Shown here one piece after another: positions 1 to 64,000 of a stretch of DNA of 64,000 bases. This stretch comes from Microbacterium sp. CBA3102 (GTDB lineage: Bacteria; Actinomycetota; Actinomycetes; Actinomycetales; Microbacteriaceae), in the NCBI RefSeq assembly GCF_007954505.1, contig NZ_CP042412.1, positions 124,001 through 188,000 on the forward strand, written 5' to 3'. The position numbers were made by a program, and so were the translations under genes. The notes below the pieces were generated by a model. The model had not been told where the DNA came from and searched no databases. It was given only the letters and a program-made list of their open reading frames with translations. Within the stretch, counting starts at the first letter, position 1, and every line of letters begins with the position of its first letter.

Positions 1-468
1 AACGGTCGAGATCTCGCCGGTCGACTCGTCGATCAGCTCGACCTCGACCAGCGTCTCCTGGATCTCCTGCCCGTACGCACCGATGTTCTGCACGGGGGCG
101 GCGCCGACGGTGCCGGGGATTCCACTCATCGCCTCGAGTCCCGCATAGCCGTGGGCCACCGCGTAGGCGACCAGATCGTCCCAGCCGTGTCCGGCCTGCG
201 CGCGCAGACGGATGCGACCCGGGTGCGGGGAGGGAAGCTCCTCGATGCCCTCCGTACGCACTCGGATCACGGTGCCTTCGAAGGGCTCGTCGCCGACGAA
301 CAGGTTGGAGCCGCCGCCGAGGACGAACCACTCGTCGCCGCGCGCCCACGTCTCACGAAGGGACTCGACGAGGCCCTCGGTCGTCGTCGCCTCGAACATC
401 CGCTCCGGCGCTGCGCCCGTGCGGAGCGTCGTCAGCTCCGCCAGACGAACCGGCTCGATCTCCCGCAT
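1..468 (-). CDS. murB: UDP-N-acetylmuramate dehydrogenase MurB, partial (N-terminal 156 residues)
   Basis: MurB reduces UDP-N-acetylglucosamine enolpyruvate to UDP-N-acetylmuramate with NADPH and FAD in the cytoplasmic steps of peptidoglycan synthesis. The visible part has the FAD-binding segment LGGGSNL and the signature GIPGTVGAAPVQNIGAYGQE. The start is the ATG at 466-468, with a weak purine-rich stretch upstream. It lies 13 nt after the stop of the MaoC gene, so the three genes may be cotranscribed. The frame is open to the window edge, so the C-terminal half lies outside. Family identification is firm. Confidence 0.93.
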   Translation of the reverse strand, partial: MREIEPVRLAELTTLRTGAAPERMFEATTTEGLVESLRETWARGDEWFVLGGGSNLFVGDEPFEGTVIRVRTEGIEELPSPHPGRIRLRAQAGHGWDDLVAYAVAHGYAGLEAMSGIPGTVGAAPVQNIGAYGQEIQETLVEVELIDESTGEISTV

Positions 469-481
469 CAGACCGCCCTCA

Positions 482-880
482 TCAGACGGCGACGCGCAGC
501 TGCGCCTTGACGAGCACGGTGGTCTCGCCGAACGTGACCTTGAGGTCGATGCGTGCGACCTGCTCGTCGACCGCACCGACGGTCGCGACGACCTTCACGT
601 CCGCACCGTCGACCGGGTCGACGACGACCGGCTTCGTGAAGCGCACGCCGTAGTCGAGGATCCGCGTCGCGGGGTCGAGGGCCGCGACGACGACCGAGGA
701 CGCGATGCCCATCGTGAGCATGCCGTGGGCGAGGACGCCCGGGAGCCCGACGGACGCCGCCACGTCGTCGCGGTAGTGGATGGGGTTGAAGTCTCCGGAT
801 GCTCCCGCGTAGCGCACGAGCGATTCGCGGGTGAGGTGCACGGTGCGCTCGGCGATCACGTCTCCGACGGTGTAGCCCAT
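482..880 (-). CDS. MaoC-type (R)-specific hydratase, HadB-like subunit
   Basis: This 132-residue single hot-dog protein is a MaoC-family dehydratase/hydratase. The hydratase motif is visible as YAGASGDFNPIHYRDD followed by GLPGVLAHGMLTMG, with the catalytic Asp and His of the family. In actinobacteria such proteins pair with a FAS1-like half-domain to dehydrate 3-hydroxyacyl thioesters. The next gene upstream encodes exactly such a partner and overlaps by one base (TGATG), which suggests translational coupling and a heterodimer. The acyl substrate cannot be read from the sequence. Confidence 0.85.
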   Translation of the reverse strand: MGYTVGDVIAERTVHLTRESLVRYAGASGDFNPIHYRDDVAASVGLPGVLAHGMLTMGIASSVVVAALDPATRILDYGVRFTKPVVVDPVDGADVKVVATVGAVDEQVARIDLKVTFGETTVLVKAQLRVAV

Positions 881-1347
881 CAGACGGCCTCCCCTTCATC
901 CGTGCTGTCCGCGCCGACCAGCAGCACGCTGGTCGCGGTCACGACGTGGGCACCCGCGGGGTCGGTGATCTCCGCCTCGCTGGTGATCATCGCGTTGCCC
1001 CCCATCATCCGGATGCCGGTCACGCGCAGCTGTGCGGTGAGCTCGTCGCCCGCGACGATGGGCCGCGTGTACGTGAAGCGCTGCTCCGCGTGGATGGTGC
1101 GCGCGAGCACGATGCCCGAGTCCTCCTGCCCCAGCAGCTGCTGGAGCGTGAGGTCCTGGATGACCATCGCGAAGGTCGGCGGCGCCACCACGTCGGAGAA
1201 GCCCGCCGCGCGGGCCGCCTTGACGTCGATGTGCTGCGGAGCGTCGGCAAAGACGGCACGCGCGAACTCGCGCACCTTCTCACGGCCGACGAGGTACGGG
1301 GCCGTCGGCGGGAACTCCCGGCCGACCAGTTCTTGGTTCACTGCCAC
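880..1347 (-). CDS. MaoC N-terminal (FAS1-like) dehydratase domain protein, HadA-like subunit
   Basis: This 155-residue hot-dog protein is of the MaoC_dehydrat_N type. It begins NQELVGREFPPTAPYLVGRE and carries the APPTFAMV segment typical of HadA/HadC subunits. These lack the full catalytic dyad and bind the acyl chain for a HadB partner, which here is the next gene. The start is GTG at 1345-1347. The pair probably acts on 3-hydroxyacyl-ACP or 3-hydroxyacyl-CoA. Murein and fatty-acid genes are often neighbours in Microbacteriaceae, so adjacency to murB does not by itself imply a shared pathway. Confidence 0.82.
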   Translation of the reverse strand: MAVNQELVGREFPPTAPYLVGREKVREFARAVFADAPQHIDVKAARAAGFSDVVAPPTFAMVIQDLTLQQLLGQEDSGIVLARTIHAEQRFTYTRPIVAGDELTAQLRVTGIRMMGGNAMITSEAEITDPAGAHVVTATSVLLVGADSTDEGEAV

Positions 1348-1363
1348 CCCTCGATCCTACCGA

Positions 1364-1387
1364 GGGGGTGGCAGTGAAGCCGCCCCC
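1364..1387 (-). terminator. Possible weak terminator hairpin after glycerate kinase
   Basis: GGGGGTGGC at 1364-1372 pairs with GCCGCCCCC at 1379-1387 across a 6-nt loop, with one non-Watson-Crick position. It lies between the glycerate kinase stop and the MaoC gene. There is no clear U-run, so this is a tentative call. Confidence 0.3.
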
Positions 1388-1405
1388 GGGACCCAGGCGG
1401 AGCTT

Positions 1406-2608
1406 TCACGCTGCTCGCGCCGACATCGCCGACCCGAGCAGAACCATCCTCATACTGCGCTCCGCGGCGTCGCGCAGCAACGCCTCGCCGTGCTCCACCG
1501 CTTCTTCGAGCGGCATCGGCACGGTGATGATCGAGGCGATCGCGTCGATGCCGATGTCGTGCACGGCCGGGGCGCCCACGCCGAGCGATCCGGCGATGCC
1601 GAGGACCGGGACGCCCGCGACCCGCGCGCGCATCGCGATCTCGGCGGGCACCTTGCCGCGGGGAGTCTGGAAGTCGATGGCGCCCTCGGCCGTGATCACG
1701 AGGTCCGCGCCCGACATCAGCTCGTCGAGAGGTTCGGGCAGCAGCCCGCTGTCGAGCAGCACTTCGAAACGAGGAGCGAGACGGGCGCCGAGCACCGCGG
1801 CCAACCCGGCACCGAGTCCACCCGATGCCCCTGTGCCCGCACCCGTGCGCACGTCCATCGCCGCGCCGAACGGGCTCTGCTCCTCGAGCAGAGCGGCCCA
1901 GACGTCGAGAGCCTCCGCAAGCTGCTCCACCTGCTGCGGGGTCGCGCCCTTCTGCGGTCCGAAGACCCTGGCCACGCCGCGCGGCCCGCACAGCACGTTG
2001 TGGATGTTGCAGGCGAGCACGATCTCCACCTCACCGATACGGGGATGAAGGCCGGTGAGGTCGAGGTGGACCGCCTCGCCGAGGTGGCGTCCCCCGGCGG
2101 CCAGCGGTACACCGTCGCGTTCGAGGATGCGTGCGCCCAGCGCTTCGAGCGCACCGGCGCCGCCGTCACTCGTGCCGGAGTCGCCGCAGCCGACCACGAT
2201 CCGCTCGACACCGGCGTCGAGAGCCGCAGCGATCAGTTCGCCGACGCCGCGGGTCGTGGTCGCCCCCGGGTCCCGCCGGTCGCGCGGCACGAGTCGCAGC
2301 CCTGCGGCAGACGCCATCTCGACGACGGCCGTACCCGATGCGTGTCCGCCCAGTCGCGCCCACTGCGCCTCGACCGGATCACCGACCGGGCCCGTGACCC
2401 GGAGCGCGATGAGTTCTCCTCCGGTGGCTGCGGCGAGCGCGGCGGCGGTGCCCTCCCCGCCATCGGGAACGGGGTATTCGTCCACCTGCACGCCGGGGAT
2501 GACCCGTCGCACACCGGCGGCGATCGCCTGGGCCACGGCCTCGGCGCTGAGGCTCTCCTTGAATCCGCTCGGCGCGACCAGGATGCGTTGCGGGGTGTGG
2601 ATCGACAT
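1406..2608 (-). CDS. Glycerate kinase (GarK/GlxK family)
   Basis: This 400-residue protein phosphorylates glycerate, feeding glycolysis after glyoxylate, tartrate or glucarate breakdown. It begins RILVAPSGFKESLSAEAVAQ, the family signature, and continues with VPDGGEGT and later GAGTGASGGLGAGL. Length fits the family. The ATG at 2606-2608 has a strong AGGAGG element upstream. It follows the SLC13-type permease gene by about 120 bp on the same strand, so the permease may import a carboxylate that ends as glycerate. Whether the product is 2- or 3-phosphoglycerate is not visible. Confidence 0.93.
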   Translation of the reverse strand: MSIHTPQRILVAPSGFKESLSAEAVAQAIAAGVRRVIPGVQVDEYPVPDGGEGTAAALAAATGGELIALRVTGPVGDPVEAQWARLGGHASGTAVVEMASAAGLRLVPRDRRDPGATTTRGVGELIAAALDAGVERIVVGCGDSGTSDGGAGALEALGARILERDGVPLAAGGRHLGEAVHLDLTGLHPRIGEVEIVLACNIHNVLCGPRGVARVFGPQKGATPQQVEQLAEALDVWAALLEEQSPFGAAMDVRTGAGTGASGGLGAGLAAVLGARLAPRFEVLLDSGLLPEPLDELMSGADLVITAEGAIDFQTPRGKVPAEIAMRARVAGVPVLGIAGSLGVGAPAVHDIGIDAIASIITVPMPLEEAVEHGEALLRDAAERSMRMVLLGSAMSARAA

Positions 2609-2727
2609 GGTTCCTCCTTCTGCGCCCGGACGGGCGACGAACGCCCGGTATGCGGGCACGACGAGCACCGGTGCGCCGGCGGCGCACGCGGGAATGCGGC
2701 GGATGCGGTGGGGCCGGAGGCTGCGGA

Positions 2728-4308
2728 TCAGAGCAGCAGCGGCAGGCCCATCAGCGGCCAGATCCAGAGGGCGAAGACGGCGACGAGCACGAACATCGCG
2801 GGCGCCAGCACCACCGAGAGCCGACGCAGGTCGTGCGGGGTGAAGCCCCCTCTCACGATCTCGGGGTCGGCGAACATCGCGACCGGCTTCGCGGAGCTGG
2901 GAAGTGTGTGGCAGAAGCCGGCCGCGGCGGTGGAGGCGAACGCCGCCGCCATCGGGGAGACGCCGAGCGCGGGAGCGAGAGCGATCACGACCGGGATGAT
3001 GGCGGCCGAGCGCGCCGACCGCGACGGGATCAGCAGGTGCGCTGCGGTCGAGATCGCGATGACCACGAGCACGAAGGCGAAGGCACCGGCAGCGCCGAGA
3101 CCGCGGAGCGGAGCGAGCGCCGATGAGCTCAACCAGGCAGCGGTTCCCGTCGTGGTGAGCGCGGATGCGAGGGCCAGGGTTGCGGCCAGGAACAGCAGCA
3201 GCGACCACGGCACGCGCGTGATCGCGGCGGGGAACGTCACGCAGCCGATGCCCGGCGTCACGGTGGCGACGGCTCCGAGCAGGGCGACCAACGCGGGCGA
3301 GAGGTGGTGCAGCGGCTCGGTGCTCCAGAGCACGATCACCCCGGCGAGAAGCAGCGCGGCCCGACGCTCCGCGGCGCTGAGCGGCCCGGTCACCGCCGTC
3401 GGTGCGGCGCGACCGATCTCGGCGGCGCTCATCCGGAGTGGTTCCCTGCGGTCTTCCCTGCGGGTGAAACGCCAGAGGATGATCTCGCACGCCAGATGCG
3501 ACGAGACCACGGCCAGCGGAAGCCCGAGCAGCAGCCAGGTCAGGAAGGTGAAGCCCTCCTCCCCCGCTGCACGCAGCAACTGGTCGGTCACGATGTGCGC
3601 CCCTGCGCCGAGCAGGGACCCGACGGCGGAGAGCAGGACCACGGTCGGCATCAGGAGGGCGAGAGCGCGGACCACCCGCTCGCGTCCGGGAAGGACGGCC
3701 GAGACCGCACCGTGCACGGGGACCGCCAGCGCGGCGCGCCCGGACGTGGCGGGCACGGCGAATGCAGTGAGCGTCAGGGCGACCGTGGTGAGGTGGAACA
3801 GGCTCCGCGGGCCCCGCGCGAGCCGCAGCAGGTGCGAGGCACCACGCAGGGCGAGACCGGACGAAGACACCGCCGAGGAGATCACGAAGGCGCCGATGAG
3901 CAGCCAGATCGTCTCGTCGCCGAGGGAGGCGAAGAAGTCGCTCGGCGGCAGCACCCCGGTGACGATCAGCGCGATCGCCGCGAGGAAGGCGACGAGCGTG
4001 TCATCGAGGCCGGTCGAGGTCCAGGCCCACACGGCGAGCAGGAAGACGGTGAGCGTCGCCGCGATCGGCAGGGTCGGCGCGCCGCTCCCCGTCGTCCCGG
4101 TCAGCGCGGACAGGGTCATCCCGAGCCCGGCGACGAGCACCAGTCCGAGCATGACCAGGCGGACGGACCGCCCGCGCCGGGCTCGGCGCCGCGCGGACCG
4201 GGCTCCGACGGGCACCGGTCCGTGTCGCGGCGGCATCGTGGCGAAGCGTGTGCGCTCGACGGCCGTCGCGTCCGCGCTCGGGCTCGTGGTCTCGATACGA
4301 TCGCTCAT
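2728..4308 (-). CDS. SLC13/DASS-type anion permease
   Basis: This 526-residue membrane protein has about twelve hydrophobic segments after an Arg-rich cytoplasmic N-terminus (residues 1-48). It resembles divalent anion:Na+ symporters of the SLC13 family, which carry dicarboxylates, tartrate-like acids or sulfate. The start overlaps the stop of the response regulator gene as ATGA, so translation is probably coupled to the two-component system. The gene downstream encodes glycerate kinase, which favours a hydroxycarboxylate substrate. That substrate assignment is inference; the transporter class is fairly clear. Confidence 0.8.
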   Translation of the reverse strand: MSDRIETTSPSADATAVERTRFATMPPRHGPVPVGARSARRRARRGRSVRLVMLGLVLVAGLGMTLSALTGTTGSGAPTLPIAATLTVFLLAVWAWTSTGLDDTLVAFLAAIALIVTGVLPPSDFFASLGDETIWLLIGAFVISSAVSSSGLALRGASHLLRLARGPRSLFHLTTVALTLTAFAVPATSGRAALAVPVHGAVSAVLPGRERVVRALALLMPTVVLLSAVGSLLGAGAHIVTDQLLRAAGEEGFTFLTWLLLGLPLAVVSSHLACEIILWRFTRREDRREPLRMSAAEIGRAAPTAVTGPLSAAERRAALLLAGVIVLWSTEPLHHLSPALVALLGAVATVTPGIGCVTFPAAITRVPWSLLLFLAATLALASALTTTGTAAWLSSSALAPLRGLGAAGAFAFVLVVIAISTAAHLLIPSRSARSAAIIPVVIALAPALGVSPMAAAFASTAAAGFCHTLPSSAKPVAMFADPEIVRGGFTPHDLRRLSVVLAPAMFVLVAVFALWIWPLMGLPLLL

Positions 4309-4964
4309 CGGAATCGATACCCCGCCCCGCGCACGGTCTCGATGCGGTCGACCCCGATCTTGCCGCGCAGCGCCCGTACATAGACGTCGACCACATTGGA
4401 AGCCGGATCGAAGTCCATCCCCCAGACGTGCCCGATCAGTTGATCGCGCGACAGCACTTGTCCGGCGTTCTGCAGGAACACCTCGAGCAGGGCGAACTCC
4501 CGCGAGGTGAGCTCGCGCATGTCCCCCTCGACGGTGACCGTGCGTGCGCGCACATCCACGCGCACCTCGCCGTGGGTGAGCACCGGACCGGCCGCGCGTC
4601 CCTCACCGTCACCGATCCGCAGCCGCACCCGGGCGATGAGTTCGGCGAACTGGAACGGCTTGGTGACGTAATCGTTGGCACCGCTCTCCAGACCCCGCAC
4701 GGTGTCGATGACCGAGTCACGGGCGGTGAGGATGATGACCGGTGTCGCGACGCCTTCGCCGCGCAGGTTGGCGAGCACGTCGAAGCCGTCCATGCCTCCG
4801 AGCCCGATGTCGAGCAGCACCAGGTCGAACATGCCGCTGCGTGCCATCAGCAGTGCGGTGTGCCCGTCGGCGGCCTCGGCGGTCTCGTACCCGGCCGCGC
4901 GCAGCCCGCGGCGGACGAACGAGGTGATGTGCGGGTCGTCTTCGGCGATGAGGATGCTGCGCAT
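4305..4964 (-). CDS. OmpR/PhoB-family response regulator
   Basis: This 219-residue regulator has a receiver domain with acidic residues in AEDD at the N-terminus, phospho-acceptor Asp52 in LVLLDIGL and Lys102 in YVTKPF. A winged-helix DNA-binding domain follows (about residues 125-219) ending RTVRGAGYRFR-like. The start ATG lies one base after the histidine kinase stop, and the stop overlaps the permease start by four bases, so kinase, regulator and permease form one unit. The usual inference is that it controls this transporter in response to its substrate or to envelope conditions. Confidence 0.93.
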   Translation of the reverse strand: MRSILIAEDDPHITSFVRRGLRAAGYETAEAADGHTALLMARSGMFDLVLLDIGLGGMDGFDVLANLRGEGVATPVIILTARDSVIDTVRGLESGANDYVTKPFQFAELIARVRLRIGDGEGRAAGPVLTHGEVRVDVRARTVTVEGDMRELTSREFALLEVFLQNAGQVLSRDQLIGHVWGMDFDPASNVVDVYVRALRGKIGVDRIETVRGAGYRFR

Positions 4965-4965
4965 C

Positions 4966-6540
4966 TCACTCGCTCCTCTCTGTCGCGGCGTCGAACCGCG
5001 TAGGGGTGGGCGCGGGGAGGTCGATACCGAATGTGGCGCCTTCGCCGAGCACGCTGTCGACCCACGCCGAGCCGCCGTGTCCATCGGTGATCGCCCGCAC
5101 GATCGCGAGCCCGAGCCCCGATCCGCGGCGTGCACCGGAGCTATCCCCGCGGGCGAAGCGTTCGAAGATGCGCTCGGCATCGGTCACGGCGACTCCGGGA
5201 CCGGAGTCTCGCACCCAGAGTCGCAGGCGCCGCTCGGAGCCCTCGCCGTCGAAGCGGGAGCCGATGAGGATGCGATCGCCCGGCTCGGTGACCTGCACCG
5301 CGTTCGCCGCGAGCTGGAGCACGGCCTGGGTGACCCGCTGGGGGTCGAGCGGAACCGCTCCCTCCGCCACCTCCATGAGCTGCCACCGGCGGTCACCCAG
5401 GTTCTGCGCTTTGGCCTCGATGTCGAGGGTGAGGGCGGCGATGTCGCAGTCCGCGACGCGCACGAAGTCAGGCTGCTCGGCCCGCGCGAGCACGAGGAGG
5501 TCCGTGACGATGCGGCTCATGCGGTCGAGCTCGTCGCTGACGAGACGCAGGGTCACGGCTCGCTCCTCGGGGTCTTCACTGAGCAGCTCCAGCTGTCCCC
5601 GCACGATCGTGATCGGGGTGCGCAGTTCGTGCCCCGCGTCGTCCACGAACCGTTGCTGCGTGGCGTGCACGGCTTCGAGGCGGTCGAGCATCTGGTTGAA
5701 GGTCGTGGCCACGGCGGCGATGTCATCCGTCCCCTCCACCGGCACCCTGGCCGAGAGGTCGTGCTCCCCGATGTCGCGCGCGACCCGGTACACCTCTCGC
5801 ACGGGTGCCAGGATCTGGCCTGCCACGAGCCAGGCGACGCCGGAGCTGAGCACGATGCCGACCAGCGCGACCCACGCGATCGTCGCGAAGCCGGCATCGA
5901 CCTGCGCCCGCGCGTCCTTCGTGTACTGCATGATCAGGACCGAGCCGTCGCCGTCACCGGTCGTGAAGTCCAGCCGGCCCCAGCGCAGGGGTCCGGCTTC
6001 GCGCTCCTCCTGAGCGCCGGAGGTCTCCGTGGCGCCGAGGAGCTCGGCCACGAGCGCCTCCCCGCCGGGCACGTCCGAGACGGCGGAGGGATCCGTCGTT
6101 GTCGCCGAGCCGTTCGCGACCGCGATCGCCGTGCCGCCGACGGTGGCGACGACGACCTCGTTCTCGTGCGCGGATTGCCGGGCGACGTACTCGGTGACGA
6201 GCTCCTCCGCCGTGGTGTGGCCGCTCGCCGCCGCATCCTCCGCGAAGCGGGCGAACTCGGCGGCTTCCTGCTCGATCTCGGCGTTGGCGGACTGCTCGAC
6301 GCCCGCGATGAAGATGCTGCGGCCGATCATCCCGACGGCGAAGAGGGTCACGGCGGTGCTGAGGATGATCCACAGGGTGATCCGCCAGCGCGCAGGCAGC
6401 GTGCGGCGACGCAGGGTGCGCAGCGGGACACCGGTGGCCGTCGGCCCGTGCGCCACCGCGCGCGGCTCGGGACGAGGCGTGTCCTTCGCGTCGAGCTCCA
6501 GCGGGAGCGTGGGCGCGTCAGTCATCGTCGCCGTCGTCAT
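4966..6540 (-). CDS. Sensor histidine kinase
   Basis: This 524-residue membrane kinase partners the adjacent response regulator. Segments in order are a cytoplasmic N-terminus, TM1 (about 52-73), an extracytoplasmic sensor region (75-215), TM2 (219-241), HAMP, HisKA with phospho-acceptor His304 in DAGHELRTPI, and a HATPase domain with Asn413, DSGPGV and GSGLGLAIV. The assigned ATG at 6540 overlaps the small upstream gene by 23 nt; the in-frame ATG at 6525 would overlap it by 8 nt and is an equally possible start. The ligand is unknown. Confidence 0.93.
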   Translation of the reverse strand: MTTATMTDAPTLPLELDAKDTPRPEPRAVAHGPTATGVPLRTLRRRTLPARWRITLWIILSTAVTLFAVGMIGRSIFIAGVEQSANAEIEQEAAEFARFAEDAAASGHTTAEELVTEYVARQSAHENEVVVATVGGTAIAVANGSATTTDPSAVSDVPGGEALVAELLGATETSGAQEEREAGPLRWGRLDFTTGDGDGSVLIMQYTKDARAQVDAGFATIAWVALVGIVLSSGVAWLVAGQILAPVREVYRVARDIGEHDLSARVPVEGTDDIAAVATTFNQMLDRLEAVHATQQRFVDDAGHELRTPITIVRGQLELLSEDPEERAVTLRLVSDELDRMSRIVTDLLVLARAEQPDFVRVADCDIAALTLDIEAKAQNLGDRRWQLMEVAEGAVPLDPQRVTQAVLQLAANAVQVTEPGDRILIGSRFDGEGSERRLRLWVRDSGPGVAVTDAERIFERFARGDSSGARRGSGLGLAIVRAITDGHGGSAWVDSVLGEGATFGIDLPAPTPTRFDAATERSE

Positions 6541-6793
6541 CGTCGTCGTCGCCCGCGGGCGGCGCGGGCACCGGCGCCGGTTGCGGGGCGGGTGCCGGAG
6601 CAGGAGCAGGTGCGGGCGCCGGGGTCACACGTGGCGCCGGCTCCTCGGTCGGCGGCGCGAGCTGCACCGACACGGGTTCCGTGGGCAGGTGGGGAGACGG
6701 AGGCATCTGCGCCAGCACGACGCTCCCGACCGCGAAGGCGACCGGAACGGCGATCAGGGCGCCGGTGAGGAGGAGGCGTCGTGGAGTGGGCAT
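6518..6793 (-). CDS. Small membrane-anchored or secreted Pro/Ala-rich protein with poly-Asp tail
   Basis: This 91-residue protein has a hydrophobic N-terminal segment (about residues 7-28) preceded by two arginines, like an uncleaved signal or signal peptide. A Pro/Glu/Thr stretch follows, then alternating Ala-Pro repeats, and a C-terminus almost entirely aspartate (about residues 82-91). It is the first gene of the kinase-regulator-permease operon and overlaps the kinase start. I recognise no family. The architecture suggests a stiff cell-wall-spanning arm with an anionic, cation-binding tip, which is inference. Part could be biased by low-complexity codon repetition. Confidence 0.65.
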   Translation of the reverse strand: MPTPRRLLLTGALIAVPVAFAVGSVVLAQMPPSPHLPTEPVSVQLAPPTEEPAPRVTPAPAPAPAPAPAPQPAPVPAPPAGDDDDDDGDDD

Positions 6794-6833
6794 GACCCCA
6801 TGATGCCGGTCGATCATGATGCGCAGATGAGCC

Positions 6834-6857
6834 GTGGATGAAGATCCTTTCATCCAC
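6834..6857. promoter_or_regulatory. 24-bp inverted repeat upstream of the two-component operon
   Basis: GTGGATGAA and TTCATCCAC form perfect 9-bp arms around a 6-bp centre. The element starts about 41 bp upstream of the small operon-leading gene and directly follows the TauE gene stop. It could be an operator for the adjacent regulator, although OmpR-type regulators more often use direct repeats. It could instead be a transcription terminator for the exporter gene; no T-run is present. Confidence 0.45.
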
Positions 6858-6864
6858 CTCTCGG

Positions 6865-7662
6865 TCAGGCGCGCTTACGCCCTCTGACCGCCTTGATCGC
6901 CATCTGCACGGCGATCACCACGAGATATGCCGCGAACAGCATGTTGCCGAGGGTCGGATCGACGATCGTCGCCAGCCACGCCCCGAGCGCGGTCGTGGTG
7001 CACGCGGAGACGCCGATGAGCAGCGCGGCGAGCAGGTCGACATTGCGGTTGCGCAGATTCCCCACCGTGCCCGAGATCGCCGTCGGGATCATCATGAGCA
7101 GCGAGGTGCCCTTCGCGACGAGGTCGCTGGTGCCGAAGGCCAGCATCAGCACGGGGACGACGATGACGCCGCCACCCACCCCGATCAGACCGGCGAGGAT
7201 GCCGGTGCCGATGCCGACGCCGACCAGGGCGATTCCGGTCAGCCAGGTGAGCTCGAACGCGGCGTCGCGCGAGGGGATGACGAGGAAGAGACTGACGATC
7301 ACGACGAGGAGGAAGCCGACGAAGCCCCAGCGCAGGGCTGTCTGCGAGATGCGCGGCAGCAGGCGCGTACCGATCTGCGCGCCGAGCACGGCCCCGGCCG
7401 CCAGGATGATGGCGGGGATCCAGGCGACGGATCCGGTCGTGGCGTACGAGATGACGCCGACGCTCGCCGTCGGGACGATCGCCGCGAGCGAGGTTCCGGC
7501 CGCGAGGCGCTGGTCGAAGTGGAGCAGGAGAACCAGCAGCGGGACGATGACCGTGCCGCCGCCGACGCCGAAGAGGCCGGAGAGGAGACCGGCGAGAAGG
7601 CCGATCCCGATGAACGTGATGTAGGCGCGAGGCCCTCGTGCCCTGGCCTGTACGTCACTCAC
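6865..7662 (-). CDS. TauE/SafE-family (TSUP) membrane exporter
   Basis: This 265-residue protein has about eight transmembrane segments and the duplicated family motif, seen as GLFGVGGGTVIVPLL near the N-terminus and GLIGVGGGVIVVPVL in the second half. Members move sulfite, sulfoacetate or other organic anions across the cytoplasmic membrane. Length matches the family. The start is GTG at 7660-7662. It stands between the tct operon and the two-component operon with short gaps on both sides. The substrate cannot be told. Confidence 0.9.
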   Translation of the reverse strand: MSDVQARARGPRAYITFIGIGLLAGLLSGLFGVGGGTVIVPLLVLLLHFDQRLAAGTSLAAIVPTASVGVISYATTGSVAWIPAIILAAGAVLGAQIGTRLLPRISQTALRWGFVGFLLVVIVSLFLVIPSRDAAFELTWLTGIALVGVGIGTGILAGLIGVGGGVIVVPVLMLAFGTSDLVAKGTSLLMMIPTAISGTVGNLRNRNVDLLAALLIGVSACTTTALGAWLATIVDPTLGNMLFAAYLVVIAVQMAIKAVRGRKRA

Positions 7663-7699
7663 CGGATCAGCCTACTCCCGGCCTCCTCCCGTCCCGAAC

Positions 7700-9247
7700 T
7701 CAGACCTCCGAGTCCGCCTTGATCGGCACGGCGATCGACTCGGTGAGCGCCTGCTCGTAGCGACGCTGCCGCCGACGCAACCACAGCCCACCGATGATCA
7801 GCAGAGCGAGCACCCCGTAGGCGATGGCTGCGAACGGCTGCATCACCAACGTGCTCAGGTCTCCCTGGCTCAGCTGCAACGCCTTGCGCAGCTGCTCCTC
7901 GGCCATCGGCCCCAGGATCATCCCGACCACCAGCGGCGCCACCGGGTATCCGTACCTGCGCATGAAGTATCCGAGGATGCCGACGATGAGCAGGATCAGG
8001 ATGTCGATCGGGGAGCTGTGCAGGGCGTACGCCCCGAAGACGGCGAACAGCAGGATCCCCGCGTACAGGTACGGCCGCGGGATCTGCAGCAGCTTCACCC
8101 ACATGCCCACGAGCGGCAGGTTGAGCACGATCAGGATGACGTTGCCGATGTACAGGCTCGCGATCAGCGCCCACACCAGGTTCGACTGGTTCTCGAACAG
8201 CAGGGGTCCCGGTTGGATGCCGTACGACTGGAACGCCGTGAGGATGATCGCCGCGGTCGCGGTCGTCGGCAGCCCGAGTGTGAGCAGAGGCACGAGCACA
8301 CCGGCGGCAGCCGCGTTGTTCGCGGACTCCGGACCGGCGACGCCCTCGATGGCACCTCGTCCGAACTCCTCGCGGTGCTTCGACAGCTTGCGTTCGGTCG
8401 CGTACGAGAGGAACGTCGCGACGTCCGCACCGCCGGCGGGGATCGTGCCGATCGGGAAGCCGATCGCCGTTCCTCGCAGCCACGGCTTCCACGACCGGCG
8501 CCAGTCCGCCTTCGTCATCCACGAGCGCCAGCCCCGGGTGACGGGGATGACGTCGACGCCGCCGTGACGCAGCCGCGCGGCGATGTAGAACGTCTCCCCC
8601 ACGGCGAACAGTCCGACCGCGACCAGCACGATGTCGACGCCGTCGGACAGCGCCGGGATCCCCAGCGTGTAGCGCTGCTGCCCCGAGAGCCAGTCGGTGC
8701 CGACGAGTCCGAGGAACAGCCCGACGCCGAGCGAGAGCATCCCCCGGGAGATCGAGCTGCCGATCAGCGCACCCACCGTGACGAACGCGATGACGATGAG
8801 GGCGACGTAGTCGGCCGGTCCGAGGTTCACCGCGAACTGTGCGAGCAGCGGCGCCAGCAGGGTCAACCCCAACGTGGCGAGCGTGCCGGCGATGAACGAG
8901 CCGATGGCCGCCGTGGCGAGTGCGGCTGCGCCCCGCCCCATCCTGGCCATCCTGTTGCCTTCGATCGCGGTGACGATCGACGCCGACTCCCCCGGGGTGT
9001 TGAGCAGGATGCTCGTCGTCGAGCCGCCGTACATGCCGCCGTAGTAGATGCCCGCGAAGGTGATCAGCGCCGCCGCGGGGTCCAGTGTGTACGTCAGGGG
9101 AAGCAGCAGGGCGACCGTCATGGCGGGGCCGATCCCCGGCAGCACGCCGACCGCGGTACCGACGAAGACGCCGAGGAAAGCGAAGGCGAGGTATTCGGGT
9201 TGCAGCGCCGTCGCGAAGCCTTCGAGGAGCAGCGTCCAGCTGTCCAT
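7700..9247 (-). CDS. tctA: Tripartite tricarboxylate transporter large permease TctA
   Basis: This 515-residue protein is the large membrane subunit (about twelve TM segments) of a TTT-family carboxylate importer that works with a periplasmic-type binding protein and ion gradient rather than ATP. The conserved N-terminal block [20 protein letters not shown] and the segment [20 protein letters not shown] are diagnostic. Its ATG overlaps the tctB stop (TGATG). With tctB and tctC it makes a complete transporter, probably for citrate or a related carboxylate. Confidence 0.95.
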
Positions 9248-9738
9248 CAGAACATCCTTCCGAGCCAGCCGAGGGCAGGACCCCACGGGAGCGAGAGACC
9301 GAGCAGGCCGCCGAAGGCGATCTGGATCACAACCGCGACGCCGATCCCGATCAGGAAGGCCATCCACCAGCGCTTCGCGGCGAGAGACCAGGCGACGCCG
9401 CCGAACAGGAGTGCGGCGGCCGGCGCCCAGCCGAGCGGCTCGATCAGCAGGAGGTGCGCGACCACCAGACCCACCAGCTTGGCGAGCGTCACCCAGTCGG
9501 TCGGCAGTGTGGTGTCGACGTCCTCCGCCTCCTCGGCGCCGCCGCGCTCACCGCGCAGCACGCCGATCAGCACGGCGACTGCAGAGGCGAGCAGGATGAC
9601 GGACACGAAGATCGGGAACACGGTGGGGCCGGCCTTCATACCGACGGGGACATGGATCAGGAAGATGCCGACGACGGCGAAGACGCCGAGCGCGACCATG
9701 ATGCCGGCGAACACGAGTTCGCCGAGGGCGACCCTCAT
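9247..9738 (-). CDS. tctB: Tripartite tricarboxylate transporter small permease TctB
   Basis: This 163-residue protein with four predicted membrane helices is the small, poorly conserved subunit of the TTT transporter. The assignment rests on size, topology and position between tctC and tctA, together with the C-terminal [20 protein letters not shown] end. A hydrophilic acidic loop (about residues 60-85) separates the two halves. It begins one base after the tctC stop and overlaps tctA, so the three genes are almost certainly one transcript. Confidence 0.9.
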
Positions 9739-9739
9739 G

Positions 9740-10759
9740 TCACTGCACCAGCCCGATGTTCTTCAGCGTCGCCGTGACCTCCTCGATGTTGCCCGTGAGG
9801 AACTCGTCGAACTCGTCCCCGACCAGGAAGGCGTCGGTCCAGCCCTTCGTCTCCAGCTGTTCGGTCCACGCCGCCGATTCGTGCAGCTCGGTGATGACGC
9901 GCACGAGCTCGTCCTTGGCGCCGTCGGAGATGCCCCCGGGGGCGATCACACCACGCCAGTTGGTGAGGACGACGTCGTACCCCTCTTCGGTGATGGTCGG
10001 GACGTCGGGGAGCTGTTCGACCGGCTCCTCGCTGGATACGGCGAGCGCCTTGAGCGCACCGCTCTCGACATGCTGGGCGAACTCGCCCACGCCCGAGATG
10101 CCCGCGGACACCTTGCCGCCGATCAGCAGCGGCACCGCCTCACCGCCACCGGAGTTGGGGGTGTAGTTGAGCTTCTCGGCGATCGCCGCTTCGTCGAGGC
10201 CCGCTTCTTCGAGCATGAGCCCGGCGAGGATGTGGTCGGCGCCGCCCGCCGACCCACCGGTGATCGTGACCGACTGCCCGTTGTCGACGATGTCCTCCAC
10301 CAGGTCCTCGAGCGTGTCGTACTTCGAGTCGGCGGGGACCACCACGACGAGGGGCTCATCCGTGAGCCGGGCGATCGGTGTCGTGTCCTCGATGCGCACA
10401 GCCGAGGCGTTCGTCTCGACGGCCCCGACCATCACGAGGCCCATCACCATGAGCGTGTTCGGGTTCTTCTCGTTGGCCAGCTGCGCCAGGCCCACGGTGC
10501 CGCCGGCTCCACCGACGTTCGTGACGGGTGCAGAGCTGACGATGTCGTCCTCCGTGAGCACCTGGGACAGCGCACGACCGGTCTGGTCCCATCCGCCGCC
10601 CGGATCGGCCGGGACCACGATCGAGACGTCGGTGACCGCGGCGGCCTCGGCGTCCCCACCGCCGCCGTCGTCCGTCGGTGCGCTGCCTCCGGCGCAGGAC
10701 GTGAGGGTGAGTGCGGCCACCGCCATGGCGGCCAGGACTCCGATGCGTGCGTGCTTCAT
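9740..10759 (-). CDS. tctC: Tripartite tricarboxylate transporter substrate-binding lipoprotein TctC
   Basis: This 339-residue solute receptor is of the Bug/TctC family. A signal peptide ends at a lipobox TLTSC with acylated Cys22, followed by a Gly/Asp linker; the mature domain begins [18 protein letters not shown], the family's first ligand-loop signature. It captures the carboxylate outside the membrane and delivers it to TctAB. It is the first gene of the operon and faces the divergent membrane regulator, with 175 bp between the two starts containing a 21-bp phased repeat. Confidence 0.93.
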
Positions 10760-10832
10760 GTGCGCTCCTCCTTGAGCGTTCGTGGTGCTGTGCGTCCACA
10801 CTGAGAGCCGGAGAGCCCTCGCTCAAGCTTCG

Positions 10833-10867
10833 GAAACCATTGGTCGGAGTTTCGAAACTATTGGTCG
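10833..10867. promoter_or_regulatory. Two direct operator-like repeats 21 bp apart between tctC and the sensor-regulator
   Basis: GAAACCATTGGTCG at 10833-10846 is repeated as GAAACTATTGGTCG at 10854-10867, with 13 of 14 bases identical. The 21-bp period equals two helical turns, so both sites lie on the same face of the DNA. It is placed between the divergent tctC and regulator starts. This is the arrangement expected for a regulator that binds as a tandem dimer, most likely the divergent gene. Confidence 0.6.
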
Positions 10868-10934
10868 AGGACAGTGCCGTCCCCCGCTCGCACGGTCCGC
10901 CGTCTGGGGCGACAATGGTCAGGTGGCCTCGAAG

Positions 10935-12143
10935 ATGACGCTCCGCATGCAGCTGCTCGTGCTGCAGGCGCTGATCGTGTTCCTGGTGACCCTCGCGACC
11001 GGCATCGTCGCCGGGGCGTTCCAGGAGCAGGCGCTCCGCGAGGCCTACAAGGACCGGATGCAGGCCGTCGCCCAGTCGATCGCCGCCCTCCCCGCCGTCC
11101 TCGCCGCGTTCGACGACGTCGAGCCGTCGACGGCGATCCAGCCCATCGCCGAGGTCATCCGCGAGGCGTCCGATCTCGCCTACGTGGTGGTCGCCAACGA
11201 GGAGGGCATCCGCTACTCCCACCCGAATCCGGACCGCATCGGAGAGACCGTCTCCACCGACCCCTCCATCCCCCTCTCCGGCGAGGTGTACGTCGGCACG
11301 CAGACCGGAACGCTGGGCACGTCCTGGCGAGTCAAGGTGCCCATCCGCGACGACCATGACGAGGTGATCGGCACGGCGTCCGTCGGCATCCTCGAATCCG
11401 AGCTGAATGAGGAGTTCACGTCCAACCTCGCCTGGCTGATCTCCGCCATGCTCGCCGCGGCGGTTCTCGGGGTCTTCGGATCCGCGTGGGTCACCTCGGT
11501 CATCCGACGGCGCATCTACCGCCTCGAACCCCACCAGATCGCCGCACTCGTGAAGAATCAGGAGACGACGCTGCACGGCCTCAGCGAGGGCGTGATCACC
11601 GTCGACGACGAGGGCCGTATCACGCTCGTCAACGACGCAGCGGCGCGGTTCCTCGACCGCGATGCCGCCGAACTCGACGGCTCCCCCGCTGCCGACGTGC
11701 TCGGCGAAGAGCTGACCACGGTGCTGCGCGAGGGCGAGTCCGCCGGACGGCCGGTGATCGTCGGCTCCCACGTGCTGGTCGCCCGCAGTACCGGCAGCGA
11801 GGGCGAGGACGGCGGGATCGGGGCGACGCTGCTGCTGCGCGACCACACCGAGCTCCACGATGTCGTGCGCAGAGTCGAGGCGGCCGATGCGATCATCGCC
11901 TTCCGTCAGCGCTTCGGCATCCCCAAGGGGCTCAGCGCCGAGACGCTCGACCGGGTCTCCGCCGCCCTCGCTGCGCGTCCCGACGCATCCGCCACCGAGA
12001 TCGGCGCGGATCTCGACATCTCGCGGGTGAGCGCACGACGCTACCTCGAGCATCTCGCGAGCTCCGGACGCGCGGTCCGCGCACTCGACTACGCCACGAA
12101 GGGTCGCCCCGGCACGCGCTACCGCATGAACGGGACGATCTGA
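10935..12143 (+). CDS. CitA/DcuS-like membrane sensor fused directly to a CitB/DcuR-type DNA-binding domain (no kinase, no receiver)
   Basis: This is a 402-residue protein. Residues 5-27 are TM1 and 28-165 an extracytoplasmic Cache-type domain with the CitA-like RYSHPNPDRIGE motif. TM2 follows (167-190), then a PAS domain (about 205-305) beginning after EPHQIAALVKNQETTLHGLS. In ordinary CitA kinases a histidine helix and ATPase follow. Here residue 305 leads within about 20 residues into PKGLSAETLDRV and ISRVSARRYLEHL, the helix-turn-helix of CitB-type response regulators. No phospho-His, ATP-binding or receiver motif is present. The ATG has AGGTGG eight bases upstream; GTG 10923 is an alternative. 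It probably regulates the divergent tct operon directly. Confidence 0.85.
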   Translation: MTLRMQLLVLQALIVFLVTLATGIVAGAFQEQALREAYKDRMQAVAQSIAALPAVLAAFDDVEPSTAIQPIAEVIREASDLAYVVVANEEGIRYSHPNPDRIGETVSTDPSIPLSGEVYVGTQTGTLGTSWRVKVPIRDDHDEVIGTASVGILESELNEEFTSNLAWLISAMLAAAVLGVFGSAWVTSVIRRRIYRLEPHQIAALVKNQETTLHGLSEGVITVDDEGRITLVNDAAARFLDRDAAELDGSPAADVLGEELTTVLREGESAGRPVIVGSHVLVARSTGSEGEDGGIGATLLLRDHTELHDVVRRVEAADAIIAFRQRFGIPKGLSAETLDRVSAALAARPDASATEIGADLDISRVSARRYLEHLASSGRAVRALDYATKGRPGTRYRMNGTI

Positions 12144-12231
12144 ATCTTCCCCTGGGACGCAGTGCCGTTGTATGCGACACTGGATCGCACTCGACGACGC
12201 CGTCAGCACACCCAGGATCGAAGGAGATCTC

Positions 12232-13806
12232 ATGGTTCGCAGCACCTACCCCGATGTGGAGATCCCCGAGGTCTCCATCCACGAATTCCTCTTCGGAGGT
12301 CTCGGCGAGGAGGAGCTCGACACGATCGCTCTCGTCGACGGAGTGAGCGGGGCGACCACCCCCTACCGACAGCTCGTAGGCCAGATCGATCTCTTCGCCG
12401 GTGCCCTCGCCGCCCGCGGAGTCGGAGTCGGGACCACGATCGGAGTCCTCTGCCCCAACGTCCCCGCGTTCGCCACGGTGTTCCACGGCATCCTCCGCGC
12501 CGGAGCGACCGCGACGACGATCAACTCCCTCTACACCGCAGAGGAGATCGCGAATCAGCTCACCGACGCCGGAGCGACGTGGCTCGTGACGGTGTCTCCG
12601 CTGCTGCCCGGTGCCTCTGCTGCCGCGGAGAAGCTCGGTTTCGCGGCCGACCACGTCATCGTGCTCGACGGCGCCGAGGGGCACCCGTCGCTTCCGGCGC
12701 TCCTGGGCGAAGGCCACCCGGCGCCGGACGTGTCGTTCGACCCGGCGACACACCTGGCCGTGCTGCCGTACTCCTCCGGCACGACCGGCCGCCCGAAGGG
12801 TGTCATGCTCACCCACCGCAACCTCGTCGCCAACGTGTCGCAATGCCGTCCGGTCCTGGGCGTCGAGGCGAGCGATCGCGTGCTGGCCGTGCTCCCCTTC
12901 TTCCACATCTACGGGATGACGGTGCTGCTCAACTTCGCGCTACGGCAGCGCGCGGGCCTCGTCACGATGCCCAGGTTCGACCTGCCGGAGTTCCTCCGCA
13001 TCATCGCGGAACACCGGACGACCTGGGTGTTCGTCGCTCCCCCGATCGCGGTCGCGCTGGCGAAGCATCCGATCGTCGACCAGTACGACCTCTCCGCCGT
13101 GAAGGTGATCTTCTCCGGAGCCGCCCCGCTCGACGGGGCCCTGGCCTCGGCGGTGGCGAACCGGCTCGGCTGCACCGTCACGCAGGGCTACGGCATGACC
13201 GAGACGAGTCCGGCGGTGAACCTCATCTCCGAGACCCGTGACGACATCGATCGTTCCGCCATCGGCCCGCTCGTGCCCAACACCGAAGCACGCCTGGTCG
13301 ATCCGGACTCCGGCGAGGACGTGGCCGTACCGGCCGAGGGTGCCAGCGAGCCGGGTGAGCTGTGGGTGCGCGGACCGCAGGTGATGGTCGGCTACCTCAA
13401 CCGCCCCGACGCCACGGCCGAGATGCTCGACGCCGAGGGCTGGCTGCACACCGGAGACGTCGCGACCGTCACCCAGGACGGCATCTACCGCATCGTCGAC
13501 CGGCTCAAGGAACTCATCAAATACAAGGGCTACCAGGTCGCCCCGGCCGTCCTCGAGGCGGTGCTGCTCGAGCATCCCGCCATCGCCGATGCTGCTGTCA
13601 TCGGCGCGCTCGACGCCGACGGTCAGGAGGTCCCGAAGGCCTTCGTGGTTCGACAGCCGGACGCCGACCTCGATGCGGAGGCCGTGATGGCGCATGTCGC
13701 CGCCCACGTCGCGCCGCACGAGAAGGTGCGACAGGTCGAGTTCATCGAGGTGATCCCGAAGTCGAGCTCCGGAAAGATCCTCCGCAAGGATCTGCGTGCA
13801 CGCTGA
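12232..13806 (+). CDS. Acyl/aryl-CoA ligase, AMP-binding (4-coumarate--CoA ligase-like)
   Basis: This 524-residue ANL-superfamily enzyme activates a carboxylic acid as acyl-AMP and transfers it to CoA. Visible motifs are the P-loop YSSGTTGRPKGVML, the A5 motif QGYGMTETSP, the hinge region LKELIKYKGYQVAP and the C-terminal catalytic lysine in PKSSSGKILRKDL. The overall pattern is closest to 4-coumarate/medium-chain ligases. The ATG at 12232 follows GGAG at good spacing. It lies 88 bp after the membrane regulator on the same strand, opposite a carboxylate importer, so it may activate the imported acid. The substrate is unknown. Confidence 0.9.
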   Translation: MVRSTYPDVEIPEVSIHEFLFGGLGEEELDTIALVDGVSGATTPYRQLVGQIDLFAGALAARGVGVGTTIGVLCPNVPAFATVFHGILRAGATATTINSLYTAEEIANQLTDAGATWLVTVSPLLPGASAAAEKLGFAADHVIVLDGAEGHPSLPALLGEGHPAPDVSFDPATHLAVLPYSSGTTGRPKGVMLTHRNLVANVSQCRPVLGVEASDRVLAVLPFFHIYGMTVLLNFALRQRAGLVTMPRFDLPEFLRIIAEHRTTWVFVAPPIAVALAKHPIVDQYDLSAVKVIFSGAAPLDGALASAVANRLGCTVTQGYGMTETSPAVNLISETRDDIDRSAIGPLVPNTEARLVDPDSGEDVAVPAEGASEPGELWVRGPQVMVGYLNRPDATAEMLDAEGWLHTGDVATVTQDGIYRIVDRLKELIKYKGYQVAPAVLEAVLLEHPAIADAAVIGALDADGQEVPKAFVVRQPDADLDAEAVMAHVAAHVAPHEKVRQVEFIEVIPKSSSGKILRKDLRAR

Positions 13807-13808
13807 CG

Positions 13809-13841
13809 CCGTGGTCGGCGCCCACCGGGCGCCGACCACGG
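13809..13841. terminator. Perfect stem-loop between convergent genes (bidirectional terminator)
   Basis: The 15-nt arm CCGTGGTCGGCGCCC at 13809-13823 pairs perfectly with 13827-13841 around a 3-nt loop. It fills the whole gap between the ligase stop and the convergent oxidoreductase stop. No long U-run follows on either strand, so it may act as a roadblock or processing end as well as a terminator. Confidence 0.7.
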
Positions 13842-15275
13842 TCAGTCCGCATCGAAGAGGTCGGCGTACGTCCCCAGGGACACCGGCTTGACGGGAAGCT
13901 GAGCGGCGAAGCGACCGGCTTCGGCAGCCGTTCCCCCGCGCGCCGCCGCGACAGCACCGGCCACGGTCGTCTCGCAGTACCGCCCCTGGCAGGGCCCCAT
14001 GCCCGTCCGGCAGCTCAGCTTGACCGCATCCACGGTGTCGGCGTGCCGGTTCGCCTGCAGGAATCCGTCGATGTCCGATCGCGGGATCCCTTCGCACCGA
14101 CAGACCGTCGTCGCCGGGGAGGCGAGCGCCGTGAGGCCGGGTCGCTCGGGCGCGAACATCCGCTGCACGACCGCGGCGAACCGTCGGGAGCGGCGCAGGT
14201 CCCGTTCGATCGCGCGAGCACGGAAGGCGTCGACGGGCCTGCCGAGACCAGCGGCGATCGCCGCCGCAGCCGCGGCCCCCTCCGCCCGTGACTGCTCGGC
14301 CCCGGAGACACCGGTGGGCTCGCCCGCGACGAAGACCCCGGGCAGGCCCGTCTCGAAGTTCCCGTCGACTTCCACCAGCCACCCGCCGGCAACAGAGTCC
14401 CATCGCACCGGGCATCCGAGCTGACGCGCGAGCTCGGTGGAGGCCTGGAAACCGTACCCGAGGACGACGGTCCGCGCCGGGACCTCGCGTTCGGGCCCGC
14501 GCACGCGCCACGCCCGGTCGGCCCGCGCCAGTCGGATGCCGCTCACGCCAGCGTCACCGACGATCGCCGTGGGGACCGTCGACGTCGTGATCCGGACACC
14601 GTGCCGCACGAGGGTCAGCACGTTGCCTGCCAGCTCGGCCAGCAGGCGCACGTGCCCGGGCACGGCCGGAGCGGCGAGGAACAGCTCGCGCACGGAGGGC
14701 ACTCCGCGGGCGAAGACCACCTCCGTCACCTCAGCCCCCGAACGGACCAGCTGGGCGGCCACGATCAGCATCAGCGGATGCGAACCCGCCAGCACGACCG
14801 GACCCGCTGCCCGCAAATGCTGTGCCTTCAGGAGTCCCTGCGCCGCACCGGCCATCAGCACGCCAGGCATCGTCCATCCGGGGATCGCCACCGGCATGTC
14901 GTAGGCGCCGGTCGCGACGAGCAGCCTCCGCGCGTGGGCGCGCCGTGAACGCTGAGGGCTCGTGACCAGCACCTCGAAATCGTCGCGCCCGGTCGAGCGC
15001 GCATCGAGCACGCCGAACACGGTCGACTCGAACCACCAGTCGATGCCGGTCGCCGCGGCGGCATCCGCGAGCAGATCCGCCGCCCAGGGATACCCGACCG
15101 GAGACCGCACCGGCTCATCGAACTCGGTCGGCGGCTGACGGAAGATCTGTCCCCCGGCGGCGCGCTGCTCGTCGATCACGAGCGTCCGAAGACCCTGCGC
15201 ATGCGCCTGCAGGGCCGCGGCCAGACCGGCCGGTCCTGCCCCGACGATCGCTAGGTCATAGAGGTCGGCGCTCAT
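13842..15275 (-). CDS. FAD-dependent dehydrogenase alpha subunit with BFD-type [2Fe-2S] domain (HcnB/opine oxidase A-like)
   Basis: This 477-residue flavoprotein has an N-terminal dinucleotide-binding motif (VGAGPAGLAAAL, residues 10-21), a second nucleotide-binding fold in the middle and a C-terminal Cys-rich BFD-like domain, CRCEGIP followed by CRTGMGPCQGRYC, that binds [2Fe-2S]. It resembles the alpha subunit of three-component amine dehydrogenases such as D-hydroxyproline dehydrogenase, opine oxidase and HcnB. The next two genes upstream encode the matching 2Fe-2S and DadA-like subunits with 4-nt overlaps. It is the last gene of the 12-gene operon. Confidence 0.88.
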   Translation of the reverse strand: MSADLYDLAIVGAGPAGLAAALQAHAQGLRTLVIDEQRAAGGQIFRQPPTEFDEPVRSPVGYPWAADLLADAAAATGIDWWFESTVFGVLDARSTGRDDFEVLVTSPQRSRRAHARRLLVATGAYDMPVAIPGWTMPGVLMAGAAQGLLKAQHLRAAGPVVLAGSHPLMLIVAAQLVRSGAEVTEVVFARGVPSVRELFLAAPAVPGHVRLLAELAGNVLTLVRHGVRITTSTVPTAIVGDAGVSGIRLARADRAWRVRGPEREVPARTVVLGYGFQASTELARQLGCPVRWDSVAGGWLVEVDGNFETGLPGVFVAGEPTGVSGAEQSRAEGAAAAAAIAAGLGRPVDAFRARAIERDLRRSRRFAAVVQRMFAPERPGLTALASPATTVCRCEGIPRSDIDGFLQANRHADTVDAVKLSCRTGMGPCQGRYCETTVAGAVAAARGGTAAEAGRFAAQLPVKPVSLGTYADLFDAD

Positions 15276-15553
15276 GCGTCGGTCCGTACGTTCATGCCGT
15301 CGCGGACGGTGGTCAGACAGGTGCGCGTCATCGGCACGCCGTCGACCGTGATCGCGCACTCGAAGCAGGTGCCCATGTTGCACAGCGGGGCGCGCTGCTC
15401 GTCGCCCCGTCGAGCGAAGCACCGTTCGCCCTCGGCCAGCATGGCCGCCGCCACGGTCTCCCCCGCAGCGGCGAGCACGGACCGACCGTCCACGACGAAG
15501 GACACGTCCAGCCGCCGCGACACCGCGCGATCGGCGAGGGGCTGCTCGTTCAT
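15272..15553 (-). CDS. (2Fe-2S)-binding gamma subunit of the dehydrogenase (HcnA-like)
   Basis: This 93-residue ferredoxin-fold protein has cluster ligands visible as Cys58-x4-Cys63-x2-Cys66 and Cys79 (PLCNMGTCFEC, RTCL). Such small subunits pass electrons between the two flavoproteins of HcnABC-type and hydroxyproline-dehydrogenase-type complexes. It overlaps both neighbours by four bases, consistent with fixed stoichiometry. An extra Cys45 lies upstream of the cluster motif. Confidence 0.9.
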   Translation of the reverse strand: MNEQPLADRAVSRRLDVSFVVDGRSVLAAAGETVAAAMLAEGERCFARRGDEQRAPLCNMGTCFECAITVDGVPMTRTCLTTVRDGMNVRTDA

Positions 15554-16728
15554 GCCATAACTCCGAATCTGTCCGGGGCGTAGGGTCGCAGGTCGATGTG
15601 GGGTGTGCGACCGGCGGCCAGGTCGCAGAGGGAACGGGCGAAGCTCGGCCCGAGCGTGAAGGCCGATCCGCCGGTGGCCACGAACATCCCCGGGCATCCG
15701 GGCACCTCTCCCACGAGGGGCAGCTGATCCGGCGTGACCGTCGTGGTCCCCGCCCAGGACCGCACGATGGGCAGCCGGGCTGTGCCCGGCACCACGCCGA
15801 TCGCCGCGCGGGCGTTGCCCACGATGGACTCCGGGAGAAGGCGAGGACGCGTCTCCAGGTCCAGGGAGCCCGCGCGGCGGCTGAGTGCTGCCGGCCACCC
15901 CCCGCCGATCAGCACCGTGCCATCCTTCGTCTGCTTGAGCGAGAGCTTGGCGCCGGCGTGCTGGATCAGATGTCCAATGAAGGGCTCTACCGGCGCGCTC
16001 ACGCTCATCATGAGAGCCAGCGGGATGGTCGGCAGGTCCGCCCCGGCGAGCGCACCCACCTCCGTCGTCCACACCCCCGCGGCGATCATCACCGTGTCGG
16101 CGTGGATGCTCAACGTCGAATCCGGACCGGCGGCGGTCACCTTCCAGCCGCGCGCGTCGCGCTCGAGCCCGGTCACACGGGTGTGCGTGCGGACTTCTGC
16201 GCCGAGCTTCACGGCACCACGCACCAAAGCAGGCCCCGCGGTGCGCGTCTCGGCCTTACCCTCGATCGGGCAGAAGGCGGCTGCGAGCACCGACTCCGAC
16301 AGGTAGGGCGCGATGCGCAGCGCCTCATCACCGTCGAGGAGGGTGACATCCAGCCCCCACTCCTGCTCGAGACAGACCTTGCGTTCGAGCACCGCGACCT
16401 GCTCCGCTGTCTCCGCGAGCATGAAGCCGCCGCGCTGCACGACGCCGACCGATTCGCCCAGCTCATCTCCCAGCCGATTCCAGGCCTCGGCGGCGTCCAG
16501 ATGCAGGGGCATGGCTGCGGCGGCGGTGCGCGCCGACTCCCACCCGTTCTCGACCATCCGATACTCGAGCTGGAAGTGCAGGCTGCCGGCGTTCTGGCCG
16601 GAAGCGTGCTGGTTCAACTGGTCTTTCTCCAGCAGCAGTACGGAGGCGCCCTCGCGTGCCAGCATCCAGGCCAGTGCCCCGCCGAGCAGGCCACCGCCGA
16701 TGACGACCGCGTCGTACCGCATGCTCAC
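15550..16728 (-). CDS. DadA-type FAD-dependent amine/imino-acid oxidoreductase beta subunit (HcnC-like)
   Basis: This 392-residue protein is of the DAO family (glycine oxidase, sarcosine oxidase beta, D-amino-acid dehydrogenase). The N-terminus shows YDAVVIGGGLLGGALAWMLA and then a Glu that binds the FAD ribose in LLLEKDQ. It likely oxidises the C-N bond of a secondary amine or D-imino acid and passes electrons to the gamma and alpha subunits. The GTG at 16726-16728 overlaps the DapA-family stop as GTGA; ATG 16722 is the alternative start, and neither has a clear Shine-Dalgarno site. Confidence 0.88.
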   Translation of the reverse strand: MSMRYDAVVIGGGLLGGALAWMLAREGASVLLLEKDQLNQHASGQNAGSLHFQLEYRMVENGWESARTAAAAMPLHLDAAEAWNRLGDELGESVGVVQRGGFMLAETAEQVAVLERKVCLEQEWGLDVTLLDGDEALRIAPYLSESVLAAAFCPIEGKAETRTAGPALVRGAVKLGAEVRTHTRVTGLERDARGWKVTAAGPDSTLSIHADTVMIAAGVWTTEVGALAGADLPTIPLALMMSVSAPVEPFIGHLIQHAGAKLSLKQTKDGTVLIGGGWPAALSRRAGSLDLETRPRLLPESIVGNARAAIGVVPGTARLPIVRSWAGTTTVTPDQLPLVGEVPGCPGMFVATGGSAFTLGPSFARSLCDLAAGRTPHIDLRPYAPDRFGVMA

Positions 16729-17654
16729 GACAAGGGCACGGTCGCGATGCCGAGCCCCTCCAGCGTGGTGCGGACACGGTCGACCTGTTCGGTCGAGAGT
16801 TCGAGCAGGGGGCGGCGGACGAAACCGGCCGGAACGCCCTGCAGCCGAAGGGCGGTCTTCATGATCGCCTGCTGGTTCCCGAACTGCGCGCCGTAGTCCG
16901 GCCCGAACCAGCTGGTCATGACCACGCGATCACGAGCGCCGAGTTCGATCGCCCGCGCCCGATCCCCCGCGGCGAGCGCATCCCAGAAGCCGGGGTGGTC
17001 GTTGCCGAGCGGGGCTCCGGAGCCCATGAGACCGTCTCCGTGACCGAGCGTCGCGAGGTCGGCTCCGAGCGCGTTCGTCGGAACGCCGAAGTAGCGCACG
17101 CGATCCTCCACGAGATACATGGCGTCGAGGAACGCGCGGAAGTCGCCGGTGGAGTTCTTGATCGCCACGACGTTCTCGATGTCGGCCAGTTCGCTCAGGA
17201 GGTCCGGGCTCAGGTCGACGATGCAGCCGCGCGGCCAGTTGTACACGGTGACGGGGAGCGATGTGCCGTCGGAGACCTCCTGGTAGAAGGCCACGATCTC
17301 CTCGCGGGTGGGCACCATATAGGGCGGCGGCGTCACGAGGATGCCATCGAGCCCGGCCTCCTCCGCCGCGTGCGCGTGCCTGATCGCGTCGGCGGCCGTG
17401 AACGCATTGCAGCCGCCGATCACCCGCATGTCCGCGCGGAACCGGCCGCCGAGTGCGAACAGCTCTGCCCGTTCGGCCTCGGTCATGCTGAACCACTCCC
17501 CGGAGGTGCCGGCGAGGATGACGCCGTGCATCCCCTGCGCGGCCAGCCACTGCATCTGCCCTTCGAACGCGACGGGATCCAGCTCCCCCTCGCGCGTGAA
17601 CGGGGTGGTGATCGCCGGGATGTACCCGTGCCAGTCGACGGTGTTGCGGTCCAT
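16725..17654 (-). CDS. DapA-family (dihydrodipicolinate synthase/N-acetylneuraminate lyase) aldolase or deaminase
   Basis: This 309-residue TIM-barrel Schiff-base enzyme has GTSGEWFSM (pyruvate carboxylate binding), the catalytic Tyr138 in VTVYNWP and the Schiff-base Lys166 in VVAIKNSTGD. The superfamily includes DHDPS, sialic acid lyase, ketodeoxysugar aldolases and pyrroline-4-hydroxy-2-carboxylate deaminase. Its position just before a three-subunit imino-acid-type dehydrogenase favours the last activity, acting on the dehydrogenase product; this is inference. It is unlikely to be biosynthetic DapA because of its operon. The ATG has AGGAG upstream. Confidence 0.85.
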   Translation of the reverse strand: MDRNTVDWHGYIPAITTPFTREGELDPVAFEGQMQWLAAQGMHGVILAGTSGEWFSMTEAERAELFALGGRFRADMRVIGGCNAFTAADAIRHAHAAEEAGLDGILVTPPPYMVPTREEIVAFYQEVSDGTSLPVTVYNWPRGCIVDLSPDLLSELADIENVVAIKNSTGDFRAFLDAMYLVEDRVRYFGVPTNALGADLATLGHGDGLMGSGAPLGNDHPGFWDALAAGDRARAIELGARDRVVMTSWFGPDYGAQFGNQQAIMKTALRLQGVPAGFVRRPLLELSTEQVDRVRTTLEGLGIATVPLS

Positions 17655-17683
17655 CTGTCTCTCCTTGCTCCGACTCGTGCGAC

Positions 17684-18073
17684 TCACTCGACCGGCATGT
17701 CCTGGGCGTGGTGGTGCACGATCCGCCATCCGTCGGCGTCACGACGCACCACATCCGTGACGCGCACGACCTCGACCAGCGGCTCGCCTGCCGCAGGGCG
17801 CACCTCGAGCACATACCGGATCACCCCGGTGTCGCCAAAGTTGCTCGTGACGATGCCGGTCGGCACGACGCTCGGCAGGGTCCGCCGGCGCTCTTCGGGG
17901 TCGGCGGCGGGCCCCCGCAGCTCGTCGAGTTCGGTGATGCCGTGCATGAGCGTCGGCCAGGGCGTCTCCCACACCGTCACGTCGTCGGCGAGGCGCGCAT
18001 CGAACGCGGCACGGTCGGCGAGGTCCTGGTACAGGTCGACGATGAAGTGCTCGAGCTCGGCGGTGGTGGTCAT
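17684..18073 (-). CDS. NTF2-like/SnoaL-fold protein
   Basis: This 129-residue protein has the length, predicted cone-shaped alpha+beta pattern and WRIVHHHAQD-type C-terminal strand of SnoaL-like ketosteroid-isomerase-fold proteins. Such proteins are isomerases, hydratases or non-catalytic binding modules, so the activity cannot be deduced. It overlaps the DUF885 gene (ATGA) and is part of the 12-gene operon, which suggests an accessory step in the same catabolic route. Confidence 0.75.
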   Translation of the reverse strand: MTTTAELEHFIVDLYQDLADRAAFDARLADDVTVWETPWPTLMHGITELDELRGPAADPEERRRTLPSVVPTGIVTSNFGDTGVIRYVLEVRPAAGEPLVEVVRVTDVVRRDADGWRIVHHHAQDMPVE

Positions 18074-19764
18074 GCGTGTTCCTTCGTCAGATCCTGCAGC
18101 AGACGCTCGCGCAGCGGCGCGAGCCCCATCGGTCCGAGCGCGAGTGCCCGGGAGTGGAAGCCGAGAGTGGATGCGGTGCTCGCCGCACGCGCCTCAGCCC
18201 AGAGCTTCGCGCCGACCTTGAACGCCAGGGCTTGGCCCGGCCAGCCGAGGTAGCGGTCCACCTCGAACCGCGCGGTCACGGGGTCGACGAGGCCGTAGTG
18301 CACCAGGAAGTCGCAGGCGATCGCCGGCGTCCACTCCGTCTGGTCGGTGACTTCGTTGCGCCGCAGCGGCCGACCGGTGTGCAGCCCGATGTCGGCGACG
18401 ATGCGCACCGTGCGCCACAGCTGTCCGAGCAGCATCCCCAGCCGTTCCGGGGCATCGCGCAGCAGACCCAGCTCGTCCGATAGGGCCTCCGAGTAGTGCG
18501 CCCAGCCCTCGGCGTAGCCGTGGATCTCACACAGGTAGCGCTGCCAGGGATGCAGGGACGCATTGGCCCGGTTCACCGCGTGCTCGAGGTGGTGGCCGGG
18601 GACGCCCTCATGGTGGAGACTCGTGAGCTCCTGCCAGGTCGGCACCGATGTCGCTCCGGCGGGGATCGTCCAGACGATCTTGCTGCGCACCGAGCCGTCG
18701 GGGGCACCAGGCGTGTAGTAGACGACGCCTTTCGCGGCCCGCGGAACGACGATGTCGACATCTCGCACGTCCGCGGGCAGCGTGAAGGCCGTGCCGTCGA
18801 CCCGATCCAGGGTCCAGTCCAGGCGATCACGCAACCAGCCGATGACAGCGTCCGCATCGACGCGGTGCCCGGGGTCCTGCGCGAGCGCGCGAGCGGCGAC
18901 GGAAACGACTGCCGGCGAACCGGTGCCGAGGATCTCCCCCGCGACGCCGCGCGCCTGCCGCCACAGCCGATCGAGTTCTTGCCAGCCGTAGTCGTACACC
19001 TCGTCGAGGTCGAGCTCGGTGCCGAGGAAGCTCTGCGCGGTCGCGCGATAGACGCTCTCGCCGACGGCATCCTGCAGTGGTGCATGGGGCAGCAGTTCGT
19101 CGCGCAGCATCCGCTCGAACCCCGCCATCGCGTCGGTCGCAGCGAGTGCCGCACGATCCAGAGCGCTGCGGCGGGAGGTGGACAGGTCTGTCGCGCGGAG
19201 GGAGCGGAAGTAGTCGACCCCATCCGGATCGATCCAGCTCGCGATCTGATCCGCGACCTCGCGCACCTGCCGTTCCGCGGCGATGCCGGTGCCGATGAAC
19301 TCGCCCCGCTCCCCCGCCGCGCGCGCCCATTTCAGGCGATCGTCGAGCTGGGTCAGCGCCCGGGGCACCGCCGACAGACGGGTGATGATCTCGTCGCCGG
19401 CGGCATCATCTGTGACGGTGACGTCGTCGAACGCCTCGCGCACCAGATGAACCGGGGTGGCCAGCGGTGCGAGCAGCCGCGCCGTGAAGCCGGTGTCGAA
19501 CAGGGCGATGTCGCTGTCCATGCGCTCCCGAAGCGCCGCGTGCAACGCCGCATCCGCGGTCGTCGGCTCGATGTGCGCCAGGGCGTCGAGCGTGCGCGCG
19601 GCGAGCGCGCGGCGTTCGACCGCCCACTCGGCGCTCAGGTCGGGCAACCGATCCTGCGCGGTGGCACCCAGCGCCTGCGCGGCGGACGGCTCGTGGTCGG
19701 CGAGCGTCGCGACGTACTCGTCGGCGATGCGGGCGGTCGGGGTGCTCGCGGTCGGGGTGTTCAC
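18070..19764 (-). CDS. DUF885-family protein, probable zinc peptidase-like hydrolase
   Basis: This 564-residue protein matches the DUF885 family in size and in its key motif, HHEGVPGHHLEHA (about residues 388-400), a metallopeptidase-like HExxPGHH variant. A downstream HGYAEGWAHYSEAL segment supplies a further acidic residue. Family members are poorly characterised but resemble M3/M32-like peptidases. There is no signal peptide, so it should act in the cytoplasm. Encoded between a peptide importer and dehydrogenase genes, it is a good candidate for cleaving imported peptides. The start is GTG with a GTGA overlap with the amidohydrolase stop. Confidence 0.82.
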   Translation of the reverse strand: MNTPTASTPTARIADEYVATLADHEPSAAQALGATAQDRLPDLSAEWAVERRALAARTLDALAHIEPTTADAALHAALRERMDSDIALFDTGFTARLLAPLATPVHLVREAFDDVTVTDDAAGDEIITRLSAVPRALTQLDDRLKWARAAGERGEFIGTGIAAERQVREVADQIASWIDPDGVDYFRSLRATDLSTSRRSALDRAALAATDAMAGFERMLRDELLPHAPLQDAVGESVYRATAQSFLGTELDLDEVYDYGWQELDRLWRQARGVAGEILGTGSPAVVSVAARALAQDPGHRVDADAVIGWLRDRLDWTLDRVDGTAFTLPADVRDVDIVVPRAAKGVVYYTPGAPDGSVRSKIVWTIPAGATSVPTWQELTSLHHEGVPGHHLEHAVNRANASLHPWQRYLCEIHGYAEGWAHYSEALSDELGLLRDAPERLGMLLGQLWRTVRIVADIGLHTGRPLRRNEVTDQTEWTPAIACDFLVHYGLVDPVTARFEVDRYLGWPGQALAFKVGAKLWAEARAASTASTLGFHSRALALGPMGLAPLRERLLQDLTKEHA

Positions 19765-20987
19765 CGTCCGGCCCGGTCGTCCCGCAGCACGGCGCCGCCC
19801 TGCATGACCCAGTCGATTCCGCGCAGCGCAGCCACATCCGCTGTCGGATCCGTGTCTGTGGCGATCAAGTCCGCTCGCGCACCGACCTCGACGACGCCGA
19901 GGTCGTCAGCTCCGAGCAGCTCCGCCGCGTACGAGGTGGCCGAGCGCATGACGTCCAGCGAGGTCATGCCCGCGTCGACCATGAACTCCATCTCGCGCAC
20001 CGTCGCGGTCGTGCCGTCGAAGTCCGCGGCGGGCGGCATGTCGGTGCCCATGGCGATGCGCACCCCGCTCGCGATTGCGTTCTCGAGGCTCTCCCAGTGA
20101 CGCGGACCCGCCCCGAGCGCCCGCTCCTTCATCCAGGTGGGCACGCCCTGCGCGTCGAAGAACTCCTCGCACCGGCTGACCGTGATGGTCGGCACGTACC
20201 AGACGCCGCGCTCACTCATCAGGTCGGTGACCTCGCGGGTGAGCTCGTAGCCGTGCTCGACGCAGTCCAGGCCGAGTTCGATGGCGCGCCGCAGCGTCTC
20301 GGACGGCCCGACGTGCGCGGTGACCTTGCGGCCCCAGTCATGCGCGGTCTGGATGACGGCGGCCATCTCGTCGTCGGTCAGCTGCGGAGTGTCGATCTGC
20401 TCGTGCTCCCCCGCGATCCCACCCGAGATGCAGACCTTGATCAGGTCGGCGCCGTGACGGATCTGCAGGCGCGTCAGTCTGCGCAAGTCGTCGGCGCCGT
20501 CGCCCTCCAGCGCGTCGGACTCCCAGCCGTGCCCACCGGTGCAGCACAGTGCGTGTCCGGCGGTGTACAGCCGTGGGCCCGCTATGATCCCGGCTTCGAT
20601 ACCGCGGCGCAGGGCGAAGTCGAGGTAGCGACTCTCGCCGACCAGCCGCGCAGTGGTGACGCCGGCATGCAGGGTGCGTCGGGCGCTGTCGGCCATCACC
20701 AGCAGCAGGTCGGTGTCGCCCTTGGAGGCGATCTCCGCCCCGGCGGTCCCGGGCAGCGCGAGCCCCAGGTGCACGTGCATGTTGATCAGCCCCGGGCTGA
20801 GGATCCGGCTGGCCAGGTCGATGACCCGTGCGTCGCCGGCGTCGAGGGTGCCGGTGGCGCCGAGTCCCGCGATCACTCCGTCGGCGTCGACGAGGATGTC
20901 GAGCCCGTCCCGCAGGTACTCGGAGCGCCCGTCGAAGATGCGGGCTCCGGTGAGGAGGACGCGGCGGTCCTCGGCGATGGTGATCAT
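19761..20987 (-). CDS. Amidohydrolase, Xaa-Pro dipeptidase (prolidase)-like
   Basis: This 408-residue amidohydrolase-superfamily enzyme shows metal ligands His71 and His73 in NMHVHLGL, the probable carboxylated Lys184 in DLIKVCISGG, and His225 and His245. The GHALCCTGGHGW segment is typical of the subgroup that hydrolyses Xaa-Pro dipeptides and related N-acyl imino acids. It is cytoplasmic, sits directly after the importer ATPase genes with ATGA overlap, and fits release of a proline-type imino acid from imported dipeptides. Activity on other amides cannot be excluded. Confidence 0.85.
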   Translation of the reverse strand: MITIAEDRRVLLTGARIFDGRSEYLRDGLDILVDADGVIAGLGATGTLDAGDARVIDLASRILSPGLINMHVHLGLALPGTAGAEIASKGDTDLLLVMADSARRTLHAGVTTARLVGESRYLDFALRRGIEAGIIAGPRLYTAGHALCCTGGHGWESDALEGDGADDLRRLTRLQIRHGADLIKVCISGGIAGEHEQIDTPQLTDDEMAAVIQTAHDWGRKVTAHVGPSETLRRAIELGLDCVEHGYELTREVTDLMSERGVWYVPTITVSRCEEFFDAQGVPTWMKERALGAGPRHWESLENAIASGVRIAMGTDMPPAADFDGTTATVREMEFMVDAGMTSLDVMRSATSYAAELLGADDLGVVEVGARADLIATDTDPTADVAALRGIDWVMQGGAVLRDDRAGR

Positions 20988-21820
20988 GCTTCTCCTCCCG
21001 TGGCGGGGGCCGCGACGGCCTCCGCGAGGTCTTCTTCTCTGCCCGGCAGCCGCTTCGTCGGGCCGATCTCCGGGATGGCATCGATGAGGCGCTGCGTGTA
21101 GGGGTGCGCTGCGTGCTGCCACAGCTGTTCGCTGGGCCCGCGCTCGATGATCTCACCCGCGTACATCACGGCGGTCTCGTCGGCGATGGCCCGCACCAAC
21201 GACAGGTCGTGCGAGATGAACAGCATCGCCATGCCGAGTTCGCGAACGAGTCCCTGCAGCAGCTCGACGATCTGCGCCGACGAGAAGGCATCGAGGGCCG
21301 TGACCGGCTCATCGGCGACGACCACGCTGGGCTGGGCGGCGAGCGCACGGGCGATCGCGAGCCGTTGCCGCTGACCACCCGAGAACTGGGTGGGGTAGCG
21401 AGAGGCGGCCGACTCGTCGAGTCCGACCAGTCGCAGCAGTCGCGAAACCTCGGCAGCACGGGCAGATCGTTCGAGCGCATCGGGAGCGCCATCCAGCAGC
21501 TGCGCTCCGATCGAGCGGCGTGGACTCAGCGAGGCGTACGGGTTCTGGAACACCATCTGCAACCCGCGGTCGCGGCTAGGGCGGCGGCGCATCGTGAGTG
21601 GATGCAACGGCTCGCCGTCGAAGCGCACCGTGCCGGAGGTCGGACGGTCGATCCCCACCGCGACCCGGGCAAGCGACGACTTTCCGCATCCCGACTCCCC
21701 CACGAGCCCGACGATCTGGCCGCGTTCGACGGTCAGCGAGACGCCCTTCACCGCGTGTACGGGCGGGGCGCCGCGTCGGCGGTGCGTGACGACGACGTCG
21801 TCGATCTCCAACGCGCTCAT
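20984..21820 (-). CDS. Oligopeptide ABC transporter ATP-binding protein (DppF/OppF type)
   Basis: This 278-residue ATPase energises the peptide importer. It has Walker A GESGCGKSS, the ABC signature FSGGQRQRLAIARA, Walker B VVVADEPVTALD and the switch His in FISHDLS. The C-terminal extension with HPYTQRLIDAIPE is typical of OppF-type subunits, which often bind an Fe-S cluster, though no Cys cluster is seen here. It pairs with the DppD-type ATPase encoded immediately upstream with a 4-nt overlap. Confidence 0.92.
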   Translation of the reverse strand: MSALEIDDVVVTHRRRGAPPVHAVKGVSLTVERGQIVGLVGESGCGKSSLARVAVGIDRPTSGTVRFDGEPLHPLTMRRRPSRDRGLQMVFQNPYASLSPRRSIGAQLLDGAPDALERSARAAEVSRLLRLVGLDESAASRYPTQFSGGQRQRLAIARALAAQPSVVVADEPVTALDAFSSAQIVELLQGLVRELGMAMLFISHDLSLVRAIADETAVMYAGEIIERGPSEQLWQHAAHPYTQRLIDAIPEIGPTKRLPGREEDLAEAVAAPATGGEA

Positions 21821-22641
21821 CGTGCGCCTCCTCGGTGGGTGCGCTGCGCGGCGAGCGACTGCGCTCTGGATGCGATCAGCGCGCGGGTGTACTCGTGCGA
21901 CGGGGTGTTGAGGATCTCGTTCGTCGGACCGTGCTCAACGACGGTGCCGTCCTTGAAGATGTAGGTGCGGTCGGCGATCGCGCTCATCACCCCGAGGTCG
22001 TGCGTGATGAACAGCATCGACACTCCCGTCTCGCGCGCCAGGCGGTCGAACAGGCGGAGGATGCCGGCCTGCACCGTGACGTCGAGAGCGGTGGTGGGTT
22101 CGTCGGCGATCAGCAGGCGGGGCTCGCACGCGAGAGCGATCGCGATGGCCGCGCGCTGGCGCATGCCTCCCGAGAACTGGTGCGGGTACGCCGTGATCGC
22201 CTGGTGCGGGTCACGGATGCGCACGAGATCGAGCAGCTCGATCGCTCGCGCCTGTGCCTGCTTCAGGCTCACGCCGGTGTGGTGGATGAGGTGCTCGGTG
22301 ATCTGTGTGCCGATCCGCAGCAGGGGGTGCAGTGCGGCGGTCGGATCCTGGAACACGATCGAGATGCGGTTGCCGCGCACCTCGTTGAGCTCCGGGGTGC
22401 TGAGGGTCAGCAGATCCCGCCCTTCAAACAGCACCCGGCCGGAGGCGGTCGCGCCCTCGGGGAGGATGCCCATGACCGCCGAGGCCGTCATACTCTTTCC
22501 CGAGCCGCTCTCGCCGGCGAGGCCGACGACCTCTCCCTGGCCGATCCGGATGCTCGTATCGTGCACGAGCTCGATCTCGCCGTCCGGCGTCGGCATGACG
22601 ACGGAGAGGTCCTCGATCGAGAGCAGCGTCGCGGCGCTCAT
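21817..22641 (-). CDS. Oligopeptide ABC transporter ATP-binding protein (DppD/OppD type)
   Basis: This 274-residue ATPase has Walker A GESGSGKSM, signature FSGGMRQRAAIAIAL, Walker B LLIADEPTTALD and FITHDLGVMS. It forms the nucleotide-binding heterodimer with the following gene product. The start ATG overlaps the permease stop by one base. The domain order and spacing match dipeptide and oligopeptide importers rather than nickel importers, although the wider family also includes nickel and opine transporters. Confidence 0.92.
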   Translation of the reverse strand: MSAATLLSIEDLSVVMPTPDGEIELVHDTSIRIGQGEVVGLAGESGSGKSMTASAVMGILPEGATASGRVLFEGRDLLTLSTPELNEVRGNRISIVFQDPTAALHPLLRIGTQITEHLIHHTGVSLKQAQARAIELLDLVRIRDPHQAITAYPHQFSGGMRQRAAIAIALACEPRLLIADEPTTALDVTVQAGILRLFDRLARETGVSMLFITHDLGVMSAIADRTYIFKDGTVVEHGPTNEILNTPSHEYTRALIASRAQSLAAQRTHRGGAR

Positions 22642-23543
22642 CACTTCCTCGCATTCCGTGAGCGGGGATCCAGGTAGTCCTGGACCGCGTCTCCCAGCAG
22701 GTTGAAGGCCATCACGATCGTGAGGATCGCGAGACCGGGGAACAGGCTGATCCACCAGTTCCCGAGGTTCTGCGAGCCGAGGGCGATCATCGCGCCCCAT
22801 TCCGCAGCCGGGGGCCGGGGGCCGAGGCCGAGGAACGAGAGCGCGGCGAGCATGAGGATGGCATTGCCGAGCTCGATCGTCGCCATCACGAGCGCGGGGC
22901 CGGCGCTGTTGGGGATGACGTCCTTGACGATGGACTTCAGGGTCGTCGACCCGAGCAGTCGTCCGGAGAAGACGTATTCCTGTTCGCGCACGCTGAGCAC
23001 CGAGCTGCGGATGATCCGCGCGTACAGCGGCCAGGAGACGATCACGAGGGCGAGCACGGCGTTTCCGACGCTCGGCCCGAAGGCCGCGGCGACCGCCATG
23101 GCGAGGATGATCTGCGGGAACGCGAGCACGAGGTCGGCCACGCGCATCAGCACGTTGTCCGCCGCCTTGCCGAAGTACCCGGCCGCGAGGCCGACGGCCC
23201 CGCCGACGAGCAGCGAGAACACGACGATCGCGAGGGCTAGCGGCAGCGAGAGCTGGGCACCGTAGATCACTCGACTCAGCACGTCGCGACCGAGGTCGTC
23301 CGTCCCCATCCAGTGCGCGGCCGACGGTGCGTCCAGGAACGGTCCGCTCGTCTCGAGCGGGTCGAACGGCGCGATGATCGGGGCGAGGAGCGCCGCGAGG
23401 ATCCACGCGGCGATCACGCCGAAGGAGATCACCGTCACCGGCGTCCAGAACGAGGTGCGCGGTGTGAACCGGCGGCTGCGACGGAATCCGCGACGCCGCG
23501 GCTCCTTCGCGACGGCGAGCGTGTCCGAGGACAGGATGGTCAT
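22641..23543 (-). CDS. Oligopeptide ABC transporter permease (DppC type)
   Basis: This 300-residue inner-membrane permease has the DppC/OppC layout: a basic N-terminus, one TM, an extracytoplasmic stretch containing HWMGTDDLGRDVLSRVIYGA (the OppC signature), then five TM segments and a C-terminal DPRSR. It forms the translocation pore with the DppB-type permease encoded upstream. It overlaps both neighbours by 1-4 nt. Confidence 0.93.
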   Translation of the reverse strand: MTILSSDTLAVAKEPRRRGFRRSRRFTPRTSFWTPVTVISFGVIAAWILAALLAPIIAPFDPLETSGPFLDAPSAAHWMGTDDLGRDVLSRVIYGAQLSLPLALAIVVFSLLVGGAVGLAAGYFGKAADNVLMRVADLVLAFPQIILAMAVAAAFGPSVGNAVLALVIVSWPLYARIIRSSVLSVREQEYVFSGRLLGSTTLKSIVKDVIPNSAGPALVMATIELGNAILMLAALSFLGLGPRPPAAEWGAMIALGSQNLGNWWISLFPGLAILTIVMAFNLLGDAVQDYLDPRSRNARK

Positions 23544-24562
23544 TTCGCTCCGATCCGGGGGTCCACGATCGTGTACAGCACGTCGACGAGGAGGTTGATC
23601 AGGGTGTAGACGACGGCGATGAACAGCGTCACACCGAGGATCGCCTGCAGATCGAGCGAGAGGGCGCTCTTGTAGGCGTACTGCCCGAGTCCCGGCCACG
23701 AGAGCACCTGCTCGACGAGCACGGCGCCACCGAGCAGGGAGGCGAACATCAGCCCGGTCACCGTGAGCACTGGAAGCAGTCCCGCTTTGAAGACGTGGCG
23801 CCAGGTGATCGTCCGCGCCGGGAGTCCCTTCGCGGTGGCGGCGCGGATGTACTCGGCGTCCAGCACCTCGATCATGGCGGAGCGCACGAAGCGCAGCAGG
23901 CCCGAGACGGTGAGCGCGGCGAGGATGCCGACGGGGAGGACGAGGTGCCAGACGGCGTCGGCGAACACGTCCCACTGCCCGGCGAACACGGCGTCCAGCG
24001 TGTACATACCGGTGACGGTGGGCGGTGGGTCGTACTCATTGCTGAGGCGCCCGCCGTTGGGGACGAGCCCGAGGGCGTAGAAGAAGACGTACAGCGCGAC
24101 GAGCGCGAGCCAGAACGGCGGGGTGGAGAGCCCGATGAGGGCCACGCCGCGGATGCCTCCGTCGATGGCCGAACCCTTGCGGGTGGCGGCGATCATGCCC
24201 AGCGCGACGGCGATGACGATCGCGAGGATCATGGCGGGCAACGCCACCTCGAGCGTCGCGGGGATGTACTGCGCGAGGTCCTGGGTGATCGGGCGGTGGG
24301 TCTGCTGCGAGATACCGAGATCCCCCTGGAAGAGGTTCGCGATGTAGCGGCCGTACTGCACCCAGATGGGCTGGTCCAGCCCCCATTTCTGCTCGAACGC
24401 GGCACGCAGGTCGGGGTCGTCGTAGGCCTGCTGCGACAGGTTCGCGGCGGCCGGGTCCCCGGGGACGATGGTCATGAGCGCGAAGGTCACGACGGTGACC
24501 CCCCAGAGGAGGATGATCGCGCTGATCAGCCGGCGGCCGATCATGTGCAGGAGGGCTGGCAT
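23540..24562 (-). CDS. Oligopeptide ABC transporter permease (DppB type)
   Basis: This 340-residue permease begins with TM1, followed by VPGDPAAANL and a long extracytoplasmic loop, then TM helices and the EAA-like loop EYIRAATAKGLP that contacts the ATPase. Its C-terminus ends DPRIGAK, the usual DppB end. It is encoded directly before dppC (4-nt overlap) and 80 bp after the binding protein gene. That gap carries a stem-loop likely to make permease transcripts less abundant than those of the binding protein. Confidence 0.93.
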   Translation of the reverse strand: MPALLHMIGRRLISAIILLWGVTVVTFALMTIVPGDPAAANLSQQAYDDPDLRAAFEQKWGLDQPIWVQYGRYIANLFQGDLGISQQTHRPITQDLAQYIPATLEVALPAMILAIVIAVALGMIAATRKGSAIDGGIRGVALIGLSTPPFWLALVALYVFFYALGLVPNGGRLSNEYDPPPTVTGMYTLDAVFAGQWDVFADAVWHLVLPVGILAALTVSGLLRFVRSAMIEVLDAEYIRAATAKGLPARTITWRHVFKAGLLPVLTVTGLMFASLLGGAVLVEQVLSWPGLGQYAYKSALSLDLQAILGVTLFIAVVYTLINLLVDVLYTIVDPRIGAK

Positions 24563-24598
24563 TGCTCGTTCGCCTTCGGTGAGGTGGTGAGAACCGGA

Positions 24599-24634
24599 GG
24601 TCGGCCGCCCGACAGGAGGGACAGGCGGCCGACC
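24599..24634 (-). promoter_or_regulatory. Stem-loop in the gap between binding-protein and permease genes
   Basis: GGTCGGCCGCC at 24599-24609 pairs perfectly with 24624-24634 around a 14-nt loop. It starts nine bases after the binding-protein stop. Intercistronic hairpins at this point in ABC operons commonly stabilise the upstream message or cause partial termination, giving binding protein in excess. Confidence 0.6.
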
Positions 24635-24642
24635 GCGGCGGA

Positions 24643-26241
24643 CTACTTCGCGGAGATGGCCGCGAGGTCGACCGTCCAGCCTGCCGGCGTGTACGACGCA
24701 CCGACCAGGTTCGAAGTGGCGACGACGATGCCGGCGTTGTTCGCGAGGACCACGAAGGGCGAAGTCTCGTTCATGACCTTCTGCCAGGCGATCATCGCCT
24801 CGGCACGGCCTTCCGGCGTCACCTCGGCGTTCACGGCGTCGCTGGCCTCGACCGCGCGCGGATCTGCCCGCTCCACGGTCCATCCCGCACGGGTCGAGGT
24901 CGAGGCGCCGGGTGCCATGTTGTTCACGAGCGAGTCCGCGGCCGGGTAGTTCAGGCTGTTCGGCGAGAAGTTGATCTCGTTCTTGCCCTCGGACTGCGAC
25001 TGCAGGAAGACGTTGATCGGCTCGGGCTGGAGTTCGATCTCGATGCCTGCCTTCTTCGCGTCCTGCTGCACCTTCGTGACGATGGTGCCGAGGTCGACGC
25101 CACGATAGGTGATCGCCGGGTACACGAGGTTCACCTTCGGTGCGGGGATGCCCGCCTCCTCGAGCAGCGACTTCGCCTTCTCGATGTCCTGCGGCTGCAC
25201 CTCGGACTCGTCGAGCGCGCCGCCGAATGCGGGCGGGACGAGCCCGGCCGCGGCCGTCGCGCCCTCGCCGAAGATCTCGGCGATTCCCGCACCGTCGACG
25301 CTGGCACGCAGCGCCGCGAGGAACGCCGGGTTGGAGGTGATCTCCGAGACGGCGGGATCCTGGTTCACGCTGAGGAAGTAGGAAGTGTCGGCGACCCCGG
25401 AGACCTGGAGGTCGTCGGAGAGCTCGGCCGCCTGTGGACCGGAGAGATCCAGGGCGATCTCGTCTGCCTTGGCGCGCGAGATCGTGAGCTTCTGGTTCTG
25501 CACGTCGACGTTCTGCACGACCACACGCGAGTAGGCCGGGGCGTCGCCCCAGTAGTCCTCGTTCACCTCGAGCACGACCTTCGAACTCGAGTCGTAGCTC
25601 TTGATCTTGTACGGGCCGGAACCGAGGCTGACCTCGTCGAGCTGCGTGCCGATCGTGTCCGCGGAGGCTGCATCGGCCGCGTCGGTCGCGCCGAGCTTCT
25701 CTGCCTCCTCGGCGTTCAGAATGCTCGCCGCGGGCATCGCGAGGACGACCGGGACGTTCGGGTTCGGGGTCGGGCTGGTCACGACGACAGTGTCGTCACC
25801 GTCCGCGGCGAAGGTCAGCCCCTCGACGGTCTGGGAGGAGGACCCCTTGAGGTTCTGCAGGCGCGTGAGGCTGAACACGACATCCTCCGCGGTCACCGCG
25901 GAGCCGTCGGCGAACGTGGCGTCCGGGTTCAACGTGAAGGTCCAGGTCGTGCCGTCGTCGGACTGCGCCCACTCGCTGGCGAGCTCCGGCACGACAGTGG
26001 TGACGTCGGAGCCCTCGTAAGTCACGAGCGTGTCGTACAGCGCGTGCACGATGATGTTGCCGGTCTGTTCGTAGACGAGTCCCGGGTCGAGGGTCTTCAG
26101 CACGAACGAGGTGTCGACCGTGAGGGTCCCACCGCCGCCCGAGGCTGCATTGTTCGATGAAGCTGAACAACCGGCGAGCACGAGTGCGGCGACGGCGAGA
26201 GATGAGGCCAGTGCGAGGGGTTTCGCGAAGGATGAAGTCAT
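24643..26241 (-). CDS. Oligopeptide ABC transporter substrate-binding lipoprotein (DppA/OppA type)
   Basis: This 532-residue SBP family 5 protein has a signal peptide ending in lipobox LAGC with acylated Cys25, then the mature domain with LKTLDPGLVYEQTGNIIVHA near its N-terminus, characteristic of peptide and nickel receptors. It captures the substrate outside the membrane for the permease pair. It is the first gene of the 12-gene catabolic operon; the ATG is preceded by AGGAAG. The ligand could be di- or oligopeptides, opines or similar; the downstream prolidase-like enzyme favours proline-type peptides. Confidence 0.93.
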   Translation of the reverse strand: MTSSFAKPLALASSLAVAALVLAGCSASSNNAASGGGGTLTVDTSFVLKTLDPGLVYEQTGNIIVHALYDTLVTYEGSDVTTVVPELASEWAQSDDGTTWTFTLNPDATFADGSAVTAEDVVFSLTRLQNLKGSSSQTVEGLTFAADGDDTVVVTSPTPNPNVPVVLAMPAASILNAEEAEKLGATDAADAASADTIGTQLDEVSLGSGPYKIKSYDSSSKVVLEVNEDYWGDAPAYSRVVVQNVDVQNQKLTISRAKADEIALDLSGPQAAELSDDLQVSGVADTSYFLSVNQDPAVSEITSNPAFLAALRASVDGAGIAEIFGEGATAAAGLVPPAFGGALDESEVQPQDIEKAKSLLEEAGIPAPKVNLVYPAITYRGVDLGTIVTKVQQDAKKAGIEIELQPEPINVFLQSQSEGKNEINFSPNSLNYPAADSLVNNMAPGASTSTRAGWTVERADPRAVEASDAVNAEVTPEGRAEAMIAWQKVMNETSPFVVLANNAGIVVATSNLVGASYTPAGWTVDLAAISAK

Positions 26242-26323
26242 CGTCGATCTTCCTGTGATCAAGGGGCAGGACGCAGTAGAGTTCTGGGAAGTTGATCCGG
26301 TTGCTCGCGCGTTCGGGGGAACG

Positions 26324-26380
26324 GATTTCAATCTGATCGAGATTTTCAATCCGATTAAAAGATACAATCACATTGAAATC
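26324..26380. promoter_or_regulatory. Repeated GATTTCAAT-type operator in the dppA/xre divergent region, with -10 box for xre
   Basis: GATTTCAATC at 26324-26333 recurs with a one-base insertion at 26341-26351 and in inverted form (ATTGAAATC) at 26372-26380. The stretch is strikingly AT-rich compared with its surroundings. TACAAT at 26363-26368 is a good -10 box for the plus-strand regulator gene and lies between the second and third copies, so occupancy should repress that gene and influence dppA. The adjacent XRE-cupin protein is the likely binder. Confidence 0.6.
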
Positions 26381-26417
26381 GAAGATGCAACAGTCATCCG
26401 TTCGATCGAAAGGATCG

Positions 26418-26963
26418 ATGAATCACGTGCTCGGCGAACGCCTCAAATCCCTCAGGGCCGCGAAGGGTCTCACCCTGCGGCAGCTCTCCGACCTGTCCGG
26501 CCTCTCGGTCAGCATGCTCAGCCAGATCGAGAGCGGCTCGGCCGACCCGAGTCTCGGTTCGCTGCGCAAGCTCGCCCAGGTGTTCGAAGCCTCGATCGCC
26601 ACGCTGTTCAGCGATCCGGATGCCCCCAACGTTTCCGTCAGCCGGCCGGGCGCCCGGCATCGACTCAGCGGATCCGACGCGGGCTTCGTCTACGAGCGCC
26701 TGACCCCGGGACGCGGCGACCTCGAAGTCCTCACCGCCGACATCCCCCCGGGGGCCGCGAGCTCCGCACACCCCTGGGCCCACCCGTCGACCGAGTGCGT
26801 CTTCGTCATCAGCGGGGAACTCACCGTCGAGATCGCGGGGCAGACGTACATCATCGTAGGAAGCGAGTCGATCACCTTCGACTCCCGCCAGCCGCATCGC
26901 TACATGAACGCCAGTGACGCGATGACCTCGATCGTCGTCTCGGTCACTCCGCCATCGCCGTGA
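26418..26963 (+). CDS. XRE-family transcriptional regulator with C-terminal cupin domain
   Basis: This 181-residue regulator has an XRE helix-turn-helix (about residues 4-58, with LRQLSDLSGLSVSMLSQIES), a short linker, and a cupin beta-barrel (about 95-175) with the HPSTECVFVISGELTV motif that usually binds a small-molecule ligand or metal. Such regulators, similar in layout to PuuR and SutR, control amine and amino-acid catabolism. It is divergent from the peptide/imino-acid operon, its probable target. The ATG at 26418 was chosen because GAAAGGA lies upstream; an earlier in-frame ATG at 26373 overlaps the operator. Confidence 0.9.
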   Translation: MNHVLGERLKSLRAAKGLTLRQLSDLSGLSVSMLSQIESGSADPSLGSLRKLAQVFEASIATLFSDPDAPNVSVSRPGARHRLSGSDAGFVYERLTPGRGDLEVLTADIPPGAASSAHPWAHPSTECVFVISGELTVEIAGQTYIIVGSESITFDSRQPHRYMNASDAMTSIVVSVTPPSP

Positions 26964-26994
26964 TATGACCCCGACGCGGCCCACGGCCCGGCAA

Positions 26995-27038
26995 ACGAAG
27001 AAGCCCGCCACCCCGAATGGGGCGGCGGGCTTCTTCGT
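26995..27038. terminator. Bidirectional rho-independent terminator between the XRE gene and rplQ
   Basis: A 20-base arm at 26995-27014 pairs with 27019-27038 around the loop GAAT, with a single A/C mismatch. The stem is AAGAAGCCCGCC-type, so each strand ends in TTCTTCGT. It lies between the convergent XRE gene and rplQ and should terminate both. Confidence 0.85.
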
Positions 27039-27049
27039 GAGCGAAGTGC

Positions 27050-27607
27050 TTACTCGGACTTCTTCTCGACAGCGTCCTCGGCAGCAGCCTCAGCGGCTTC
27101 GCCCTCGGCCTGCGACTCGGCGCCGGCGTCAGCGGCGTCCTCCGCGGGAGCCTCCTCAGCGGGCGTCTCCTCGACGACCTCAGCCGGCTCCTCGACCTTT
27201 TCGGCCTTCGGCGCAGCGGCCTTCTTGGTCGACTTCGCCTTCGGGGTGACGGGCTCGAGGACGAGCTCGATCACGGCCATCGGAGCGTTGTCGCCCTTAC
27301 GGTTGCCGACCTTCGTGATGCGGGTGTAGCCACCCTCACGCTCGGCGACGAGCGGCGCGATCTCGGAGAAAAGGATGTGCACGACTTCCTTGTCACCGAT
27401 GACCGACAGCACGCGACGACGCGCGTGCAGGTCGCCACGCTTGGCGAAGGTGATCAGACGCTCAGCGAGGGGACGAAGGCGCTTCGCCTTGGTCTCGGTC
27501 GTCTTGATCGACTTGTGGGTGTAGAGCGCCGCCGCGAGGTTGGCAAGCATGAGGCGCTCGTGTGCGGGGCCGCCTCCGAGGCGGGGACCCTTAGTGGGCT
27601 TGGGCAT
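27050..27607 (-). CDS. rplQ: 50S ribosomal protein L17
   Basis: L17 lies near the exit of the nascent-peptide tunnel. The conserved core is residues 1-120, beginning [21 protein letters not shown] Glu/Ala-rich acidic tail of about 65 residues extends it to 185, longer than the 116-130 of most bacteria but common in actinobacteria. It follows rpoA by 33 nt and is the last gene of the cluster, ending at a strong bidirectional terminator. Confidence 0.97.
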
Positions 27608-27640
27608 AATCGTCTAACTCCTGGTCAGAAAGGTCGGGTA

Positions 27641-28630
27641 TCAGAAGGACTCGTCTTCGCTGCCGCCGTAGAAGTGGGAGCCGTCGAAACCGGGCACCGA
27701 ATCCTTGAGCGACAGACCGAGCGAGATGAGCTTGTCGCGCACCTCGTCGACCGACTTCTGGCCGAAATTACGGATGTTCATGAGCTGCGTCTCCGACAGG
27801 GCGACGAGCTCAGAAACGGTGTTGATGCCCTCACGCTTCAGGCAGTTGTACGAGCGGACCGACAGGTCGAGGTCCTCGATCGGCATCGACAGCTCGCTGG
27901 AGTTCACAGCCTCCACCGGCGCCGGGCCGATCTCGATGCCCTCGGCCTCGACGTTCAGCTCGCGGGCGAGACCGAACAGCTCGGTGAGCGTCTTGGCAGC
28001 CGAAGCGACAGCGTCGCGGGGGCTGATCGCCGACTTGGTCTCGACGTCCAGGACGAGCTTGTCGAAGTCGGTGCGCTCCCCGGCACGGGTCGCGTCGACG
28101 CGGTAGCTGACCTTGAGGACCGGCGAGTAGATCGAGTCGATCGGGATCTGACCGGCCTCGGCGTACTCGTTGCGGTTCTGCGTCGCGGAGACGTAGCCAC
28201 GGCCACGCTCGATCGTGAGCTCGAGCTCGAACTTGGCGGTGTCGTTGAGCGTCGCGATGACCAGCTCGGGGTTGTGCACCTCGACACCGGCCGGAGCCGA
28301 GATGTCGGCGGCGGTGACTTCGCCCGCTCCGGTCTTGCGCAGGTACGCGGTGATGGGCTCATCGCGCTCCGAGGAGACGACGAGCTGCTTGATGTTGAGG
28401 ATGATCTCGGTGACATCCTCCTTCACGCCGGGGATGGTGCTGAACTCGTGCAGCACGCCGTCGATGCGAACGCTGGTGACAGCAGCACCGGGGATCGACG
28501 ACAGCAGGCTGCGGCGCAGCGCGTTGCCGATCGTGTAACCGAAGCCGGGCTCCAGAGGCTCGATGATGAACCGGCTACGGTTCTCGACGATCTTTTCCTC
28601 GGTCAGTGTGGGACGCTGTGCAATAAGCAC
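27641..28630 (-). CDS. rpoA: DNA-directed RNA polymerase subunit alpha
   Basis: This 329-residue alpha subunit nucleates polymerase assembly. The N-terminal dimerisation domain has [20 protein letters not shown]; the C-terminal domain (about 250-315) with [16 protein letters not shown] and [13 protein letters not shown] contacts UP elements and activators. The start is GTG at 28628-28630 with AAAGGA upstream. A 133-bp gap with a strong hairpin separates it from rpsK; the rpsD gene that occupies this position in many actinobacteria is absent. Confidence 0.98.
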
Positions 28631-28719
28631 TCTGTGTTCCTTTCGATCACATGCCCGCTATATGACATGTGGTGGGGTGAGGTCTTGAGTTGTGGAAGTC
28701 GATGCCCGTACGCGGGCGT

Positions 28720-28754
28720 CGAGCCGCTCGGACCATGGAGGGCCGAGCGGCTCG
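28720..28754 (-). promoter_or_regulatory. Intercistronic stem-loop between rpsK and rpoA
   Basis: CGAGCCGCTCGG at 28720-28731 pairs perfectly with 28743-28754 around an 11-nt loop, beginning nine bases after the rpsK stop. It may be an attenuator or processing site that sets rpoA-rplQ expression apart from the ribosomal genes upstream. Confidence 0.55.
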
Positions 28755-28763
28755 AAGCGCGTA

Positions 28764-29162
28764 TCAGACGCGGCGACGCTTCGGCGGGCGGCAACCGTTG
28801 TGCGCCTGCGGAGTGACGTCCTGGATCGAACCCACCTCGAGGCCGGCGGCCTGCAGCGAGCGGATCGCCGTCTCGCGGCCGGAGCCCGGACCCTTCACGA
28901 GGACGTCGACCTTCTTGACACCGTGCTCCGCGGCCTGACGGGCTGCGGACTCGGCTGCCATGCCGGCGGCGTACGGGGTCGACTTGCGGGAGCCCTTGAA
29001 GCCCACGCCACCCGACGATGCCCAGGCGATGACGGCGCCGGACGGGTCGGTGATCGAAACGATGGTGTTGTTGAACGTCGACTTGATGTGGGCCTGGCCC
29101 AGCGCGATGTTCTTCTTTTCCTTGCGGCGCGGCTTGCGCGCGGCGGCCTTGGGTGCAGCCAT
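28764..29162 (-). CDS. rpsK: 30S ribosomal protein S11
   Basis: S11 lies on the 30S platform and shapes the Shine-Dalgarno cleft. This 132-residue protein has the conserved [15 protein letters not shown] and ends with [10 protein letters not shown]. It follows rpsM by 31 nt in the alpha block. Confidence 0.98.
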
Positions 29163-29193
29163 GAAAATGTTCTCCTAGTCCCTGGGGCCGCGC

Positions 29194-29568
<375 letters not shown>

Positions 29569-29600
29569 GCGGTTCTCCTGGGTGTTGTGGAGGTGTGGGA

Positions 29601-29660
29601 CAGGATCGGTGCCCGGGCCTCCGCCCGAGGTGTCCCCCGCTTCCGCGGGTTCTGATCCTG
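29601..29660 (-). promoter_or_regulatory. Predicted three-way RNA structure in the rpmJ-rpsM gap
   Basis: CAGGATC (29601-29607) pairs with GATCCTG (29654-29660), enclosing two perfect tetraloop hairpins: CGGGC/GCCCG (29614-29627) and CCCGC/GCGGG (29636-29649). The element sits just upstream of rpsM, the place where other bacteria have an autoregulatory alpha-operon leader. Confidence 0.5.
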
Positions 29661-29716
29661 CCGTCGTGTGTGTTCAGTTGTGAGATGTGCGTGAGCGATG
29701 CCGCACAGCGAGGGAC

Positions 29717-29833
29717 TCAGCCCTGGCGCTGCTTGTGACGCGGGTTGCTCTTGCAGATCACCATGACGCGGCCGTGACGGCGGATCACCTTGCAGTGATC
29801 GCAGATGGGCTTGACGCTGGGGTTGACCTTCAT
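29717..29833 (-). CDS. rpmJ: 50S ribosomal protein L36
   Basis: L36 is a 38-residue zinc-binding protein of the large subunit. Zn ligands Cys11, Cys14, Cys27 and His33 are all present ([14 protein letters not shown]), so this is the zinc-containing C+ type. It begins [10 protein letters not shown] and ends KQRQG. It lies between infA and rpsM, its usual neighbours. Confidence 0.97.
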
Positions 29834-29897
29834 GATGTTTCCTGTTCGCTGTCTTCGTACCGCCCCGGACAGGGGCAGGCCGTTACTTCTCGACCGA

Positions 29898-30119
29898 TCA
29901 GCGGTAGCGGTAGACGATACGGCCGCGGGTCAGGTCGTAGGGGCTGAGCTCCACGACCACACGGTCCTCGGGGATGATACGGATGTAGTTCTGCCGCATC
30001 TTGCCGGAGATCGTTGCAAGGACCTTGTGTCCGTTGCTGAGCTCAACGCGGAACATCGCGTTGGGCAGAGCCTCGGAGATCACGCCCTCGATCTCGATGA
30101 CACCGTCTTTCTTAGCCAT
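29898..30119 (-). CDS. infA: Translation initiation factor IF-1
   Basis: IF-1 is a 73-residue S1/OB-fold protein that occupies the ribosomal A site during initiation. The ATG at 30117-30119 gives [20 protein letters not shown], the standard N-terminus, and the C-terminus is [11 protein letters not shown]. It is the first gene after a promoter-like sequence at 30225-30253 and probably starts the infA-rpmJ-rpsM-rpsK-rpoA-rplQ unit. Confidence 0.98.
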
Positions 30120-30224
30120 AGCCTCGCTGACGCTTCTGCAGATCGGTCGATCTGCGGTGGGTGAATGGGTTGTGGTGCTGCACCGACGGACACGCCGAAT
30201 CAAGGCACAAAGCACCAAAGATCT

Positions 30225-30253
30225 ATGTTAGACGCTCGATTACCATCCGGCAA
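30225..30253 (-). promoter_or_regulatory. Predicted infA promoter
   Basis: On the minus strand TTGCCG (30248-30253), a 17-bp spacer and TAACAT (30225-30230) resemble a housekeeping sigma promoter. The expected transcript start is about 100 nt upstream of infA, and the DsbA-like gene ends just upstream. Confidence 0.5.
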
Positions 30254-30283
30254 CTCGGGCGTCCGGGGCGCGAAGCCGACCGG

Positions 30284-30949
30284 TCAGCCGATCAGCTGCT
30301 CCATCTTGGAGATGTCCCCGGCCTGGAGGTCGAGACGCTCGCCGTTGACCTCGATGGTCGGCGTCCCGCCGATCTCGTGGGCCTTCGCCTGCGCCGCACC
30401 GAACTTGCGGTACGTCTCGTCGGTGATGCACGAGACCGCGTCATCCGCACCGACCTGTGTCGCGAAGCCGGCGATCTGGTCGTTCGTGAGACCGGAGGAG
30501 TTCTCCGCCGGCTGGTTCTCGAACAGCGTCTTCGCGAAATCGAGGTACAGGTCAGGGTTCGACTCCGCGACGCAGAAGGCCGCACCGGCAGAGCGCGACG
30601 AGAAGTCCGTTCCCTGCGAATAGCGGTCGAGGATCGCGATCGGGTGGTACTCGAGCGTGATGCGCCCGTCTGCCGCAGCCGCCTCCAGCTGCTCTCCGTA
30701 CTGATCCTCGAAGCTCTTGCAGATGGGGCACTGGAAGTCCAGGAACACCGCGACGGTGTCTTCACCGTCCCCGAAGGAGATCGCGCCCGTCTCCGGGTCG
30801 AACGTGTCGTTGGCACTGGGTGCGGCACCGGGCGAGGTCGCCTGGTTGTTGAGGAACACCACGAGTCCACCGATCGCCACCAGCACCACGACCACGGCGA
30901 TGGAGACGCCGATCGCGAACCAGTTGGTGTTGCTCTTCGCCGCTGCCAT
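30284..30949 (-). CDS. Membrane-anchored DsbA-like thioredoxin-fold protein
   Basis: This 221-residue protein has a single N-terminal membrane anchor (residues 11-33) and an extracytoplasmic DsbA-type domain with the redox pair Cys74-Pro-Ile-Cys77 in FLDFQCPICKSF and the cis-Pro loop GGTPTIEVNG. It probably oxidises or isomerises disulfides in exported proteins. Two further cysteines (FCVAES and VSCIT) may form a structural disulfide, as in mycobacterial relatives. Its ATG overlaps the map stop (TAATG), so it is expressed with secY-adk-map. Confidence 0.9.
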   Translation of the reverse strand: MAAAKSNTNWFAIGVSIAVVVVLVAIGGLVVFLNNQATSPGAAPSANDTFDPETGAISFGDGEDTVAVFLDFQCPICKSFEDQYGEQLEAAAADGRITLEYHPIAILDRYSQGTDFSSRSAGAAFCVAESNPDLYLDFAKTLFENQPAENSSGLTNDQIAGFATQVGADDAVSCITDETYRKFGAAQAKAHEIGGTPTIEVNGERLDLQAGDISKMEQLIG

Positions 30950-31800
30950 TACTTTCCGATCTCTCGAGGCTCGACCCCGAACGGGGCGAGTCCGGCTCTT
31001 CCACCATCGGGCGCGGTCAGCACCCAGATACCTCCATCATGCAGGGCGACGCTATGTTCCCAATGGGAGCCATCGGTTCCGTCGACGGTCGTGACGGTCC
31101 AGTCATCCTCTTCGATGAAGGTCGCTTCTCCGCCCGCGGTGACCATCGGCTCGATCGCCAGCACGAGTCCCGGTTTGACGTCTTCCCCGCGATCAGGTGT
31201 GCGGTAGTTGAAGACGCTGGGGGCCTCGTGCATCTTGCGGCCGATGCCGTGACCGACGTACTCGCGAAGGATGCCGTACGGCTCACCGGAGACCGCGGAA
31301 GGGCCCTGCGCCTCGATGTACCCCTGGATGGCCGCACCGATCTCATCGATCGACGACGCGGATGCCATGGCGGCGATTCCGGCCCACATCGAGCCCTCCG
31401 TGACGCGCGAGAGCTCCTCGCGCTGGGCGACCAGTTCGGGCCGCTCCGGATCGGGCACCACGACGGTGATGGCACTGTCGCCGTTCCATCCCTGGAACTG
31501 CGCACCGCAGTCGACGGAGACGATGTCCCCCGGCTGCAGCACCCGCTCCCCCGGGATGCCGTGGACGACCTGCTCATTCACCGAGATGCAGGTGGTGTGG
31601 TGGTAGCCGCGCACGAGTTGGAAGTTGGACTCCGCACCGCGTGACAAGATCGCGCGGTTCGCGACGGTGTCGAGCTCCAGCGTGGTGACGCCGGCCTTGA
31701 TCATCGGGCGGACGGCGTCCAGTGCTGCGGCGGTGATGAGCCCGGGCTCGACCATGGCTCGCAGTTGAGCCGGGGTCTTGTAGATCGACCGGCGGAACAT
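30949..31800 (-). CDS. map: Methionine aminopeptidase, type I
   Basis: Map removes the initiator methionine from nascent proteins. This 283-residue enzyme shows the five metal ligands: Asp in SVDCGAQ, Asp in GWNGDSAI, His in GHGIGRKMHE, Glu in AIEPMV and Glu in WEHSVAL. The ATG at 31798-31800 is one base after the adk stop. Length fits the type I actinobacterial form without a zinc-finger extension. Confidence 0.96.
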   Translation of the reverse strand: MFRRSIYKTPAQLRAMVEPGLITAAALDAVRPMIKAGVTTLELDTVANRAILSRGAESNFQLVRGYHHTTCISVNEQVVHGIPGERVLQPGDIVSVDCGAQFQGWNGDSAITVVVPDPERPELVAQREELSRVTEGSMWAGIAAMASASSIDEIGAAIQGYIEAQGPSAVSGEPYGILREYVGHGIGRKMHEAPSVFNYRTPDRGEDVKPGLVLAIEPMVTAGGEATFIEEDDWTVTTVDGTDGSHWEHSVALHDGGIWVLTAPDGGRAGLAPFGVEPREIGK

Positions 31801-31801
31801 C

Positions 31802-32407
31802 TCAGGAGGCGGAGGCCGCGAGACGCAGACCGCGCGCGGCCAGAGCATCCGCGATGCGCTCGGTGATCTCGTCGAGGGAGCCGACACCGTCGATGCGGTC
31901 GACGATGCCCTTGGCGCCGTAGACCTCGAGGATCGGCGCGGTCTCGCGCTCGTAGATGTCGAGGCGGTGGCCGATGGCCTCCGGGGTGTCATCCGAACGT
32001 CCCTGCTCGGTCGCGCGCAGGGACAGACGCGACAGGCTCTCCTCGCGCGGCACGTCGAGGAGGATGACGGCGTCGAGGGCCTCCCCCCGCTCCGCGAGGA
32101 ACGACTCCAGGTGAGCGACCTGCGCGGTGTTGCGCGGGTACCCGTCGAGCAGGAAGCCCTGCGCGGCGTCGGGCTGCGAAAGCCGGTCGCGCACGATCTC
32201 GCTCGTCAGCTCGTCCGGAACGAGGTCGCCCTTGTCGAGGATCGCCGTGACCTGCTGGCCGAGGGGCGTGCCCTCCTTGGTGTTCGCGCGGAAGATGTCA
32301 CCGGTCGACACGACCGGGATGCCGTAGGACTCGGCGATGCGCACGCCCTGCGTGCCCTTTCCGGAGCCCTGCGGACCGACGATGAGAAGACGTGCGGATG
32401 CTGTCAT
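31802..32407 (-). CDS. adk: Adenylate kinase
   Basis: Adk interconverts ATP + AMP and 2 ADP. This 201-residue enzyme has the P-loop GPQGSGKGTQ at 11-20, the AMP-binding STGDIFRAN and LLDGYPRN segments, and the short LID form (RATEQGRSDD) rather than the long zinc LID. It overlaps the secY stop by four bases (ATGA), the classic secY-adk-map order. Confidence 0.97.
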   Translation of the reverse strand: MTASARLLIVGPQGSGKGTQGVRIAESYGIPVVSTGDIFRANTKEGTPLGQQVTAILDKGDLVPDELTSEIVRDRLSQPDAAQGFLLDGYPRNTAQVAHLESFLAERGEALDAVILLDVPREESLSRLSLRATEQGRSDDTPEAIGHRLDIYERETAPILEVYGAKGIVDRIDGVGSLDEITERIADALAARGLRLAASAS

Positions 32408-33726
32408 CGGAGAAGCCCTTCATAGTGACGCTGCTGGAGCTGCGCATCGATCTGCTTGACCGTCTCGAGACCGACACCGACGATGATCAGGATCGACGCG
32501 CCACCGAACGGGAAGTTCTGGTTGGCGCCGACCGTGGCCAGCGCGATCAGCGGGATGAGCGCGATGAGACCGAGGTACAGCGAGCCGGGAAGCGTGATGC
32601 GGGTGAGCACGTAGTCGAGGTACTCGGCCGTGGGACGCCCTGCACGGATGCCCGGGATGAAGCCGCCGTACTTCTTCATGTTGTCCGCGACCTCGACCGG
32701 GTTGAACGTGATCGCCACGTAGAAGTAGGTGAAGCCGATGATCAGCAGGAAGTACGCGGCCATGTAGACCGGGCTGTTGCCCGTCGTGAAGTTCGCGCTG
32801 ATCCACGAGACCCAGGCGGGCGGCGTCGAGCCGTCCTGTGGGGTGTTGAACTGAGCGATGAGCGCAGGGATGTACAGCAGCGACGACGCGAAGATCACGG
32901 GGATCACACCCGCCATGTTGACCTTGATCGGGATGTAGGTGTTCGTCCCGCCGTAGGTACGGCGACCGACCATGCGCTTGGCGTACTGGACGGGGATCCT
33001 TCGCTGGGATTGCTCGACGAAGACGACGAGCCCCATCACGACGATTCCGACGAGCAGCACCAGGAGGAAGACCTCGAAGCCCTTGGTCTGCCAGATGAGC
33101 CCCATGGCGCCGGGGAACGTCGCGGCGATCGAGGTGAAGATGAGCAGGGACATGCCGTTGCCGATGCCGCGCTCGGTGACGAGCTCGGCGAACCACATGA
33201 TCAGACCGGTACCGGCCGTCATCGCCATGATGATGAGCAGCTGCGCCCACCACACGTCGTTGGTCAGGAGCTGCTGGCAGGCCGCGAGATCTGTCGTCCC
33301 GAAGAGCTGACCGCTGCGCGCGACCGTGACGAGGGTCGTCGACTGGAGCAGCGCGAGAGCGATCGTGAGGTAGCGCGTGTACTGGGTCAGGCGGGCCTGA
33401 CCGGCCTGACCTTCCTTGTGCAGCGCCTCGAAGTGCGGGATGACCACGCGCAGGAGCTGCGTGATGATCGTCGCGGTGATGTACGGCATGACGCCGAGCG
33501 CGAAGATCGACAGCTGCAGCAGCGCGCCACCGGAGAAGAGGTTGACCAGTCCGAGCAGACCATCGGTGCCCGCGTTGGCGGCGAGACACTCTTCGACGTT
33601 CGGGAAGTTCACGAACGGTGCCGGGACGTTGGAGCCGAGCCGGTAGATCGCGATGATGGCGAGGGTGAAACCGATCTTCCGACGCAGGTCGGGGGTGCGG
33701 AAGATCCGCGCGATGGCGCTAAACAA
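32404..33726 (-). CDS. secY: Protein translocase subunit SecY (TTG start)
   Basis: SecY is the channel of the general secretion pathway. This 440-residue protein has ten TM segments, beginning FSAIARIFRTPDLRRKIGFT. The start is TTG at 33724-33726, preceded at seven bases by AGGAGG. This is the only start that gives the usual length and N-terminus; no ATG lies nearby. The rare start with an excellent ribosome site may set a low, fixed level of the channel. A GC-rich hairpin separates it from rplO. Confidence 0.97.
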   Translation of the reverse strand: MFSAIARIFRTPDLRRKIGFTLAIIAIYRLGSNVPAPFVNFPNVEECLAANAGTDGLLGLVNLFSGGALLQLSIFALGVMPYITATIITQLLRVVIPHFEALHKEGQAGQARLTQYTRYLTIALALLQSTTLVTVARSGQLFGTTDLAACQQLLTNDVWWAQLLIIMAMTAGTGLIMWFAELVTERGIGNGMSLLIFTSIAATFPGAMGLIWQTKGFEVFLLVLLVGIVVMGLVVFVEQSQRRIPVQYAKRMVGRRTYGGTNTYIPIKVNMAGVIPVIFASSLLYIPALIAQFNTPQDGSTPPAWVSWISANFTTGNSPVYMAAYFLLIIGFTYFYVAITFNPVEVADNMKKYGGFIPGIRAGRPTAEYLDYVLTRITLPGSLYLGLIALIPLIALATVGANQNFPFGGASILIIVGVGLETVKQIDAQLQQRHYEGLLR

Positions 33727-33869
33727 GGACGTTCCTCCTGAAAAGGTTGCCGATTCCCGAAGGACGGCTGAAAGACCAGGGTAACGCAAACCGGGCTTCC
33801 CGGAATTCGCCACCGATACCAGGCCCGCCGGATGCGGCCCCAGAGCGAGGTCTCGGAGTGTGAAACCAC

Positions 33870-33900
33870 AAGAGGGGCCGGAGAATCTCCGGCCCCTCTT
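33870..33900 (-). terminator. Stem-loop between rplO and secY (terminator or attenuator)
   Basis: AAGAGGGGCCGGAG at 33870-33883 pairs perfectly with 33887-33900 around a 3-nt loop. It begins nine bases after the rplO stop. On the minus strand the stem ends CCCCTCTT and runs into GTGGTTT, a weak U-rich tract, so partial termination before secY is likely. Confidence 0.65.
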
Positions 33901-33909
33901 GCACTGCGG

Positions 33910-34545
33910 TTACTTGACGGATCCGCCCGCCGCGACGATCTTCTGCTCGGCGGAACCCGAGACCTTGTCGACCGAAACGGTGAGCTTCACGGCGATGTCG
34001 CCGTTACCGAGAACCTTGACCTTCTCGTTCTTGCGAACGGCACCCTTGGCGACCAGGTCGCCCACGGTGACGTCGCCACCCTTGGGGTACAGCTCCGCGA
34101 GCTTCTCCAGGTTCACGACCTGGTACTCCACGCGGAACGGGTTCTTGAACCCGCGCAGCTTCGGGGTGCGCATGTGCAGCGGCATCTGCCCACCCTCGAA
34201 GCCGACGCGAACGGTGTTGCGCGCCTTGGTGCCCTTGGTACCACGACCAGCGGTCTTACCCTTGGAGCCCTCACCACGGCCGACGCGAGTCTTGGCGGTG
34301 TTGGATCCGGGGACGGGACGCAGGTGGTGCACCTTCAGCACGCCGGGGCGGGACGCCGGAGCGTCCTTCGCGGGCGCAGCCTTCTTGGCAGCCGGCTTCT
34401 TGGCGGGAGCCTCAGCCTTGGCGTCGGCTGCTGCGCTCTTGGCCGGAGCCTTCTTCGCAGCAGGCTTCTTCTCGGCGGCAGCCTTGGGGGCTGCAGCCTT
34501 CTTCGGGGCCTTCTCAGCCTCGACGGCCTCGTTCTTCTCAGCCAT
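33910..34545 (-). CDS. rplO: 50S ribosomal protein L15 with long Lys/Ala-rich N-terminal extension
   Basis: The conserved L15 begins near residue 70 ([11 protein letters not shown]) and includes [17 protein letters not shown]; it stabilises 23S rRNA folding. About 69 residues of Lys/Ala/Pro repeats precede it, giving 211 rather than about 147 residues. The ATG overlaps the rpmD stop (TAATG), supporting the long form. An internal GTG at codon 69 would give the classic length and cannot be excluded as a second start. Confidence 0.95.
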
Positions 34546-34730
34546 TAGTCGATCTCCTCAACCTTGACGAGGTGGGCGACGGTCTTGACGTAACCGCGCG
34601 TCTGCGCGTCGTCGGGGCGGACGGTGGTGTCACCGATCCGCTTGAGACCGAGGCTGCGCAGCGTGTCGCGCTGGTTCTGCTTCTCGCTCACCTTGGACTT
34701 GATCTGCGTGACCTTCAGTCGCGCGGCCAT
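34545..34730 (-). CDS. rpmD: 50S ribosomal protein L30
   Basis: L30 is a 61-residue large-subunit protein with the signature [20 protein letters not shown] and [14 protein letters not shown]. The start ATG overlaps the rpsE stop by one base and the stop overlaps the rplO start by one base, so translation is coupled on both sides. Confidence 0.97.
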
Positions 34731-35431
34731 CAGGCACCTACCTTCTGTGCGGCGATGGCCTCGGCCTCGGCGCGGACGAGACGCGCAGGGGCGACCTGGT
34801 CGAACTCGAGGCCACGACGTGCGGCGACCGCACGAGGCTCCTCGAGCTGCTTCAGGGCGGTGACCGTCGCGTGCACGATGTTGATCGTGTTCGACGAGCC
34901 GAGCGACTTCGACAGCACGTCGTGGATGCCGGCGCACTCGAGCACGGCGCGGACCGGACCACCGGCGATGACACCGGTACCGGCAGCGGCCGGGCGGAGC
35001 AGGACCACACCAGCGGCGGCCTCACCCTGCACGGGGTGCGGGATGGTGCTGCCGACGCGCGGAACGCGGAAGAAGTTGCGCTTGGCCTCTTCGACACCCT
35101 TCGAGATGGCCAGGGGGACCTCACGGGCCTTGCCGTAGCCGACGCCGACCAGACCGTTGCCGTCACCGACGACCACGAGAGCGGTGAAGCTGAAGCGACG
35201 ACCACCCTTCACGACCTTCGAGACACGGTTGATGGTGACGACGCGCTCCAGGAACTGGTTGTCACCACGGTCGCGCGAGTTGCGGTCGCGGCCACCCTGG
35301 TTGCGGTCACCACGGCCACCACGGCGGCCGTCGCGCTGATCGCGAGTCGGCTCTGCCTGCGTGGTGCCTGCAGCCGTCTCGGAAGTGGCAGCAGCCGCTT
35401 CGGTCACTTCGTTCTCCTTGTTGTCACTCAC
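34730..35431 (-). CDS. rpsE: 30S ribosomal protein S5
   Basis: S5 lies at the mRNA entry site and affects decoding accuracy. This 233-residue protein has a 60-residue N-terminal extension rich in Arg/Gly/Asp/Asn ([18 protein letters not shown]) before the core [20 protein letters not shown]. The core loop [12 protein letters not shown] is intact. The start is GTG at 35429-35431, overlapping the rplR stop. Confidence 0.97.
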
Positions 35432-35787
35432 AGTGCCAGACCCCCCTCACGGGCGCCGTCGGCGATGGCGGCGACACGACCGGCGTAGCGGTTGCCGCCA
35501 CGGTCGAACACTGCCTCGGAAACGCCTGCGGCCTTCGCGCGCTCGGCGAGGAGCTCGCCGACCTTGCGGGCCTTGGCGGTCTTGTCACCCTCGAGCGAGC
35601 GCAGGTCGGTCTCGAGCGTCGAAGCCGACGCGACGGTGTGACCCTTGCTGTCGTCGACCAGCTGCACGAAGACGTGGCGGGCCGAACGGTTGACGACGAG
35701 ACGCGGACGCGCCTCGGTGCCGACGACCTTCTTGCGAAGGCGGGCGTGACGACGCGCGCGGGCGTCAGACTTTGACTTGAGAGCCAT
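35428..35787 (-). CDS. rplR: 50S ribosomal protein L18
   Basis: L18 helps attach 5S rRNA to the large subunit. This 119-residue protein has the basic N-terminus with [13 protein letters not shown] and the conserved [20 protein letters not shown] near the end. It is placed between rplF and rpsE with 2-nt spacing and a 4-nt overlap. Confidence 0.97.
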
Positions 35788-35789
35788 GG

Positions 35790-36326
35790 TTACTTACCAC
35801 TCTTTCCGGCCTTGCGACGCACGTTCTCGCCGGCGTAGCGCACACCCTTGCCCTTGTACGGCTCAGGCTTGCGGATCTTGCGGATGTTCGCAGCTGCCTC
35901 ACCGACAGCCTGCTTGTCGATCCCGCTGACGGTGAGCTTGGTGGTGCCCTCGACCGTGAGCGTGATGCCGGCGGGCGGGTCGACCAGGACCGGGTGCGAG
36001 AAGCCGAGGGCGAACTCGACCGAGCTCCCCTTCTGCTGCACGCGGTAACCGGTGCCGACGACCTCGAGACCCTTGGTGTATCCCTGGGTCACGCCGATGA
36101 TGTTGTTGTTGATGAGCGTGCGGGTCAGGCCGTGAAGCGACCGCGACTCGCGCTCGTCGTCGGGACGGGAGACCAGAACCTGGTTCTCCTCGACCGCGAC
36201 CTCGATGGGGCTGGCCACCGTGAGGGTGAGCTCACCCTTGGGGCCCTTCACCGCGACCTCACGGCCGTCGACCGAAACGGTCACGCCCGCAGGAACGTCG
36301 ATGGGAAGTCGTCCAATACGCGACAT
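35790..36326 (-). CDS. rplF: 50S ribosomal protein L6
   Basis: L6 lies near the factor-binding region of the large subunit. This 178-residue protein has the duplicated L6 fold, starts [17 protein letters not shown] and ends with the conserved [20 protein letters not shown]. Six bases separate it from rpsH. Confidence 0.98.
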
Positions 36327-36332
36327 TTCGAA

Positions 36333-36731
36333 TTACCACACGTAGGCGAGAACTTCTCCGCCCACGCCCTTCTGCTCAGCCTGACGGTCGGTGAGAAGAC
36401 CGGAGGAAGTGGACAGGATGGCCACGCCGAGGCCGCCGAGGACCGTGGGCAGCTCGGTCGACTTCGCGTAGACGCGGAGACCGGGCTTCGAGACGCGCTT
36501 GATGCCGGCGATGGAGCGCTCACGGTTGGGACCGTACTTCAGCGTCAGCGTGAGGTTCTTCCCGACGCGAGCGTCAGAGGTCTCCCAACCGGCGATGTAG
36601 CCCTCCTGCTGGAGGATCTCAGCGATGTGCGTCTTGAGCTTGCTCGACGGCAGGGTCACGGAATCGTGGTGCGCCGAGTTCGCGTTGCGCAGACGGGTCA
36701 GCAGATCTGCGACCGGGTCTGTCATTGTCAT
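36333..36731 (-). CDS. rpsH: 30S ribosomal protein S8
   Basis: S8 is a primary 16S rRNA-binding protein of the platform. This 132-residue protein starts [20 protein letters not shown] and has the C-terminal [20 protein letters not shown]. An in-frame ATG two codons in is an alternative start. The 132-bp gap upstream lacks the rpsN gene usually found between rplE and rpsH and instead carries a hairpin. Confidence 0.98.
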
Positions 36732-36821
36732 TGTTGTTTTCCTTTGTTCATGAGGTTCCGGCTGCCGTTACACGACAGACGGCCTGCGATGACACGCAAT
36801 TTTCAATTGTACGTGCACATC

Positions 36822-36856
36822 GACGGGCTCAGTGACACGAGACCACTGAGCCCGTC
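36822..36856 (-). promoter_or_regulatory. Stem-loop in the rplE-rpsH gap
   Basis: GACGGGCTCAGTG at 36822-36834 pairs perfectly with 36844-36856 around a 9-nt loop, starting seven bases after the rplE stop. Downstream on the minus strand is an AT-rich stretch with TACAAT, so this may be an attenuator followed by a secondary promoter. Confidence 0.5.
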
Positions 36857-36863
36857 AAGGGTG

Positions 36864-37454
36864 TTACGCCTGTGCGTCTTCCGAGCGGAACGGGAAGCCG
36901 AGGTGGCGGAGCAGTGCCCGACCCTCGTCATCCGTCTTCGCGGTGGTGACGACGGTGATGTCGAAACCGCGAACCCGGTCGATCTTGTCCTGATCGATCT
37001 CGTGGAACACGCTCTGCTCCTGGAGACCGAAGGTGTAGTTGCCGTTGCCGTCGAACTGCTTGGCCGAGAGACCGCGGAAGTCGCGGATTCGGGGCAGAGC
37101 GAGCGAGACGAGGCGGTCGACGAACTCCCACGCGCGGTCACCACGGAGGGTGACGTGCGCGCCGATGGCCTGACCCTCACGCAGCTTGAACTGCGCGATG
37201 GACTTGCGGGCCTTCGTGACGATCGGCTTCTGGCCGGTGATCTTGGTGAGGTCGTCGACCGCGCCATCGATCACCTTGCTGTCGCGAGCTGCCTCGCCGA
37301 CACCGGTGTTCACGACGACCTTGACCAGTCCGGGGATCTGCATGACGTTCGAGTAACCGAACTCTTCCTGCATCGCCTTCTTGATCTCGGTGTTGTACTT
37401 CTGCTTCAGGCGCGGCTGGATCTTGCCAGCCGGCGCGGCAGTGTCGGTGCTCAT
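36864..37454 (-). CDS. rplE: 50S ribosomal protein L5
   Basis: L5 binds 5S rRNA and contacts P-site tRNA. This 196-residue protein contains [19 protein letters not shown], the family signature, and ends [20 protein letters not shown]. It overlaps the rplX stop by one base. Confidence 0.98.
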
Positions 37455-37813
37455 CAGAGGTCCTTACCGCTCTTCTTCGCGTAGCGCACGCGGACGGTGC
37501 GCTTCACGCCGTCCTTCGTCTGCTCCTCGACCCGGTGGCCGACCTTGGTCGGCTTCTTGGTCGAGGGGTCGACGAGTGCGACGTTCGAGATGTGGATGGA
37601 GGCTTCGACGGTCTCGAGGCCTCCGGTCTTGGTGCCACGCTGCGTCTGTCCGACGCGGGTGTGCTTGGTGACGTAGTTCACGCCTTCGACGATGACGCGG
37701 TTCTTGTCGGAAAGGACGTCGAGGACCTTGCCCTGCTTACCGCGGTCGCCGCCACGCTCCTGCGTGGCACCCGTGATGACCTGAACCAGGTCACCCTTCT
37801 TGATCTTCGCCAT
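37454..37813 (-). CDS. rplX: 50S ribosomal protein L24
   Basis: L24 is an assembly-initiating 23S rRNA-binding protein. This 119-residue protein has an N-terminal KOW motif ([29 protein letters not shown]) and the [14 protein letters not shown] segment. It lies two bases after the rplN stop. Confidence 0.98.
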
Positions 37814-37815
37814 GA

Positions 37816-38184
37816 TTAGATGACCTCCGGCGCCAGCGAGACGATCTTCATGAACTTCTTGTCACGAAGCTCACGACCGACCGGTCCGAAGATACGGGTG
37901 CCGCGGGGCTCCCCGTCGTTCTTCAGGATCACGGCGGCGTTCTCGTCGAACTTGATGTAGGAGCCGTCCGGACGACGGACCTCCTTCTTGGTGCGGACGA
38001 TGACCGCCTTGACGACGTCGCCCTTCTTGACGTTGCCACCGGGGATCGCGTCCTTGACGGTCGCGACGATGGTGTCGCCGAGGCCCGCGTAGCGGCGCTT
38101 CGAGCCACCGAGAACGCGGATCGTGAGCAGCTCCTTGGCGCCGGTGTTGTCGGCGACCTTGAGTCGGGATTCCTGCTGGATCAC
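37816..38184 (-). CDS. rplN: 50S ribosomal protein L14
   Basis: L14 lies at the intersubunit face. This 122-residue protein starts [20 protein letters not shown] and ends [16 protein letters not shown], both standard. The start is GTG at 38182-38184, overlapping the rpsQ stop as GTGA. Confidence 0.98.
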
Positions 38185-38513
38185 TTGGCCTTCTCCAGAA
38201 TCTCCACCAGGCGCCAGCGCTTCGTGGCGCTGAGCGGGCGGGTCTCGTTGATCAGGACCAGGTCGCCGATGCCGGCGGTGTTCGCCTCATCGTGCGCCTT
38301 GACCTTCGAGGTGCGGCGGATGACCTTGCCGTAAAGCGGGTGCTTCACGCGGTCCTCGACCTCGACCACGATGGTCTTGTCCATCTTGTCGCTGACGACG
38401 TAGCCGCGACGCGCCTTGCGGTAACCGCGTGCAGCGGTGTCGCGGACGTCGTGCTCGGACGACTCGTGTCCTGCGGCCTGCGTCTCCGCAGTCGCTTCCT
38501 TCTTGGTGGCCAT
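38181..38513 (-). CDS. rpsQ: 30S ribosomal protein S17
   Basis: S17 is a 16S rRNA-binding OB-fold protein. The conserved core begins [20 protein letters not shown]; a 30-residue acidic N-terminal extension precedes it, giving 110 residues. The ATG overlaps the rpmC stop by one base; a GTG one codon earlier is possible. Confidence 0.97.
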
Positions 38514-38830
38514 CACTCAGCCTCTTCCTTCACGGCGTCGTCGGCGGAGTCCGCCTTCTTCGCCTTCGACTTGGTCGCCTTCTTGGCCGGAGCCTCGACC
38601 GGAGCGGGCGTCGCACGGATGCCCAGCTCACGCTCGCGGATCACGGTGTAGAGACGCGCGATGTCGCGCTTGACGGCGCGGATGCGGCCGTGGCTCTCCA
38701 GCTGGCCGGTGGCCGACTGGAAACGGAGGTTGAACAGCTCCTCCTTGGCCTTGCGCAGCTCCTCGACGAGGCGCTGGTCTTCGAATGTGTCGAGCTCTGC
38801 CGGGGCGAGCTCCTTGGTGCCGATCGCCAT
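38513..38830 (-). CDS. rpmC: 50S ribosomal protein L29
   Basis: L29 lies near the tunnel exit, where it helps dock nascent-chain factors. The two-helix core shows [20 protein letters not shown] and [16 protein letters not shown] Lys/Ala/Glu-rich C-terminal tail of about 35 residues extends it to 105, against about 65 in many bacteria. It overlaps both neighbours by one base. Confidence 0.97.
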
Positions 38831-39249
38831 TACGCGTCGCCCTCCTCGCGCTTGATGATGCGTGCCTTGAGCGGCAGCTTGTGAATTGCTCGGGTCAGAG
38901 CTTCGCGAGCGAGCTGCTCGTCGACACCCGCGACCTCGAAGAGGACACGGCCCGGCTTGACGTTGGCGACCCACCACTCGGGGGAACCCTTACCGGAACC
39001 CATGCGGGTCTCGGCAGGCTTCTTCGTGAGCGGACGGTCGGGGTAGATGTTGATCCACACCTTTCCACCACGCTTGATGTGACGGGTCATCGCGATACGA
39101 GCGGACTCGATCTGACGGTTCGTCACGTAAGCGGGCGAAAGCGCCTGGATACCGTACTCGCCGAAGGAGACCTTCGTGCCGCCGGTGGCCTGACCCGAGC
39201 GCCCGGGGTGGTGCTGCTTGCGGAACTTGACCTTACGGGGGATGAGCAT
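38830..39249 (-). CDS. rplP: 50S ribosomal protein L16
   Basis: L16 organises the A-site tRNA corridor. This 139-residue protein has the standard [19 protein letters not shown] start and [18 protein letters not shown] motif. The Arg residue that is hydroxylated in some bacteria lies in this region. It overlaps rpsC and rpmC by one base each. Confidence 0.98.
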
Positions 39250-40004
39250 TATGCCGACGCTCCTTCTGCGACAGGTGCCTCGTTGCGCGGGGCACGGCGG
39301 CGGTCGCCACCACGGTCGTCACGACGAGCCTTGGGTGCGTTGGCCTGCTCGCGAGCGAGCTCCTTCGCGGTCAGGTCGCCCTTGTAGATCCAGACCTTCA
39401 CGCCGATGCGGCCGAAGGTGGTCTTCGCCTCGTAGAAGCCGTAGTCGATGTTCGCGCGCAGCGTGTGCAGCGGCACACGACCCTCGCGGTAGAACTCCGA
39501 ACGGCTCATCTCGGCGCCGCCGAGGCGGCCGGAGACCTGAATACGGATGCCCTTGGCGCCGGCGCGCTGAGCGCCCTGCAGACCCTTGCGCATCGCACGA
39601 CGGAACGCCACACGAGCAGAGAGCTGCTCGGCGATGCCCTGCGCGACGAGCTGAGCGTCGGCCTCGGGGTTCTTGACCTCGAGGATGTTCAGCTGGATCT
39701 GCTTGCCCGAGAGCTTCTCGAGGTCGCCGCGGATGCGCTCGGCCTCGGCTCCACGACGACCGATCACGATGCCCGGACGGGCGGTGTGGATGTCGACGCG
39801 GACGCGGTCACGGGTGCGCTCGATCTCGATGTTCGAGACACCGGCGCGGTCGAGCTGCGTCTTGAGCAGGTTGCGGATCTTGATGTCCTCGGCGACGTAG
39901 TCGGCGTAACGCTGCCCCGGCTTCGTCGAGTCAGAGAACCAACGCGAGACGTGGTCCGTCGTGATGCCGAGACGGAAGCCGTACGGGTTTACCTTCTGTC
40001 CCAT
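39249..40004 (-). CDS. rpsC: 30S ribosomal protein S3
   Basis: S3 forms part of the mRNA entry tunnel and helicase. This 251-residue protein has [18 protein letters not shown], the KH domain with [20 protein letters not shown], and the C-terminal [16 protein letters not shown] charged tail of about 35 residues follows the core. Confidence 0.98.
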
Positions 40005-40402
40005 TACTTGCTCGCCTTCTTGTTGCTGTCGCCCGTGGCGGCCGGAGCTGCCTCAGGCGTCGAGAGCACGACCGTGATGTGGCTCGTGCGCTTCTTGATC
40101 TGGAAAGCGCGACCCTGTGCACGGGGCTGGAAACGCTTGAGCGTCGTGCCCTCGTCGACGTACGCGTTCGCCACGTACAGGTCCTGCTCGTCGAGGAATT
40201 CGCCGTCGCGATCCGCCTTCACCTGCGCGTTGGCCATGGCCGACGCGACAAGCTTGTAGATCGGCTCGCTGGCGCTCTGCTGCGCGAACTTCAGGATGGC
40301 GAGAGCCTCCTGAGCCTGCTTGCCCTTGATGAGCGCGACGACACGGCGAGCCTTCTGAGGGGTCACGCGGATGTGTCGCACGCGTGCGATCGATTCGACC
40401 AT
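40004..40402 (-). CDS. rplV: 50S ribosomal protein L22
   Basis: L22 lines the peptide exit tunnel with its long beta-hairpin, a site of macrolide-resistance changes. This 132-residue protein starts [20 protein letters not shown] and retains the hairpin loop [20 protein letters not shown] without insertions or deletions visible. It overlaps rpsS and rpsC. Confidence 0.98.
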
Positions 40403-40683
40403 TAGCGGCGCCGCCCCTTCTTGTCGTCCTTCTCGTGACCGCGGAAGGTGCGGGTGGGCGCGAACTCGCCCAGCTTGTGACCGACCATGGTCTCGGACAC
40501 GAACACAGGGATGTGCTTGCGTCCGTCGTGGACCGCGATCGTGTGACCCAGCATGGCCGGGATGATCATGGACCGACGGGACCAGGTCTTGATGACGTTC
40601 TTGGTGCCGGCTTCGTTCTGCACGACCACCTTGCGAAGCAGGTGATCGTCGACGAAGGGGCCCTTCTTAAGACTGCGAGGCAT
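40402..40683 (-). CDS. rpsS: 30S ribosomal protein S19
   Basis: S19 forms a complex with S13 in the 30S head. This 93-residue protein starts [19 protein letters not shown] and has the family signature [16 protein letters not shown]. It follows rplB by 12 nt. Confidence 0.98.
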
Positions 40684-40695
40684 CTTCTCTTACTC

Positions 40696-41535
40696 CTACT
40701 TGCGCTTCTTGCCGGCGTTACGACGACGCACGATGTACTTGTCGCTTTCCTTGTTGGCGTGACGGGTACGACCCTCCGCCTGGCCCCACGGGGAGACGGG
40801 GTGACGACCACCGGAGGTCTTACCCTCACCACCACCGTGCGGGTGGTCGACCGGGTTCATCGCGACACCACGGACCGTCGGGCGGACGCCCTTCCAGCGC
40901 ATACGGCCGGCCTTGCCCCAGTTGATGTTCGACTGCTCGGCGTTGCCGACCTCGCCGATGGTCGCGCGGCAGCGCGCATCGACGTTGCGGATCTCACCCG
41001 AGGGGAGACGCAGCTGGGCGTAGGGGCCGTCCTTGGCGACGAGACGGACGGATGCACCGGCCGAACGTGCCATCTTCGCGCCGCCGCCGGGGCGGAGCTC
41101 GATCGCGTGGATGACGGTACCGGTGGGGATGTTCTTCAGCGGGAGGTTGTTACCCGGCTTGATGTCAGCCCCGGCACCCGACTCGACGATGTCGCCCTGC
41201 TTCAGCTTCGCCGGAGCGAGGATGTAGCGCTTCTCACCGTCGAAGTAGTGCAGCAGCGCGATGCGCGCGGTGCGGTTGGGGTCGTACTCGATGTGAGCGA
41301 CCTTGGCGTTGACGCCGTCCTTGTCATTGCGACGGAAGTCGATGACGCGGTACTGGCGCTTGTGGCCACCACCGATGTGACGGGTCGTGATGCGGCCCTG
41401 GTTGTTGCGACCACCGGTCTTCGAGAGCGGGCGCAGCAGCGACTTCTCCGGCGTCGATCGAGTGATCTCGGCGAAGTCAGCCACCGACGAGCCGCGACGG
41501 CCCGGGGTCGTGGGCTTGTACTTGCGAATAGCCAT
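40696..41535 (-). CDS. rplB: 50S ribosomal protein L2
   Basis: L2 is needed for subunit association and the peptidyl-transferase centre. This 279-residue protein starts [20 protein letters not shown] and has the conserved functional His in [13 protein letters not shown]. Twenty bases separate it from rplW. Confidence 0.98.
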
Positions 41536-41555
41536 GATTGTCCTTATCCCCCGGA

Positions 41556-41879
41556 TCAGCCGATTGCCGTGAAGATGTCGATGGTGCCCGACTTCAGGGT
41601 GACGATGGCGCGCTTGGTGTCCTTGCGCTTGCCGGTTCCGAAGCGGGTGCGGCGAGCCTTGCCGACGCGGTTGAGGGTGTTGACCCCTGCGACCTTGACG
41701 CCGAAGATCTTCTCGATGGCGAGCTTGATCTCGGTCTTCGAAGCGCGCGGGTCGACGAGGAAGGTGTACTTTCCTTCATCGATGAGCCCGTAGCTCTTCT
41801 CGGACACGACCGGCTTCAGGATGATGTCGCGCGGGTCCTTGTTCAGGGCCGTCTGGAGAACAGATGCCTGCTCGCTCAT
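41556..41879 (-). CDS. rplW: 50S ribosomal protein L23
   Basis: L23 docks trigger factor and SRP at the tunnel exit. This 107-residue protein has [20 protein letters not shown] and [20 protein letters not shown]. Its ATG overlaps the rplD stop by four bases. Confidence 0.97.
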
Positions 41880-42538
41880 GCGGAGACCTCCTGGTTGGCG
41901 CCGGACTTGGAGGCGATGAAGCCCTCGAGCGCGGCCTGGGTGAAGACGATGTCGTCGGAGACGAGCACGTCGTATGCGTTGAGCTGGTCGAACGTCAGCA
42001 CGTGCAGGTTCGACAGGTTGCGGATGCTCTTCAGCGTCACGTCGTCGCCCCGCTCGATGACGACGAGCACGTTCTTCGACGAGACGACGTTGGTGAGGAA
42101 GCTCACCGCGGTCTTGGTCGAGGGCGTGCCGTCGATCCCGAAGGAGTCGATGGCGTGGATGCGGTCTCCGCGGAAGCGGTCGCTGAGCGCGCCCAGCAGG
42201 GCGGCGGCGATCATCTTCTTGGGGGTGCGCTGCGAGTAGTCACGCGGCTTCGGGCCGTGGACGATGCCACCACCGGTCATGTGGGGCGCGCGGATGGAAC
42301 CCTGACGGGCGTTACCCGTGCCCTTCTGCTTGAAGGGCTTGCGGCCGGCACCGGAGACCTCGCCACGACGCTTGGTCGAGTGCGTGCCCTGGCGTGCCGC
42401 CGCGAGCTGCGCGACGACGACCTGGTGGATGAGCGGGATGTTCGTCTTGGCGTCGAACAGGGCGGCGGGAAGCTCGATGGAGCCTGCCTTCTTGCCGTCT
42501 GCCTTGAGGACGTCGAGCGCGAGAGTGGAGTCAGCCAT
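41876..42538 (-). CDS. rplD: 50S ribosomal protein L4
   Basis: L4 reaches into the exit tunnel and in some bacteria represses the S10 operon. This 220-residue protein has the long-loop motif [20 protein letters not shown] followed by [12 protein letters not shown], where macrolide-resistance changes occur; the loop looks intact. It lies two bases from the rplC stop. Confidence 0.98.
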
Positions 42539-42540
42539 GA

Positions 42541-43200
42541 TCAGGCACCCTTCACTGCGTTGCGGACATAGACGATGCGACCACGAGCACCGGGGACGGC
42601 GCCCTTGACGAGCATGAGTCCCTTCTCGATGTCGATGGCGTGCACCGTGAGGTTGAGGACGGTCACGCGCTCGCCACCCATACGGCCGGCCATGCGCATG
42701 CCCTTGAAGACGCGGCTCGGGGTCGACGATGCGCCGATGGAGCCGGGCTTGCGGTGGTTGCGGTGTGCACCGTGCGAAGCCGAGACGCCCTTGAAGTTGT
42801 GGCGCTTCATGACACCGGCGAAGCCCTTGCCCTTGCTCGTGCCGACGACGTCGACGAGCTGGCCTGCCTCGAAGGTGCCGTCGACCGTGAGCTCCTGGCC
42901 CAGGGTGTAGTCGCCGGCGTCCGCGGTGCGGATCTCGGTGACGTGACGACGCGGCGTGACGCCGGCTGCCTCGAAGTGAGCGGAGAGCGGCTTGTTCACC
43001 TTGCGGGGGTCGATCTGGCCGTAGGCGATCTGCACGGCGTTGTAGCCGTCCTTCTCGGGGGTACGGACCTGGGTGACCACGTTCGGTGCCAGCTCGATGA
43101 CGGTGACGGGAACGAGCTTGCCGCTCTCGTTCCAGACCTGGGTCATGCCGAGCTTCGTGCCGAGCATGCCCTTGGAAACCTTGGAATTGATGTCAGCCAT
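42541..43200 (-). CDS. rplC: 50S ribosomal protein L3
   Basis: L3 is an early-assembly protein whose loop approaches the peptidyl-transferase centre. This 219-residue protein has [20 protein letters not shown] and [20 protein letters not shown]. The ATG at 43198-43200 lies eight bases after the rpsJ stop. Confidence 0.98.
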
Positions 43201-43208
43201 GTCGAACC

Positions 43209-43517
43209 TCAGAGCTTGATCTCGATGTTGACATCGGCCGGCAGGTCGAGACGCATCAGCGAGTCGACAGCCTTGGGCGTCGGGTCGACGATGTCGATCA
43301 GACGCTTGTGGGTGCGCATCTCGAAGTGCTCGCGGCTGTCCTTGTACTTGTGGGGCGACCGGATGACGCACACGACGTTCTTCTCGGTCGGAAGGGGCAC
43401 GGGGCCGACGACGGTTGCGCCCGCACGGGTCACGGTGTCGACGATCTTGCGTGCGGACGTGTCGATGACCTCGTGGTCATACGACTTCAGGCGAATGCGG
43501 ATCTTCTGTCCCGCCAT
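43209..43517 (-). CDS. rpsJ: 30S ribosomal protein S10
   Basis: S10 is a 30S head protein and transcription antitermination partner (NusE). This 102-residue protein starts [20 protein letters not shown] and has [20 protein letters not shown]. It is the first gene of the S10-spc block. Its upstream region is an unusually long, hairpin-rich non-coding stretch. Confidence 0.98.
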
Positions 43518-44303
43518 TGTCTGCTCTCTCTCTTTAGGCGTCTTACCGTCCGGGACCGGGTGGCCCTGGGGCATTGGACGCACGTCGGCGCTGTTCGCGC
43601 CTCGGCACGAGAACGGCTCTCACGAGTCGATCTGCTGCACCACTGTTCTTCTGTCAGCCGGAAGCCGCGAGGCGACCGGATGCCGACCTTCCACCGCGCA
43701 CGGCGGAACCCTTCATCATGAGGGGGTGTCGGGGTGTGTTCTGCTACCCGCGGCCTAGAACCCTGCGCCGTCCCGGAGGAGGCGCCGTCTATGCACTGCC
43801 CTGGCAGTGATCCGTTGCACGCACAGCGGCAACGGAATATCGAACCTGTCTATTCTGCCACGGCCGATTTCACTTCTGCAAACCCGGGCGTGTCGCGGTC
43901 GTCTCGCCGCGCCTCAGACGCGCGGCGGAGACGTCAGATCGCAGGAGATAGCGGGGCGAGGCATCCCCATGCCTCGCCCCGCTTGGGGAGGGCGTTCAGT
44001 GCGAGGGGGCACACCGAACGCGAGTAGCCCGGCGTGAAGGGACGCCGAGCTCCTCGACCGAGGGCGCGGCGGAAGACCCGCCGCGCAGGCAGGGAGACGC
44101 TCAGGCGCAGTGGCTGCGCGCGTCGCACGATGATCCCCAAGATCGCATATCCCCAGTTTGGACGCGGATGACCGCGTGTTCCCGGAAGCCGAACCCCTTC
44201 GGCTTCCATGACCGCAAGATCCCCAGGCGGTCGAGACGATCTTACTCGATGCAGGAGCGAATCCGCCACATTTGACACCGGGTCTCACCGCCCGGCACCG
44301 AAA
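43518..44303. other. Long non-coding region upstream of rpsJ with several perfect hairpins
   Basis: No convincing gene is seen in these 786 bases. Perfect inverted repeats occur at 43794-43809 (7-bp arms), 43951-43982 (14-bp arms, CCCC loop), 44064-44086 (9-bp arms) and 44184-44207 (10-bp arms, CCCC loop). The rpsJ promoter and leader must lie in the proximal part, but no -35/-10 pair with good spacing could be fixed. The region may hold an untranslated leader or a small RNA. Confidence 0.5.
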
Positions 44304-44334
44304 AGCGGCGCCCCACCACCGGTGGGGCGCCGCT
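44304..44334 (-). terminator. Terminator of the small antitoxin-like gene
   Basis: AGCGGCGCCCCACC at 44304-44317 pairs perfectly with 44321-44334. On the minus strand the stem is followed by TTTT, 19 nt after the stop of the gene at 44353. It also insulates the rpsJ upstream region. Confidence 0.75.
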
Positions 44335-44352
44335 CAGCGACGACGGGCGAGG

Positions 44353-44565
44353 CTACTCGTTGCCGACGGCCTTGTCCGCGCTGTCCCGGATCTCTTCGAT
44401 CTTGTCCGCCGCGCCGGGTGCGATCTTCTTCGCGAAGTCGGCGACACCGTCGAGCACCTTGTCGCTGATGTCCTCCGCCTGCTCGCTCTTCACGGCTTCG
44501 GCGATCTTGTCCTTGTTCTGCTCGTAGAGGTCCTTGCCCTTGTTCACGGCGTCCTCGATACCCAT
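44353..44565 (-). CDS. Rv0909/MT0933-type putative antitoxin (small hydrophilic helical protein)
   Basis: This 70-residue, highly charged protein starts [20 protein letters not shown] and continues with [20 protein letters not shown], a pattern I recognise from the MT0933 antitoxin family of mycobacteria and relatives; CsbD-like stress proteins are a looser alternative. The start is supported by AAGGGGAG upstream. No toxin-like partner gene lies beside it: tuf is upstream and a long non-coding region downstream. A stress-protein role is as plausible as an antitoxin role. Confidence 0.75.
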
Positions 44566-44667
44566 GTGACTCCCCTTCTGAGACGTGTGCGGTCGTCCGA
44601 TCGGGGCGACCACACTCATTGTGCATGTCCACCCCGCCGAAGGGAACCCTCGCCGCCCGCCCACGAC

Positions 44668-44699
44668 AAAGGGGCCGGACCCGAAGGCCCGACCCCTTT
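44668..44699 (-). terminator. tuf terminator with UUCG tetraloop
   Basis: On the minus strand AAAGGGGTCGGGCC, the loop TTCG and GGTCCGGCCCCTTT form a stem with two G-U wobbles that pair only in this orientation, showing that the minus-strand RNA is the functional one. It begins 17 bases after the tuf stop. Confidence 0.85.
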
Positions 44700-44715
44700 G
44701 CGAGGAAGCAGATGC

Positions 44716-45906
<1,191 letters not shown>

Positions 45907-46020
45907 TGGGTCCTCCTCAGGACGTCGTTGTAGAGGTGACCGGGCACTGGTTTGCGACCGGTTCTCTACGGGTTAGGTTCTCAGTTTAGTAGAGAGGGAA
46001 TGTGAAGTTGTAGGTGACCT

Positions 46021-46065
46021 GGGAACCCCGCGGCGCTTCGCCGTGCTCGGCGCCGCGGGGAACCC
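46021..46065 (-). promoter_or_regulatory. Intercistronic stem-loop between fusA and tuf
   Basis: The arm at 46021-46036 pairs with 46050-46065 except for an AA/AA internal mismatch. It starts 11 bases after the fusA stop and has no U-run, suggesting a processing or stabilising structure rather than a full terminator. Confidence 0.5.
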
Positions 46066-46075
46066 AGAAGGGTGA

Positions 46076-48190
46076 TTACTCGCCCTTGGTCTTCTGGACG
46101 ATCTCGTCCGCCACCGCGCGGGGAACCTCAGCGTAGCTGTGGAACTCCATCGAGTAGACGGCGCGGCCCGAGGTCTTCGAGCGCAGGTCGCCGATGTAGC
46201 CGAACATCTCGGACAGCGGCACCTGAGCGCGGACGACCTTGACGCCGGCGGCGTCTTCCATCGACTGGATCTGGCCACGGCGCGAGTTCAGGTCACCGAT
46301 GACGTCGCCCATGTACTCCTCCGGAGTACGGACCTCGACGGCCATCAGCGGCTCGAGCAGCACGGGGTTGGCACGGCGAGCGGCCTCCTTGAAGCCCATG
46401 GAGCCCGCGATCTTGAACGCCATCTCCGAGGAGTCGACGTCGTGCGCTGCACCATCGACGATGGTCGCCTTGACGCCGACCATCGGGTAGCCCGCGAGCA
46501 CACCGACGTTCATCGCGTCCTGGAAACCAGCATCGATCGAGCCGATGTACTCACGGGGGATGCGACCACCGGTGACGGCGTTCACGAACTCGTAAGTCGT
46601 CTCGGAGTCAAGCTCGAGCGGCTCGATGTTGAACTGGATCTTCGCGAACTGTCCAGAACCACCGGTCTGCTTCTTGTGCGTGTAGTCGTGCTTCTCGACG
46701 GTCTTGCGGATCGTCTCACGGTACGCGACCTGCGGCTTGCCGACGTTCGCCTCGACGCGGAACTCGCGCTTCATGCGGTCGACGAGGATGTCGAGGTGCA
46801 GCTCGCCCATGCCCTTGATGGTCGTCTGACCGGTCTCGGGGTTGAGCTCCGTGCGGAAGGTCGGGTCCTCCTCAGCGAGCTTCTGGATCGCGAGACCCAG
46901 CTTCTCCTGGTCGGCCTTGGTCTTCGGCTCGATCGCGACCTCGATCACGGGCTCCGGGAACGTCATCGACTCGAGGACGACCGGAGCTGCCGGGTCGGCG
47001 AGGGTGTCACCGGTGGTGGTGTCCTTCAGGCCGATGACCGCGTAGATGTTGCCGGCGGTCAGCGAGTCGACCGGGTTCTCCTTGTTGGCGTGCATCTGGA
47101 AGATCTTCCCGATGCGCTCCTTCTTGCCCTTGGTCGAGTTGACCACGGCGGAGCCCGAGTCGAGGTGACCCGAGTAGACGCGCACGTAGGTGAGGCGACC
47201 GAAGAACGGGTGCACGGCGACCTTGAAGGCCAGCGCCGAGAACGGGTCGTTGGCGTCGGGGTGACGCTCGATGATCGTGTCGTAGTCCTTCGGGTCGTGC
47301 GCCTCGATGGCACCGACGTCGAGGGGGTTCGGCAGGAAGTCGACGACCGCGTCGAGCATCGGCTGGACACCGCGGTTCTTGAACGCGGAACCGCAGAGCA
47401 CCGGGTAGATCTCGCTCGCGACGGTCAGCTTGCGGATCGCGCCCTTGATCTCGGCGACCGTGAGCTCCTCGCCGCCGAAGAACTTCTCGAGCAGCGCGTC
47501 GTCGGTCTCGGCGACGACCTCGAGGAGCTGCTGACGGTACTCGTCCGCCTTCTCCTTGAGGTCGGCGGGGATCTCCTGGACTTCGTACTTGGCGCCCATG
47601 GTGACATCACCCTTGGAGTCGCCGGGCCAGACCAGTGCACGCATCTCGATCAGGTCGATGACGCCGATGAAGTCGTTCTCCGCACCGATGGGCAGCTGGA
47701 TGACCAGCGGCTTGGCGCCGAGGCGGCTGACGATCGTGTCGACCGTGAAGTAGAAGTCGGCACCGAGCTTGTCCATCTTGTTGACGAAGCAGATGCGCGG
47801 CACGTTGTACTTGTCGGCCTGACGCCACACGGTCTCGGACTGGGGCTCGACGCCCTCCTTGCCGTCGAACACGGCGACCGCACCGTCGAGGACGCGGAGC
47901 GAGCGCTCCACCTCGACCGTGAAGTCCACGTGACCGGGGGTGTCGATGATGTTGATCTGGTTCTTGTTCCAGAAGCAGGTCACGGCGGCAGACGTGATCG
48001 TGATGCCGCGCTCCTTCTCCTGCTCCATCCAGTCGGTGGTCGAGGCGCCGTCGTGCGTCTCGCCGAGCTTGTGGTTGACGCCCGTGTAGAACAGGATGCG
48101 CTCGGTCGTCGTGGTCTTGCCGGCATCGATGTGCGCCATGATGCCGATGTTGCGGACCTTGCTCAGGTCCGTGAGCACGTCTTGTGCCAC
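46076..48190 (-). CDS. fusA: Elongation factor G
   Basis: EF-G drives tRNA-mRNA translocation and ribosome recycling. This 704-residue GTPase shows [13 protein letters not shown] (19-31), [30 protein letters not shown], and domain IV with [14 protein letters not shown]. The start is GTG at 48188-48190. It follows rpsG in the str operon after an 87-nt gap carrying a perfect hairpin. Confidence 0.99.
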
Positions 48191-48237
48191 AGGAGTGTCC
48201 TTATCTTTTGGAGCAGTCTTACTGCGAAGAGGGGGTG

Positions 48238-48268
48238 CCCGTCCCCCGACGGGAGGCCGGGGGACGGG
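48238..48268 (-). promoter_or_regulatory. Intercistronic stem-loop between rpsG and fusA
   Basis: CCCGTCCCCCG at 48238-48248 pairs perfectly with 48258-48268 around a 9-nt loop, nine bases after the rpsG stop. Structures here can separate r-protein expression from that of EF-G. Confidence 0.55.
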
Positions 48269-48277
48269 CGAAGCTGT

Positions 48278-48748
48278 TTACCAGCGGTAGTGAGCGAACG
48301 CGCGGTTCGACTCGGCCATCTTGTGCGTGTCCTCGCGGCGCTTGACCGCGGCACCCAGGCCGTTGGACGCGTCGAGGATCTCGTTCTGGAGACGCTCGGT
48401 CATCGTCTTCTCACGACGGCCCTTCGCGTAGCTCACGAGCCAGCGCAGAGCGAGCGTGTTGGCGCGGTGAGGCTTGACCTCGACCGGCACCTGGTAGGTC
48501 GAACCACCGACGCGGCGGCTGCGGACCTCGAGGGTCGGGCGCACGTTGTCGAGCGCCTTCTTGAGCGTGGCGACGGCGTCCTGGCCGTTCTTCGCCTCGA
48601 CACCGCGGAGGGCGCCGTAGACGATCGACTCGGCCAGCGACTTCTTGCCGTCGACGAGGATCTTGTTCACCAGCGAGGTGACGATCGGTGCGCCGTATAC
48701 CGGGTCGTTGACGACGGGGCGCTTCGGGGCGGGTCCCTTACGAGGCAT
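48278..48748 (-). CDS. rpsG: 30S ribosomal protein S7
   Basis: S7 initiates 30S head assembly and binds near the E site. This 156-residue protein starts [20 protein letters not shown] and has [20 protein letters not shown]. It lies five bases after the rpsL stop. Confidence 0.98.
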
Positions 48749-48753
48749 CTAAC

Positions 48754-49122
48754 TCAACCCTTCTTCGCGCCGTAGCGGGAACGAGCCTGCTTACGGTTCT
48801 TGACTGCCTGGGTGTCCAGGGCGCCACGGACGATCTTGTAACGCACACCGGGAAGGTCCTTGACACGACCGCCGCGCACGAGCACGAGCGAGTGCTCCTG
48901 CAGGTTGTGGCCCTCACCGGGGATGTACGCGGTGACCTCGGTGCCGTTGCGGAGCTTCACACGAGCGACCTTGCGCATCGCCGAGTTCGGCTTCTTCGGG
49001 GTGGTGGTGTAGACGCGGGTGCAGACCCCGGCCTGCTGCGGGTTCGACTTGAGCGCCGGCGCCTTGGTCTTGGTGACCTTGGGCGAGCGACCCTTGCGAA
49101 CCAACTGCTGAATGGTTGGCAC
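48754..49122 (-). CDS. rpsL: 30S ribosomal protein S12
   Basis: S12 monitors decoding at the A site. This 122-residue protein has [18 protein letters not shown] and [18 protein letters not shown]. The lysines in KPNS and RVKDLPG, where streptomycin-resistance substitutions arise, are wild type, so a streptomycin-sensitive ribosome is predicted. The start is GTG at 49120-49122. It heads the str operon behind a strong promoter-like sequence. Confidence 0.98.
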
Positions 49123-49288
49123 GTTCTCTCCTCATAGTGCTGCACGGTGACAGCGTGATGGGTTTCACATCATGACCCACCGGCACGCCGGAATCGACGA
49201 GCTTTTGGTGTGGTGGGTATGCCGTGGGGGCGGACCGGCATGGTGCCGACGCCCAGCGCGCACGTCGAGACGTGCACACACCTGGTCA

Positions 49289-49317
49289 AGTGTAATGCCG
49301 CGTAACGTGGCGGTCAA
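49289..49317 (-). promoter_or_regulatory. Predicted str operon (rpsL) promoter
   Basis: On the minus strand TTGACC (49312-49317), a 17-bp spacer and TACACT (49289-49294) form a near-consensus housekeeping promoter. The predicted start is about 160 nt upstream of rpsL, leaving a long untranslated leader. Confidence 0.7.
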
Positions 49318-49348
49318 ATGAGCGTGCGGCCGCGAACCGTCGCGAGGA

Positions 49349-49996
49349 TCAGGGGATGTCGGGATCGAAGGGCGAGTCCAGCGACTCGGTCAACTCCGCC
49401 AGCAGCGCCTCGATCTGAGGCTCGACATGCTGGGAGATCGCCGCCTGGATGACGATCCGGTGCCCGAGCAGCATGTTGCAGATCTCCCGGCCGACCATGT
49501 TGGCGTACTCGTCGGCGAGGGCGACTTCTTGGCGGAGGGCGATCTTCGCCTCCTCCGTGAGCGGTGGCAGCGCCGGGAGCTCTGCGGCGGAGTCGTCGGC
49601 GAGGCCGGCGATCGTGAACAGGAACGGTGCTCCGGGTACCGGCTCCGGATCGAGCGGGAGCCCGTCGAACTCGGGGTCGAGGTCTTCGGCCGGTCGGTAG
49701 CTGCGGGCGCGATTGCGTGCGGCCTGCTGGTCGAGCTCTCGCTGCAGCATCGGGAGGTTCTGCGCCGTGTACTCGGCGACCGCGTGGTCGACGATGGTCT
49801 TGATCCGGGTCGAGAGCCCATGCTGCACGCCGTGGGGCGCGTTCGCGCCGATCCCGGCGGCGGCGAGGATCGGAGATCCCAGACAACGACGGCAGGGCGC
49901 GACGCGGCCTCGATGGGTCGCCGGCTCCCAGCGCGGCACCCAGCGCAACCAGGCCTCGACGGCTTGGTCCACTTGCGTCTCCAGTGAGCGCTCCAC
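49349..49996 (-). CDS. Hypothetical protein with single CxxC motif
   Basis: This 215-residue soluble protein has no signal peptide or membrane segment and I recognise no family. Near the N-terminus CRRCLGSP could bind a metal, but only one CxxC is present. The rest is predicted helical and acidic, with ALRQEVALADEYANMVGREI and an acidic end (SLDSPFDPDIP). The GTG at 49994-49996 was chosen because it begins the helical VERSLETQVDQAVEAWL segment and avoids overlapping the next gene. It lies just downstream of the str promoter region on the same strand. Confidence 0.6.
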   Translation of the reverse strand: MERSLETQVDQAVEAWLRWVPRWEPATHRGRVAPCRRCLGSPILAAAGIGANAPHGVQHGLSTRIKTIVDHAVAEYTAQNLPMLQRELDQQAARNRARSYRPAEDLDPEFDGLPLDPEPVPGAPFLFTIAGLADDSAAELPALPPLTEEAKIALRQEVALADEYANMVGREICNMLLGHRIVIQAAISQHVEPQIEALLAELTESLDSPFDPDIP

Positions 49997-50063
49997 CCCA
50001 CCAGCGTACGGCGCGTCGCCCTTCACCGCGTCGATTTCCCCTTCCGCGGCGGGGCGTGGAAGG

Positions 50064-50504
50064 TCACTCGTCCTCGTCGCGCTCCCAAGGCCAACGCGGA
50101 TGCTCAGCACGAGTGCGGCGGAGAGCGATGCCACCCCACGCGGCGATCAGCGCCGCCACGAGCAGCACCGCGCTCACTCCACCCCGGACGAGGTCCCCGG
50201 CGACCGCCGTGCCGATCACGACGTCCGACGTTCCGAGGAGAACGGCGAACCACACGACCGCGAGATGCGCGAGGACAGTGACGAGCGCGATCGTGATCGT
50301 GGAGACGAAGGACGGACGCCGGGTCCGGAGGGTCACCCCCAGGAGCACCGCGAAGGCGACGACCGCGGCGAGCATCCCCACCACCCCCGGAGCCTGACCG
50401 AGGTCGGGGGTCGAGATGATGTCGGTGTCGGTCGCCACGCTCAGGGCACCGAGCCCGAACACCGCGAGCGCGAAGAAGCTGATGGTGGCGAGCACCACCG
50501 CCAA
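50064..50504 (-). CDS. Small multi-spanning membrane protein, start uncertain
   Basis: This protein has four predicted membrane helices and a charged C-terminal tail (RRTRAEHPRWPWERDEDE); I recognise no family. The reading frame is open well upstream, but the natural-looking N-terminus (TNSTTPNPRGPESAG) begins with ACG or GTC rather than a standard start. The ATG at 50663 would overlap the upstream gene by 100 bp. The TTG at 50502-50504, with GGGG upstream, is the first usable start after the upstream stop and is adopted here, giving 146 residues. Confidence 0.5.
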   Translation of the reverse strand: MAVVLATISFFALAVFGLGALSVATDTDIISTPDLGQAPGVVGMLAAVVAFAVLLGVTLRTRRPSFVSTITIALVTVLAHLAVVWFAVLLGTSDVVIGTAVAGDLVRGGVSAVLLVAALIAAWGGIALRRTRAEHPRWPWERDEDE

Positions 50505-50563
50505 GACAGCCGAAACCCCCGCGGACTCGGGCCCGCGGGGGTTCGGCGTGGTGGAGTTCGTGA

Positions 50564-51604
50564 CTACCTCGACAGCGTCGGACCGGCTTCGAGGGTGCGC
50601 TCGTACTCGCGCTGCGCCTCGGCGTTCAGCTCGGTCTTGCGCGCACCGCTGCGGGACACCCATGCGCCGAACCAGATGGTCAGCTCACGGGCGAACACGA
50701 ACGCGGCGATCGCCAACGGTGCCAGCAGCTGTTCCCCGACGAGGTCGAGTCCCTGCGAGGCGGTGAGCTTCCAGAACGGCGCCTCGAACAGCTGCCCGAG
50801 GATATGGCCGGCGTACGCGATGACGCCGACGAGGAGACCGAACACGACCCAGAGGCCCCAGCGTCCGCGGTTGATGATCGCGCCGAGCAGCCAGAACCCG
50901 AGGAAGAACACGACGACGGGCGTCCAGTATCCCCACGTGAGCAGCGGCGCGAGCGCCGCTTCACCGATGTTCTCGCCCGTGACATCACCGGCGACCGCGC
51001 CGAATCCCAGCGCCGCGCCCAGGTAGAGCACGGCGAAGACGAGGGTCGCGAGCAGACCGATGAGCCCGGCGGTTCCGCGGTTTCCGCGATCGCGCGGCGG
51101 CTCCGGAGCCTGCACGAAGATCGGCTGCGGCTGGGCCGCGGCCGCACCCGCGCTCGCGGCGATCAGCGGCTCCGACGGGACGACACGGGTGTCGGCCTCA
51201 TCGCCATACTGCGCGTAGGCACCCCCGGCCATGCCGGACTGTTCGTGGCCGAACGGTGCGGGCTCGGCCACGACCGGTTCAGGGAAGAAGGAAGCACTGT
51301 CGGCGTCGGCCTCAGCGCGGACATCGCGCACGTCGGGGTTCGATGCGGCGGCCGGCGTCGCTGTCGCGGCGGGGGGCGGAGGAGCGAACGTGCCGGGGTG
51401 TTCCCGCTCGGCCTCTTCGAAGGCGGCGAGGTCGGGGTCGACGGGCGCGGCGACGGGGTCGACGGGACCGTCGTCCACGCTGTCGTTCGCGCCGGGAACA
51501 TCCGCGCCCGCGGCGGCGGCGTCTGCGAGACCGGCGTTCGCGCTGCCGACGACGTCGTCGACGTCAGCCGGCTTCTCGGGCTGGGGGCCGTCGGGATCAC
51601 TCAT
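50564..51604 (-). CDS. Hypothetical membrane protein with long acidic/proline-rich N-terminus
   Basis: This is a 346-residue protein. Residues 1-175 are low-complexity, rich in Asp, Ala, Pro and Glu and likely disordered and cytoplasmic. Four to five membrane helices follow between about 180 and 320, with a short basic C-terminus. I recognise no family; similar layouts occur in uncharacterised actinobacterial membrane proteins. Its stop overlaps the apparent start region of the small membrane protein downstream, so the two may be coexpressed. Confidence 0.7.
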   Translation of the reverse strand: MSDPDGPQPEKPADVDDVVGSANAGLADAAAAGADVPGANDSVDDGPVDPVAAPVDPDLAAFEEAEREHPGTFAPPPPAATATPAAASNPDVRDVRAEADADSASFFPEPVVAEPAPFGHEQSGMAGGAYAQYGDEADTRVVPSEPLIAASAGAAAAQPQPIFVQAPEPPRDRGNRGTAGLIGLLATLVFAVLYLGAALGFGAVAGDVTGENIGEAALAPLLTWGYWTPVVVFFLGFWLLGAIINRGRWGLWVVFGLLVGVIAYAGHILGQLFEAPFWKLTASQGLDLVGEQLLAPLAIAAFVFARELTIWFGAWVSRSGARKTELNAEAQREYERTLEAGPTLSR

Positions 51605-51719
51605 GGGGTGCGCCTCTCATCGGATATGTGCATTGCGAGGGTACCGCCGCGTGAACGGCCGCTCACGCAGGCGTGCCGACGTGTCGCCATGCGGGTGAGG
51701 ACGGGCCGGTCGCCACCGC

Positions 51720-51872
51720 TCAGGGGAGGGCGGTGCGCAGGGCGTCGCCCGCGAACGCGGCCAGCACGGGAAGGATCGGGAGGGACAGCCAGACGAGCGC
51801 CCCGATGATCGCGGCACAGACGACACCGGCGAACCAGCTCATCGCGATGCTGCGCCCAGCCACTCGTGCCAT
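51720..51872 (-). CDS. 50-residue single-span membrane microprotein
   Basis: The ATG at 51870-51872 opens a 50-codon frame, MARVAGRSIAMSWFAGVVCA in its first part, with one strong hydrophobic segment (about residues 11-40) and a hydrophilic end. GAGG lies only two bases from the ATG; the in-frame ATG at codon 11 or the GTG at codon 4 are other possible starts. It fills most of the gap between the acidic membrane protein and the HAAS-domain gene. No function is known to me. Confidence 0.5.
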   Translation of the reverse strand: MARVAGRSIAMSWFAGVVCAAIIGALVWLSLPILPVLAAFAGDALRTALP

Positions 51873-51943
51873 ATCCTCACGCTACGACGGGCAGGGCGAA
51901 CTCGCGGGCCGCAACGCCGAGCGATGACGCGGTCGCTGCACGG

Positions 51944-52597
51944 TCAGGCGGCGGTGCGCCCCCGCAGCCTCCAGAGCAGCCACAGGCCCGATGCGGGGAT
52001 GAGGAGGAAGCCGAAGAGGAGCAGGAGGTGCCAGATGCTGAGACTCGGCACCAGCGGATTGTTCGTGACGTCGTCCGGCCCGGGACCGGACCCGGAGGAG
52101 CTTCCCGAGGAGGCGAACTCCACGAAGCTCATGAACTGCAGGAGCAGCAGCGACAGCGCGCCGAACACGAACGGCACGACGATCGAGACGACCTTCTCCC
52201 ACGTCTTCCACAGGGCGCTCAGCGAGACGAGCACCGCTCCGACGAACCACCCGAGTACCGGGACGATGAATCCGCCGAAACTCAACGTCAGTGCCGCCGT
52301 GATCGCGAACCCTCGCGTCGACGTCGATGGGCGGCGCGGCGCCGGCGGGGCGGAGACCGGGGCGGCGACCACGATCCTCGGGCTGTCCGGGACCTCGTCC
52401 TGGGCCTCGCGCGCGATCGCGGCCGGATCCCCCAGCCGCGCGATCCGTGCGGCCATCGCTTCGGCGTCGAGCCCCTCGAGCTCTTCGACGATGCCGCCGC
52501 GGATGTCGGAGGCGACGCCGTGCGGGAGGTCTCGCATGGCCTCATCGAGCCGCGTGAGGTAGTCGTCGCGCAGTGCGTGTGCGTCTGTCTGTGTCAT
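51944..52597 (-). CDS. HAAS/DUF1700-like domain membrane protein (PadR partner)
   Basis: This is a 217-residue protein. The N-terminal cytoplasmic region (residues 1-65) has the HAAS-type helical pattern, DDYLTRLDEAMRDLPHGVAS followed by ARIARLGDPAAIAREA. Three to four membrane helices follow, separated by a Ser/Gly-rich loop (FASSGSSSGSGPGPDD). Proteins of this type are regularly encoded after a PadR repressor and are thought to relay a membrane signal. Its ATG overlaps the PadR stop by four bases. Confidence 0.8.
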   Translation of the reverse strand: MTQTDAHALRDDYLTRLDEAMRDLPHGVASDIRGGIVEELEGLDAEAMAARIARLGDPAAIAREAQDEVPDSPRIVVAAPVSAPPAPRRPSTSTRGFAITAALTLSFGGFIVPVLGWFVGAVLVSLSALWKTWEKVVSIVVPFVFGALSLLLLQFMSFVEFASSGSSSGSGPGPDDVTNNPLVPSLSIWHLLLLFGFLLIPASGLWLLWRLRGRTAA

Positions 52598-52926
52598 GGT
52601 CGTCCCTCTCCGACGATGCCCGTGACGACACGGGCGAACGGTGTCCATTGGTCGCGGAAGCGCTCGAGCTGCTGCACACCCGCCTCCGTGAGCCGGTAGT
52701 ACTTGCGCACCGGACCGCTCTCGGACGGCTGGTCGAACGTGCTGACCCAGTCGGCGTCACGCAGCCGCCCCAGAAGCGGATACAGCGTGCCGATGCTGGC
52801 GATCAGTCCGGCGCGTGTGAGTGCGTCCGCCAGCTGCCAGCCGTACATCGGCTCGCGCGCGAGCAGGCCGAGCACGCAGTACTCGACGACCCCCTTGCGC
52901 ATCTGGGCGCCGACGTCAGCTGTCAT
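52594..52926 (-). CDS. PadR-family transcriptional regulator
   Basis: This 110-residue winged-helix repressor of the short PadR class contains VEYCVLGLLAREPMYGWQLA and GTLYPLLGRLRDADWVSTF, the family signature. It is encoded with the HAAS-domain membrane protein (ATGA overlap), and a palindrome overlaps its own -10 box, so it probably represses this pair. The message looks leaderless. Confidence 0.92.
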   Translation of the reverse strand: MTADVGAQMRKGVVEYCVLGLLAREPMYGWQLADALTRAGLIASIGTLYPLLGRLRDADWVSTFDQPSESGPVRKYYRLTEAGVQQLERFRDQWTPFARVVTGIVGEGRP

Positions 52927-52933
52927 GCATCAC

Positions 52934-52956
52934 AAGATAGCATGCGACACAAGCTA
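52934..52956 (-). promoter_or_regulatory. padR -10 box overlapped by a 19-bp palindromic operator
   Basis: On the minus strand TATCTT at 52934-52939 lies seven bases before the PadR ATG, the spacing expected for a leaderless message. A palindrome at 52938-52956 reads TAGC-n-TG-n-G-n-C-n-CA-n-GCTA, with arms TAGC and GCTA, overlapping the -10 box. Autorepression is the natural reading. Confidence 0.6.
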
Positions 52957-52993
52957 CCGCGACCGGCCGATACGCGAGGCGGTCCGAAGGCGG

Positions 52994-53902
52994 TCAGCCC
53001 TTGGTCGCGCCCGCCGTCAGTCCGCCGACGATGTACTTCTGCAGGAACAGGAACAGGATCATCACCGGGATCGCCGCCATCACGGCACCGGCAGAGAACG
53101 CCGACCAATCCGCGTAGCGCGGGTTGGCCACGAGCTTGGTGAGCCCGACGACCAGCGTCTGCTGGTCGACGTCGACGAGCATCACACTCGCGATCACGTA
53201 TTCGTTGACGGTGCCGATGAAGGACAGCAGCCCGACGACGGCGAGGATCGGCGCGACCAGGCGCAGGATGATCGTGAAGAAGATCCGGGCATGTCCGGCG
53301 CCGTCGATGCGGGCGGCCTCGTCGATCTCCTTGGGGATCGTATTGAAGAAGCCGTACATCAGATACGTGTTCACGCCGAGTGCGCCCCCGAGGTACACCA
53401 GGATGAGTCCCGTGTGGGTGTTGAGCCCGATCGCCGGGAACCAGTCCCCCAGCGTCGACATGAGCAGGAAGATCGCAACGACGGCGAGCAGCTGCGGGAA
53501 CATCTGCACCACGACGATCGTGACGAGTCCGACGCGGCGCCCGGCGAATCGCATGCGGGAGAACGCATATGCGGCGCACGCGCCGATGAAGACCGTGACG
53601 GCGCCCGTGACGACCGCGATGAGCAAGGTGTTCAGGAACCAGGTGCCATAGGGGTTCTGCGGATCACTCAGGATGCGCACGTAGCTGTCGATCCCGATCG
53701 CCGAGAACAGCTGATTCGATCCGGTGAGCGTCCCCTTCGGGTTCAGCGAGGCCGACACGACGTACAGGAGGGGGAACAGGGCGAATACGCTGACGACGAT
53801 CGCGACGAGGTGACGCCACCCGGTGTCGGCGAACCAGGCGCCGAGAGTGCGTCGGCGCGCGGCGGGGGCGTGTGTGTCGGTGGCGGGGCTGGCGGTGCTC
53901 AT
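52994..53902 (-). CDS. Carbohydrate ABC transporter permease (MalG type)
   Basis: This 302-residue permease has six membrane helices and the cytoplasmic EAA loop EIDEAARIDGAGHARIFFTI that docks the ATPase. It ends KYIVGGLTAGATKG, the usual MalG-type C-terminus. One base separates it from the MalF-type gene. No ATPase gene is in this operon, so it probably uses a shared MsiK-like ATPase encoded elsewhere. Confidence 0.92.
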   Translation of the reverse strand: MSTASPATDTHAPAARRRTLGAWFADTGWRHLVAIVVSVFALFPLLYVVSASLNPKGTLTGSNQLFSAIGIDSYVRILSDPQNPYGTWFLNTLLIAVVTGAVTVFIGACAAYAFSRMRFAGRRVGLVTIVVVQMFPQLLAVVAIFLLMSTLGDWFPAIGLNTHTGLILVYLGGALGVNTYLMYGFFNTIPKEIDEAARIDGAGHARIFFTIILRLVAPILAVVGLLSFIGTVNEYVIASVMLVDVDQQTLVVGLTKLVANPRYADWSAFSAGAVMAAIPVMILFLFLQKYIVGGLTAGATKG

Positions 53903-53903
53903 G

Positions 53904-55508
53904 TCAGTTCAGCTCCTCGAGGGCCTTGGTCTTGCGGAAGCTGATGATCGAGATGGTCGCGACCACGATGAAGATCAGGATGGTGAAGGCGGAGGCGAGA
54001 CCGTAGTCGCGCGTCTGCCCGGTGAAGGCCACCTTGTACACCATCGAGATCAGGATGTCGGTGTGTCCCACGGGGATCGACACGTCGCTGAATCGCGGCC
54101 CGCCCTTGGTGAGCATGTAGATCAGGTTGAAGTTGTTGAAGTTGAACGCGAAGGACGAGATCAGCAACGGCGCGACCGTGACGAGCAGCAGCGGGAGCTT
54201 GATGCGCCGGAACACCTGCCAGGGGTTCGCGCCGTCCATGACGGCCGCCTCGTTCACGTCCTCCGGGATGCCCTGGAGGGCACCCATGCACACCAGGAAC
54301 ATGTACGGGAAGCCGAGCCACAGGTTGACCAGCAGGACCGACACCTTCGCGAGCGTCGGATCCGTGAGCCACGGGATCGCCGCACCTCCGAACAGGACCT
54401 GGTTGATGAAGCCGAAGCTCTCGTTCATCATCCCGGCCCAAACGAGTGCGGAGAGGAACGCGGGGAACGCGTACGGCAGGATCAGGATGATCCGGTATCC
54501 GTTGCGGAAGCGCATCCGGGTGTTGTTGAACACCAGCGCGAGCAGGAGCCCGAGGAAGAACGTCGACGCGACCGAGATCACCGCGAACGCGAACGTCCAC
54601 AGGGTGACCGAGATCAACGGCCCACGAATAGAGGAATCGGTGACGGCACGGACGAAGTTGTCGAAGCCGACGGTCGTCTGCCACCCGGGCAGCAGCTGCT
54701 CCCCGTCCGCCGCGGTGAAGGCTCCGTCACCCTCGTCGGAGTAGACGGTGCCGGTGGTGGTGTCCGTGATCGTGTCGGCAGGCGCGTCGTACTCGAGCGT
54801 CGAGACGTACAGATACCCCTTCTGGCCGTCCGGAGCCCGCAGGCTGCCGTCGTTGGGGTCATCGCTGAACGGGACGGAGAGCTTCTCGAGCTCTTCCGAG
54901 AGCGTGAAGACGGTCGCAAGCGGGAGCGTCGTCCAGCCGTCGACCGCGATGGCCTGACCGCCCGCGAACTCGGCGTCGACCTCTTCGAGCGGCTGCTCGG
55001 ACGTGCCGAGGAGGGCGTCGCCGGACTCCGGGTCCGTCACGAGGAACCCGTACGTCCCGAACTGCTCGACGACGGTAACGGGGTAGGTGGGCGAGTCCTC
55101 GACCCGCTCCTGTGCCGAGGCGAGGAGCGAGGAGATCGCCTGCTCCTTGGTGCCGTTGTGGCCGGTGCCGTAGTTGGTGAAGCCGATGTACCCGGTGTAG
55201 AGGAGCGTGAACACCTGGAACACGACCAGGAAGATGATGCCGGGGGTGAGGTACTTCGCTGCAATGCGCTTGCGCGAGAAGTAGATGTAGTTGACGAGGA
55301 CGGCGACCGCGACGACGACGCCGAGGATCAGCCACTCCTGGTTCGCGAAGAGCACGAACGCGGCGTAGAGCGCGATCGCATCGACCACCGCCAGCAGGAG
55401 GATCTTCAGCAGCATCCAGCCGATCGGTCCGGATGCGGCCTCCGCGATCTTCGCGGCCTGGCGCTGACGTCGGGTCGGAGGAGCCGTGCGCTCGTCGGTG
55501 TCTGTCAT
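53904..55508 (-). CDS. Carbohydrate ABC transporter permease with large extracytoplasmic insert (MalF type)
   Basis: This is a 534-residue permease. After TM helices within residues 30-110 comes a soluble extracytoplasmic domain (about 113-290) comparable to the P2 loop of enterobacterial MalF, then five TM helices and the EAA loop EDVNEAAVMDGANPWQVFRR. The large loop marks it as maltose/maltodextrin-type rather than a generic sugar permease. It is encoded 73 bp after the binding protein gene. The ATG at 55508 has GAGGAC upstream. Confidence 0.92.
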   Translation of the reverse strand: MTDTDERTAPPTRRQRQAAKIAEAASGPIGWMLLKILLLAVVDAIALYAAFVLFANQEWLILGVVVAVAVLVNYIYFSRKRIAAKYLTPGIIFLVVFQVFTLLYTGYIGFTNYGTGHNGTKEQAISSLLASAQERVEDSPTYPVTVVEQFGTYGFLVTDPESGDALLGTSEQPLEEVDAEFAGGQAIAVDGWTTLPLATVFTLSEELEKLSVPFSDDPNDGSLRAPDGQKGYLYVSTLEYDAPADTITDTTTGTVYSDEGDGAFTAADGEQLLPGWQTTVGFDNFVRAVTDSSIRGPLISVTLWTFAFAVISVASTFFLGLLLALVFNNTRMRFRNGYRIILILPYAFPAFLSALVWAGMMNESFGFINQVLFGGAAIPWLTDPTLAKVSVLLVNLWLGFPYMFLVCMGALQGIPEDVNEAAVMDGANPWQVFRRIKLPLLLVTVAPLLISSFAFNFNNFNLIYMLTKGGPRFSDVSIPVGHTDILISMVYKVAFTGQTRDYGLASAFTILIFIVVATISIISFRKTKALEELN

Positions 55509-55581
55509 GTCGTCCTCGTCATGATCCTGCCGGGGCGGGCGGTGGTCGCCGTCCGCCCCGGCAGGGCCCGTGTGATGGCTG

Positions 55582-56790
55582 TTACTTGATCGCTGCGGTG
55601 ACGTCGTCGACGAGCTTCTGCCACGTCGTCGTCGGGTCCGCTCCGTTGATGATCGCCGCCTCGGCGACACCCCAGAACTGCCAGACCGAGCCCATGGCCG
55701 GGATCGCCGGCATCGGGACGGCGTCGGCACCGACGGCCTGGAAGCCGGCGATGATCGGGTCGGATGCCGCCGTGTCGGCCGCCGCCGTGAGCGCGGGCAG
55801 GACGTTGCCGGCCTTGAACAGCTCGAGCTGGACGTCTTCCGTGCCGAGGTAGTTGACCAGGAAGTCGTTCGCCGCGACCTTGTTCTTGGACTCGGAGCTC
55901 ACGAAGAAGCCCTTGACGCCGGCGAACGGCGATGCGGTCTCACCGGTCGGGCTCGGGATCGGGTCGATCGCGACGTTGATGCCGGCGTCGGTGGCCGCCC
56001 CCACGTTCCAGGGACCGGTCAGCCAGAAGGCCGCGGTGCCGTCGAGGAACTGCTGCTTGGCGATCTCACCGTCGATGTCGGTGTTCAGCACGCCGGCCGC
56101 GCCCTGCACGCCGAGCCAGTCGGCGAAGGCGAAACCGCCCTCGCTGCCGAGCTGGAGGTCGGTGGCGTCGTAGCTGCCCGTGTCATCCGTGCCGAAGACC
56201 GGAGCGCCGAAAGCCGTCTGGAAGGGGTACAGGTGGTACGGGTTGCCCTCGGCGCCCTGCTCCACGACGAACGTGCCCTGGGCGATCATGTCGTCGAAGC
56301 TGGGCGGGGCGGTCGGGACCAGGTCGGCGTTGCGCAGCACGGCGATGTTCTCGACGGCGTAGGGAAGCATGTAGACGGTGCCGTCATACGTCGCGGCCTG
56401 CAGCGCGACCGAGAGGTAGTCCCCCGCGCTGTCACCGAGCTCGATCGGAGCGACGACGCCGTTCGTCGACAGCTCCCCGAGCCAGTCGTGCGCGCCCATG
56501 ACCACATCGGGTCCCTTGCCGGTCGGCACCTGCTGGATGAAGTCGTCCTTCATGTCGTCGACGGACTTGCCCAACAGCTCCACCGTGACCCCGGTCTTGT
56601 CCTCGTACGCGTCCGCCGCCCCCTGCAGGGCGTCGACGCGCTCGGCGTCGACCCAGACGACGAGCGTGCCGCTGTCCTCGGAGCCGGAGGTGTCATCGCC
56701 GCTGGTCCCCGTGGAGCAGCCGGCGAGCGTCAGAGTCGAAACGATGGCGATCGCGCCCGCGGCGGCGATGCCCCTCTTGTTCACCTTCAT
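55582..56790 (-). CDS. Maltose/maltodextrin-type extracellular binding lipoprotein (MalE-like)
   Basis: This 402-residue SBP family 1 lipoprotein has lipobox LAGC with acylated Cys25. The mature part starts LVVWVDAERVDALQGAADAY and contains GKGPDVVMGAHDWLGELSTN, typical of MalE-like receptors. It is the first gene of the importer operon. A promoter with an operator of the LacI type lies directly upstream. The sugar is inferred from family resemblance and from the MalF P2-like loop. Confidence 0.92.
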   Translation of the reverse strand: MKVNKRGIAAAGAIAIVSTLTLAGCSTGTSGDDTSGSEDSGTLVVWVDAERVDALQGAADAYEDKTGVTVELLGKSVDDMKDDFIQQVPTGKGPDVVMGAHDWLGELSTNGVVAPIELGDSAGDYLSVALQAATYDGTVYMLPYAVENIAVLRNADLVPTAPPSFDDMIAQGTFVVEQGAEGNPYHLYPFQTAFGAPVFGTDDTGSYDATDLQLGSEGGFAFADWLGVQGAAGVLNTDIDGEIAKQQFLDGTAAFWLTGPWNVGAATDAGINVAIDPIPSPTGETASPFAGVKGFFVSSESKNKVAANDFLVNYLGTEDVQLELFKAGNVLPALTAAADTAASDPIIAGFQAVGADAVPMPAIPAMGSVWQFWGVAEAAIINGADPTTTWQKLVDDVTAAIK

Positions 56791-56830
56791 TGGTGTGTGC
56801 CTCTCTCAGTGCTGGGTGGCCTGCACAGAC

Positions 56831-56873
56831 TGCAAGCGCTTACAGTATGCATCGAAGCAAGGGCGATTTGCAA
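56831..56873 (-). promoter_or_regulatory. malE promoter with LacI-type operator O1
   Basis: On the minus strand TTGCAA (56868-56873), an 18-bp spacer and CATACT (56844-56849) form the promoter. The palindrome TGCAAGCGCTTACA at 56831-56844, centred on CG as in LacI/GalR-family operators, abuts the -10 box and covers the predicted start, so binding should repress. Confidence 0.7.
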
Positions 56874-56927
56874 CGAAGAGAGCGGGTGATATCAACCTGT
56901 GACCGGGGCGAACTCGCAATTTCGTAG

Positions 56928-56941
56928 TGAAAACGCTTCCA
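56928..56941. promoter_or_regulatory. Second LacI-type operator O2
   Basis: TGAAAACGCTTCCA fits the same TGnAAnCGCTTnCA pattern as the malE operator and lies 97 bp from it, 50 bp before the divergent membrane-protein gene. It could permit looping or regulate the divergent gene. Confidence 0.55.
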
Positions 56942-56990
56942 CGACGGCAGGAAACTGGGAGGTAGCGGCACGACGCGATACCGTCGAGAG

Positions 56991-57635
56991 ATGCGGAAAA
57001 TCCGACGCTCGTGGCTGCTCGGCGGTATCGGACTGATCTCGTGCGGCATCGTCGGCATCGCACGGAGCTCCGTATTGGGTGCTCCCGGAGCGGACGTCGT
57101 CCTCGCGCTCCTCAGCGACCTGCTCTGGGCCGGCGCGATCCTCCTCCTGTCCATCGGCCTGAGTCGCGAGGCGAGCGTCGTCGCACGAAGACCCTTGGGA
57201 CTGAGCGCCTCCGCGGTCGTCGCCCTCTGGCCGGTGACGGCCACAGTCCTCGGGCCGCTCGTCCTCCCCCAGGAGCCGACGGCGACGGAAGCATGGCAGA
57301 CCTGGTCGTATCTGTCGGTGCTGATCCCGCTCATCTCCGGGGTGATCGCCGCGATGCAGGTGGCCCGCGCGCGTACGGTGCCAGCGCCCTGGAACGGGGC
57401 TCCGCTCTGGGCGCTCGGCGTTCAGACGATCGTCTGGGTGGTTCCGCAGGCCGTCGGCGCGAGCTCCCCCCGCGCGCTCATCGAGATGGCCGCCGTTCTT
57501 CCCGCGCTCGGGCTCCTCGGCTTCTTGTCCACCACTCTCGGGCTCGGCATCGTGGCGGTGACGCTCGCCGGCCACCGTCGGGTCAACACCGTGCCTGTGT
57601 TCGAATCAGCGGGTCCCGACACACCCGTTGCCTAG
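56991..57635 (+). CDS. Hypothetical six-helix membrane protein
   Basis: This 214-residue protein is hydrophobic throughout, with about six predicted membrane helices starting at SWLLGGIGLISCGIVGIARS. I recognise no family; the overall look is of a DUF-type actinobacterial membrane protein. It is divergent from malE and may share the operator at 56928-56941. Its stop codon TAG lies inside the -10 box of the next gene. Confidence 0.65.
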   Translation: MRKIRRSWLLGGIGLISCGIVGIARSSVLGAPGADVVLALLSDLLWAGAILLLSIGLSREASVVARRPLGLSASAVVALWPVTATVLGPLVLPQEPTATEAWQTWSYLSVLIPLISGVIAAMQVARARTVPAPWNGAPLWALGVQTIVWVVPQAVGASSPRALIEMAAVLPALGLLGFLSTTLGLGIVAVTLAGHRRVNTVPVFESAGPDTPVA

Positions 57636-57638
57636 AAT
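57633..57638 (+). promoter_or_regulatory. -10 box of a leaderless yajQ message
   Basis: TAGAAT ends six bases before the YajQ ATG, which places the expected transcript start at the start codon. No good -35 element was found. The box shares its first three bases with the stop codon of the upstream gene. Confidence 0.55.
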
Positions 57639-57644
57639 TGCAGA

Positions 57645-58136
57645 ATGGCAAACGACTCTAGCTTTGACATCGTCTCGAAAGTGGATCACCAGGAGGCTGA
57701 GAACGCCGTGAACCAGGCCCGCAAGGAGGTCGAGCAGCGCTACGACTTCAAGGGCACCGGGGCGTCGATCGCCTGGAGCGGCGAGCAGATCCTGATCACC
57801 GCGAACACCGAGGAGCGGGCGAAGGCCGTTCTCGACGTGTTCCAGTCCAAGCTCATCAAGCGCGGCATCTCCCTGAAGAGCCTCGAGTCGGGCGACCCCT
57901 TCGCCAGCGGAAAGGAGTTCCGCATCGTATCGACGCTCAAGGACGGCATCTCCTCGGAGAACGCGAAGAAGATCGGCAAGATCATCCGCGACGAGGGACC
58001 CAAGGGCGTCAAGAGCCAGATCCAGGGCGACGAGCTGCGCGTCCAGTCGAAGAGCCGCGACGACCTCCAGGAGGTCATCGCGCTTCTCAAGGGTGCCGAT
58101 CTCGACCTCGATCTGCAGTTCATCAACTACCGCTGA
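57645..58136 (+). CDS. YajQ-family nucleotide-binding protein
   Basis: This 163-residue protein has the duplicated ferredoxin-like fold of the YajQ family, with [20 protein letters not shown] at the N-terminus and [13 protein letters not shown]-like sequence in the second half (here [20 protein letters not shown]). Relatives bind cyclic di-GMP or RNA; the role in actinobacteria is not settled. Length matches the family. A strong terminator follows. Confidence 0.93.
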
Positions 58137-58150
58137 CCCCGGCGGCTGGT

Positions 58151-58197
58151 ACGCAAGAGGGGGCTGGATGCCACGGCATCCGGCCCCCTCTCTGCGT
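58151..58197 (+). terminator. yajQ terminator
   Basis: AGAGGGGGC and GGATGCC pair with GGCATCC and GCCCCCTCT across a 2-nt loop with a U-G wobble that favours the plus-strand RNA, extended by ACGCA/TGCGT at the base. It begins 14 bases after the yajQ stop. Confidence 0.8.
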
Positions 58198-58338
58198 ATG
58201 TCTCCGAATGGATGCAGTTGTACTGCTCGTGTTGGCGCGAGGGTGGAGACCTTCGGGATCCACGCGACCTCCTGGTGCAGTGGCCCTCCGAGCCTGAACG
58301 TCGGGTGCTCGGGACACAAGCGTACGGGGAGCGCATCC

Positions 58339-58977
58339 ATGCGGAACATCGGATCGACATCGACGGGCATCGGTGAGAGCAAGCAGCTTCTGGCGGAGGA
58401 GGTCTTCCGGCACATCGGCACGCAGATCGTCACGGGCACACTGACGGAGGGAGAACGCATCCGCGACGTCGACGTCGCCGAGGAACTGCACGTCTCGCGG
58501 ACACCGGTGCGAGAGGCTCTGCAACGTCTCGAACGGCTCGGCATGGTGATGATGTATCCGAGCCGGTACACCGAGGTCACCTCCGTGACGGCGGAGACCG
58601 AGGCGCAGTCGCTCGTCTTCGCCGGCTGCCAGGCCGGCATCGCCGCGCGTCTGGCGGTCCCCCGGCTCACCGCGACGCAGCGCGCACACGTCGTCCGCCT
58701 CGTGGCGGCGATGTACGCCACACTCGACGACGGCGCGAAGACGTCCGACGCCCGCTGGGCGGTCTTCTCCTACCTGGGCGAGCATTGCGGCAACACCCAG
58801 CACCGGGCGCTGATGGAGGACGCGAGCATGGCTCTCCTCCGCAACCTCCGGAACTGGAAGATCACGCCGACGGACCGCGACCGCATGCGGCAGATCTACC
58901 TCGACTTCCGCGACGCCGTCCTCGACGGTGACGGGGGACGCGCCGAGCAGCTCGTCCGGTCGATGCACTACCTCTGA
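58339..58977 (+). CDS. GntR-family transcriptional regulator (FCD-like)
   Basis: This 212-residue protein has an N-terminal winged helix (about residues 18-85) with EGERIRDVDVAEELHVSRTP and VREALQRLERLGMV, the GntR signature. An all-helical C-terminal domain of FCD type follows (about 95-210) that would bind a ligand. The ATG at 58339 has GGGGAG upstream. The targets are unknown; the convergent gene downstream is a hydrolase, and no divergent operon is next to it. Confidence 0.88.
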   Translation: MRNIGSTSTGIGESKQLLAEEVFRHIGTQIVTGTLTEGERIRDVDVAEELHVSRTPVREALQRLERLGMVMMYPSRYTEVTSVTAETEAQSLVFAGCQAGIAARLAVPRLTATQRAHVVRLVAAMYATLDDGAKTSDARWAVFSYLGEHCGNTQHRALMEDASMALLRNLRNWKITPTDRDRMRQIYLDFRDAVLDGDGGRAEQLVRSMHYL

Positions 58978-59002
58978 GGAAACTCCGTACCTCTGAGGAA
59001 AC

Positions 59003-60010
59003 TCAGTCGGCCGCTCGCCAGCCCGTGACCCATCGGTCCAGCCGCCGGTACGCGTCTTCTCGCGCCTCGTGACGTGAGAGGAAGACATCGTGCAGAGCTC
59101 CGTCGATGCGCTCCACAGTGACCGTCGAGCCCAGGCGGAGAGCCGCACGGGCGATGTCGTCGACCACTAGCACGGAGTCCGCCGACGTCAGCTCCTCGGA
59201 CCAACGGGTCGGAGGCACGAACCTCGCGGACAGCAGCACGCACACCGGAGCGGTGATCGAGAGTCCCCCGGCGACGGTCTTGTGACCCGAGAGGATCGCA
59301 TGCAGCCATCCGGCGTAGACCGCCATGGTCTGCACCGGGCGCCAGAGGGGGTTCACCTCCATCGGGTCGTCAGGATCGGCGACCTCCTGCTGGGCGCGGG
59401 TGTAGAACCCGAGATCGACCTGCGGTGCGGCCTCCAGCGGACGGATCCGTGCCTGCAACTCGACCATCGGCGCGATCGCCGCCCTGGCGGGGGCGAACTG
59501 GAACTCCAACCACGGGCTGTTCAGGATCACCGCATCGGCCACGCCCGGATGCCGTGACGCCCACAGGCTGAGCGTGAGACCGCCGGTGGAGTGCCCGAGC
59601 AGGACGAGGCGCCGGTCGGATTCACCCCCGCCTTCCCCGCGTCCCATCTCCGTCAGAGCCGCGGCGATGTCTTCGTCGTAGGTGGCCAGGTCGGCGACGT
59701 AGCCGGGCGTCTGCCCCTCGCGGAGGCTGCGCCCGTACTTGCGGAGATCGAGGGCGAAGAAGCGCGCACCCCGCGAGGTCCAGAAGCGCGCGAGTCGCTT
59801 CTGGAAGAAGTAGTCCGACCACCCGTGCACGTAGAGCACGTCGACGCCGTCGAGCTGCGGCGCACGGCGGCGCACCCGGTCCCACCACCCCGGCTCCGCG
59901 GGAAGGGCGCGCACCAGCGTCGCGACGACGGGCCCTTGGTCGTCCGCGCCGAGATCGAGCGTGAGCTGCTCGAACTCGTCGCCGAGCACGTCGGGCGTCC
60001 AGTCGGCCAT
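59003..60010 (-). CDS. Alpha/beta hydrolase (serine, lysophospholipase-like)
   Basis: This 335-residue cytoplasmic hydrolase has the oxyanion region LYVHGWSDYFF and the nucleophile elbow GHSTGG with Ser141 as catalytic serine, plus late Asp and His candidates (LVVDDIAR, GALHDVFLS). It resembles monoglyceride lipase/lysophospholipase-type hydrolases. The ATG at 60010 was chosen because GGAGG stands at correct spacing upstream; an earlier ATG at 60028 lacks this. The substrate is unknown. Confidence 0.88.
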   Translation of the reverse strand: MADWTPDVLGDEFEQLTLDLGADDQGPVVATLVRALPAEPGWWDRVRRRAPQLDGVDVLYVHGWSDYFFQKRLARFWTSRGARFFALDLRKYGRSLREGQTPGYVADLATYDEDIAAALTEMGRGEGGGESDRRLVLLGHSTGGLTLSLWASRHPGVADAVILNSPWLEFQFAPARAAIAPMVELQARIRPLEAAPQVDLGFYTRAQQEVADPDDPMEVNPLWRPVQTMAVYAGWLHAILSGHKTVAGGLSITAPVCVLLSARFVPPTRWSEELTSADSVLVVDDIARAALRLGSTVTVERIDGALHDVFLSRHEAREDAYRRLDRWVTGWRAAD

Positions 60011-60070
60011 GCGGTCCTCCCCCGTCATCGCCAGGCTAGCCCAGGCGCGACGCCGAGAGCGGGTCCGGCG

Positions 60071-61444
60071 CTACTCGCCCCGGGAGACGCGGACCATCTC
60101 GTCGCGCGGGACGACCTTGACGCGAGCGCGCTCCTGCGGCGCACCGAGGGCGATCTCGTGCTCGTCGAGGCGGTGCCAGCCGTCCAGGTCGGTCCACTGC
60201 ACGCCGCGCTCCTGCAGGAGAGCGACGATCGCCTCCTCCGACGGGTCCTCCGGGTGCCACCAGGAGCCCTGATCGTTGATGATGTGCCGCACGGTCTCCA
60301 TGGCGTCGGACTTCGTGTGGCCGATCAGACCCACCGGGCCGCGCTTGATCCACCCGGTCGCATAGATGCCGGACACGCGCTCGTTCGAATCCTTCGCGAG
60401 CACCTGGCCCTCGCGGTTCGGGATCACACCGTGCTTCTTGTCGAAGGGCACACCCGGCAGCGGCGAACCGAAGTAGCCGATGGCGCGGTACAGCGCCTGG
60501 AGCGGGACCTCGCGCATCTCGCCCGTGCCCACGGCGCCGCCCTGTCCGTCGGGCCGCGTGCGCTCGTACACCAGCGCCGCCACGCGACCGTTCTCGTCCT
60601 TGCGCACTTCGACGGGGCGCGCCCAGAAGTGCAGGTGGAGGCGCCGTGAGGCCGTGCCTCCCGCGTTGTTGACCGAGTCGCGCTTGCGCCAGGACTGCAG
60701 GATGCGGTCGATGACCATGACCTGCTTGTTGCTGGCGACCGCGTCCTTCGAGGCCTCGTCGTAGTCGAAGTCCTCGTCGTACACGACCATGTCGACGTCG
60801 CGCAGCTCTCCGAGTTCGCGGAGCTCGAGCGGCGTGAACTTGACCTGAGCGGGGCCGCGCCGACCGAAGACGTGCACATCCGTGACCTCGCTGGCCTGGA
60901 GTCCCTCGTACACGTTCTGCGGAACCTCGGTCACGAGCAGGTCCTCCGCGTGCTTCGCGAGCATGCGGGCGACGTCGAGCGCGACGTTTCCGTTGCCGAG
61001 GACACCGACGGACGCGGCGTCCAGCGGCCACTCGCGCGGGACATCGGGGTGACCGTCGAACCAGCTGACGTAGTCCGCCGCTCCGTAGGAGGCGACCGCA
61101 TCGATGCCGGGGATGTCCAGCGAGGTGTCGCGGATCGCGCCGGTCGCGAAGACCACGGCGTTGTAGTGCTTCTTGAGGTCGTCGAGTGTGATGTCCTCGC
61201 CGAAGCGCACGTTGCCGAAGAGGCGGATGTCGCCGCGGTCGAGCACGTCGCGCAGAGCCGTGATGATGCCCTTGATGCGAGGGTGATCGGGAGCCACGCC
61301 GTAGCGCACGAGACCGTACGGCGCCGGAAGCTGCTCGAAGAGGTCGATCGACACATCGAACTTGCGCTCGGCCTTCAGAAGGATGTCCGCGGCGTAGATG
61401 CCGGCGGGGCCCGCACCGACGATGGCCAGTCTGAGCTTGGTCAT
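60071..61444 (-). CDS. Ferredoxin/adrenodoxin--NADP+ reductase, FprA type
   Basis: This 457-residue FAD enzyme transfers electrons between NADPH and ferredoxin. The FAD motif AIVGAGPAGIYAADILL is at the N-terminus; the second Rossmann motif VLGNGNVALDVARML binds NADPH; GYFGSPLPGVPFD and ATGWIKRGPVGLIGHTKSDA are typical of the mycobacterial FprA/adrenodoxin reductase group. It stands next to menaquinone genes but is likely a general redox partner. Confidence 0.93.
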   Translation of the reverse strand: MTKLRLAIVGAGPAGIYAADILLKAERKFDVSIDLFEQLPAPYGLVRYGVAPDHPRIKGIITALRDVLDRGDIRLFGNVRFGEDITLDDLKKHYNAVVFATGAIRDTSLDIPGIDAVASYGAADYVSWFDGHPDVPREWPLDAASVGVLGNGNVALDVARMLAKHAEDLLVTEVPQNVYEGLQASEVTDVHVFGRRGPAQVKFTPLELRELGELRDVDMVVYDEDFDYDEASKDAVASNKQVMVIDRILQSWRKRDSVNNAGGTASRRLHLHFWARPVEVRKDENGRVAALVYERTRPDGQGGAVGTGEMREVPLQALYRAIGYFGSPLPGVPFDKKHGVIPNREGQVLAKDSNERVSGIYATGWIKRGPVGLIGHTKSDAMETVRHIINDQGSWWHPEDPSEEAIVALLQERGVQWTDLDGWHRLDEHEIALGAPQERARVKVVPRDEMVRVSRGE

Positions 61445-61474
61445 GGAGGTCCTTTCGTATGCCGTCGCAGCGGG

Positions 61475-61500
61475 CGCGCGGCCCGACGGGCCGCCCGCGC
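61475..61500 (-). terminator. Probable terminator hairpin after the polyprenyl synthase gene
   Basis: GCGGCCC and GGGCCGC with GC-rich flanks form a stem around a GAC loop, a few bases after the polyprenyl synthase stop and ahead of the reductase gene. The U-run is poor. Confidence 0.4.
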
Positions 61501-61503
61501 AGA

Positions 61504-62565
61504 TCAGCTGGATCGTTCGGCGAGGGTCTCTGCGAATCGGGTCAAGGCCTCGCGCACCGTGCCGCGCGGCAACGGACCGAGGGCGTCGATGGCGTCCTGC
61601 GTCCAGGCGTGCGCGAGCTCGAGGGTCTTCTGCGTCACCGGGTGGTCGCGCAGCTCGTCCAGGGGCTCGTCGAGGATCGCCGGGTCCGCACCATCCGCGA
61701 TCCGGGCGACCCCGTCATCGATGCGCGCAGCGAGGTCGGCGGACGCCTCGTCGGCTTCGGCCTTGAGCAGCAGATACGGCATGGTCGGGACACCGGCGCG
61801 CAGGTCGGTTCCGGGCACCTTCCCCGTCTCCTCCGGCTTGGCCGAGAGGTCGATCACGTCGTCGAGCAGCTGGAAGGCGACGCCGATCTTCTCGCCGTAC
61901 ATCCGCAGCGGCTCCTCGTACTCGCTCGGGGCGTTGGAGAAGATCACACCGCCCTGCGTGGCTGCGGCGATCAGCGAACCGGTCTTGTCGGCGAGCACCT
62001 GGATGTAGAACGCGATCGGGTCGTCGTTCTCCTGCGGGCCGAGAGTCTCGTGCATCTGCCCGAGCACGAGCCGCTCGAACGTATCGGCCTGAAGCCGGAT
62101 CGCGCGTTCGCCCAGTCGGGACATCAACTGGCTCGCGCGGGAGAACAGGATGTCCCCCGTGAGGATCGCGATGTTGTTCCCCCACACGGCGTGCGCGGCC
62201 GGGACGCCGCGTCGGCGGTCCGCCCCGTCCATGACGTCGTCGTGGTACAGCGAGCCGAGATGTGTGATCTCGAGCGCCTTGGCGACGTCGATGACCTCGC
62301 GGGTGTTGCCGTCGCCCAGCTGCGCGGCGAGCAGCGTGAGCACCGGTCGGATGCGCTTGCCGCCAGCCTCGTACAGGTAGCGGCTGGCCGCGTCGGCCAG
62401 CGGATCGGCGACGCGGACGTCCTCGGCGAGTCCGGTCTCGACCAGCTCCAACCCGTCTTCGATGGCGCGCGCGACGCGGCGGGCGGCGGGGCCGATGAAG
62501 ACGCGATCGCTGAAGCCGAGACGGCTCGCCAGTCGCGAACCCGGGGCGATGGGGCTCGAAGTCAC
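61504..62565 (-). CDS. Polyprenyl diphosphate synthase (long-chain trans-prenyltransferase)
   Basis: This 353-residue enzyme chains isopentenyl diphosphate into the side chain precursor of menaquinone. It shows the first Asp-rich motif (Asp109-Asp110-V-M-Asp113 in HDDVMDGADRRRG), GGKRIRPVL, and the second Asp-rich motif FQLLDDVIDL. The start is GTG at 62563-62565. It lies 46 bp after menG on the same strand, consistent with a menaquinone role (octa- to nonaprenyl-type); chain length cannot be read directly. Confidence 0.93.
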   Translation of the reverse strand: MTSSPIAPGSRLASRLGFSDRVFIGPAARRVARAIEDGLELVETGLAEDVRVADPLADAASRYLYEAGGKRIRPVLTLLAAQLGDGNTREVIDVAKALEITHLGSLYHDDVMDGADRRRGVPAAHAVWGNNIAILTGDILFSRASQLMSRLGERAIRLQADTFERLVLGQMHETLGPQENDDPIAFYIQVLADKTGSLIAAATQGGVIFSNAPSEYEEPLRMYGEKIGVAFQLLDDVIDLSAKPEETGKVPGTDLRAGVPTMPYLLLKAEADEASADLAARIDDGVARIADGADPAILDEPLDELRDHPVTQKTLELAHAWTQDAIDALGPLPRGTVREALTRFAETLAERSS

Positions 62566-62611
62566 GTTCCCAGCCTACCTTCGTCGGGTGCCGCGGTTTC
62601 GCGCGGAGGAA

Positions 62612-63331
62612 TCACTCCGGCTTGCGTGCTCTGTGCAGGGCGACGATGCCGAACGTGAGATTGCGGTACGCGACGTCCGTCCACCCCGCCTCACGGATCC
62701 AGGCCGACAGCTTCTTCTGGTCGGGCCACTCCCGGATCGACTCGTTGAGGTAGTCGTACGCGTCGCCGTTCGTGCCGGCCACGCGTGCGACGCGCGGCAG
62801 GACCTGATCGTTGTAGAGCCGGTAGGCACCACGGAACAGCTTGCCCGGAGGGGTGGAGAACTCGTTGATCACGAGCCTTCCTCCCGGCTTGGTCACCCGG
62901 AACAGCTCCTGGAGGGCCTTCTTCGGGTCGTTCACGTTGCGCAGCGCATACGACATGGTGACGGCGTCGAACTCGGCATCCGCGAACGGCAGTGCCGTGG
63001 CGTCCGCCTGCACGAACGAGAGGTTGCGCATCGCCCCGTGGCGGCGCTGGCCCTCGGCGAGCATCCCCGGCGAGAAGTCGGCCGCGACCACGTCGGCGCC
63101 ACTGCGGGCGAGAGAGGCCGACGAAGACGCGGTGCCCGCTCCGAGGTCGAGGATCCGCTCCCCCGGCTTCGGCGCGACCGCGCGGGTCGTCGCCGCCCGC
63201 CACAGGATGTCGTTGCCGAAGGTCATGGCCGTGTTGGTGCGGTCGTACCCTGCGGCGACCTGGTCGAACATGCCGCTGACGCGGGCGGGGTCCTTGCCGA
63301 GATCGGCGCGGTTGGCTTCGTTCGGGGTCAC
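62612..63331 (-). CDS. menG: Demethylmenaquinone methyltransferase
   Basis: This 239-residue SAM-dependent enzyme of the UbiE/MenG family carries out the last menaquinone step. The SAM motif ILDLGAGTASSSASL, the family signature YDRTNTAMTFGNDILWR and the post-motif NVNDPKKALQELFRVTKPGG are all present. The start is GTG at 63329-63331, overlapping the DUF402 stop as GTGA. It sits beside polyprenyl synthase and a probable isochorismate synthase gene. Confidence 0.94.
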   Translation of the reverse strand: MTPNEANRADLGKDPARVSGMFDQVAAGYDRTNTAMTFGNDILWRAATTRAVAPKPGERILDLGAGTASSSASLARSGADVVAADFSPGMLAEGQRRHGAMRNLSFVQADATALPFADAEFDAVTMSYALRNVNDPKKALQELFRVTKPGGRLVINEFSTPPGKLFRGAYRLYNDQVLPRVARVAGTNGDAYDYLNESIREWPDQKKLSAWIREAGWTDVAYRNLTFGIVALHRARKPE

Positions 63332-63891
63332 GGCTTCAGTCTAGGCGCGAGACCCAGGGCTTCGAGGCGGTCGAGCCAGGGATCGGCGGTGGCATCGTCG
63401 AACGGGGCGGTCTGCGCACGCACCCGCTCCTCGAGGTCGAGGGCGAGCGCCTCGAGATGCGTCATCACGTCGGCGGGATAGCCGTACTGAGCGCTGTGCT
63501 CGGCCCACTCGTCGCGGTCGTCGACCCAGGTCCCCCGCGCACCCGCCACCCGCACGACGTCGAGGTCCATGTCGATGCCTGTCGCGAGCAGCGGGTCGTC
63601 GGACCAGCGGATGTCCCACCCCAGGTCGATGTAGATGCGCATCCCGCGGCGGTGACGGCGGTTCACGGTCACCGCGTGGTCTCCACTGGCGGGGATGAGC
63701 GTCACGTTGGGGCCGCCCGCATGGAACGCGGCCCCGGGGCGCTCGCTGTGCCATCCCACGGGTTGCCCGAGCCAGTCCCCCCACTCGTCGGCCCCGAGGT
63801 AGACGCATTCGTGGCGCCAGTGCGGCGAGCCGTCCCACTTTCGCCACTGGAAGACCATCTCGGTGCCGGGTGCGGGGCGTGCATCACTCAT
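63328..63891 (-). CDS. DUF402-domain protein
   Basis: This 187-residue protein has a DUF402-type beta fold; the most characteristic stretch is NRRHRRGMRIYIDLGWDIRW followed by DMDLDVVRV and DRDEWAEH with clustered acidic residues that coordinate metal in related nucleotide phosphatases. The activity here is unknown. It is translationally coupled to menG by a 4-nt overlap, so it may be needed at similar levels. Confidence 0.85.
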   Translation of the reverse strand: MSDARPAPGTEMVFQWRKWDGSPHWRHECVYLGADEWGDWLGQPVGWHSERPGAAFHAGGPNVTLIPASGDHAVTVNRRHRRGMRIYIDLGWDIRWSDDPLLATGIDMDLDVVRVAGARGTWVDDRDEWAEHSAQYGYPADVMTHLEALALDLEERVRAQTAPFDDATADPWLDRLEALGLAPRLKP

Positions 63892-63935
63892 CCGCTCACC
63901 CTACGACGGCGCGGATCCCTGCCCCCTGAGCGGCA

Positions 63936-63941
63936 TAGGCT
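63936..63941 (+). promoter_or_regulatory. -10 box of a leaderless menF-like message
   Basis: TAGGCT fits TANNNT and ends six bases before the GTG at 63948, so transcription probably begins at the start codon. Confidence 0.45.
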
Positions 63942-63947
63942 GGAACC

Positions 63948-64000
63948 GTGCACACCACCCCCCTGGTCGTGGAGACCCGAGAGATCGACCCGGTCGAAGA
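63948..64000 (+). CDS. menF: Probable isochorismate synthase MenF, N-terminal fragment
   Basis: Only 17 complete codons are visible: a GTG start and HTTPLVVETREIDPVE. The LVVETREID stretch resembles the N-terminus of actinobacterial isochorismate synthases, and it is divergent from menG. The fragment is too short to be sure. It is truncated by the window edge. Confidence 0.5.
   Translation, partial: MHTTPLVVETREIDPVE

Follow-up and report, generated by a model that had tools for sequence, protein, structure and literature searches.

A membrane-bound CitA/CitB fusion divergent from tctCBA in Microbacterium, likely a one-component regulator

One reading frame in the genome of Microbacterium sp. 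CBA3102 joins a membrane sensor of the CitA type to a DNA-binding domain of the CitB type. The question raised by this gene is whether it is an accident of one strain or a regulator that acts on DNA from the membrane. It lies in the window, i.e., the whole stretch of 64,000 nucleotides that was analysed (positions 124,001 to 188,000 of contig NZ_CP042412.1). The earlier note on this DNA had offered two explanations, a deletion that fused two genes and a phosphorylation-free one-component system. The two are compatible, and the analysis supports both: a single clade of fused sequences, together with kinase/regulator pairs at the same locus in relatives, points to an in-frame deletion that happened once, and the product appears to be under purifying selection.

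Domain make-up of the fused protein and position of the join

The frame from 10935 to 12143 on the forward strand holds 402 codons without a stop and is continuous across the join, as the earlier note had read it. It encodes, in this order, a transmembrane (TM) helix, an sCache_3_2 domain, a second TM helix, a PAS domain, a helix and a helix-turn-helix (HTH) of the CitB/DcuR type (Table 1). This architecture, with kinase and receiver absent, had been proposed before and was confirmed by Pfam, NCBIfam, BLAST and searches with kinase-core and receiver queries. Pfam recognises the sCache_3_2 domain (E 1.8e-33) and the PAS domain, as well as a weak HTH_64 (“DpiA-like”) match at residues 355-394 that is under the family cut-off (E 0.0063). 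In NCBIfam, a DcuS/MalK kinase model covers residues 1-315 (E 3e-54) and a DcuR regulator model residues 327-399 (E 8e-9); both score under their whole-protein cut-offs, which is expected, because each covers half a protein. The sensor half finds kinases by BLAST, with 65% identity up to residue 322 in the kinase-type locus L054, and the HTH half (about residues 315-398) finds the regulators just downstream in related loci, with 48-55% identity at five loci. Hydrophobic windows span residues 1-31 and 161-190, and the PAS domain resembles those of DcuS (PDB 2w0n) and CitA (5fq1, 8bjp). From CitA/DcuS kinases, the protein thus retains the sCache_3 domain between two TM helices and the PAS domain that follows; the phospho-accepting histidine helix (HEF.N) and the HATPase core are absent according to Pfam, NCBIfam, alignment and core queries. 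From CitB/DcuR regulators, it retains the C-terminal HTH, and the N-terminal receiver with its phospho-aspartate is absent. The AF2 model of the whole protein (pLDDT 77, pTM 0.40) returned Cache and PAS matches in Foldseek and no useful HTH match among the 50 matches listed.

Table 1. Features of the fused gene and its surroundings, in window coordinates
Feature	Residues	Position	Strand	Basis or remark
Fused sensor-regulator gene		10923..12143	+	GTG 10923 the likelier start; ATG 10935 the start used for the 402-aa P0001
TM helix 1	~7-29	10953..11021	+	Hydropathy; AF2 model helix 3-51
Extracytoplasmic sCache_3_2 with R93, H96, R132, K134	31-163	11025..11423	+	Pfam, Foldseek, residue alignment
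TM helix 2	~164-190	11424..11504	+	Hydropathy; AF2 model
Cytoplasmic PAS domain	~196-303 (Pfam core 211-274)	11520..11843	+	Pfam; PDB PAS matches
Linker helix with join	304-328	11844..11918	+	Alignment, dN/dS, AF2 model
CitB/DcuR-type HTH	329-398	11919..12128	+	Pfam, NCBIfam, BLAST
tctC, substrate-binding protein of tripartite tricarboxylate transporter, probable target		9740..10759	-	Presumed name
tctB		9247..9738	-	Presumed name
tctA		7700..9247	-	Presumed name
Putative operator repeat, tctC-proximal		10829..10846	+	TTCGGAAACCATTGGTCG
Putative operator repeat, sensor-proximal		10850..10867	+	TTTCGAAACTATTGGTCG; 21 bp from tctC-proximal copy
Proposed tctC promoter		10798..10826	-	-10 at 10798-10803, 17 bp, -35 at 10821-10826; adjoins operator

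The gene probably starts slightly further upstream. Its beginning reads GTG GCC TCG AAG ATG, and the GTG, four codons 5' of the ATG, stands 6 nt after a GACAAT hexamer. This arrangement recurs in many fused loci, and an ANAATG hexamer region with a GTG or ATG a few codons upstream of the frame recurs in related loci. By this comparison, GTG 10923 is probably the true, leaderless start.

The join had been placed around 11865-11930 and was mapped, within this range and with an uncertainty of a few residues, to about residue 317/318, i.e., window position 11885/11886. Near this point, related kinases read ..RDHTELHxxLRRxDGAQSLxxGLRxQAHEF.. and related regulators ..(V/I)DA(V/M)(L/M)xPxxxxxLPKGLS.., both with some variation. 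The kinase sequence ..TELHxxLRRxDGA, broken off before QSL.., meets the regulator sequence DA(M/V)(M/L)..PKGLS, broken off after (I/V), in the form of ..RRVEAA followed directly by DAIIAFRQRFGIPKGLS, and the fusion itself reads ..RDHTELHDVVRRVEAADAIIAFRQRFGIPKGLS.. across the join. The spacing from DA to PKG is that of several related regulators; the position of the join follows from this meeting of kinase and regulator motifs at a regulator-like spacing. As read from the alignment, the lost stretch starts 5' of the phospho-accepting histidine and reaches into the linker that follows the receiver.

The new joint is the best preserved part of the protein. Residues 304-328 are near-invariant in 16 aligned sequences, and in 26 fused genes (325 pairs, medians) their dN/dS of 0.057 marks them as the most constrained stretch, compared with 0.19 overall, 0.24 for residues 1-30, 0.195 for the Cache domain, 0.14 for TM helix 2, 0.22 for the PAS domain and 0.144 for the HTH. 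These ratios indicate that the fused product has been kept under purifying selection since the deletion, and the strong constraint on the joint fits a signalling helix. In the AF2 model, residues 305-327 form one helix (pLDDT 56-72), and residues 328-334, between this helix and the HTH, form a loop; given the modest confidence, the model makes no firm case for a continuous signalling helix or a dimer.

Distribution and origin within the genus

A survey of 366 Microbacterium genomes at a threshold of E 1e-60 gave one match in each of 98 genomes: 54 full-length fusions, two damaged fusions and 42 sensor matches that end at about residue 320, at the start of the kinase core. The loci that were read among these 42 genomes hold kinases with a regulator downstream. 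Neither the fused nor the kinase form is found in the remaining 268 genomes at this threshold, and the system is therefore dispensable. The 54 full-length frames share 70-100% identity, and their named carriers include M. oxydans, M. maritypicum, M. algeriense, M. hydrocarbonoxydans and M. azadirachtae. One of the damaged copies (G582, L105) has a frame change near residue 116, possibly a sequencing error, and keeps the doubled operator described below; in the other (G456, L106), nothing was found before about residue 190.

Searches beyond the genus, all within Actinomycetota and, like the genus survey, scored on the best 5-12 candidates per genome, returned the fusion in two genomes among the top-scoring matches listed for the family (299 genomes) and in three genomes of the order sample (396 genomes), all of them Microbacterium, and at its own locus alone in the phylum sample (396 genomes). 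No fusion outside the genus was found in the order and phylum samples or among the family matches listed. A query with the linker gave the same picture: three genus members of the order sample match from position 1-2, and the sole phylum match from the start of the linker is the gene's own locus. Some rows of other genera in the order sample start at positions 6-19, with far weaker scores; 12 places were fetched. In the control loci, all 54 CitB-type HTH frames (47 distinct, 35 plus 12) carry a receiver and none carries the Cache/PAS part. A plasmid collection yielded 167 matching records, and the 20 of them that were listed all stop at or before residue 327. Independent fusions elsewhere were considered and rejected, with no case among the 54 control frames, the plasmid matches listed or the order and phylum samples.

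An artefact of assembly or of one strain is ruled out by the same continuous frame in dozens of separately sequenced genomes, which provide the reading across the join in independent sequence that the earlier note had called for. That note had also taken conservation in several genera as the mark of a real class and a unique case as the mark of a strain deletion. The class stands, with 54 of 366 genomes carrying it in full length; the several genera do not. Homologues that were all kinase/regulator pairs had been named as the finding that would speak against a fused class, and the 54 full-length fusions are no such pairs. The fusion is a conserved class within one genus and no strain accident.

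The missing parts do not stand nearby as separate genes in the loci searched. With kinase cores and receivers cut from L051 and L054 as queries, no receiver was found beside the fused gene in 30 fused loci, and kinase-core matches appeared in 11 of the 30, solely at the far edge, about 6 kb off and at 31-36% identity. A free-standing kinase core beside the fused gene was rejected, as these weak edge matches fall about where the window has an unrelated kinase gene, part of an OmpR-type pair. This pair lies at 4305-6540 on the reverse strand, some 4.4 kb away from the fused gene, and consists of an OmpR-type regulator and a HAMP/HisKA-type kinase (both named by reading the sequence) whose core has a weak likeness to CitA. 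Outside the window, the genome also encodes a CitA/CitB-type pair of the ordinary kind, which has both core and receiver (G000:C1:2591300-2593450, L149); the gene divergent from it resembles, on reading, one for a DctA-type dicarboxylate symporter.

The three genes on the reverse strand next to the fused gene are, as we take it from their family, tctC, tctB and tctA. They are divergent from the fused gene in all 29 continuous fused loci (L023-L050, L052), a count that leaves out a broken metagenome copy (L053). The same divergent arrangement, with a separate citB downstream, is present in 5/5 of the closest kinase-type loci whose flanks are long enough to show it (L051, L054-L057), and tctC is divergent in the shorter flanks of L011 and L012. 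No tctC match was found in the short flanks of the distant CitA-type matches L013-L020 (29-34% identity) or of the genome's own second pair, and the claim of synteny is therefore limited to close relatives. A quick IQ-TREE search on residues 1-317 of 59 distinct rows placed the 40 fused ones on one side of a branch with an SH-aLRT of 100, nested in the kinases and beside L054 and L091. Since the fused rows form one clade among kinases, the fusion arose once. On its other side, the fused gene is followed in 21 of 29 fused loci by a gene that reads like an AMP-forming acyl-CoA ligase (12232-13806 on the forward strand in the window); it is possible that this gene is co-transcribed with the fused gene.

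A doubled putative operator upstream of tctC

That tctC would be the target had seemed obvious to the earlier note from the divergent arrangement, and this view is now backed by a conserved putative operator that the note did not contain. Alignment of the regions upstream of fused genes revealed two direct-repeat copies of TTNCGNAACYATTGGTCG, 20-21 bp apart, between the fused gene and tctC. A pattern made from both repeats, with at most three mismatches, matches the window twice against 0.10 expected; it was built from these very sites and is no independent test. In the 3.9-Mb genome, just these two sites match TTNCGNAACNATTGGTCG with 0-1 mismatches, and the four further sites at two mismatches are background (five hits in the control).

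A copy was counted where at least 15 of 18 positions agree, with a partner at a spacing of 18-23 bp. By this count, both copies, 20 or 21 bp apart, are present in 54 of the 56 fused loci, which hold 40 distinct sensor sequences; the exceptions, L043 and L108, come from one species, have identical sensor sequences and keep a single copy at the tctC-proximal position. None of the 18 kinase-type loci has two copies: 15 have one, and L051, L056 and L101 have none that reaches 15/18. In L093 and L102, a second half-site scores 14/18, just under the threshold. Read by eye, the kinase-type loci fall into two layouts, one site at the tctC-proximal position (L054, L091, L096, L097, L099), or a strong sensor-proximal site with a decayed tctC-proximal one (L055, L092-L095, L098, L104). 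To say that they have half the operator is too simple, as position and decay of the copies vary among loci, and either layout may be the ancestral state of the operator. The more distant kinase-type loci L051, L057 and L102 have, again by eye, arrays of GGTCGTNN-like units every 9-10 bp or so upstream of the sensor in place of the 18-bp site; such arrays are perhaps an older form of the operator.

Once each, and with no control hit, 49 of the 366 genus genomes contain the exact doubled pattern, ATTGGTC N9-10 AANNATTGGTC. These genomes are 48 of the 54 with full-length fusions, leaving six without the exact pattern, and the one with the frameshifted fusion, G582; no kinase-type genome (of 42) and no other genome among the 366 has the pattern. 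Because fusion and doubling share one clade, the link between them amounts to one evolutionary event.

The repeats adjoin a proposed tctC promoter. Of 36 different stretches upstream of fused genes, 27 have a -10-like hexamer 31 bp away from the operator repeat; the other nine do not have it at this distance (one has it at 32 bp), and in the window the proposed -10, CAGTGT, is weak. Seven kinase-type stretches have the hexamer at 30-31 bp as well, measured to the expected position of the tctC-proximal copy. With the -35 placed as in Table 1, the repeats would centre near -46 and -67, which is typical of an activator. Further downstream, a 5-bp hairpin, CGCUC/GAGCG (window 10763-10778, reverse strand), carries the tctC ribosome site AAGGAG in its loop; the hairpin sequence is nearly invariant in aligned fused loci and reads CACTC/GAGTG in some kinase-type loci; the hairpin is not clearly better than shuffled sequences (z -1.12).

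Proposed mechanism, rival explanations and known systems

Several observations bear on what the protein might sense. Foldseek matches its Cache domain to the citrate-bound form of CitA (8bgb). R93 aligns with the arginine of Geobacillus CitA whose R93A mutant structure (8biy) is titled citrate-free, and R132 and K134 match the R.K of CitA, as opposed to the R.F of DcuS, K134 being the CitA lysine where DcuS has F. Together with H96, these residues are identical in all 27 aligned sensors (25 fused, 2 kinases), and those other than R93 presumably take part in binding citrate too. In Corynebacterium glutamicum, CitAB is described to turn on tctCBA in response to citrate, and CitB to bind the tctCBA promoter (PMC3353115). 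The fused protein is therefore predicted to sense, probably, a citrate-like acid outside the cell.

Comparison of the loci brings out the architecture, its single origin, the selection on the join, the synteny and the operator with its doubling. Against this background, we consider it likely that the fused protein is a phosphorylation-free, membrane-bound one-component regulator that arose by collapse of a CitA/CitB system, and most likely a citrate-responsive activator of tctCBA. The ancestor would have been a citA-citB pair divergent from tctCBA. A single in-frame deletion would have taken the dimerisation helix with its histidine, the ATPase domain, the boundary between the genes and the receiver in its entirety, so that the helix at the exit of the CitA PAS domain would now run into the linker preceding the CitB HTH. 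A dimeric sensor might then bind citrate or a similar tri- or dicarboxylate at the Cache domain outside the cell, whereupon TM helix 2 and the PAS domain would turn or shift the joined helix and reposition two HTH domains, presumably with no phosphate input in vivo. These domains could bind the two tandem half-sites, 21 bp or two helical turns apart and just upstream of the tctC -35, from where the protein would recruit RNA polymerase to tctCBA and perhaps act on its own promoter, too. One of the points against this explanation is that a C2 dimer has no obvious fit to direct repeats.

A more specific version, which we put forward tentatively, since it might equally well or somewhat more easily turn out to be wrong, is that a one-step collapse was accompanied by rebuilding of the operator to two near-consensus half-sites, so that cooperativity encoded in the DNA replaced dimerisation driven by phosphorylation. 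The prior state would have been one strong site, or one strong and one decayed site. As fusion and doubling coincide in a single clade, the idea that the operator compensates for the receiver rests on one event plus geometry.

The direction of control is predicted from C. glutamicum CitAB, and the reverse direction is unlikely. As a membrane-bound repressor, the unphosphorylated HTH would always sit on the operator and block or dampen tctCBA until ligand releases it. Constitutive tight binding of this kind would be consistent with the near-consensus state of both copies in the fused clade, and Rsp, a PilS/PilR chimera of gonococci, is reported to act as a repressor of pilA (PMC10269533). However, the operator lies upstream of the proposed -35 and -10 rather than over them, with an activator-like spacing that is common to several kinase-type loci, and the corynebacterial relative CitAB is reported as an activator (PMC3353115).

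Regulated proteolysis is improbable as the mode of action. Here, the sensor would be a tether, and ligand-triggered cleavage after the PAS domain would free a soluble, DNA-binding HTH. A membrane anchor does hinder the search for DNA, and the modelled loop at residues 328-334 could offer a place for cleavage; yet the joined helix, as the most constrained part, is more in keeping with a signalling helix than with a tail for cleavage, just one operator has to be found in the genome, and CadC is reported to need only minutes to locate its site while in the membrane (PMC7888679). That the fusion is a non-functional relic of a two-component system being lost is very hard to maintain: the two frameshifted or truncated copies among 56 and the absence of the locus from 268 of 366 genus members at E 1e-60 would agree with it, but they are set against 54 full-length frames, the low dN/dS (0.19, and 0.057 in the new linker) and an operator both kept and doubled.

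The proposed one-component regulator can be compared with several known systems. CitA/CitB systems (the DcuS/DcuR or citrate family, with C. glutamicum CitAB and the citA-citB pairs divergent from tctCBA in related Microbacteriaceae as examples) have passed on the sensor half, the HTH half, the operator motif and the place; the fusion differs from them in its lack of the phospho-accepting histidine helix, ATPase and receiver and in being one polypeptide instead of two. Regulators of the ToxR and CadC types have an N-terminal DNA-binding domain and a single TM helix, unlike the fusion, which is TM-Cache-TM-PAS-HTH with a traceable kinase ancestry. With these and other transmembrane transcription regulators (TTRs; TcpP, BcrR, NanR), the fusion shares a predicted TM region and a DNA-binding domain in one protein. 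TTRs control transcription from the membrane, and the fusion may do so, too, perhaps in response to an extracellular signal; they are described as common, and an origin from two-component systems has been suggested in print, with Rsp of Neisseria gonorrhoeae as an example (PMC10269533). Rsp joins the PilS membrane receptor to the PilR DNA-binding domain, and the title of its original report, as given in the reference list of the same paper, calls it remnants of a system (PMC10269533). The fusion, too, consists of a kinase receptor and the DNA-binding domain of the cognate regulator, with kinase core and receiver lost; the likeness is one of analogy, as the families differ (Cache/PAS/CitB, not PilS/PilR) and Rsp is no homologue. 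Fusing a kinase receptor to a regulator's DNA-binding domain thus has a precedent, and no account of a CitA/CitB version was found among the open-licence PMC papers listed. Its unusual point is that ancestor-like and fused loci can be compared directly together with their operators; we know of no operator evolution for Rsp. MaeK/MaeR of Lactobacillales, also of the citrate family, are described to depart from the normal phosphorelay and to use a regulator that binds tandem direct repeats, although they are still two proteins and the receiver needs its aspartate (PMC5457438). As to the architecture class itself, a transcription-factor output is listed for 3 of 2,499 sCache_3_2 proteins (PMC4822843, Table 1).

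For Microbacterium, the fusion would provide a very small sensor, one gene and one operator, probably for a citrate-like acid. Two questions follow: can a sensor of the citrate family act on an HTH directly, with no phosphate relay in between, and does a doubled operator make up for the lost receiver? Ancestor-like and fused states stand at the same locus, the join is placed to within a few residues and the change of the operator can be seen, and because kinase-type and fused loci occur side by side in one genus, each evolutionary step is testable. If the operator was indeed rebuilt, nature would have supplied at this locus a before-and-after experiment on the origin of membrane transcription regulators from two-component systems.
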